28,191 nt of DNA, from the IMG/VR virus record IMGVR_UViG_3300032334_002673, positions 1-28,191 of that record. One strand, written 5' to 3'. A program made the position numbers and the translations under genes. Under the pieces are notes generated by a model. It worked only from the letters and a program-made list of their open reading frames with translations. It did no database searches and was not told the DNA's origin. Origin of the DNA: a virus. Below are positions 1 through 28,191 of the stretch, piece after piece. The first letter of the stretch is position 1. Every line of letters starts with the position of its first letter.

Positions 1-123
1 CCTTGTGAACCAGTAATACCTTGAGTACCTTGTGAACCAGTAATACCTTGAGTACCTTGTGAACCAGTAATACCTTGAGTACCTTGTGAACCAGTAATAC
101 CTTGAGTACCTTGTGAACCAGTA
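1..123 (-). repeat. 27-bp perfect tandem repeat within the collagen-like gene
   Basis: Four full copies (1-27, 28-54, 55-81, 82-108) and a 15-bp partial copy (109-123) are identical. Each copy encodes nine residues, G-T-Q-G-I-T-G-S-Q on the minus strand. The array begins or continues beyond the left edge. At 124-135 the collagen register is interrupted by a two-residue unit (G-T). Perfect identity at synonymous positions suggests recent expansion by slippage or recombination. Confidence 0.95.
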
Positions 124-2102
124 CCTGTTGTTCCTTGAGCTCCTCTAGATCCTTGTAATCCCTGAATTCCAGTCAAACCTTGTAACCCATTAGCACCAGT
201 TGTTCCTTGGATACTGCCATCTATTCTGGTGTCTACCCATTGGTAGGAATTTCCATCATACAAATAGGTATATTCTATTCCACTGTTAAGATTGAACCAC
301 CTATCTCCCAAAGAAGGCGAATCTGGCACTGCATCAGAGTATGTAAAAAGCCCAGATCCTTGTATTCCTTGTAAACCTTGCGATCCAGTAATTCCTTGTA
401 AGCCAGTATTACCTTGTATACCTTGTGATCCATTAGAGCCTTGAGTGCCACTAGTACCTTGACTTCCCGAAGTTCCGTTAGATCCTTGAGCTCCAGACGT
501 ACCTTGAGTTCCTTGAGAGCCATTGATTCCACTAGTTCCTTGTGAACCATTAATACCTTGAGTTCCTTGTAACCCAGTAGTTCCTTGTCTTCCCTGTAAG
601 CCTTGGGTTCCTTGTGATCCGTTTCCTCCACCCCCACCTTGACTGGATATTATTATTGTGTCGCTAACAGGGTCATAAGTAAAAGACACACCAGACCCAG
701 CCGCTAATTGTGTCGTCAGGTTTACATCTCCCCCAAGTCCCTGTAAACCTTGAGTGCCTTGAATACCTTGGGTTCCTTGAATACCTTGTGCTCCAATATT
801 ACCCTGTGTTCCCTGTAAACCGGTAGAACCTTGAATGCCTTGAATACCCTGTGTACCGGTTATACCTTGAGTTCCTTGGGGGCCATCGACCCCTTCATAT
901 CCATTAATGCCTTGTGGTCCAACAAGACCTTGAATTCCTTGGATACCTTGTGAACCTGTAGTGCCTTGCAATCCATTAGTGCCTTGTGAACCATTAACAC
1001 CTTGAGACCCTTGAGTGCCTTGAGATCCAGAGGTACCTTGTCTCCCTTGTATGCCTTGGGTGCCTTGTGCTCCGTTTCCTCCACCACCACCTTGGCTTGA
1101 TATTGTTATTATGTCACTTACAGGATCATAATTAAAAGACACACCAGACCCAGCCGCTAATTGTGTAGTGAGGTTTACATCTCCCCCAAGTCCCTGTAAG
1201 CCTTGATTTCCTTGAATGCCTTGGGTGCCTTGAGTTCCTTGCGAACCACTAAAGCCTTGAATACCTTGTAATCCATTAAAACCTTGAATGCCTTGCGATC
1301 CAGTAACGCCTTGAATACCTTGTGATCCATCAACACCCTGTGAACCAGTAGTGCCTTGTGACCCATTGACACCTTGTGATCCATTAATACCTTGTAGTCC
1401 TTGAATACCTTGTGAACCATCAGCTCCCTGAGATCCAAAAATACCCTGTAGTCCTTGAATACCTTGATTGCCTTCAAGACCTTGAGATCCAGTTATTCCT
1501 TGAATGCCCTGAATGCCTTGGTTGCCTTGAATACCTTGTAATCCATCAAAACCTTGGATACCTGTAATTCCTTGAGAGCCTTCTAACCCTTGGACTCCAG
1601 ATATTCCTTGGCTACCAGCAATTCCTTGTGATCCATCTAATCCTTGAATTCCAGAAAATCCTTGAACGCCTATTGTGCCTTGGCCACCTTGCTGGCCTTG
1701 GATTCCTTGTATTCCTTGTGTTGGTGCTCCTTCTGCCCCACTTGAAAACTTTATAAAATTTAAATTTGTTACATTTAAATTAATAGGGTCTCTTGTTGAA
1801 AGTATCCAAATAGTACCTGTATTAATCGTTCCTTCTTCTACAAGTACGATTAGGCCACAAGTTACTTTTATATTTTCATTTGCATCATTTGAACGAACCC
1901 AATTACCATTTTTTACTACATATATTCCATTTTGATTAGAAGAATTTTGGTTCTTTACTAATATTCTGTCTCCTATCGACAAAGAAACTTCGTCGATACT
2001 TTGTACTCCTGACAAAGTGATATTTGTGGTCGTAGCAGCCCGAACAGACTGTTTAAAGTCTAAATTAGATACTGCTGAGTTCTCTACATAAGAATTTGGC
2101 AT
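1..2102 (-). CDS. Collagen-like tail fibre protein (C-terminus beyond window)
   Basis: An open frame starts at ATG 2102 and stays open to the left edge, giving about 700 residues. Residues 1-120 form a fibre-type head module with a QSVRAATT-like segment, a VSLSIGDRILVKNQ segment and an NGIYVV segment, as in many phage tail fibres. From about residue 122 it is Gly-X-Y collagen-like with Gln very frequent (GIQG, GSQG, GTQG). Three globular interruptions break the repeats. Two are near-identical DVNLTTQLAAGSGVSF modules at 1074-1203 and 621-750, and the third carries a GDRWFN...GIEYTYLYDG motif at about 210-355. Collagen-type repeats form trimeric rods, so this is probably a long fibre or whisker used in host attachment. 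No clear Shine-Dalgarno precedes the ATG. Repeat content makes the opposite and shifted frames look open; these are shadows. The exact role is inferred. Confidence 0.85.
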   Translation of the reverse strand, partial: MPNSYVENSAVSNLDFKQSVRAATTTNITLSGVQSIDEVSLSIGDRILVKNQNSSNQNGIYVVKNGNWVRSNDANENIKVTCGLIVLVEEGTINTGTIWILSTRDPINLNVTNLNFIKFSSGAEGAPTQGIQGIQGQQGGQGTIGVQGFSGIQGLDGSQGIAGSQGISGVQGLEGSQGITGIQGFDGLQGIQGNQGIQGIQGITGSQGLEGNQGIQGLQGIFGSQGADGSQGIQGLQGINGSQGVNGSQGTTGSQGVDGSQGIQGVTGSQGIQGFNGLQGIQGFSGSQGTQGTQGIQGNQGLQGLGGDVNLTTQLAAGSGVSFNYDPVSDIITISSQGGGGGNGAQGTQGIQGRQGTSGSQGTQGSQGVNGSQGTNGLQGTTGSQGIQGIQGLVGPQGINGYEGVDGPQGTQGITGTQGIQGIQGSTGLQGTQGNIGAQGIQGTQGIQGTQGLQGLGGDVNLTTQLAAGSGVSFTYDPVSDTIIISSQGGGGGNGSQGTQGLQGRQGTTGLQGTQGINGSQGTSGINGSQGTQGTSGAQGSNGTSGSQGTSGTQGSNGSQGIQGNTGLQGITGSQGLQGIQGSGLFTYSDAVPDSPSLGDRWFNLNSGIEYTYLYDGNSYQWVDTRIDGSIQGTTGANGLQGLTGIQGLQGSRGAQGTTGTGSQGTQGITGSQGTQGITGSQGTQGITGSQGTQGITGSQ
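621..750 (-). repeat. Duplicated fibre insert module, copy A
   Basis: This 130-bp segment is nearly identical to 1074-1203. It encodes a Gly-rich stretch, then in the other direction a DVNLTTQLAAGSGVSF core and a YDPVSD turn between collagen stretches. Differences between copies are scattered substitutions with no change of length, so the two arose by an in-frame duplication of module plus flanking collagen. Confidence 0.85.
1074..1203 (-). repeat. Duplicated fibre insert module, copy B
   Basis: Partner of the 621-750 segment. It has the same length and order: GGGGGNG linker, ITISSQ or IIISSQ strand, YDPVSD turn, SGVSF, and DVNLTTQLA core. Such short beta modules between collagen blocks are common in phage fibres and may lock trimer register. 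Confidence 0.85.
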
Positions 2103-2189
2103 GTAAATATATATAAAGTTTCATACTAAAAATAAATGATCTTTTGCCTAGATATACATGGAATTATTGTCCATTAATAAGAGAAAAAT

Positions 2190-2771
2190 ATGATCAATCC
2201 CGAGGTAATAGTATACATAAAAAACGGATTTGTTTATTATAATGACAACAAAGCTTTTGTAAAACAAGTTCCAAAAACTTACACATCCAGCACTCCAACA
2301 GGAGTTTCTGTATCTTTAAATCCAATAGCACCAACCTCTACAGTTATCGGTGTTGATATACAATTTGATGAAGTAGATGGTTCTGGGACTACTAATGTTA
2401 CACAAGTAACAGAATTTAGTAATCCAACTTTACCAAATACATTTTCTATAGGGGATGCAATTGCTGTTTATCAAGTTAACACAACCGCTTCTTTTGTTGG
2501 AGACATCACTCTCTGCTTCACGCTACCAGAAGGTAGTGTGGATTCCGCAACTTTTAGCACTTTAAGAATATTTCATAAAGATGGTAATGGTGACACTAAT
2601 GACGTAACAATATTAACGGGTCCAGATGCACCTGACTTTGCTACTCGTAAAATATGTGCCAAGTTCAGTAGTTTTAGTGAATTCTATATAATTCCAGAAC
2701 AAACATCACCATATCCATATCCAACGTATTTTGTACGGCACTCATTTGAAAACAAAGAGATTTCTTGGTAA
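2190..2771 (+). CDS. Hypothetical surface/virion-type protein
   Basis: The 193-residue protein starts at ATG 2190 behind a weak purine-rich AAGAGAAAAA. The N-terminal 25 residues (PEVIVYIKNGFVYYNDNK) look like a short beta module. The middle and C-terminal parts are Thr/Ser/Val-rich beta-strand sequence, with a segment around residues 107-165 (CFTLPEGS..., LRIFHKDGNGDTNDVT, FSSFSEFYII). That segment resembles C-terminal beta-sandwich domains of bacterial surface and adhesin-type proteins. There is no signal peptide. It lies divergent from the collagen-like fibre gene and 9 nt upstream of the DUF5856 gene, so it may be a virion decoration or fibre-associated protein. Family is not recognised with certainty. 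Confidence 0.6.
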   Translation: MINPEVIVYIKNGFVYYNDNKAFVKQVPKTYTSSTPTGVSVSLNPIAPTSTVIGVDIQFDEVDGSGTTNVTQVTEFSNPTLPNTFSIGDAIAVYQVNTTASFVGDITLCFTLPEGSVDSATFSTLRIFHKDGNGDTNDVTILTGPDAPDFATRKICAKFSSFSEFYIIPEQTSPYPYPTYFVRHSFENKEISW

Positions 2772-2780
2772 AGGAGTAAA

Positions 2781-3164
2781 ATGCTATCTTTTGAACATTA
2801 TAAAAATTCGAAAAGTATAAAAGATATTGTAAAAAAGTTATTTGAATCTAGACAAGTTGCACATAGTTTTCATTTGCAAACAAAAAGCTATAGCATTCAT
2901 AAGGCTTTAAATAATTTCTATGAAGAAATATTAGATTTAACAGACAAGTTTGTTGAAGCTTACCAAGGGCAATACGGTATCTTAACTGGATATGAAAATA
3001 TTGAGCCAAAGCAAGTAAAAGACATAATACCTTACCTCTCAGAGTGTGCAAAAATATTTATTGAAGGCAGAGAATCTATGAAAGAATCTCATCTTAAAAA
3101 TATAATGGAAGAAATTATTACTTTAACCTATACAACTTTGTACAAACTAGAAAATCTTAAATAG
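2781..3164 (+). CDS. DUF5856-like, ferritin-like helical protein
   Basis: The 127-residue protein begins at ATG 2781 after a strong AAAGGAG. It is all-helical. The segment at about residues 20-66 (ESRQVAHSFHLQTKSYSIHKAL, split here by eye, then FYEEILDLTDKFVEAYQG) matches my recollection of phage DUF5856 proteins, which resemble Dps/ferritin four-helix folds. His and Glu residues are placed as in such proteins (H28, H31, H40, E48, E49), but metal binding is only inferred. It shares an operon with the 2190-2771 gene. Its 3' end overlaps the convergent gene at 3157 by 8 nt. A role in protecting DNA or handling iron is possible but unproven. Confidence 0.6.
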   Translation: MLSFEHYKNSKSIKDIVKKLFESRQVAHSFHLQTKSYSIHKALNNFYEEILDLTDKFVEAYQGQYGILTGYENIEPKQVKDIIPYLSECAKIFIEGRESMKESHLKNIMEEIITLTYTTLYKLENLK

Positions 3165-3342
3165 GCTTTATAATTTCTGTAAATTCATCTTTGGATAGTA
3201 TCAAAGATATTTGATACGTTTCTAGCCAAATTTCATACGCATCTGCATTGTGCCTTCTTATTATATAACCATAATCGCAAACTTTACTTCCTTTATCATC
3301 TTTAGTTTCTACCATTACTTTAACCCCTCTGTTGTCTTTCAT
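3157..3342 (-). CDS. Small hypothetical protein (61 aa)
   Basis: ATG at 3342 follows a good Shine-Dalgarno (TAAGGAG about 10 nt upstream). The protein has an N-terminal charged beta stretch (GVKVMVETKDDKG) and a C-terminal acidic helix, possibly a small SH3-like or KOW-like barrel, but no family is recognised. Its start lies inside the 3' end of the small gene at 3320-3448, suggesting translational coupling. Its end overlaps the convergent DUF5856 gene. Confidence 0.55.
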   Translation of the reverse strand: MKDNRGVKVMVETKDDKGSKVCDYGYIIRRHNADAYEIWLETYQISLILSKDEFTEIIKPI

Positions 3343-3448
3343 CCTTTGACTCCTTAGGTTTTTCTTTTTTAAAAATTTTTTCCCAATTTTTGTCCCAAGT
3401 TTCTTGGTCCACAGTTTTTTTTCTTCTTTTGTCGCCTTTCCCGTTCAT
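3320..3448 (-). CDS. Very small Lys/Glu-rich protein (42 aa)
   Basis: ATG at 3448 is preceded by AAGGAAAGCT, a usable Shine-Dalgarno. The peptide is extremely charged: MNGKGDKRRKKT at the start, then a helix with W18 and W22 and repeated Lys/Glu. The stop lies 23 nt inside the next gene (start 3342), a typical coupled arrangement. No family is recognised. It is supported only by ribosome-site quality and gene overlap. Confidence 0.45.
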   Translation of the reverse strand: MNGKGDKRRKKTVDQETWDKNWEKIFKKEKPKESKDERQQRG

Positions 3449-3591
3449 AGCTTTCCTTATAAAATATTTAGCAAATGATATAACAATATTTCACATCTAG
3501 TTTTAGTTACAATGCAGTGCTATTTGACTGACTCCAGACTAAAATAGTTAAACATAATGATAATTTTTTGCAACTGCTATTGATTTAGTCT

Positions 3592-3599
3592 TATAAATA
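3592..3599 (+). promoter_or_regulatory. T4-type late promoter TATAAATA
   Basis: An exact TATAAATA lies 32 nt upstream of the ATG at 3632, in the only sizeable intergenic region (3449-3631). T4 late promoters have this octamer at about -10 and need no -35 box, with gp55 as sigma. A gp55-like gene is present at 13433. The predicted transcript would carry the nuclease, deaminase-like and fibre-type genes (3632-5088). The rest of the intergenic region shows nothing else recognisable. Confidence 0.7.
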
Positions 3600-3631
3600 A
3601 TATATTTTATTCTCTTCCCTGAGGATAAAAT

Positions 3632-4210
3632 ATGAGCAGTTTAAAAAAGAGACGAGACAAAAGAAGCGAAGAAGTTTTTGCTCACAATATAGAAGATTTC
3701 ACAGAACGTGAATTTTATTGGGGCATGGCATTTAGGTATGACCTTTTAGAAAGAGGATATAAATGTTCCATTAAAGAGCATGGAGTTGACAACACAGGCA
3801 AATTAATAGAGGGTAGATTACCAAATCACAATGTCGATAAAATTATTTATTTTGAGGATAGAAAAAATCTTCTTATAGAAGTAAAAACCATACCAGAATG
3901 GGCTAATAAATTCTTTACTTTTAAATCTTATTCAGTAAAATGTTGTATAGATCAAAATGCTTGGATACTAGTTCCAAGAAGCCAAAGATATTATCTTTTT
4001 AAGCCAAAAACTTGTAAAGAAGTTTTCAAGAAATACAAACATCAGATATATCCAGGATTTTCACCAAATGATCTTGCTATTAGACTGTACACAAGCGAAA
4101 TAAGAAAGCTCATAGAGTGCGAAAAAGTGCTTGAAAAAGAGTGGCATCCTAATGTAAAAGCATATATACAGACTAATTACAATATCTTGTTTAGAGAAAA
4201 GAAAAAATGA
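3632..4210 (+). CDS. PD-(D/E)XK-like nuclease (putative)
   Basis: The 192-residue protein starts at ATG 3632 after CTGAGGAT. A basic N-terminus (KKRRDKRSEE) precedes a helix and then a pattern typical of restriction-endonuclease-like folds: D69 (VDKIIYFEDRKN), then E83-V-K85 (LLIEVKT), then a strand WILVPRS at 111-117. D...ExK is the catalytic signature of the PD-(D/E)XK superfamily. The C-terminal 60 residues are helical and basic. It is first in a cassette under a T4-type late promoter and overlaps the deaminase-like gene by 4 nt (ATGA). The substrate is unknown; DNA resolvase, repair or host-DNA degradation are all possible. Superfamily assignment is from motif only. Confidence 0.55.
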   Translation: MSSLKKRRDKRSEEVFAHNIEDFTEREFYWGMAFRYDLLERGYKCSIKEHGVDNTGKLIEGRLPNHNVDKIIYFEDRKNLLIEVKTIPEWANKFFTFKSYSVKCCIDQNAWILVPRSQRYYLFKPKTCKEVFKKYKHQIYPGFSPNDLAIRLYTSEIRKLIECEKVLEKEWHPNVKAYIQTNYNILFREKKK

Positions 4211-4629
4211 ATCTTCATAAAATTGTAGAAATCACTTTTGCTCTAGCAGGTAAATATCAATACAACAAAAGATGTAGACATTTTAGTTTCATTTTTGAAA
4301 AACAACGTCTATTATCTATTGGAATCAACAATCCAAAAACTCATCCGCTTAATTTAAGATACAATTACATCAACAAACAAAGAGATAAAATAAGTGAAAT
4401 GGTTGGAACTCATTCTGAATTAAATGCAGTAATTAAACTTGGTTTAGAAGACTGTTCTGGGCTTACTATTGTTAATACAAGAATTAATAGAAACAATAAA
4501 CTAGATTATAGTTATCCATGCAATGGTTGTATGGATATGATTAAAAAATACGGATTTAAAAAAGTAATATACTCCACAAAAGATCAGGGTTTTGCGAGTA
4601 TCAAAACAGAAGAATTCTATGAGGTTTAA
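4207..4629 (+). CDS. Cytidine/deoxycytidylate deaminase-like zinc protein
   Basis: The 140-residue protein carries both halves of the deaminase zinc site: H69-S-E71 (GTHSELNAV, H as zinc ligand and E as proton shuttle) and P104-C105-N-G-C108 (SYPCNGCMDMI). This order and spacing fit the CDA/dCMP deaminase superfamily. The domain is close to minimal length. The substrate could be free dCMP or cytidine, or a base in nucleic acid. It overlaps the nuclease stop by 4 nt and sits 3 nt before a fibre-type gene, so it should be late-expressed, which is unusual for a nucleotide-pool enzyme. The Ser in place of the usual Ala/Val between H and E is tolerated in the family. Confidence 0.7.
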   Translation: MNLHKIVEITFALAGKYQYNKRCRHFSFIFEKQRLLSIGINNPKTHPLNLRYNYINKQRDKISEMVGTHSELNAVIKLGLEDCSGLTIVNTRINRNNKLDYSYPCNGCMDMIKKYGFKKVIYSTKDQGFASIKTEEFYEV

Positions 4630-4632
4630 ATT

Positions 4633-5088
4633 ATGGCAAATGTAAAGATATCACAATTACCCACAGGTACTGCAACTATAAATGCAGTAGTACCAGCAAC
4701 GAGTGCAGATGGAACTCTAACAGAAAAAATAAAACTTGGTGATATTGCTAATCTTTATACACCTACTGTGGTCAACTTAGGTTCAACAACATCTACATCA
4801 ATAGATGCCAATTCTGGAGATTTGTTTAATCTTCAAGCCAACAACAATCTAACAATAAATAGCCCCTTTTGGTCTGATGCTGCTGTAGATGGAAAAATGA
4901 TCAGAATAAGAATTTATTGGAATGCATCAGGAAAAAACATAACACTAGGTGGTAAGTTTGTTATTGCCTCTTCAAGTACCTCACCACTCCCAAACTCAGC
5001 TACGTCTGGCAAAACAGATATTCTGTCTGCTGTTTATCATGAAGGAAGAGACAAATGGGATATAATTTCATTCATAGCTGGATTTTAA
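4633..5088 (+). CDS. Fibre/virion surface protein
   Basis: The 151-residue protein opens with VKISQLPTGTA and then a VVPATSADGTLTEKIKLGDI segment. This N-terminal pattern is seen in many phage tail fibre and spike proteins (KISQLP, LPA, KI-L-DI). Residues 60-150 are predicted beta sandwich (FNLQANNNLTINSP, DGKMIRIRIYW, ASGKNITLGG, DKWDIISFIAG). It follows the deaminase-like gene by 3 nt in the same late transcript. It is much shorter than normal fibres, so it may be a fibre tip, a decoration protein or an adaptor. No enzymatic motif is seen. Its 3' end overlaps the convergent oxygenase gene by 4 nt. Confidence 0.6.
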   Translation: MANVKISQLPTGTATINAVVPATSADGTLTEKIKLGDIANLYTPTVVNLGSTTSTSIDANSGDLFNLQANNNLTINSPFWSDAAVDGKMIRIRIYWNASGKNITLGGKFVIASSSTSPLPNSATSGKTDILSAVYHEGRDKWDIISFIAGF

Positions 5089-5621
5089 ATTACTTCAAAA
5101 TCCATGTTTAAAGTTTGACGTATTCCTGAACCTTGGGGATAAGAACCATGTATCACCCAAACTGGGAATATTAGGAGGTCCCCCAAATTTAAGTTTAGTT
5201 CTATGCATTCATTGTTTACAATTGCATAGAAGCTTCCCGGTTTGTTAGGCGTGTTCTCAGATATAGACAAATATGCTACTGTTGAAATGTGGTTTAGACC
5301 AACGGCATTGTGTCTATGTATTCTATGAAAAGTATTCTCCACCCCTACTGCAGTCCAAGCAGAAAGCATTCTTATATTTTTTTCTTTTTCTATTTTATTG
5401 TTGTCTATCAGCAGAGCTTTAATAATATTTTTCAATCCTTCAAATACTTCATTAGAAGAATAGTTTAATAGAGCATATTGAGTACTACCCTCTCCTGTTG
5501 TACTTTTCCCGGAGACATCATTCGGCAAATTGTTTTCTAATACCAATCTATCTATTTTTTCTTTTGCTCCAATGACATCGTAGTATCCTTGTAAGTTACA
5601 TCTCAGAATCCAGTCATTCAT
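5085..5621 (-). CDS. 2OG-Fe(II) oxygenase-like protein (second of pair)
   Basis: The 178-residue protein has the C-terminal half of a double-stranded beta-helix oxygenase: I101-H102-R-H104-N, then a strand TVAYLSI, then GSFYAI, then LGDLLIFPVWVIH158 and R168 (GIRQTLNMDF). H...H...R at this spacing fits the 2OG-Fe(II) oxygenase superfamily, closest in pattern to the PF13759-type group. The usual HxD acid is not obvious: the residue two after H102 is H104. Metal coordination may therefore be variant or the enzyme inactive. ATG 5621 overlaps the previous oxygenase stop by 4 nt. It is the last gene of a minus-strand operon. Confidence 0.6.
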   Translation of the reverse strand: MNDWILRCNLQGYYDVIGAKEKIDRLVLENNLPNDVSGKSTTGEGSTQYALLNYSSNEVFEGLKNIIKALLIDNNKIEKEKNIRMLSAWTAVGVENTFHRIHRHNAVGLNHISTVAYLSISENTPNKPGSFYAIVNNECIELNLNLGDLLIFPVWVIHGSYPQGSGIRQTLNMDFEVI

Positions 5622-6352
5622 TTTTTGTCTCCAAATAAAAAGGTGTAATTTATTCTTTTGTTTTCATGACCTTTTTTAGTTTCAACACCAGCAGTTTCAT
5701 GAAAATAAGCAGAGTTAAAGAATAAAGCACGATTAAACTTATACTCTATTATCGTAGGCAAAGAACCATTTTCTGCTAAGAATTTTCTCGATAAAAATAC
5801 GTTACCATTGTAGTCTTCATAAGACCAATCTTTTGGTGCTTTTTTGTCCCAAAGAATCAAGCCATTCTTGCCACTTTTTTGCACCATTGATTCATCACCA
5901 GTAACCCACAGATTTACATTTACACAAGCAGGATCAGCATGTAGTGCAACACCAGAACCAATATTGTTGCACATGAATGCCCAAACTTGTTTGAAGTTTA
6001 GCCCCTTTAAAATGTCTATTGTTTCTGACATTTCTTCTGAGATATTTGTTAAAAGAGGAAACCATTTTTTAGGTCTTCTAAAATCTAATCCTATATAATC
6101 TGGCCATTTCATTGACCTAAAATTAGTAGTTAATGCAAAGTTTCTTAAACGAACAGCAAATTCTGGAATAAGAAAGTTGTCTACTACTACATATTCTTTT
6201 TTATCGTATTCCTCTTTTAGTTTTTTCCAGTCATGTATGGGGTTTAATACTTTATAGTTCTGTCTAGCTTCATCTCCCCATGGTTCTGATCCTAAAAATA
6301 TATCATTTTTAGTATAGAAATCAAATATTTCTTTTAATTCATCTTGGTTCAT
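5618..6352 (-). CDS. 2OG-Fe(II) oxygenase (first of pair)
   Basis: Translation probably begins at ATG 6352, which forms an ATGA overlap with the HesB-like gene. An in-frame ATG at 6388 would overlap that gene by 40 nt and is less likely. In the 244-residue protein, H138-A-D140 (VALHADPA), H218 (SAYFHET) and R233 (KRINYTF) give the complete iron and 2-oxoglutarate facial triad plus Arg. The VVVDNFLIP start of the domain at residues 56-63 is typical for prolyl-hydroxylase-like phage and marine oxygenases. It would hydroxylate an unknown protein, nucleotide or small molecule. It sits between an Fe-S carrier-like gene and a second oxygenase, all coupled. Confidence 0.75.
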   Translation of the reverse strand: MNQDELKEIFDFYTKNDIFLGSEPWGDEARQNYKVLNPIHDWKKLKEEYDKKEYVVVDNFLIPEFAVRLRNFALTTNFRSMKWPDYIGLDFRRPKKWFPLLTNISEEMSETIDILKGLNFKQVWAFMCNNIGSGVALHADPACVNVNLWVTGDESMVQKSGKNGLILWDKKAPKDWSYEDYNGNVFLSRKFLAENGSLPTIIEYKFNRALFFNSAYFHETAGVETKKGHENKRINYTFLFGDKK

Positions 6353-6714
6353 TTTGAGCTGCACCCACCACAGCTTCCCCCGCCGCAACCTTCTTTAATA
6401 TTCGTTTTATTTACAGAATTAAACTTAAATCCTTGTTGTTCTCCACTATCAACCCACTCTAAAACAATGTCATCAAGTTGTAGCAACGACTTTTTGTCTA
6501 TAACTAATTTTAAGCCACTCAATTCCTCAGTAGAATCATTAGGCGTTATTTCATTAAAATCTATAAATTCGAGGCCATAAAATATTCCACTACATCCTGA
6601 TTTTGCAAAGACACGCAAAGCAGTGGTGTCATCTAGTTCTTCTGATTCTTGAATTACTTTTTTAATTTCTTGTACTGCTTGATCCGATACTTTGAAATCA
6701 ATATCTATTTTCAT
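6349..6714 (-). CDS. HesB/IscA-like iron-sulfur carrier
   Basis: The 121-residue protein follows the A-type carrier pattern: ALRVFAKSGCSGIFYGLEF (C41) and GLKLVIDKKSLLQL, then GFKFNSVN near the C-terminus. Cellular IscA/SufA proteins end with CGCG. Here the tail is a Gly-Cys-rich segment with C110, C115 and C118 (EGCGGGSCGGC), so the canonical C-x-C is changed to C-x4-C-x2-C. A-type proteins bind Fe or 2Fe-2S clusters and pass them to apoproteins. HesB-like genes occur in T4-like aquatic phages. ATG 6714 has AGGTG upstream. The next gene, an Fe(II) oxygenase, starts within its stop codon. Confidence 0.75.
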   Translation of the reverse strand: MKIDIDFKVSDQAVQEIKKVIQESEELDDTTALRVFAKSGCSGIFYGLEFIDFNEITPNDSTEELSGLKLVIDKKSLLQLDDIVLEWVDSGEQQGFKFNSVNKTNIKEGCGGGSCGGCSSK

Positions 6715-6759
6715 TTTTACACCTAGTTTTACCCTTCAATTTGATTGAGTAATTCTAGT

Positions 6760-7386
6760 TCAAAAAATATTATCAGTCAATGCAAATTTTTTAGACAAAA
6801 CCTGCCAGTTGTTTTTGACCCATAAAATAAAAGCATCCTCAGCTTGTTTTGTTCCTGTTTCACCTGTTTTTCCATAAAAATTAAATTCTAAATGATGTGT
6901 CGCTTCATGAACTATAGTGCTTGCTATTTCTATTATTGCCCTAGAACTATCTCCAAATTTAAGAAGTGTTTTTTGTATATTTACATGGATGGTATCTGAA
7001 GGTCTTATTTTATTTGCGTCTAAATCTGGTAGGTATTTTTTAAGCACCGCAACTGGTAAGGTTTTTATTTTTTTATTTAACATCGTATCTTTAGGGAACA
7101 ATAATTTCAACCTATTCATCGCATCAGGACTGATTGCTTTATTGTTTTCAGAGCTCATGTACATACCGTAAACACCACCTGTTAAGGGAGCAATGACATT
7201 TATGTCAGATAAAAGTTTTCTTCTACTCGGTGGGTCCATAGGATTACTAGACCTTGTTTCATCGTACATTTGTACGATTTGCACGGATATTTTTGCCTTG
7301 CTATACAGTTGGTCTATTTTTGACTCATCGACGAACTCAGTTCCAACCGTGTTTTGTTCTAACCATTTTGAAAAATTTAGATTCAT
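6760..7386 (-). CDS. HExxH zinc metallopeptidase-like protein
   Basis: The 208-residue protein has H160-E-A-T-H164 in TIVHEATHHLEF, the zincin signature. E167 lies 3 residues after the motif and E183 (KQAEDAF) 19 residues after it; either could be the third ligand. The N-terminus MNLNFSKWLEQN carries an FxxWL motif shared with neighbouring small proteins. Sequence between about 40 and 150 is unassigned. No signal peptide is seen. ATG 7386 overlaps the previous stop by 4 nt. Phage zincin-like proteins can act in virions, lysis or host takeover; nothing here decides. Proteolytic activity is predicted from the motif only. Confidence 0.65.
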   Translation of the reverse strand: MNLNFSKWLEQNTVGTEFVDESKIDQLYSKAKISVQIVQMYDETRSSNPMDPPSRRKLLSDINVIAPLTGGVYGMYMSSENNKAISPDAMNRLKLLFPKDTMLNKKIKTLPVAVLKKYLPDLDANKIRPSDTIHVNIQKTLLKFGDSSRAIIEIASTIVHEATHHLEFNFYGKTGETGTKQAEDAFILWVKNNWQVLSKKFALTDNIF

Positions 7387-7631
7387 TTTTTGTTATTTTT
7401 TTGTACGAGTTTTACAAATTCACTATCACTTAAATAGGTTTTTGGGCTTTTCACTATTTTTAAAACTAGTTCTTTACCATGGGCAGAAGTCAACTCTTCC
7501 CAGACTTTTTTTCTAGTAGCCAAATCATAATCGTTAAATACTTTTCTGAGTGCATCCACAACAGCTACAATAGCTTTTGTTTTATTACTTGAATTTTCTA
7601 CTTCATTTATTATCCAATCTTGAAATTTCAT
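7383..7631 (-). CDS. Small protein with FxxWI N-terminus (82 aa)
   Basis: Starts MKFQDWIINEVENSS, where F3-x-x-W6-I7 is followed by I8-N9-E10, similar to the T4 internal-protein start MKTYQEFIAE. The rest is helical and Lys-rich. No family is recognised. ATG 7631 overlaps the preceding stop by 4 nt and its stop overlaps the metallopeptidase start by 4 nt, so it is translated as part of a tight operon. It may be a head-packaged protein if the motif works as a capsid-targeting signal; this is an inference. Confidence 0.6.
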   Translation of the reverse strand: MKFQDWIINEVENSSNKTKAIVAVVDALRKVFNDYDLATRKKVWEELTSAHGKELVLKIVKSPKTYLSDSEFVKLVQKNNKK

Positions 7632-7849
7632 TTTGACCTCTCGTTGAATCCAACTATAAACCCTCTTCTATAGTCTTTACTTAAAATCCATCGTATAACA
7701 TTAATTTTATTCTCTATACCTGATTTCTCTCCAACTATTTCTTCTTTAGTTTTTACCATTTCATTTCCTGCTTCTTCTTTTGATAGGTATTCAAACGAAG
7801 AAGCAACTATAATTAATGTCAAAAAAGATATTATTATTTGACTTTTCAT
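7628..7849 (-). CDS. Small protein with signal/anchor segment (73 aa)
   Basis: The N-terminus MKSQIIISFLTLIIVASS is a hydrophobic segment of about 17 residues after one Lys, consistent with a signal peptide or a single membrane anchor. No lipobox is seen. The remainder is charged and helical (EEIVGEKSG, RWILSKDYRRGF). It is first in a minus-strand operon reaching to 5085. Its ATG is part of a perfect inverted repeat shared with the divergent gene at 7882, and no Shine-Dalgarno is visible. Possible roles include membrane or lysis accessory; unrecognised. Confidence 0.55.
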   Translation of the reverse strand: MKSQIIISFLTLIIVASSFEYLSKEEAGNEMVKTKEEIVGEKSGIENKINVIRWILSKDYRRGFIVGFNERSK

Positions 7850-7884
7850 ATTTTATTTATGATATAGTGCATAAATAAAATATG
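7847..7884. promoter_or_regulatory. Perfect 15-bp inverted repeat with divergent late-type promoter motifs
   Basis: Arms are 7847-7861 (CATATTTTATTTATG) and 7870-7884 (CATAAATAAAATATG), exact reverse complements around an 8-bp spacer. Each arm ends in the ATG of a divergent gene (7849 on minus, 7882 on plus) and contains CATAAATA, one mismatch from the T4 late octamer, pointing toward its own ATG. With T4-like spacing, transcription would begin at or next to the start codon, so both messages could be leaderless. An operator or hairpin function is also possible. Confidence 0.7.
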
Positions 7885-8055
7885 ATGAATTTTAAAGAAT
7901 GGCTTAAAAATTTTGATATAAAAGAAGGAGGCTTTATAAGCAGCGGCAAAGCTTCTAATAGCCTTTTTAAGCCCGGACCTAGAGATATAAAACCAAAGCC
8001 GAGAGACGTTAAACTATGCGGCACAGCAGGCGGTCCCGGCCCCTGTGCACAGTAG
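7882..8055 (+). CDS. 57-aa protein with FxxWL N-terminus and Cys/Gly/Pro tail
   Basis: The frame begins ATG ATG at 7882 and 7885 and ends at TAG 8053-8055. The N-terminus MMNFKEWLKNFDIKEGG has F4-x-x-W7-L8 and then I13-K-E15, like T4 capsid-targeting sequences with an I-x-E protease site. A duplicated PRDIK/PRDVK follows (residues 33-43). The last 12 residues, including C46 and C55, are Gly/Pro-rich and could form a disulfide loop. The 3' half of the gene is clearly more GC-rich than its surroundings and holds a CTGTGCACAG palindrome at the end. There is no Shine-Dalgarno. It ends 1 nt before the convergent virion gene. No family is recognised. Confidence 0.5.
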   Translation: MMNFKEWLKNFDIKEGGFISSGKASNSLFKPGPRDIKPKPRDVKLCGTAGGPGPCAQ

Positions 8056-8056
8056 T

Positions 8057-8797
8057 TTAATCGTGTATCTGAAGTGCACTTTTTTCTGAAATGTATGTGT
8101 TTTCGCCAAAGGCAAGTTCGAACCAAATATTGTATATTCCTAAATCCATTTCAGTAGTGTCTAGAAAGTAATAAGCATACATTTTTTCACGATATTCCAC
8201 GAGTTGCCGATCTACTATAAGCCTTAAGTCTTGCTCGGCGGGCAAACAATCACCGCAAGCAATTTCTATTGAAACTCTAATATCCGAGACTATGGCGAGA
8301 TTTTCGTAATAGGCTTGTAGATCGGCTCCTCGTGGAACATTAGGCGTAATTTGTATTAATAGGTATCTTTTCGTACCTTTTCTTATTCTATTTGGTCTAA
8401 AGTTAAAGTTAAAATCATATATGGGAGGGGCAGAAGTTGTAAACCACAAATTAGAATATAATTGAAAATTATTTACTATTGTGCCAATGCAGTCATCCCC
8501 GTCTTCAAACTTGACTGTCCAGCGATCAATATAATTTCCTATGCAGTAATCAGGACTATTAGTCTGAATCTGTAGCAAATACTGACCAGTTTCTTCCTGA
8601 ACTACATTGGTCCCAGATATCTCCTCTATCAGTCTTAGTCCATCTGGATTAGTAGCTGAAATTTCTGAAGAATCCAAAACAAATATTTCTACTTTTTGTA
8701 TCTCTTCTACGTTTTTTCTATTGTTGCTATTATAAGTAAATAGCCTAAGATTTATTTGATCTCCAACTGTAGGATTTTGATATCTTTCTTTTGCCAT
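8057..8797 (-). CDS. Virion structural protein, unassigned
   Basis: The 246-residue protein starts at ATG 8797 behind AAGGAAATAGTAA. It is beta-rich: VGDQINLRLFTY near the start, KVEIFVLDSSEIS, GQYLLQIQT, DRWTVKF, and YNIWFELAFGENTYISE at the end. This looks like repeated beta-sandwich domains of phage structural proteins. There is a YDFNFNFRPNRIRKGTKRYLLIQI stretch in two pieces around residues 127-150. It directly follows the gp26-like chaperone and its frameshift extension, in the baseplate/tail operon. A baseplate or tail-associated function is inferred from location only. Confidence 0.6.
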   Translation of the reverse strand: MAKERYQNPTVGDQINLRLFTYNSNNRKNVEEIQKVEIFVLDSSEISATNPDGLRLIEEISGTNVVQEETGQYLLQIQTNSPDYCIGNYIDRWTVKFEDGDDCIGTIVNNFQLYSNLWFTTSAPPIYDFNFNFRPNRIRKGTKRYLLIQITPNVPRGADLQAYYENLAIVSDIRVSIEIACGDCLPAEQDLRLIVDRQLVEYREKMYAYYFLDTTEMDLGIYNIWFELAFGENTYISEKSALQIHD

Positions 8798-8800
8798 TTA

Positions 8801-9037
8801 CTATTTCCTTCTTGACTGCGCCTTTTTTCTTGAGGATTCCATTGCTTTATTTTCTTCTTCTTTTTGCTGTATGAATCTTTCTATCATCCACCTCCTCATG
8901 TTCAGAGGTAGTTTCATAGATTTCTCCATATCTAGATGCATGTGGTATTGAAAGAAAAAAACCTCTTCAGCTAAACCGCCCCAAAGGTCTAAGCTTGGGT
9001 TACCCCCTTCCTTCGTCGCGGGAAGAAAAAATTCGCT
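8801..9037 (-). CDS. -1 frame extension of the gp26-like chaperone (frameshift product)
   Basis: This frame is open from 9037 (just after a TGA) to TAG 8803-8801 and has no ATG, GTG or TTG start before ATG 8941. It overlaps the 3' end of the gp26-like gene in the -1 frame and contains the slippery site at 9025-9031. Slippage there would add 74 residues to residue 349 of the chaperone, giving about 423 aa. The extension includes LDLWGGLAEEVFFFQYHMHLD split by eye, then MKLPLNMRRWMIERFIQQKE and a basic tail. That pattern (YH, PL, R-W, QKE) is typical of second reading frames in tail-assembly chaperones. If not frameshifted, a 46-aa product from ATG 8941 is the alternative. Confidence 0.7.
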   Translation of the reverse strand, partial: SEFFLPATKEGGNPSLDLWGGLAEEVFFFQYHMHLDMEKSMKLPLNMRRWMIERFIQQKEEENKAMESSRKKAQSRRK

Positions 9038-10071
9038 TCAAGAGGAAGATCTATTCCGAATTCTGCAAAGCACGAAGGACAAACAATTTGTATATTTGTA
9101 TCAACACCAAAAGGAGGTTCATTAATGCAATTTCTAATGTAAGAAACATCATTAATTGGAAGGTTCTTTAGTAGAACCTGAAGCTCATTTTTGTTTGTAA
9201 TTCCATCGATATCATTTAGCAAAGCTGCTGTTCTAAAAGTCAAGGTATCATCTGCAGAAGCATCACCGAATGCCTTGATTCTTCTATCTCTATGGTCATT
9301 TATATCTTGTTCATCTCGACCAGTTGATAGTCTATAAGAGAAAGGCAACTTGGTGGTAGGAAGAGTGTCCTGCAATTCTGGACCGTAAGAATCCGGGCAG
9401 CTTTCAACGTATAAAGCATTTAGGTCTAAGGTTGTGCTAAACTTTGTTTCACACTCTGGACACTTAATCTCTACATCGTATTTTGGACTGTAGGATATAC
9501 CTCTAAGGTATATCAATAAATATGTTCTATCTATTGTTAGTAGATTTTCTGGTTTGAACTGATTGCCTTCTTTAAGGCACTTCTGAAAAATCATATTTAT
9601 CGCCTGACCTTTTCTTACAAACCTAGGAGTTGCCAAAATTTGTTCTTCCTCACCAGTCATGGGTCGAATAGAAACAACGCCATCCGCTGGTCCACTTTCA
9701 CCGTCATAGAATTTACCCTTAGAAGGTAATTCTATCTCTTCATATACAGCGTTGGAGTTTCTAATTACTTCAAGAAGTTCTTTTAGATGATCACTATTTG
9801 TTTGGCCTCCTCTTCTTTCAAAACTTTTCATTGTTCCTTCGTCTTGTGGGCCCATGTTTCCAAAACCTTTCTTAGGCTCAGTGCTTTCGCCGCTAGCAGC
9901 CTTTAAAACTTTTTGAAACTCCGCAGGGATATTTCCTTTAATCTGTACCTGTGATTCTCCTACTGGTCGAGTTTCTTGTCCTGCTTCTTGAGCAAGCTGT
10001 TCTCTTACTGAATGAGCCTCATTCATTTCTTCTTGTCCTGGTTTTCTGGGTCGAAAAGTTTCATCAGCCAT
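8989..10071 (-). CDS. 26: Baseplate hub assembly chaperone, T4 gp26-like
   Basis: The 360-residue protein starts at ATG 10071 behind AAAAGGAGAAC. The first 90 residues are polar and disordered. The core starts at YEEIELPSKGKFY (110-122) and continues SIRPMTGEEEQIL and GISYSPKYDVEIKCPEC. Two CxxC pairs (C204/C207 and C331/C334) suggest a split zinc ribbon. It ends with LPLEANFFFPRRR, as in gp26-like proteins. T4 gp26 (208 aa) assists hub and tape-measure assembly; this version is longer because of its N-terminus and insertions. At residues 347-349 (AAT TTT TTC) lies a canonical U UUU UUC slippery site, with an open -1 frame downstream. Confidence 0.75.
   Translation of the reverse strand: MADETFRPRKPGQEEMNEAHSVREQLAQEAGQETRPVGESQVQIKGNIPAEFQKVLKAASGESTEPKKGFGNMGPQDEGTMKSFERRGGQTNSDHLKELLEVIRNSNAVYEEIELPSKGKFYDGESGPADGVVSIRPMTGEEEQILATPRFVRKGQAINMIFQKCLKEGNQFKPENLLTIDRTYLLIYLRGISYSPKYDVEIKCPECETKFSTTLDLNALYVESCPDSYGPELQDTLPTTKLPFSYRLSTGRDEQDINDHRDRRIKAFGDASADDTLTFRTAALLNDIDGITNKNELQVLLKNLPINDVSYIRNCINEPPFGVDTNIQIVCPSCFAEFGIDLPLEANFFFPRRRKGVTQA
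9025..9031 (-). other. -1 ribosomal frameshift slippery heptamer U UUU UUC
   Basis: On the minus strand the sequence is T TTT TTC, in phase (AAT TTT TTC) with codons 347-349 of the gp26-like gene. This is the X XXY YYZ form used for -1 frameshifting. It lies in the only overlap where the -1 frame is open, 34 nt before the zero-frame stop codon. A run of five G (9003-9007) follows about 18 nt downstream; I see no strong pseudoknot by eye. Confidence 0.75.
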
Positions 10072-10084
10072 TTTGTTCTCCTTT

Positions 10085-10123
10085 TACTATCTTTAATAAA
10101 GTAGGTTGTAACTTAAGATAGTA
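10085..10123. repeat. Inverted repeat between divergent genes
   Basis: TACTATCTT (10085-10093) and AAGATAGTA (10115-10123) are perfect 9-bp reverse complements separated by 21 bp. They fill the 54-bp gap between the gp26-like start (10071) and the plus-strand start (10126). The right arm ends 2 nt before ATG 10126. It may be an operator or a stem-loop affecting both starts. Confidence 0.55.
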
Positions 10124-10125
10124 TC

Positions 10126-10485
10126 ATGGAAATAAATCTTAAAAATATTGAAGAGCTAATTTTTTTTAACAAAGAAGTCCAACAGCTATTGCCAGAATTT
10201 AGGCATTTTTTTGATTCTTGGCACCTTGGAAAAAGAGTCCCAGAATTAGCTGGGTTGGGCAATAAAATGGTTTTTGATTTGCTTTCATCCTTAAAAAAAG
10301 AGCATTTACAAAAGTTAGAAGCTTATTTTAATGATAAAATTTTAGTTTCTAAATTAGAGAATAATATTGTTGGCAATTATTCTTCTGACTTGGACGCTGC
10401 TAATCAACTTTGTGAATATACGGAGTACAAAGAGTTTTGTGCCTATAGAAGCAAAGATAAATTGTTTTTGTCTTTTTGGAGATAA
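10126..10485 (+). CDS. Hypothetical protein (119 aa)
   Basis: The protein is mostly helical: IEELIFFNKEVQQLLPEFRHFFDSW in pieces at residues 8-32, then LGNKMVFDLLSSL, then YTEYKEFCAYRSKDKLFLSFW at the end. No family is recognised. ATG 10126 has no Shine-Dalgarno and lies 2 nt after an inverted-repeat arm. It is the first of four plus-strand genes between the gp26-like operon and the glycosyltransferase. Cytoplasmic, with no signal or membrane segment. Confidence 0.55.
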   Translation: MEINLKNIEELIFFNKEVQQLLPEFRHFFDSWHLGKRVPELAGLGNKMVFDLLSSLKKEHLQKLEAYFNDKILVSKLENNIVGNYSSDLDAANQLCEYTEYKEFCAYRSKDKLFLSFWR

Positions 10486-10511
10486 ACTGTATAATTTAAA
10501 CAGGAGATCAA

Positions 10512-10832
10512 ATGATAAATTTATTTTTATTCGTTGTAAGTGTTATTGGAATGACACATATAATTGTTGATGGTTCTATATTTGAAAGTGCTCGCAACTA
10601 CTTTAAAAAAGTCATGACTAAAGTAAAATTAGAACATATGGGAAGTTTAGTGGACTGTTACCTTTGTTCTGGAACTTGGTGTGGTTTTTTTATGGGATAC
10701 GTGTGGATAACTGATGAACCACTCAAGGTGTTCGCTTGCGGTTGCGCAGGAGGATTTATAGCAAACTTGGGAGCCTCTGTACTTAATCTAATTGAAGCTT
10801 TGACTATTGTTAGACTTTCTGAAAATGAATAG
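10512..10832 (+). CDS. Small membrane protein, DUF1360-like
   Basis: ATG 10512 follows ACAGGAGATCAA. The 106-residue protein has a hydrophobic N-terminus (INLFLFVVSVIGMTHIIV), a central basic loop (KKVMTKVKLEHM) and then CYLCSGTWCGFFMGYVW. A second hydrophobic region follows (FACGCAGGFIANLGASV). The C-x2-C-x-G-x-W motif just before a membrane helix is the hallmark I recall for DUF1360 membrane proteins. There would be two or three membrane segments, in the host inner membrane. Function is unknown. The next gene starts inside its 3' end. Confidence 0.6.
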   Translation: MINLFLFVVSVIGMTHIIVDGSIFESARNYFKKVMTKVKLEHMGSLVDCYLCSGTWCGFFMGYVWITDEPLKVFACGCAGGFIANLGASVLNLIEALTIVRLSENE

Positions 10833-11112
10833 TTATTTATTGTTTTGCGACAACTGTAAATTTAAAAAAATTATTTCTTCAAATGAAGAATTGAAGAAAT
10901 TTTTGATATTTAAATCTGCTCCTATACCTGGTGGTGCACCTATTTTGGATGCTGTTACAAAAGAGATCAAGACAAAACCCTCAATCCCACAAGTTAAAAA
11001 AATTAAGTGCCCCAAATGCGGATTATTAATTAGACCAAAAAAGCAAGAGGAAAAAGATGACAACAGGCAGACCAATAACATTGATGGACGTCAAACAGGC
11101 CTTACGAGATAA
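10825..11112 (+). CDS. Small zinc-ribbon protein (95 aa)
   Basis: I place the start at ATG 10825, which overlaps the previous gene by 8 nt; an in-frame TTG at 10807 exists but is less likely. The sequence has C-D-N-C near the N-terminus (LFCDNCKFKKI) and C-P-K-C-G about 58 residues later (IKCPKCGLLIRPKK). This suggests one zinc ribbon joined through a flexible loop (SAPIPGGAPILDA). The tail is polar and charged. It might bind nucleic acid or another phage protein. Its 3' end overlaps the next gene by 56 nt in another frame. Confidence 0.55.
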   Translation: MNSYLLFCDNCKFKKIISSNEELKKFLIFKSAPIPGGAPILDAVTKEIKTKPSIPQVKKIKCPKCGLLIRPKKQEEKDDNRQTNNIDGRQTGLTR

Positions 11113-11443
11113 GCGTTTCAGAGAAAGCCTTCCTGACTCTTTTAGTGAAGAGATACAAAAATATCAACAAAATCCTGGTTGTGCTTGTAATGTTCCTCTT
11201 TATAAGAGGATAATGCTTGAGGCAAAAGATCAGATACAAACTTATTATCCCAATAGATCTGTTGTTAGTTTAGAAGAAGATGCAAAAAAATTAGCTGACA
11301 ATAATTTTTCTGTGATTAGTTGTCATATAGATGAACTTGAATCTAGGTTAAAAAAACTACCCATAGGAAGAAAACAAATAGCAGTTTGTAGGTATGAAGA
11401 TCAGGTCACTGCAATTATAAATGAACTAGACTTTTTATATTGA
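11057..11443 (+). CDS. Conserved phage protein of unknown function (128 aa)
   Basis: ATG 11057 is preceded by AGAGGAAAAAG. The protein opens MTTGRPITLMDVKQALRD, with FRESLPDSF, NPGCACNVPLYKRI (C42, C44), YYPNRSV, then a conserved-looking end RKQIAVCRYEDQVTAIINEL. I have the impression of related proteins in T4-like phages from environmental data, but no function is known to me. It is alpha/beta and soluble. It overlaps the zinc-ribbon gene at its start, and its stop is 9 nt inside the convergent glycosyltransferase end. Confidence 0.6.
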   Translation: MTTGRPITLMDVKQALRDKRFRESLPDSFSEEIQKYQQNPGCACNVPLYKRIMLEAKDQIQTYYPNRSVVSLEEDAKKLADNNFSVISCHIDELESRLKKLPIGRKQIAVCRYEDQVTAIINELDFLY

Positions 11444-12394
11444 TTTAAAAGCTCTTGTTTCTTTTGCAACTTTTTTGCAGGATTCTATCATTCTAGATGG
11501 ATATTCTTTGTACTTAGAAATTTCCATTGGCCAATCATCATCTTTTAGCCTTCTGCCTCCTAAGATGATGGCATTTTCATAGAAGCAAATTGCTTTATCG
11601 TATTCATTGATTGCGTAATAGACATCACCTAATAAACACCAAAATTCTGCCATTAAGGGATTGTTTGAGAGACAGATAATTAATGACCTGATAGCTTCTT
11701 TATAGTTTATTTCTTTTTTAACATAGCATCTAACCATAGCACAGTAATAGTGTGTCATAATAAAAGACATAGATATTTCTTTTTCTTGATAAAGATATAA
11801 ATCTGCAATGTTTAAAAAATTTTGCCAATTCTTTCTTGTTAAATTTATACAAGATAAATAGTACAAAGGCTCATTTGATAAAGGAGACCTTTCCCTCCAA
11901 TAATTAACCAGTTCAGCTCTCAGATCGTCGTTATCCTGTTCTGGAGACGATGCCAAATAAACATCACAGGAATCACCCTTAATGTTTGTTGTTTCAAATA
12001 CAGGATTTTTAAATTTTACATTTTTTGAAACATGCCAGATTCTTGTTTCTTTTGTGACTAGATCACCTCTGAGTATATTAACCCTATATGAATTAGGACT
12101 CTCTATTAGGCCTTCTATGGAGTCTGATGGTGATAATAGAACTTCGTGGGGTTCAATAAAGAATACCCAGTCATTTTCTGAGTTTTTTAGCAAATAGTTT
12201 TTAGCTGCACTTGTGTCTTTATTGAGTGATATTGGTATTATTTTTAATTTATATTTATTGCATATTGAAATTGTTTGATCATTGCATCCTAAATCTCCTA
12301 TTATTATTTTTGACTTTAAAGGCAATAGTGACTCAATAGTTTTTTCAATTGTGCTTTGATTGTTTTTAACTAAAATATTTGTTGTCAAATTCAT
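11435..12394 (-). CDS. Glycosyltransferase family 2-like protein with TPR
   Basis: The 319-residue protein starts at ATG 12394, overlapping the previous small gene by 4 nt. Residues 4-90 follow the GT-A pattern: NILVKNNQSTIEKTIESL, KSKIIIGDLGCNDQTISIC, SAAKNYLLK, and WVFFIEPHEVLL in the DxD position (here E-P-H-E). The C-terminal third holds TPR-like helices (AEFWCLLGDVYYAINEYDKAI and a similar preceding pair). GT2 enzymes transfer a sugar from a nucleotide donor. The altered DxD casts some doubt on catalysis. The target may be phage DNA, virion proteins or host surface; unknown. Confidence 0.65.
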   Translation of the reverse strand: MNLTTNILVKNNQSTIEKTIESLLPLKSKIIIGDLGCNDQTISICNKYKLKIIPISLNKDTSAAKNYLLKNSENDWVFFIEPHEVLLSPSDSIEGLIESPNSYRVNILRGDLVTKETRIWHVSKNVKFKNPVFETTNIKGDSCDVYLASSPEQDNDDLRAELVNYWRERSPLSNEPLYYLSCINLTRKNWQNFLNIADLYLYQEKEISMSFIMTHYYCAMVRCYVKKEINYKEAIRSLIICLSNNPLMAEFWCLLGDVYYAINEYDKAICFYENAIILGGRRLKDDDWPMEISKYKEYPSRMIESCKKVAKETRAFKSI

Positions 12395-12543
12395 TTTTTA
12401 TCAAACTTTTTCTCTATTAGATATTGGATAGCCGAAGCTTCATTAAGCTGGCCTTTTGACTTTAAATATTCATAAAATTGCTTATAAAAATTTATGGCAT
12501 TAGGTTTGTCTATTATTTGTACAAATATTTCATATACGTTCAT
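12391..12543 (-). CDS. Small hypothetical protein (50 aa)
   Basis: The frame starts at ATG 12543 and ends with TGA 12393-12391, overlapping the glycosyltransferase start by 4 nt (ATGA). The peptide is helical: MNVYEIFVQIIDKP, FYKQFYEYLKSKGQLNEASAI and a Lys-rich end. A helix pair of this type resembles half a TPR, matching the TPR region of the neighbour. No Shine-Dalgarno is visible. It is supported mainly by coupling. Confidence 0.45.
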   Translation of the reverse strand: MNVYEIFVQIIDKPNAINFYKQFYEYLKSKGQLNEASAIQYLIEKKFDKK

Positions 12544-12564
12544 ACTGTTATCATAGGGTAAAAA

Positions 12565-13452
12565 GTGAAAAAAGATTTAGCTCCTTTAAGAAATGTTCTC
12601 CAATGGAAAAAGCCATGGGAAGGCAACTGTAGAGTTAAGCCATGGGAATATAAAATAACTGCTGTGGTTCCTTGTTTAGATACATTTGAACAACTAGAAA
12701 TTTGTGTAAATCTTTTAAGGCTACAAACAGAAAAGCCCTACATAATTGTCATTGATACAGGTAGTTGCGAAGAAGAATATAAAAAAATAGAAAATCTTAG
12801 AGACGAAGACTTAGAAGTTCATTGTCTTAGGTTGAATGGTGTTCTGCATCCTTCTGATTTCCCAGCTATTGCTATGGATTTAGCATTTAGTGCTTGTAGG
12901 ACCGAGTATCTATTTGCCACACACGCAGACTGTTTTTTAAGAAATAAAAACTTTTTGCAAGAATTAATTGATTTATGTATTAATTATTCTCCTGTAGTAG
13001 GCTATGAAATTAGTCCTAGGCTGCATGAGGATTGGCACGGGATGGTATCACACACAGCAACTATGTACCACATGCCAACAATGGACAGAATAGGTTATGG
13101 CTGGAGTTTAAGAAGGTTATCAAATTACTACAATATTAAAGACTATAGTCCCTCGCCAGGCAGGCCCGGTTGGCCGGACACAGAGATTTTAGGCAACTAC
13201 ATTCTTAGAAAGAATAATATTAAACCTCATTTAATAGGTGGAGAACCAAATTTTAAAAGAAAAATAGATGATAACATAGACCATTTTCGTAGTTTCACTA
13301 GTGGTAAATTATACAGTCAACCACACTATGAAAAAGCAAAAGATTGGTATCTTGATGCTAGAAACCAAGCTCTTCAAAGGATAGAGAATTGGCAACGTGA
13401 AGAAGAATATAATTTAAAGTTTAAGGAGCTTGATGTCAACAGAATATCTTAA
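12565..13452 (+). CDS. Glycosyltransferase-like protein, GT-A fold
   Basis: The start is GTG 12565 after ATAGGGTAAAAA. The 295-residue protein shows a GT2-like start ITAVVPCLDTFEQLEICVNLL at residues 31-51, read in two parts, then IIVIDTGSCEEEY (60-72) and LFATHADCFL (116-125). D122 of H-A-D is in the metal-binding position. Later there are aromatic and Trp-rich stretches (EDWHGMVSH, SPGRPGWPDTEI, IGGEPNFKRKIDDNIDHFRS) that often form acceptor sites. The substrate is unknown. It overlaps the late sigma gene by 20 nt, so both are probably coexpressed. Confidence 0.7.
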   Translation: MKKDLAPLRNVLQWKKPWEGNCRVKPWEYKITAVVPCLDTFEQLEICVNLLRLQTEKPYIIVIDTGSCEEEYKKIENLRDEDLEVHCLRLNGVLHPSDFPAIAMDLAFSACRTEYLFATHADCFLRNKNFLQELIDLCINYSPVVGYEISPRLHEDWHGMVSHTATMYHMPTMDRIGYGWSLRRLSNYYNIKDYSPSPGRPGWPDTEILGNYILRKNNIKPHLIGGEPNFKRKIDDNIDHFRSFTSGKLYSQPHYEKAKDWYLDARNQALQRIENWQREEEYNLKFKELDVNRIS

Positions 13453-13981
13453 TAACAAAACATTCGAGAGGTTAATTGTTAAATTTCAAAGTTCCAAGAG
13501 GGAAAAGCTAAAGTACCAACTATTAGTCGAAGATATAAAACAGACTGAAATACGTACTATTAAAAGAGAAAAATACAAAAAGCCAGAACCATGGTTTAAT
13601 GTAGAAAAAAAATATACTATACTTAACCTAAACTATCAGGATGTTCAAAAAGAACTAGCAATAGCATTTTATACACTGTCCGAAAACATCGTAAGGTACG
13701 CCAAATTTAATTTAATAGATCAAGATGATGCAATACAAGAAGGTGTAATGATCTGCTTCGAAAAAATAGATAGATTCGACCCACAGAAGGGCAAAGCTTT
13801 TAATTATATGACAACATGTATTTTAAATCATTTTAGACAAATGTATAGGACTGCTAGAAATTACAATGAACTTAAAAAGAAATATTTAAATTTTGTTCAA
13901 ATGCAGTTTGACAAACAACTTTCTATTAATAGCAATAAAAAAGGTATATACAAAAAACATAATATATCATCTGATGCTTGA
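13433..13981 (+). CDS. 55: Late-transcription sigma factor, T4 gp55-like
   Basis: I choose ATG 13433, with TTAAGGAGCTTG upstream, over an in-frame TTG at 13430. The 182-residue length matches T4 gp55 (185 aa). The region at about 68-140 is sigma region 2-like: LAIAFYTLSENIVRYAKF, QDDAIQEGVMICFEKIDRFDP and KAFNYMTTCILNHFRQMYRTARNY (each in parts). This is the segment that contacts the RNA polymerase clamp and the -10 element. gp55 recognises TATAAATA, and an exact copy exists at 3592. The basic N-terminus and C-terminus fit DNA contact. It lies downstream of a glycosyltransferase gene and before a small conserved gene. Confidence 0.8.
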   Translation: MSTEYLNNKTFERLIVKFQSSKREKLKYQLLVEDIKQTEIRTIKREKYKKPEPWFNVEKKYTILNLNYQDVQKELAIAFYTLSENIVRYAKFNLIDQDDAIQEGVMICFEKIDRFDPQKGKAFNYMTTCILNHFRQMYRTARNYNELKKKYLNFVQMQFDKQLSINSNKKGIYKKHNISSDA

Positions 13982-14036
13982 TAATCTTATTCTTTTGTCT
14001 ATAATTTAGATAGAAATAAATGGAGATACTATTTAA

Positions 14037-14288
14037 ATGAAGAAAGACATATTTGAACAATTTGAGAATCAAGAATTAATACAAAAGCTTATAGACAATG
14101 GATATGGGAGCCTTGTAGACGCTTTTTTATCAAACGACAACAAGGTCTATACGAAAAAAGGTAGGTTGAATAAGAGTGGAGCTTGTAGGGTTTTAAAATG
14201 CAAACCCAAAGATTTAGAAGATGCAATACTTGCTTGTCAAGATTTACTAAAAAAAGAACTTTCTTTGGAAGAAGAGAAAGAAGACTAG
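14037..14288 (+). CDS. Small conserved phage protein (83 aa)
   Basis: ATG 14037 follows a GGAG 12 nt away. The protein reads MKKDIFEQFENQELIQKL, a VYTKKGRLNKSGACRVL core (residues 37-53), then CKPKDLEDAILACQDLLKKE and an acidic end (EEEKED). The GRLNKSG core looks like a helix-turn-helix-type or nucleotide-contact module and appears conserved among phages I recall, but without known function. It sits 55 nt after the gp55-like gene, and its stop overlaps the convergent tail tube gene by 4 nt. A transcription accessory role is a guess. Confidence 0.55.
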   Translation: MKKDIFEQFENQELIQKLIDNGYGSLVDAFLSNDNKVYTKKGRLNKSGACRVLKCKPKDLEDAILACQDLLKKELSLEEEKED

Positions 14289-14812
14289 GCAGGAAGTATG
14301 TAAGCACGGTCATATCTAATTGTCAGGTCACAAGTCACCAGCTCACTTCCTGACATATCCAATTCGCCAAATTCTATGTTTTGAGGCCAAGCATTTTCAA
14401 AAATCCAAGTTTCTATTATTTCACCACAACCATCATATAGCTCTAGTCTTGCTTCTTTTTTAAACCCGTCACAGGATGGAACATAAGTTTCACCTTGTGG
14501 ATCATAAATTCCTTTTAGCCATTCAAAAACAGGATGAAGAGGTTTTTTTATATCATATAGGGAAATTGTAATGGGTTTCCACTCAGGTTTACCGGGAAAA
14601 TATATTGTTTCGTTTATATGCTGAGCTTCCAACTCTTTAAATGATATGGATGGCCTAGCTCCTTTATAGGGTGGCAATGCATTTACTTTATCTTGTGGGC
14701 TACTTTGGTCTCCCATGACTTCATCTATACTAAACAACCATCTATTTTTTCTTTTAAAACATACTGTATCACTCTCTAAACCGAAGTCAAAACCCATATT
14801 ATCTCGTGCCAT
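14285..14812 (-). CDS. Tail tube protein paralogue 2, T4 gp19-like
   Basis: The 175-residue protein starts at ATG 14812 behind ATGGAGAATT. It matches the gp19 pattern: CFKRKNRWLFSIDEV at 18-32, RPSISFKELEAQHINET, WKPITISLYDI, ARLELYDGCGEIIETWIFEN, and WPQNIEFGELDMSGSELVTCDLTIRYD in pieces to the end. The same blocks occur in the 14897-15535 gene, so the two are paralogues. gp19 hexamers stack to form the inner tube of the contractile tail. It lies beyond a predicted terminator from the first tube gene, so it may be made at lower level, perhaps as a specialised ring or cap. Length is close to T4 gp19 (163 aa). Confidence 0.75.
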   Translation of the reverse strand: MARDNMGFDFGLESDTVCFKRKNRWLFSIDEVMGDQSSPQDKVNALPPYKGARPSISFKELEAQHINETIYFPGKPEWKPITISLYDIKKPLHPVFEWLKGIYDPQGETYVPSCDGFKKEARLELYDGCGEIIETWIFENAWPQNIEFGELDMSGSELVTCDLTIRYDRAYILPA

Positions 14813-14828
14813 AATTCTCCATTTAAAT

Positions 14829-14870
14829 AAAAAAACCTTGTACCAAATATATTAGTATTTAGTACAAGGT
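14829..14870 (-). terminator. Rho-independent terminator after tail tube gene 1
   Basis: The arms GTACAAGGT (14862-14870) and ACCTTGTAC (14835-14843) form a 9-bp perfect stem. It can extend with AAATA/TATTT around a short loop. On the minus strand the hairpin is followed by seven T (plus-strand A 14829-14835). It sits between the two tail tube genes and would reduce read-through into the second. Confidence 0.8.
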
Positions 14871-14896
14871 CTTTATTTAAAATAAAACGTAAATTA

Positions 14897-15535
14897 TTAC
14901 TTTGTGCAACCGTCGCAGCAAGGATTGACAGAACCGCTGCAGAAACCAGTCCACTTGACTTCACTGTATCTTAGTGTGAGTTCGATTGTTACCTCTTCTG
15001 AAGAAGAGTAATCTAGTTCACCGAAGTTTACAGCTTGTGGCCACACACGATCTAGCTGCCAATTTTCTAAGTTATTTCCGCAACCGTCGTATAGGTCAAG
15101 GAACGCAGTTGCGGAGTAACCACCACCATTACCCGATCTTCCACCACCGCCACGTTGGCCGGGGAGTGAAGATTGTGAGTAAGGTACTCCGTTGTTTGTA
15201 AAGTTGTATGTTGTTGCAAGCCAACTGTACAAAGCTGTAACTCCGTCTCTCGAATCATTTCCTGAAAGGTCATAAAGGGTAACTGTAATTGTTTCCCAGC
15301 TAGCTTTACCTGGAATCCACATCTTTGAATTCAAGAAATTAATTTCTGTTTCTTCAATTGTTAGATTTGGTCTTGAGGCTAGCTTGACGAAGTATGGAGG
15401 GATTTTGCCAGCATTGCAGTTTGTCTCAATGGATAGCGTCCATCTATACTTCCTCTTAAAGAGCACATTATTTCCACCTAGGACATCCATACCCATGTCC
15501 TGTAGGTTTGATTGCTTTTGATAATTATTGGGCAT
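14897..15535 (-). CDS. 19: Tail tube protein paralogue 1, T4 gp19-like
   Basis: The 212-residue protein starts at ATG 15535 with AAAGGAG upstream. Shared gp19 blocks: VLFKRKYRWTLSIET at 24-38, RPNLTIEETEINFLNSK, SWETITVTLYDL, FLDLYDGCGNNLENWQL, VWPQAVNFGELDYSSSEEVTIELTLRYS in parts. Compared with paralogue 2 it has an insertion at about 112-141 that is Gly-rich (GGGGRSGNGGG), and a Cys-rich tail (C199, C206, C207, C210). It lies directly after the sheath gene, the usual place for gp19, and is followed by a terminator, so it is probably the major tube protein. Confidence 0.8.
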   Translation of the reverse strand: MPNNYQKQSNLQDMGMDVLGGNNVLFKRKYRWTLSIETNCNAGKIPPYFVKLASRPNLTIEETEINFLNSKMWIPGKASWETITVTLYDLSGNDSRDGVTALYSWLATTYNFTNNGVPYSQSSLPGQRGGGGRSGNGGGYSATAFLDLYDGCGNNLENWQLDRVWPQAVNFGELDYSSSEEVTIELTLRYSEVKWTGFCSGSVNPCCDGCTK

Positions 15536-15569
15536 GTTTTAATTCTCCTTTGTCTTTTTTACTTTTTTG

Positions 15570-17990
15570 TTAGAAGGTTGAGTCTGCTGTTTCTGTGAAG
15601 CTTCCTGTTCTATGAATCGAGAATTCAATGAACATAAATTCCACTGCACGGGTTGGCTGCACACCAATTTGTGCTCTAAATTCATTTCTGTCGATCACAT
15701 CAGGTGTGTTCAACTCTGCATCAGCCTTGACAAAGTAGTCATGCAAGCCTCTTCCCTTTTTGACTTCTTCAAGAATACCAGCACATATAGCACTGAATCT
15801 TCTTTGGAATACATCGTCATTTGGGTCGAACAACAGAGTTCTGACAGCAGACCTGATTCTCTTTTCTAAGTAGAACATTAACCTTCTAACGTTTACACGG
15901 TCTAGAGCCGTTGGTCTTCTTTGTAGTGTCTTCTGACCCCAAACTAGGTATCCATCAACGTCAACGTAGCTAACGATAGGATTAATGCAATTTCTGTTTC
16001 CGTACATCAAATCACGTTCGGCCAATGTGGGGCGATCATAGACGTCAAGGACGCCCGGAACGATACCACGATTTAGACCGGCTGGAGCAAACCAAGGTTT
16101 AGACAAGAAGTCACTTCTTGCAATAACAGCCATAACAGAGCCAGATGGTGGAACCCAAACGTCAACACGATTGAAGTTGTCACGAATCTTGACCCAAGGC
16201 CAGTAAAGTGCACCAAAGTCCGAATCAAACCTGATAAGGTTGAGAGGATGGGCACCATTCTGCCAAGCTATTATTTCTTTAACGGTTAATCCAAATGGGG
16301 CATCTACTATAGCCAAGCAATCTTGTCTATAATTCTGGCAGAAATCCAACATAGCAGTAACAACTGATGTGCTGGAATGTCCAGGAACAGCTATTAGATC
16401 TATGTCAATTTGTTCTGGTTCACTTAGAACATATAGTCCTGTTGAACCTACTGGACTGCCAATTAGCAACTCGTCTTGCTTGTCTGGATCAGCTGGAATT
16501 CCGTCTGATCCCATCTGTGCATCACCCAAGTTATAGGTGCCAGCAGCTGGACCGGCTGTTACATCATCATTGTTTATTGCTCTGACATAGTCAGAAGCAA
16601 GTGAAAGATAGGTTTCAACATAATAAGAACTTGTGCTATCTTTGGTTAGTTGACCCCAGCTTTCTACCTGAACTCCGTTGTTGTACACAGCGAGAGAAAA
16701 GTGGTTTTCACGGATGTCATTTGTTATTACAACTGAAGTTTGATTTCCGTCAATACCAGCTGAATCAGCTGCAAGCGTAAATGTAACTTCTCCTGTTGTA
16801 TTATCAGCACCTGTTACTAATCCGTAGCTTGCTGTTGAAACTGCGTCAGCAGCACCTTCGGTGGTCACACCAGACTTTGTTGTCGTGGGTAGTCCGAAAA
16901 CAGTCTCGGCAGTGCTTGAATTTTTAACTCTAATTCTCGAATCAGCACCAGTTGCAAGAGTCTTAAATACTAAGCTGTTGCCAGAGGCTGAAGCTTCCCA
17001 TCCACCTGGAAGGTCGCCGCCCTCTTCATAACGAAGAGCATTCACAGCGTCAACAATACCAGCTATGGCTACTACAGGTGTGCCATCAAGATTTAAAGCT
17101 GTGTTTAGGTCAATTGTTTGTACAACACCATCTATTGTGACATTGTCTGTTCCGTCGAGAACAAGCTCAAGAGTCCAATCGGATGTATTTGGAAGAGTAT
17201 ACTCACCAGCATTACCGCTTGATGGATACTTTGAATTAGTTCCAGTAACAACTGCTTGTTCCATTCCAGTGGCCAAACCAGTTATGTTTCCACCAATACC
17301 GGTGGGTCCATATATGGCATTTTGAACAGACACTAACTCGATTGAAGCGTTTGGTCCATAGGCCCAAGTTGTTCTCACTCCAATTGGATCATTATCGCTA
17401 TCGCCGTCTACAAAGAACTCGATTCCGTCTAGAGTTGTGTCCAACTGAGCATTGAGCTCATCGACAACGTCTACCGAGTTTTTTGATGTTTCGCTAGCTT
17501 CGACCATAAGAGTCTTGGGGCTTAGCTGACCATTTAGCTTGAATCTTACGAAGTAAGCGTCAACTGTGATGTCTCCATCAACGTATGGATTTGGATCAAA
17601 GTCATAAGGTCCATCTGTTACTGATACAATTTGGGCAACAGTGCCAGCAGAAAGAACATCAACTGTAGCAGTTAAAGCTTGTTCATCGCTTACTGGATCG
17701 TCATCGCCAACTCTTACTACGAATAGTTCATTTGCAACTAGTAGATATTGTTGTGCTGCGTAAATTAGGTATGGGTCACCTACATCAGGATGTGGGTTAC
17801 CAAATACTGTCGCCAACTGACGAGCAGTAGAAATCATAACTGGAAGATTAATTGGGCCTTTTGAAGCAAAGCCAACAAGACCCGCACGATGCAAGCTCTG
17901 TTCAGCTGTTACTAGGCTTAAATCTTTTTCTGTAATCCTGACACTAGGACTTATTGTGTTAGAAGGTGGAAATCCTCGTAAAATCGCCAT
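15570..17990 (-). CDS. 18: Tail sheath protein, T4 gp18-like
   Basis: The 806-residue protein starts at ATG 17990 after AAAGGGAGAATAAG. The N-terminus SPSVRITEKDLSLV and AGLVGFASKGPINLP is the sheath N-terminal arm and domain. The middle (about 130-490) is a Thr/Val/Gly-rich protruding insertion. The C-terminal 300 residues contain the contractile core: DLIAVPGHSSTSVVTAMLDFC, WPWVKIRD, VPPSGSVMAVIARSD, INPIVSYVDVDGYLVWGQKTL and RVNVRRLMFYLEKRI, each as a separate stretch. It is longer than T4 gp18 (659 aa), mostly in the insertion. It forms the contractile cylinder around the tube and drives penetration. Confidence 0.9.
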   Translation of the reverse strand: MAILRGFPPSNTISPSVRITEKDLSLVTAEQSLHRAGLVGFASKGPINLPVMISTARQLATVFGNPHPDVGDPYLIYAAQQYLLVANELFVVRVGDDDPVSDEQALTATVDVLSAGTVAQIVSVTDGPYDFDPNPYVDGDITVDAYFVRFKLNGQLSPKTLMVEASETSKNSVDVVDELNAQLDTTLDGIEFFVDGDSDNDPIGVRTTWAYGPNASIELVSVQNAIYGPTGIGGNITGLATGMEQAVVTGTNSKYPSSGNAGEYTLPNTSDWTLELVLDGTDNVTIDGVVQTIDLNTALNLDGTPVVAIAGIVDAVNALRYEEGGDLPGGWEASASGNSLVFKTLATGADSRIRVKNSSTAETVFGLPTTTKSGVTTEGAADAVSTASYGLVTGADNTTGEVTFTLAADSAGIDGNQTSVVITNDIRENHFSLAVYNNGVQVESWGQLTKDSTSSYYVETYLSLASDYVRAINNDDVTAGPAAGTYNLGDAQMGSDGIPADPDKQDELLIGSPVGSTGLYVLSEPEQIDIDLIAVPGHSSTSVVTAMLDFCQNYRQDCLAIVDAPFGLTVKEIIAWQNGAHPLNLIRFDSDFGALYWPWVKIRDNFNRVDVWVPPSGSVMAVIARSDFLSKPWFAPAGLNRGIVPGVLDVYDRPTLAERDLMYGNRNCINPIVSYVDVDGYLVWGQKTLQRRPTALDRVNVRRLMFYLEKRIRSAVRTLLFDPNDDVFQRRFSAICAGILEEVKKGRGLHDYFVKADAELNTPDVIDRNEFRAQIGVQPTRAVEFMFIEFSIHRTGSFTETADSTF

Positions 17991-17994
17991 AGTC

Positions 17995-18213
17995 TTATTC
18001 TCCCTTTGGTACTTTGTTTGTTTGTTTTATCGAAATCAATCCGCTTTTCTCTGCTCTATCTATGTATTCTGTTGATCTTTCTTCTTCAAGAAAAAAAATA
18101 TTTTTTCCAGATCCCATACCGGGAATGTTCAAAGTTGTGAAAGATCGAGGCGCTCTTCTTGATTTAATAACCAATTGGATTGGAAATTTATTTCTGTTCG
18201 TCAATTCTAGCAT
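17995..18213 (-). CDS. Small protein between gp15-like and sheath genes (72 aa)
   Basis: ATG 18213 lies 6 nt inside the end of the gp15-like gene, with AAGGAGTTGGA upstream. The protein is LELTNRNKFPIQLVIKSRR at the start, then TLNIPGMGSGKNIFFLEEER and EYIDRAEKSGLISIKQ. It is alpha/beta and basic at the N-terminus. It is immediately upstream of the sheath gene, suggesting a small tail assembly or completion factor, but no family is recognised. Confidence 0.55.
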   Translation of the reverse strand: MLELTNRNKFPIQLVIKSRRAPRSFTTLNIPGMGSGKNIFFLEEERSTEYIDRAEKSGLISIKQTNKVPKGE

Positions 18214-19199
18214 TCCAACTCCTTAACTGATTGTTCAATACTTTCTAAGACCTTATTAGCCTCTTCTTCAGTAATTCCTTCTACAAACTCAATGCTCGTC
18301 TTTAGCACCGATTTTTTCCTTGCTATAGGTTGTGATATATAAGACTTAGCAGTTATACCAAACTCATATTTTATCACTTTTATAGCACTGTCGCCAGGTT
18401 CTTGGTCAACATTGTTTGCAACACTTTCTATGTTAACAATAATTTCCCAAGGTATACCAGTTACTCTTATATATGCAGCATGACTAAATTTTGTTAAAAT
18501 TTGTTCTAAAATTTGATTCATGTCTTCTTGATACATGGTCCAAGCGGTTATTGTATATCCTACATTTATAGGAATTCCCCGAGCAGTACCAAAAACCGTG
18601 TCTCTATGAAATTTTTCTTTTATTGCAAAACCGGGTTTTCCATCATCTGTTCTATTAAAGTAATTTAAGGCTTTATGATAAGTATATCTTTCTAAATCAT
18701 ATTCTATGCCGGTTTGGGTAATTGCTAACATTGGTAATTTGATTCTATCAACCACCAAAGTTTCGTCTTTTCTTACGTTATCTTGCACTATTGCCGCTAC
18801 TGCTTTTTCTGGGGTGCCTAACATGACTGGTATTGGCCATGCCTTTCCATCTTCATCAATCACTATAACGTTTCTAAACATATCTAATATTGCTTCATCT
18901 GTGCCTCTTATAGATTTAGAATATCTATAAACCACCGTTCTATCTACATTTTCTAGATCATTTACTATGTAACCTCTTTGCATGGGATCACAATCTACCC
19001 TAGAACCAAACCCCGTCTTTTTCATAGTTTGATCTTTAAGCCAATCCAAGGCAGGACCTGTAGGATTTCGTAAATTATCTGGAGAACCGGTTTCACAATA
19101 TTCTGGAGATTTATCTAGATTGACATTGCCCAAAGGACCTTTTGTGTTACACTCATTATAACTTTTTTGTTGGTGGTTTGGGTTATTGGTGCTTGTCAT
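18207..19199 (-). CDS. Tail sheath stabiliser/terminator candidate, T4 gp15-like
   Basis: The open frame extends to 19397, but ATG 19199 has AGAGGAAAAA just upstream and avoids overlap with the divergent gene, so 330 residues is preferred. After a polar N-terminus of about 75 residues come TVVYRYSKSIRGTDEAILDMF, FRNVIVIDEDGKAWPIPVML, RIKLPMLAITQTGIEYDLER, and AYIRVTGIPWEIIVNIE. This order (RxxxxYxxxF, VPVxxG-like strand, LPxxxxxxxxxxYDxxR) resembles gp15 proximal sheath stabilisers, which cap the sheath and tube at the neck. The gene precedes the sheath gene in an operon. Family placement is by pattern only. Confidence 0.5.
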   Translation of the reverse strand: MTSTNNPNHQQKSYNECNTKGPLGNVNLDKSPEYCETGSPDNLRNPTGPALDWLKDQTMKKTGFGSRVDCDPMQRGYIVNDLENVDRTVVYRYSKSIRGTDEAILDMFRNVIVIDEDGKAWPIPVMLGTPEKAVAAIVQDNVRKDETLVVDRIKLPMLAITQTGIEYDLERYTYHKALNYFNRTDDGKPGFAIKEKFHRDTVFGTARGIPINVGYTITAWTMYQEDMNQILEQILTKFSHAAYIRVTGIPWEIIVNIESVANNVDQEPGDSAIKVIKYEFGITAKSYISQPIARKKSVLKTSIEFVEGITEEEANKVLESIEQSVKELEC

Positions 19200-19239
19200 T
19201 TTTTCCTCTATAATATCTAGGATTGTATGAGGGTTTTTT

Positions 19240-20052
19240 ATGGAACATATAAAATTAAAATATAGATCTTTATTTAAAGGACTTTCTCCGAAGCCAATAA
19301 AACTAGAAATTCCCGGTTGGGCAGGAGAACCAAATAAACATACAAATGGAGATATGCCGCAACCGTGGCATTGTCCGCCTTTTATAGAAGCTTCCACATA
19401 TGGTTTAGAACTTTATTACCCATTTGAAACAGAGTGCAGAGTCAAAAATATTAATGACAAAATAATTTTTGATGGAGATTTTAGTAAGGAAAAAGAAAAA
19501 TACGATATTCCGATTCAATTTCCACCTTTTATGTCTTTTGCACCAAATCATTTTGGAATGACCTCCGGAGTAGACATACAGGTGCCAAAAGATTTCATAC
19601 TTAGAACTGAGCCTCATCCGAGATTCTATACAGATTCCACCAACACAGTTCCTTGTTGCATTTCAGGCCATTTACAAACTAATTGGTGGCCAAAAATTTT
19701 TTTTGTTGTTTTTAAAAATCCGATAGAAGGACAAGAACTAATATTTAGAAAATCAGAACCATATGCACAAATTCTTATTCTACCAAGAAAAGCTTATTAT
19801 CAAATCGATGAAATGACCAATCAAGAATCTAATGAAAGAATAATTATTGATAAAAAACTAGAAATTAAGACTCCATATATAATAAGGAATAGTTGGAGAG
19901 ATCATCTTGGGCAACCTTTCGATGACAAATATAAACAACTATCAGTTGCAATCAATAGGCCTATTGATTGCGATATAAAATCTTTTCTAGACAATGTAAA
20001 AAACAATAAAAAATCTAAGGTAAAACGTAAATTACTGTATAGGAAAAAATGA
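19240..20052 (+). CDS. DUF6065-like protein
   Basis: ATG 19240 follows GAGGGTTTTTT. The 270-residue protein has CPPFIEASTYGLELYYP at 45-61, PPFMSFAPNHFGMTSGVDI, then HPRFYTDSTNTVP, HLQTNWWPKIFFVVF and YAQILILPRK. The order of a Gly-Trp/Leu-Tyr-Pro strand, an HPRF-like motif, an NWWP motif and a PxxQxLxxP segment fits my memory of DUF6065, a phage and bacterial family of unknown function. The tail is Lys-rich. It is divergent from the gp15-like gene and followed by a 4-nt overlapping small gene. Function unknown; no enzymatic motif visible. Confidence 0.55.
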   Translation: MEHIKLKYRSLFKGLSPKPIKLEIPGWAGEPNKHTNGDMPQPWHCPPFIEASTYGLELYYPFETECRVKNINDKIIFDGDFSKEKEKYDIPIQFPPFMSFAPNHFGMTSGVDIQVPKDFILRTEPHPRFYTDSTNTVPCCISGHLQTNWWPKIFFVVFKNPIEGQELIFRKSEPYAQILILPRKAYYQIDEMTNQESNERIIIDKKLEIKTPYIIRNSWRDHLGQPFDDKYKQLSVAINRPIDCDIKSFLDNVKNNKKSKVKRKLLYRKK

Positions 20053-20183
20053 AAGCTTATAAAATAAAAAAAAGAACAGAACGATTTAAATGTTTTATTC
20101 CAAGCCCATCTCTTGGCTTCAAAAAGCCCAAGGTTCCTTTTTTCTTTTTTTCAAAAGTGCACCCAGTTAAATTTGAAAAATAA
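20049..20183 (+). CDS. Very small basic protein (44 aa)
   Basis: ATG 20049 overlaps the stop of the DUF6065-like gene by 4 nt. The peptide is strongly basic at the start (MKAYKIKKRTERFK) and ends in FFFFSKVHPVKFEK. A CTTGGC...GCCCAAG hairpin lies within it, followed by T-rich sequence at about 20131-20150, which could instead act as a terminator for the plus-strand cassette. The gene call rests on the overlap. Confidence 0.4.
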   Translation: MKAYKIKKRTERFKCFIPSPSLGFKKPKVPFFFFSKVHPVKFEK

Positions 20184-20192
20184 TTTCATAGA

Positions 20193-20735
20193 TTAGTTAA
20201 TTTTTATCTTTAAATCTGGCTGCTTTTGTGTAACCTTGCCATCGCCCGTAACAACATCTTCTTGAAATCTTTGACAAAGAAGTTCTATTCTAAGAACCCC
20301 CCACATTTTAAACTCACTCAAGTTTCTTTGTACAACCACCCAGTTTTCTTGTAGATGAGGGGTGAATATTCTTGAACCAATTTTGGGAGGATGCCCCAAG
20401 CTTCTTAATACCGATCTATAGTTCAGTTCGAAAGTTACCTCATCAGGTGCATCTATGCCAAATTGATTTAAAACATTTTGTGAAGACATTGGTTCGTAAG
20501 TGCACCATAATTGAATTGGATTATTTGAAAACAATTTATTTCTTGCTTCTAAATATATTGGATCGATCATATCAGGTCTAATGACTACCTCATAATAAAA
20601 TAGAGGAGATCCCCCTCTTTGTATAGACTCTTGGTCCCATAGGTTAAATAAGTCAAACATTGGGTTATTAGGATCGAATTGTTGAGCACTTCCTGACAAA
20701 CTATAGGGTGTACCGTCCTTATTTAATATGGTCAT
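20193..20735 (-). CDS. Virion/neck-type structural protein
   Basis: The 180-residue protein starts at ATG 20735 behind AAAGGATTAAA. Its first residues, MTILNKDGTPYSLS, are shared with the 21211-21846 protein. The core reads VTFELNYRSVLRSLGHPPKIGSRI in parts, then TPHLQENWVVVQRNLSEFKMWGVLRIELLCQRFQED in parts (about 118-156). That segment is strongly patterned and looks like a head-tail connector or neck protein of environmental T4-like phages. It follows the 20745-21173 gene by 10 nt. Exact equivalence to a T4 gene is not established here. Confidence 0.55.
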   Translation of the reverse strand: MTILNKDGTPYSLSGSAQQFDPNNPMFDLFNLWDQESIQRGGSPLFYYEVVIRPDMIDPIYLEARNKLFSNNPIQLWCTYEPMSSQNVLNQFGIDAPDEVTFELNYRSVLRSLGHPPKIGSRIFTPHLQENWVVVQRNLSEFKMWGVLRIELLCQRFQEDVVTGDGKVTQKQPDLKIKIN

Positions 20736-20744
20736 TTTAATCCT

Positions 20745-21173
20745 TTAATTTATCGTAAAGTTCAAAGTAACAGTTATGACTCCACCACTAGATGGAAGTG
20801 AAAAAGGAGCAGTTGTAAATCTTTCTGCCCACAAAAGCTCGTCATCCCCCGTTGTTACAAAGTAACCATAAACTAATGTTGATTGCTCAAGAACAAATTC
20901 TCTACTTGGATACGTAGCAGTGCATATACCGTCTAAAGTACTTATCTCCCAATCTTCACTTGGTAATAAAATTGGATAATCTGAAGAAAAGTATGCTGAA
21001 TCTATTTCTTCCAAATCACCTACAGTAGTGTTTTTTGATGGAACAATATCATTTTTAAACAACTTTAATTTTCTATCACCCTCAGTGTTTGGAACCGAAC
21101 CATCAGCTGTCTCAAAATTTGTTATTAACCCGAGCATTATTAGATTCGCACTATTTGGTACAACTAAAGCCAT
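20745..21173 (-). CDS. Virion structural protein, beta-rich (142 aa)
   Basis: ATG 21173 has AAAGGAAAAAT upstream. The sequence starts ALVVPNSANLIMLGLITN, continues LKLFKNDIVPSKNTTVGDL, and ends LLWAERFTTAPFSLPSSGGVITVTLNF in two parts. The GYFVTTGDDELLWAERF region is typical of small phage head or tail surface proteins with a jelly-roll type fold. There is no enzymatic motif. It shares an operon with the 20193-20735 gene. A TATATATA at 21201-21208, one base from the late octamer, lies upstream on its side. Confidence 0.6.
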   Translation of the reverse strand: MALVVPNSANLIMLGLITNFETADGSVPNTEGDRKLKLFKNDIVPSKNTTVGDLEEIDSAYFSSDYPILLPSEDWEISTLDGICTATYPSREFVLEQSTLVYGYFVTTGDDELLWAERFTTAPFSLPSSGGVITVTLNFTIN

Positions 21174-21210
21174 ATTTTTCCTTTTTGATTTACTTTTACT
21201 TATATATAGT

Positions 21211-21846
21211 ATGACTCTTTATAACAAAGATGGTTCAACATATAAACTTTCTTCACCAAATCCAGTAATGAAGGACCAAAATAAATGGTCTCATTTTATA
21301 GTTCACAACATGGAATGGAAGCCAGAGGTAAAGGAAGATGGAACCGTTGTCACTCCTCTAGGATCAGACTTTGAGGTAAAAAATGACTTTTTTCAAGAAT
21401 TAGATGAGGCAAAAGAAACTTTAGAAAAACAAGCCAATTCTATTGACAAAGAACCCGATCAAACAGTTTCTACTCCAAAAGAACCTGTTGTTCAATCAAT
21501 TAATATAATAAAACAAAATAATGTAAAAGATTCTGATCTTGGCGATATAGAAAAAACTTTTGTTTATTGTTTACCAGCAGAAATAAAAGAAAAAAAAGAT
21601 AAACTATATGGAGATGTATTCAGAACGATTCAGTACAAAGAGCCAACTTCTTTTGAAGCTGTAATTATATCTCAAAGTGATATGGTTATAGAAATTTGGT
21701 CTAGTGTTTTTTTTGAGCAAGGGTCTATATTTTATCCTAGAAATGGTGACAAGAGATGGTGGAGAGTACAATCCAAAGAATCAAAGGTTGGTGGTTGGCT
21801 TATGAAAGCCACCCCGTCAGACCATCAACCTTCTTTTGATTCTTGA
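21211..21846 (+). CDS. Virion-type protein sharing N-terminal peptide with 20193-20735
   Basis: An in-frame ATG at 21028 exists, but it would read through the divergent gene; ATG 21211 (MTLYNKDGSTYKLSSPNP) is chosen because its start matches that of the 20193-20735 protein. The 211-residue protein then has KWSHFIVHNMEWKPE, a polar Glu/Lys-rich linker of about 70 residues, and a globular end with FRTIQYKEPTSFEAVIIS, MVIEIWSSVFFEQGSIFYP and RWWRVQSKE. That end looks like a small beta barrel. It is the only plus-strand gene in this stretch of tail genes. Probably a structural or neck-associated protein. Confidence 0.55.
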   Translation: MTLYNKDGSTYKLSSPNPVMKDQNKWSHFIVHNMEWKPEVKEDGTVVTPLGSDFEVKNDFFQELDEAKETLEKQANSIDKEPDQTVSTPKEPVVQSINIIKQNNVKDSDLGDIEKTFVYCLPAEIKEKKDKLYGDVFRTIQYKEPTSFEAVIISQSDMVIEIWSSVFFEQGSIFYPRNGDKRWWRVQSKESKVGGWLMKATPSDHQPSFDS

Positions 21847-22100
21847 GACCCTATAATTCTAGCATTCAAGCCTAATTTTTTAAGCTGTTCTCTATGGTCT
21901 TCAACAGATTTTAAATATCCTATTTCATACAAGTCTGTTGCTAATTTAAAAAACTCTTTAATTTCTTTTTCTGATGATAGCGTTGTGCTTAGTTTCTCAA
22001 TTATAGGTTCGTTAGATTGATATCTTTCTTTTATTAATTCAAACATTACTTTTTTAACGTAGTGGCTCTGTACGTTGCCAAAATATCCCATTAAGTTCAT
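21825..22100 (-). CDS. Small helical protein (91 aa)
   Basis: ATG 22100 overlaps the stop of the 22097-23092 gene by 4 nt. The protein begins MNLMGYFGNVQSHYVKKVMF and then is helical: EKEIKEFFKLATDLYEIGYL, EDHREQLKKLGLNARII. No family is recognised. The end overlaps the convergent 21211-21846 gene by 22 nt. Likely an assembly or accessory factor cotranslated with the larger upstream protein. Confidence 0.5.
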   Translation of the reverse strand: MNLMGYFGNVQSHYVKKVMFELIKERYQSNEPIIEKLSTTLSSEKEIKEFFKLATDLYEIGYLKSVEDHREQLKKLGLNARIIGSQESKEG

Positions 22101-23092
22101 TTGTTATCGCTCTCTATTGATCTTTCAACTTTTTCTACGGCTTTTTTAATTTTATTGATAACTTTTTCTTCTTCTTTTCCTTCTGCCTTATCTTTTACCC
22201 ATTTTAACATATTGAGTAATCTTTCTGTTGCCATGCTTTTTTCAAAGTCAGATACTAATACTCCGTCTACAATTTGTTTGTGTCTCATAAGATAGCTTGA
22301 AGCTAGATCTTTATTTTCTTCTTTAGGCAGTGCCATTTGATATCTTTGCTCTCTCTGTTCGGGTGATAAATGACCCAAAGGACCTATTTTTTCTTCTGCT
22401 TCTGGTTCTGGGGTTGGCTCTGGAGTTGGGTTTGATGTTGGGTTTGATGTTGGGTTTGGTTCTTGGGTTGGTGGAATTTGCCTTCTTCTTCTTGATCTAG
22501 GCTGCAACCCGCTGGTAGCACGAGGTTCAACAGAAGCAGTAGGATCCTGAGCGATAGGAGCACCAGCCACAGCAGGTTTAGCGGGCTCTTCATTGTTCGC
22601 GTCTTGAGCAACTACTGGAGAGCTAGGAGATTCTACGTCACACTTTCTTGCAAATATGTCTTTTAGTTGTTTTTTAAGATTTTCTGCTGCTTGTTTAATG
22701 ATCTGCACAATTCTAAGTTTGTCTGCACCCGGAGGTAAGCTTTCATTTATTTGTTGCTCTGTTGCTTCTATTACCGATCTAATTTCTTTATATTCTTTTA
22801 TTGTAAAAACTGATGGGTTGAATGATTCTTTAACCCCTAAGTCATCTCCAAATCTATTTTTCCAATAATACGGGTTTTCAGGATTGTATCTACCACCTCT
22901 TAATCCGTACCAAATATTTGATAATCCGCCTTTAAACCTATCCCATAAACCCCTTTTATTCTCAGGAGCAATTGTTGGAGATACAATTTTGTTCATTAAC
23001 TCTTCTGATGCCCATTTATCAACTATTGCTTCTATTTCTTTAGCTATTTCTGCCGAGGCATCTATTTGTTCTTCTCTGAATTTTTTAAGCAT
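22097..23092 (-). CDS. Hypothetical protein with Pro/Glu/Thr-rich linker (331 aa)
   Basis: The N-terminal 145 residues contain helices (EIAKEIEAIVDKWASEELMN, KRGLWDRFKGGLSNIWYGLRGG in parts, IVQIIKQAAENLKKQL). The middle (about 155-235) is low-complexity: Ala/Pro-rich, an RSRRRR cluster, then NPTSNPT repeats and PEPTPEPE. The C-terminal 90 residues are Lys/Glu helices. ATG 23092 lies 2 nt after the previous stop, and a GAGG in the end of that gene can serve as ribosome site. No family is recognised. The architecture, two helical domains joined by a long flexible linker, fits an assembly scaffold or adaptor, but that is a guess. Confidence 0.55.
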   Translation of the reverse strand: MLKKFREEQIDASAEIAKEIEAIVDKWASEELMNKIVSPTIAPENKRGLWDRFKGGLSNIWYGLRGGRYNPENPYYWKNRFGDDLGVKESFNPSVFTIKEYKEIRSVIEATEQQINESLPPGADKLRIVQIIKQAAENLKKQLKDIFARKCDVESPSSPVVAQDANNEEPAKPAVAGAPIAQDPTASVEPRATSGLQPRSRRRRQIPPTQEPNPTSNPTSNPTPEPTPEPEAEEKIGPLGHLSPEQREQRYQMALPKEENKDLASSYLMRHKQIVDGVLVSDFEKSMATERLLNMLKWVKDKAEGKEEEKVINKIKKAVEKVERSIESDNK

Positions 23093-23094
23093 TT

Positions 23095-23556
23095 TTATAC
23101 CTCACTAATGTACTCACCGATTTTTTTTAGCGACATTAAACAAGAATCAAACTTATGAAAATCACTAGAGATATAATCCAGAGAAAGATCATCAAATCTA
23201 TTTCTTGACTCTTGATTGTTTTCTACTTCAAAATATATAGATTTATTTTTTTTACCCAAAACTTTGTATTTATGCATAAGAATATAAGCAGCAGCTCCTA
23301 GATCGGATACAGATCGACTTTCTTTAACATCAAAATTATACTCCCCAATCTTTTTTAAAGACATTATACAGGAGTCAAACCTATGATATTCACTAGACAA
23401 GTAGTCTAAAACCAACTGATCAAATTGTTCTGTTGTATTCTTTTCAGTTATTAGAAAATAGATATCTTTTCCTTTGCGGCCTATAACCTTAAAGTTATGC
23501 AATAAAACATAAGCTGCGGCACCTAGGTCGCTCACATTCTTTTGACTTTTTTTCAT
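23095..23556 (-). CDS. Tandem DUF5659-like protein
   Basis: ATG 23556 follows GAAAGGGTTTGA. The 153-residue protein is two copies of one domain: residues 8-73 and 83-149. Each starts VSDLGAAAY, continues with a helix and KVIGRK/KVLGKK, a strand IYF, then LDYLSS/LDYISS and FDSC-MSLKKIGEY. This matches the DUF5659 pattern as I remember it (small DNA-binding-like domains in phages). The nucleotide sequence also retains similarity, so the duplication is fairly recent. The gene lies between the actin-like ATPase and the linker protein. Function is unknown. Confidence 0.65.
   Translation of the reverse strand: MKKSQKNVSDLGAAAYVLLHNFKVIGRKGKDIYFLITEKNTTEQFDQLVLDYLSSEYHRFDSCIMSLKKIGEYNFDVKESRSVSDLGAAAYILMHKYKVLGKKNKSIYFEVENNQESRNRFDDLSLDYISSDFHKFDSCLMSLKKIGEYISEV
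23110..23535 (-). repeat. Internal gene duplication (two domain copies)
   Basis: Copy 1 is 23338-23535 and copy 2 is 23110-23310, in the same orientation. Their protein products are clearly homologous along their whole length, with one extra residue in copy 2. Conserved stretches include the ends coding SDLGAAAY and SLKKIGEY. Confidence 0.8.
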
Positions 23557-23585
23557 TCAAACCCTTTCATTCTTTTTTTTTCTTT

Positions 23586-24590
23586 TCATTTAGCGGCTTC
23601 TGCGGCTATTAAACAGCCTCTTGCCACTGAGTAAAGCGGATCATCCGGCTTAATTATTTCTCCCACCTTTATTGGTAGGTTTGTTTGAACCATAGCTTCT
23701 CTAAACATTTCTGCGAAACCATTAGGAGAAGAAGTTCCACCCGCAATAACCACATCAATAGGAGAGTCTGTTCTAACTGTTTTATTTACATCAGCAAAAC
23801 CTTTTTTTATCCCTCCAACGGTGTGTTCTATCATTAATCGGTATTGGGTGGCTATAGCTCTTTCTACTAAGCTATTAGGTGCTCTTAATAGGTCAACTTT
23901 TGTTTTTTCAACATTTATATAAGCTATAGTTTCACCTGTGGCTTTAGCAGCCTGTCTATCTATCCAGTCTCCTGAGTTTACAATTGAAAAAGAAAATACA
24001 GGGTTTCCATACATTGCATAGCAAACGTTAACCATGCCAGCCCCACAGCTTACTCCTATTCCTGTAAATGCTTTCTTGCCTAACTCTGCATAAACCAGTG
24101 CTAGAGCCTCATTGATTGGATGTGCATCTACTCTATATCCCGTTTCGCTTTTATAAGCTTTGAATATAGCTTCCAATATTCTTTGGTGGTAATCTGCGTC
24201 TGTATCTTGATTAATAGCATTTGCAGGTACGCAGTAATACAAAGTTTCACCATCTTTTTTAACATTGTTTATTAAACTGTGTATCATTATTGACATTATT
24301 TGGAAAGCATCTTTTTCTTTTGGGTTAACGCATCCATGTATCATGGGTCTTTTTAACTCAATTTGGCTCATTGTATAAGCCATATTCACTGCTGCCTCGC
24401 CAAGGGCATAAGCCACATTATCCCTTTCTATAAGTGGGACTCCTGCACTTTTCATCATGTTAAATACGAATCTATTGTCTAGTGGAATTTCTAAGAATGC
24501 GTTTACTTCTCTTTTGTAAGTAAAATTTCCATCATTAGACCTGTTGCAACAAACTAAGTTGTAAGTACCGCAATCAAAACCGCATGGCAT
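23586..24590 (-). CDS. Actin/Hsp70-like ATPase
   Basis: ATG 24590 has AAAGGAGAATTATT upstream. The 334-residue protein follows the sugar-kinase/Hsp70/actin ATPase layout: phosphate-1 loop FDCGTYNLV (5-13), connect-1 INEALALVYAELG (159-171, as the NEPTAAALAYG of Hsp70), phosphate-2 loop GIGVSCGAGMVNV (177-189), adenosine motif VVIAGGTSSP (280-289) and connect-2 YSVARGCLIAAE (320-331). The Asp that normally starts the phosphate-2 loop is Ser here. It has no substrate-binding domain, so it is closer to MreB/ParM-type proteins. It may form filaments or act as an assembly ATPase. It sits amid virion-type genes, which is unusual. Confidence 0.75.
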   Translation of the reverse strand: MPCGFDCGTYNLVCCNRSNDGNFTYKREVNAFLEIPLDNRFVFNMMKSAGVPLIERDNVAYALGEAAVNMAYTMSQIELKRPMIHGCVNPKEKDAFQIMSIMIHSLINNVKKDGETLYYCVPANAINQDTDADYHQRILEAIFKAYKSETGYRVDAHPINEALALVYAELGKKAFTGIGVSCGAGMVNVCYAMYGNPVFSFSIVNSGDWIDRQAAKATGETIAYINVEKTKVDLLRAPNSLVERAIATQYRLMIEHTVGGIKKGFADVNKTVRTDSPIDVVIAGGTSSPNGFAEMFREAMVQTNLPIKVGEIIKPDDPLYSVARGCLIAAEAAK

Positions 24591-24606
24591 AATAATTCTC
24601 CTTTAT

Positions 24607-24840
24607 TTATTTCCCAAAATCTATCTTCTGACTTGTGTCAAAATCTGGTATGGCCCATTCTACTTTTTCTGATTTATTCTTGTATGAGGGGTTAGATTGA
24701 GCTTCTACACTAGAAACTTTAGACTCTAAAACCAATCCCTCTGTGTTTAAATTTATATTTAAATCTAAAGTTAGAGATACTTGTATCTCTCCTTCTTTTG
24801 TTACTACTTTTACTGAACCGGGTTTTATTAATGTTGGCAT
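24607..24840 (-). CDS. Small protein upstream of actin-like ATPase (77 aa)
   Basis: ATG 24840 follows TTAAGAGAAATAAT. It starts MPTLIKPGSVKVVTKEGEIQ, continues with a strand SLTLDLNINLN and ends VEWAIPDFDTSQKIDFGK. It ends 16 nt before the ATPase start, so the two are cotranscribed. Small partners are common for actin-like proteins (adaptors, ParR-like), but this one shows no DNA-binding motif. The C-terminal acidic-aromatic tail could be a docking peptide. Unrecognised. Confidence 0.5.
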   Translation of the reverse strand: MPTLIKPGSVKVVTKEGEIQVSLTLDLNINLNTEGLVLESKVSSVEAQSNPSYKNKSEKVEWAIPDFDTSQKIDFGK

Positions 24841-24858
24841 ATTATTTCTCTTAATTTA

Positions 24859-25374
24859 TTAAAGTTTATAGCAACTTTGAATAGACACCAAAACCTGAAC
24901 AGTTGTATCTGTTCCACTTTGGTTTTGAAATTCTAACATTGTTACACTGAGTTCACCTTGGTTAAAAGATTGAGTAGAGCCAGAAGTAAGATCTAATATG
25001 GCATTTGTACTCCCATTTATTCTTATTTTAACGTCTCCATCTCCAGAGTTGTGTATTTGTACAAATTGAGCAGCAGCACCATTATCGCCATATATGTTTA
25101 TTACGTTATCTTCATAGTTTGTCTCATTGTCAACAGATGTCGTGTACACCCTAGCAAAGTTATTTTCTTCTTTTACGTCACTATAAATTGATCCATCATC
25201 TGATATTACTTCTATGAAAGCTTCCTCTAAGGGGAGCTGTGGATATGCGAATCTTTTCCAATAGTTGCAATCGGTGAACGTATCGCCGTCTTTGAATTCT
25301 CTGGTCACCCTATCGGGCCCTGCTACGTATAGCGTTCTTTGTATAGAGTTTAATTTTACTTGAAATACGCTCAT
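24859..25374 (-). CDS. Virion structural protein, beta-rich (171 aa)
   Basis: A frame start at 25401 exists, but its first codons contain the ribosome site CAGGAG for ATG 25374 (MSVFQVKLNSIQRTLYVAG), which I prefer. The protein continues TFTDCNYWKRFAYPQLP, EEAFIEVISDDGSIYSD, then AAAQFVQIHNSGDGDVKIRI, LDLTSGSTQSFNQGELSV and TDTTVQVLVSIQSC. It is likely a jelly-roll or Ig-like virion decoration or connector protein. It is the first gene of a minus-strand operon, and an AATAAATA late-like box lies 38 nt upstream. Confidence 0.6.
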   Translation of the reverse strand: MSVFQVKLNSIQRTLYVAGPDRVTREFKDGDTFTDCNYWKRFAYPQLPLEEAFIEVISDDGSIYSDVKEENNFARVYTTSVDNETNYEDNVINIYGDNGAAAQFVQIHNSGDGDVKIRINGSTNAILDLTSGSTQSFNQGELSVTMLEFQNQSGTDTTVQVLVSIQSCYKL

Positions 25375-25411
25375 TTTTCTCCTGTACCATGTAAACTTCA
25401 AATGTACCTAT

Positions 25412-25419
25412 TATTTATT
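25412..25419 (-). promoter_or_regulatory. Candidate late promoter (AATAAATA)
   Basis: On the minus strand the octamer reads AATAAATA, one base from TATAAATA, 38 nt upstream of ATG 25374. It would serve the minus operon down to 21825. It is in the 118-bp gap between divergent genes. Support is only by motif and position. Confidence 0.4.
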
Positions 25420-25451
25420 ACTTTGCACTAATTATTTGATAAAATAATATT

Positions 25452-25470
25452 TTTACTCATTTAGAGTAAA
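25452..25470. repeat. Short inverted repeat in divergent gap
   Basis: TTTACTC (25452-25458) and GAGTAAA (25464-25470) are perfect 7-bp arms around ATTTA. It lies 22 nt before ATG 25493. A TTGCAC/TAATAT pair (sigma-70-like, 16-bp spacing) lies just upstream of it. It could be an operator for the plus-strand genes. Confidence 0.4.
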
Positions 25471-25492
25471 TAGTTTTGTTCAAAGGAGAGCT

Positions 25493-25636
25493 ATGAATGA
25501 ATCAGATCAAGCTTTGATTGGCACGGATGCTATCAAAGCGTTTGTAGAACAGTTTGGTTCAAATGACAAGGAAGTGAATAGAATAATAATAGAAGAAATT
25601 CTTCGAGCCCTTATGGAAAAAAATAAAAATGGCTAG
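25493..25636 (+). CDS. Small acidic helical protein (47 aa)
   Basis: ATG 25493 follows a strong CAAAGGAGAGCT. The peptide reads MNESDQALIGTDAIKAF, then FGSNDKEVNRIIIEEILRALME and ends NKNG. It is helical. It overlaps the next gene start (25629) by 8 nt. No family is recognised. The ribosome site and overlap support expression. Confidence 0.55.
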   Translation: MNESDQALIGTDAIKAFVEQFGSNDKEVNRIIIEEILRALMEKNKNG

Positions 25637-25994
25637 TCAAGATTTTTATGATTTATACCTTTATTTAGCTAGAAGAGATAAAAAATCTGTTCAAATATTG
25701 GCAAGGTTTTTATCTACTCCAATATCAACGGCTAGAATAGATGAAAGCAATATATCATTAATTGGAATGCCAACTACTATACTTCCTGCGGTACAACAAG
25801 AAATTTATGATAATAGAATGTTATGGCAAGCTTGGTTAGAAACTGCCGACTCTTATGAGTCTTTTAGAGTAAGACTAACCAAATCTGGCTACACAAATAT
25901 TCCTCTTAGTTCACAGCCCAAGTTTTTCATTTCAACGGTAAAAGTTTTTCCTAAATTTTCTGCTAAGCAAACTATGGTTCAAAAAACGCCTTAA
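25629..25994 (+). CDS. Hypothetical protein (121 aa)
   Basis: ATG 25629 lies within the end of the 47-aa gene. The protein is FYDLYLYLARRDKKSVQILARFL in parts at the start, then RIDESNISLIGMPTTILPAVQQEI, WQAWLETADSYESFRVRL and a Lys/Phe-rich tail. It is helical at the N-terminus and extended at the C-terminus. It is soluble with no motif I recognise. It ends with a 4-nt convergent overlap with the 25991-26275 gene. Confidence 0.5.
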   Translation: MASQDFYDLYLYLARRDKKSVQILARFLSTPISTARIDESNISLIGMPTTILPAVQQEIYDNRMLWQAWLETADSYESFRVRLTKSGYTNIPLSSQPKFFISTVKVFPKFSAKQTMVQKTP

Positions 25995-26275
25995 ATTTCA
26001 ACATACATTTTATGAACTTCAAAAGTGCCTTTTTTAGTCTTAATGATTAAATTGTTTCCAATTACTTCTTTGACTATCCCTCCATAAGAACAAAATTCTT
26101 TGATAACTTTGTTTTCATCCCCCTTTAAAACATCCATAACACTTGACATTTTTTTGTTGCTGAATTTTGACTCAACATGTAATCCTGTGAGGTTAAGTTC
26201 TTCTTTATCTCCATTCTCAGAGATCCATTTTTTAAACTCATTAACATTAAAAATATTAAAGGGGTTGTCTTGCAT
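25991..26275 (-). CDS. Small protein with FxxWI motif and KOW-like C-terminus (94 aa)
   Basis: Residues 12-20 (NEFKKWISE) carry F14-x-x-W17-I18 and an I-S-E, like capsid-targeting sequences. The C-terminus (VKEVIGNNLIIKTKKGTFEVHKMYVEI, in two parts) looks like a KOW or SH3-type small barrel. ATG 26275 lies 1 nt after the stop of the DUF115-like gene. No family is assigned. Confidence 0.5.
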   Translation of the reverse strand: MQDNPFNIFNVNEFKKWISENGDKEELNLTGLHVESKFSNKKMSSVMDVLKGDENKVIKEFCSYGGIVKEVIGNNLIIKTKKGTFEVHKMYVEI

Positions 26276-26276
26276 C

Positions 26277-27119
26277 TTAATCTTTCAGAAAATCTATTAT
26301 TTGCTCTTCTTCTATGTATGGTAAATGTTCGTATATTTTTCCCTTAGAGTGGTCGTATGCCTGAACTTCATAGTACTCTTGATTTTTGAGCCAAAACATG
26401 CTGCCGTCAATTAAACCATGTGCAATATTTTGCTGAGGATAAGACCATAATCCGTTTTCTAGTTTGTACGAACCTTCTCTTTCTTCTTTAAAAACGTCAT
26501 CACAGCATAAAAGCAATAACTTTTGCACACCAAACCTATAAGCCAACCCAACCGCAGCACATATAGCATTTCTATAGTCGTCCACTTGCCAGTTAACTTC
26601 TTTGGAACCCGAGCCAGTATAAGTTGCTTCGTTTACAGGATAGTATCTGAACTTGTTTCCTTTATAGTTTGATAAGAATTTTGAATTTGTTCTACATGAC
26701 GCTATACATTTTGGTAGAACCTGTTTTCCTCTTGGAAAAAATTTCATACATTCTGAGTATGGATTGTTAACAATATAATAATTTACACTTCTTTGACATT
26801 TCCACTTATTTAAAGATCCATTCACACCGAATATAATCACATCTTTTGGAAAGCTATTTATTAAGTTTTGTTTTTCATTAAAATCAAAACCATCAGAAAC
26901 TATTACAATTTTAGGATGAAATAAATTCTCCGAATCTATCCATGGATATCTACCAAGATTATTTTGAAACTCATTTTGTAAAAAAATAAAATAGTCTTGA
27001 TTTTTTATTGTATTGTTTGTGTCAATATAAGGAACAGAAGGCTTTGTGAAGTTTCTTACCCAATTACCTTCTTCTGTAAGGTAATACTGATTTCCACTTT
27101 GATGGTTTTTTATTCTCAT
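26277..27119 (-). CDS. Rossmann-type protein, DUF115/sialyltransferase-like (tentative)
   Basis: The 280-residue protein begins at ATG 27119 just after the stop of the repeat protein. After about 70 residues comes PKIVIVSDGFDFNEKQNLI, DVIIFGVNGSLNKWK, YYIVNNPYSECMKFF, then DYRNAICAAVGLAYRFGVQKLLLLCCDD read in parts. The order of a nucleotide-binding-like strand/loop, a statement of position (GVNGSL), and an A-G-AYRFG-L-L-L-CDD segment recalls DUF115 or sialyltransferase-like enzymes that use nucleotide sugars. The family is uncertain. It may modify virion or host glycans. Confidence 0.4.
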   Translation of the reverse strand: MRIKNHQSGNQYYLTEEGNWVRNFTKPSVPYIDTNNTIKNQDYFIFLQNEFQNNLGRYPWIDSENLFHPKIVIVSDGFDFNEKQNLINSFPKDVIIFGVNGSLNKWKCQRSVNYYIVNNPYSECMKFFPRGKQVLPKCIASCRTNSKFLSNYKGNKFRYYPVNEATYTGSGSKEVNWQVDDYRNAICAAVGLAYRFGVQKLLLLCCDDVFKEEREGSYKLENGLWSYPQQNIAHGLIDGSMFWLKNQEYYEVQAYDHSKGKIYEHLPYIEEEQIIDFLKD

Positions 27120-27125
27120 GAAACT

Positions 27126-28191
27126 TTACTTAGGATTGCAAGGAACTATTGCTACGCATTGTGCATTTCCATCTTCACCGGTGATTCTTCCTATATCTAA
27201 ATTTATCTTTACATCTATTGGAGCGCCCTTATAAACTAGTTCTACTTCTGGTTTTTCTGGAAGTACTAATTTAATTTCTGAAGGTGCTCCTGTAAGTTCT
27301 ATTGCCGAAGGTATTCCTACTACCTGAATCTTTTCAGGTATTCCAGAAGTATCAAGTTTAATTGTTGGGAATGATTCTGGCACCTCTATTGATATTGATT
27401 TTGGCAACCCAGATGAATCTATTGCTATCGACTTTGGTATGTTAACTGCTATCAAATCAATACTTCTAGGTAAATCATCTGAAATTATACGTATCTCAGA
27501 TGGAATTGCTGGTCCTATAATTTTTATATCTGGTATCTCCGGCACAGAAACTCGAATTATTGATGGTATATCGTGAATTACACGAATGTCTGGTACGTCT
27601 GGGAACTTAATTATTATCTCAGATGGTATATTAAATCCTACATCTAAATCAAGCGATTCAGCTTCTGGGCTTAAATCATTAGGATCAATATTAGAATTGG
27701 ACCTGAAACCTCCTCCTTGTGGACAAACTAAGTTCACGGTGCACGTCAAATCTGGAGGTGGTGCAAACTTTACTGGTGGTATTGTCACTGGTGGTATTGT
27801 TACTGGTGGTATTGTTATTGGTGGTATTTCTACAGGTGGTATGGTTATTGGTGGTATTGTTATTGGTGGTATATTAATAGGACTCAAATTTATGGGTGGT
27901 ATATTAATAGGAGTCAAAGTTACAGGTGGTATCTCCACAGGTGGTATTGTTATTGGCGGTATTGTTATTGGCGGTACGTTTATTGGTGGCACAGTTATTG
28001 GTGGTACATTTATTGGTGGTATAGTTATAGGTGGTATTTCCACTGGAGATATCGGTGGTATGTTTATAGGTGGTATTGTTACTGGAGGTATATTTACTGG
28101 TGGTACATTAATAGGCGATATTGGTGGTATAGTTACGGGCGGTATCTCTACAGGTGGTATGTTTATTGGTGGTACAGTTATTGGTGGTACG
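27126..28191 (-). CDS. IPPxx pentapeptide-repeat virion-type protein (N-terminus beyond window)
   Basis: The frame is open to the right edge; the GTG at 28043 is an internal codon. About 355 residues are visible. The first about 140 residues are a run of about 29 pentapeptides, I/V-P-P-I/V-[TNE], as IPPIT, VPPIN and IPPVE. Two units are octapeptides (IPPISPIN, IPPISPVE), and two have LTPIN or LSPIN. Then comes DLTCTVNLVCPQGGG, followed by about 170 residues of a looser repeat with I-P-S/K-x-I-x-I (IPSEIIIKF, IPSIIRVSV, IPSEIRIIS). It ends with CVAIVPCNPK. The two C-x5-C motifs may pair. It could be an extended rod, perhaps poly-proline II, on the virion surface. Not a family I know. Confidence 0.6.
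   Translation of the reverse strand, partial: VPPITVPPINIPPVEIPPVTIPPISPINVPPVNIPPVTIPPINIPPISPVEIPPITIPPINVPPITVPPINVPPITIPPITIPPVEIPPVTLTPINIPPINLSPINIPPITIPPITIPPVEIPPITIPPVTIPPVTIPPVKFAPPPDLTCTVNLVCPQGGGFRSNSNIDPNDLSPEAESLDLDVGFNIPSEIIIKFPDVPDIRVIHDIPSIIRVSVPEIPDIKIIGPAIPSEIRIISDDLPRSIDLIAVNIPKSIAIDSSGLPKSISIEVPESFPTIKLDTSGIPEKIQVVGIPSAIELTGAPSEIKLVLPEKPEVELVYKGAPIDVKINLDIGRITGEDGNAQCVAIVPCNPK
27769..28191 (-). repeat. 15-bp degenerate tandem repeat encoding IPPxx
   Basis: Units of ATT/GTT-[AC]-T-GG-T-GG-T type, seen on the plus strand as GGTGGTAT(T)GTTA, repeat every 15 bp from about 27769 to the right edge and beyond. Two 9-bp steps change the phase. The pattern is visible directly in the sequence. 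It would be prone to copy-number change. Confidence 0.9.

Follow-up and report, generated by a model that had tools for sequence, protein, structure and literature searches.

A predicted -1 frameshift in the gp26-like putative tail-assembly chaperone gene of an uncultured phage, with the homologous extension in the +1 frame of a sister branch

Does the gp26-like gene of an uncultured phage encode one protein or two? The question is raised by the 3' end of this gene in IMG/VR record IMGVR_UViG_3300032334_002673, whose full 28,191 nt constitute the window analysed here. The first-pass annotation, based on the sequence alone, had placed an in-frame U UUU UUC at residues 347-349 beside an open -1 frame and proposed that ribosomes slipping at this site add a C-terminal extension. 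The features concerned are as follows.

10071..8989, minus strand: gp26-like gene for a 360-aa protein with two CxxC zinc-ribbon halves, the putative short chaperone form (TAC-N; lambda G analogue)
9031..9025, minus strand: slippery heptamer T TTT TTC, read in the 0 frame as AAT TTT TTC (N347 F348 F349)
8989..9037, minus strand: stretch shared by the 0 frame and the open -1 frame, where 0-frame synonymous difference drops
8801..9026, minus strand: -1-frame extension of 74 codons plus stop, putative T domain, gp51-like, with a Lys/Glu-rich tail
8801..10071, minus strand: predicted frameshift product of 423 aa, putative long form (TAC-NC; lambda GT and T4 gp51 analogue)
8939..8941, minus strand: earliest -1-frame ATG, a start that is not conserved

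The geometry originally proposed is reproduced in full. The stop codon of the gp26-like gene occupies 8991..8989, and the -1 frame, bounded by TGA at 9040..9038, is open from 9037 to TAG at 8803..8801, overlapping the 3' end of the gene by approximately 40 nt. Post-slip reading in the -1 frame would begin near 9026, and the computed fusion joins 349 and 74 residues into the 423 aa previously stated. As had also been claimed, the -1 frame of the window contains no ATG, GTG or TTG before 8941, and the ATG at that position lacks a well-spaced ribosome site in the window sequence. A scan of all 36 ORFs of at least 100 aa on both strands, for heptamers of the form X XXY YYZ in the last 60 nt, found that the gp26-like gene alone pairs such a heptamer with a -1 frame continuing for over 30 codons beyond the gene's stop. 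Another T TTT TTC occurs within the -1 frame itself (8951-8960, minus strand, read GTT TTT TTC); it is probably a chance occurrence because it is absent from relatives. Directly after the frameshift ORF lies a 246-aa ORF (8057-8797, minus strand) with no Pfam match and a non-significant best PHROG match (E = 0.17), and a gene with a similar start occupies the corresponding position in LR756511, a huge-phage genome of 595 kb.

Assignment of the short form to the zinc-ribbon, gp26-like proteins of the T4 superfamily, also part of the first reading, is supported by its two CxxC halves and by matches to PF12322 (E = 6e-18, 65.7 bits vs a curated cut-off of 24.5) and phrog_150 (baseplate hub, E = 4e-21). 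An AlphaFold model of the window gp26 (pLDDT 81) matches models of gp26 from phage SP-15 (E = 4e-20) and Aeromonas phage 25 (E = 4e-6), indicating that the predicted fold is common to the window protein and T4-type gp26. A fold search of the PDB with the window model gave no significant match, to a solved chaperone or otherwise, with HK97 gp13 (2OB9) at rank 12 and a non-significant E of 3.9, and solved structures searched by sequence returned weak matches only, to zinc fingers and one enzyme.

Scanning viral contigs recovered 61 loci with 49-73% identity. In every one of these close relatives with a readable gene end, the heptamer is in phase some 35-50 nt upstream of the stop. The -1 frame of these loci opens immediately ahead of the heptamer, or still earlier, and runs far beyond the 0-frame stop, encoding a conserved tail with the pattern FFLP..EEG..PSL.LW..LAEE.FFFQYHLHLDM..SM.LPIN.RKWMIERFI.QKE.EN.AMEA. 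T TTT TTC is present in 36 of 36 dereplicated close relatives, against an expectation of about 0.10 per independent sequence calculated from codon usage within these genes, and a search for loss of the heptamer found no case in the window's clade. Its TTT and TTC are the sole columns without synonymous variation among 116 conserved degenerate columns of the clade, while at conserved Phe positions other than the FFF stretch TTT and TTC are freely mixed. Because it is unchanged across dozens of relatives, the slippery site is almost certainly real. That the heptamer fell by chance next to a -1 ORF that is decayed or unrelated can be given practically no credence: we found no point in its support, and the homologues refute it both by this conservation and by the selection tests that follow.

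Among close relatives, 0-frame synonymous difference drops from an upstream value of 0.82 to 0.50 in the segment from the heptamer to the stop. Past the 0-frame stop, pN/pS is 0.28 in the -1 frame vs 1.2-1.5 in the other two frames, and across the first 14 -1-frame codons beyond that stop, up to which 56% of relatives have no possible -1-frame start, it is 0.20. These values indicate purifying selection on the -1 frame in segments for which a start codon is missing from most relatives. They bear directly on the alternative in which no frameshift occurs and the downstream frame is a small gene of its own, translated into a free gp51-like protein by termination-reinitiation at an internal ATG. 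Public records do annotate it in this way (SP15_046, RW251112_010, 121Q_595), and two phages have arrangements that suit such a gene. In Cygsa01 (L093:1780-1982) the heptamer is lost and an ATG that overlaps the gp26 stop (TAATG) opens the gp51-like frame, so that frameshifting may have been lost there, and phiM9 combines T TTT TTG with an overlapping ATG. However, the first -1-frame ATG falls at a varying residue, 14 to 37, across relatives, and a search for a conserved start belonging to the downstream frame found none in the window's clade. Moreover, constraint on the frame already applies ahead of any start, and a separate gene gives no role to the strict synonymous conservation of the heptamer. 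We consequently regard this alternative as very unlikely.

Slippage of RNA polymerase on the T run, giving mixed mRNAs and hence a transcriptional shift, would draw on the same six-T run and is, in our estimate, slightly less probable still. Six T is short for polymerase slippage. In addition, the C that closes the heptamer is retained in 32/32 and 73/73 dereplicated sequences, even though a TTT codon there would be synonymous and make the run longer; tandem tRNA slippage is the better fit to this pattern.

Ribosomal -1 frameshifting is also the reading to which more distant relatives point. The expectation that heptamer and phase are conserved in homologues held across very distant lineages, with the window gp26-like protein being only 21-25% identical to jumbo-phage and cyanophage members. 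Among 19 loci from jumbo and huge phages, 17 carry T TTT TTC and two T TTT TTT, the latter being those of jumbo phages XacN1 and RAS14. The heptamer with an open -1 frame was found in jumbo phages RaK2, 121Q, Atu_ph07, Phosso, XaC1, Vibrio 2.275.O, Hallingskeid, Munch, CBB, GAP32, PA5oct, SCTP-2, XbC2, Kaldavass and SNUABM_19, in LR756511, and in Aeromonas 65.2, OLIVR6 and cyanophage S-RIM8. All 80 cyanophage-type contigs have the heptamer (76/76 after dereplication with S-RIM8), here one codon ahead of the stop, and its two codons are the sole invariant ones in 59 columns. The -1 frame is open and conserved in each complete locus checked in the window-clade, cyanophage and jumbo groups. None of the public records of relatives that were compared annotates the joined product; most give the -1 frame as a separate hypothetical protein or a hub-assembly catalyst, or omit it.

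A sister branch carries the extension in the +1 frame. It comprises SP-15, LIS04, GXN1, immuto, Mel-JY01 and approximately 100 viral contigs (including L196-L307, L063-L065 and L067-L069), and shares with the window the short form, the extension and the Phe-Phe site, differing in the direction of the shift. Profile comparison of the window clade's extension with those of two +1 groups gave 97.8% and 98.2%, and of the short forms of the -1 and +1 clades 99.9-100%; on these sequence profiles both the short forms and the extensions are homologous, and the shift maps to the same Phe-Phe codons. The first +1 group has TTT TTT followed by TGG, TAC or TAT in 67 of 70 dereplicated members, and the second mostly TTY TTT followed by C. 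In 93 of 95 cases the +1 sites are TTT TTT T or TTT TTT C and have a base other than T in front, such that a T before the Phe pair is found in 2/95 of the +1 branch against a background of about 0.4, and in 137/137 dereplicated sequences of the -1 groups. A +1 shift is preferred here over a -2 shift because the base before TTT TTT would bar re-pairing two bases back. One exception inside the branch, L268, reads TTC TTC TGG at the end of its gp26 ORF (match end ~2247); it lacks a canonical heptamer, and its extension is in the -1 frame.

In the tree, a starred branch places the SP-15 group nearest to the window's clade, and the +1 rows form two groups, likewise starred. Repeated switching of direction, which this split could imply, was set aside because an AU test does not reject a single common +1 clade (p = 0.44), and for the same reason we claim only one switch. 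Recoding direction has thus likely changed at least once within one chaperone family, as judged from a window clade predicted to shift -1 and nearest sisters predicted to shift +1 that avoid the preceding T with which slippage by -1 would be possible.

Taken together, we consider it very probable that -1 frameshifting at T TTT TTC yields a short (TAC-N) and a long (TAC-NC) tape-measure chaperone, in the manner of lambda G and GT. Both the slippage and its rate are what we infer from the observed site, its phase and conservation, and the selection on the -1 frame. Most ribosomes would read to the stop of the gene and produce the 360-aa short form, with a minority reaching U UUU UUC with tRNA-Phe in the P and A sites and slipping one base backward, so that UUU UUC re-pairs as UUU UUU; 74 further codons would then complete the 423-aa long form, which would be made at a constant, low proportion. 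Many short copies may coat the tape-measure protein, as in lambda, and the less numerous long copies may use their additional C-terminal domain to recruit tail-tube subunits, after which both forms would leave. A stem-loop or pseudoknot stimulator was rejected: downstream RNA of the window was not unusually stable (z = 0.19) and that of its clade weakly so (mean z = -0.45), and an alignment of 25 cyanophage sequences showed no consensus base pair downstream, with stability being stronger in cyanophages (mean z -1.53). An upstream Shine-Dalgarno stimulator is not conserved in the window's clade, being absent or short in most members; matches of 4-5 nt occur upstream in all 73 dereplicated cyanophage loci.

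The proposed function of the window gene, a phage tail-assembly chaperone, is inferred from homology and gene position. Tail-assembly chaperones canonically lie between the tail tube and tape measure genes. This is where gp26 is found in SP-15, LIS04 and immuto, with a tape measure or a putative large tail protein gene on the far side, and in Mel-JY01, where it precedes a large unnamed gene. In the window, tail-tube genes lie 4 kb from the gp26-like gene, and no tape-measure gene was recognised within the 28-kb record. T4 gp26 and gp51 are hub-assembly chaperones (PMC3004832), gp51 being a gp26-family protein with a C-terminal extension. Cyanophage fusions align with T4 gp51 end to end (97.7%, 236 columns), and the cyanophage -1 tail alone with its C-terminal extension (95.8%); the window-clade tail shows no direct match to the T4 gp51 tail (1%) and is linked to it solely through intermediates.

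Several other genes of the window were recorded. The tail-tube genes are two adjacent ones (14285-14812 and 14897-15535, minus strand), both phrog_4542, and represent a duplicated tube protein. An actin-like protein (23586-24590, minus strand) matches Volactin (PF25216, E = 3e-70), a family known from archaea that here lies in a phage contig. A sigma-70 region 2 protein (13430-13981, plus strand; PF04542, E = 3e-7) is possibly a T4 gp55-like late sigma factor. A collagen-like ORF with GxQG repeats (700+ aa, 3-2102, minus strand) and, where the contig ends, an ORF with IPPI/VPPI repeats (27126-28190, minus strand) were also present.

The locus would thus supply a second, unannotated protein for an uncultured phage lineage and, by extension, for the huge and jumbo phages that bear gp26, and lends support to a tape-measure-chaperone role for a gene called a baseplate hub subunit in databases. 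The +1 sister branch would offer a natural test of how the direction of a recoding site can change while its product is kept.

T4-type tail-assembly chaperones were identified by Vladimirov, Gautam and Davidson in 2022 (Virology 566:9-15, as cited in PMC10885494 and PMC12846349), and according to these later papers, poly-T sequences in T4-like TAC-N genes are known -1 signals (PMC12846349) and some T4-like phages pair a short gene with a fused long one (PMC10885494). Going by these papers, frameshifting in T4-type chaperone genes is already known in kind. The spread of the site to jumbo phages and the +1 branch of SP-15, immuto and Mel-JY01 are possibly new, as a limited literature search found no report of either. 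A review by Atkins et al. (2016) describes G-T frameshifting as widely conserved, T4 excepted, and gives a -2 frameshift for the tail chaperones of phage Mu (PMC5009743). The first-pass annotation had likened the locus to both lambda G/GT and Mu gp41/gp42: Mu resembles it as a contractile-tail chaperone pair with a frameshift but differs in the -2 shift, whereas the G/GT layout stands and is backed by gene order in cultured relatives. As in lambda, the predicted -1 slip lies near the 3' end and would add a C-terminal domain to a minority of the product. The window gp26, a two-half zinc-ribbon protein, nevertheless has no detectable sequence relation to lambda G/GT, and the lambda slip site, G GGA AAG, is unlike T TTT TTC. 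With T4-type gp26/gp51 the window shares both the family (PF12322/phrog_150) and the pair of short and long forms, although its protein belongs to a far lineage with an N-terminal extension of ~110 aa, and the two forms that T4 encodes as paralogous genes would here come from one gene with a predicted frameshift. The pattern across the family suggests that in T4 a second gene took the place of frameshifting, as has already been proposed in the literature for T4-like phages.
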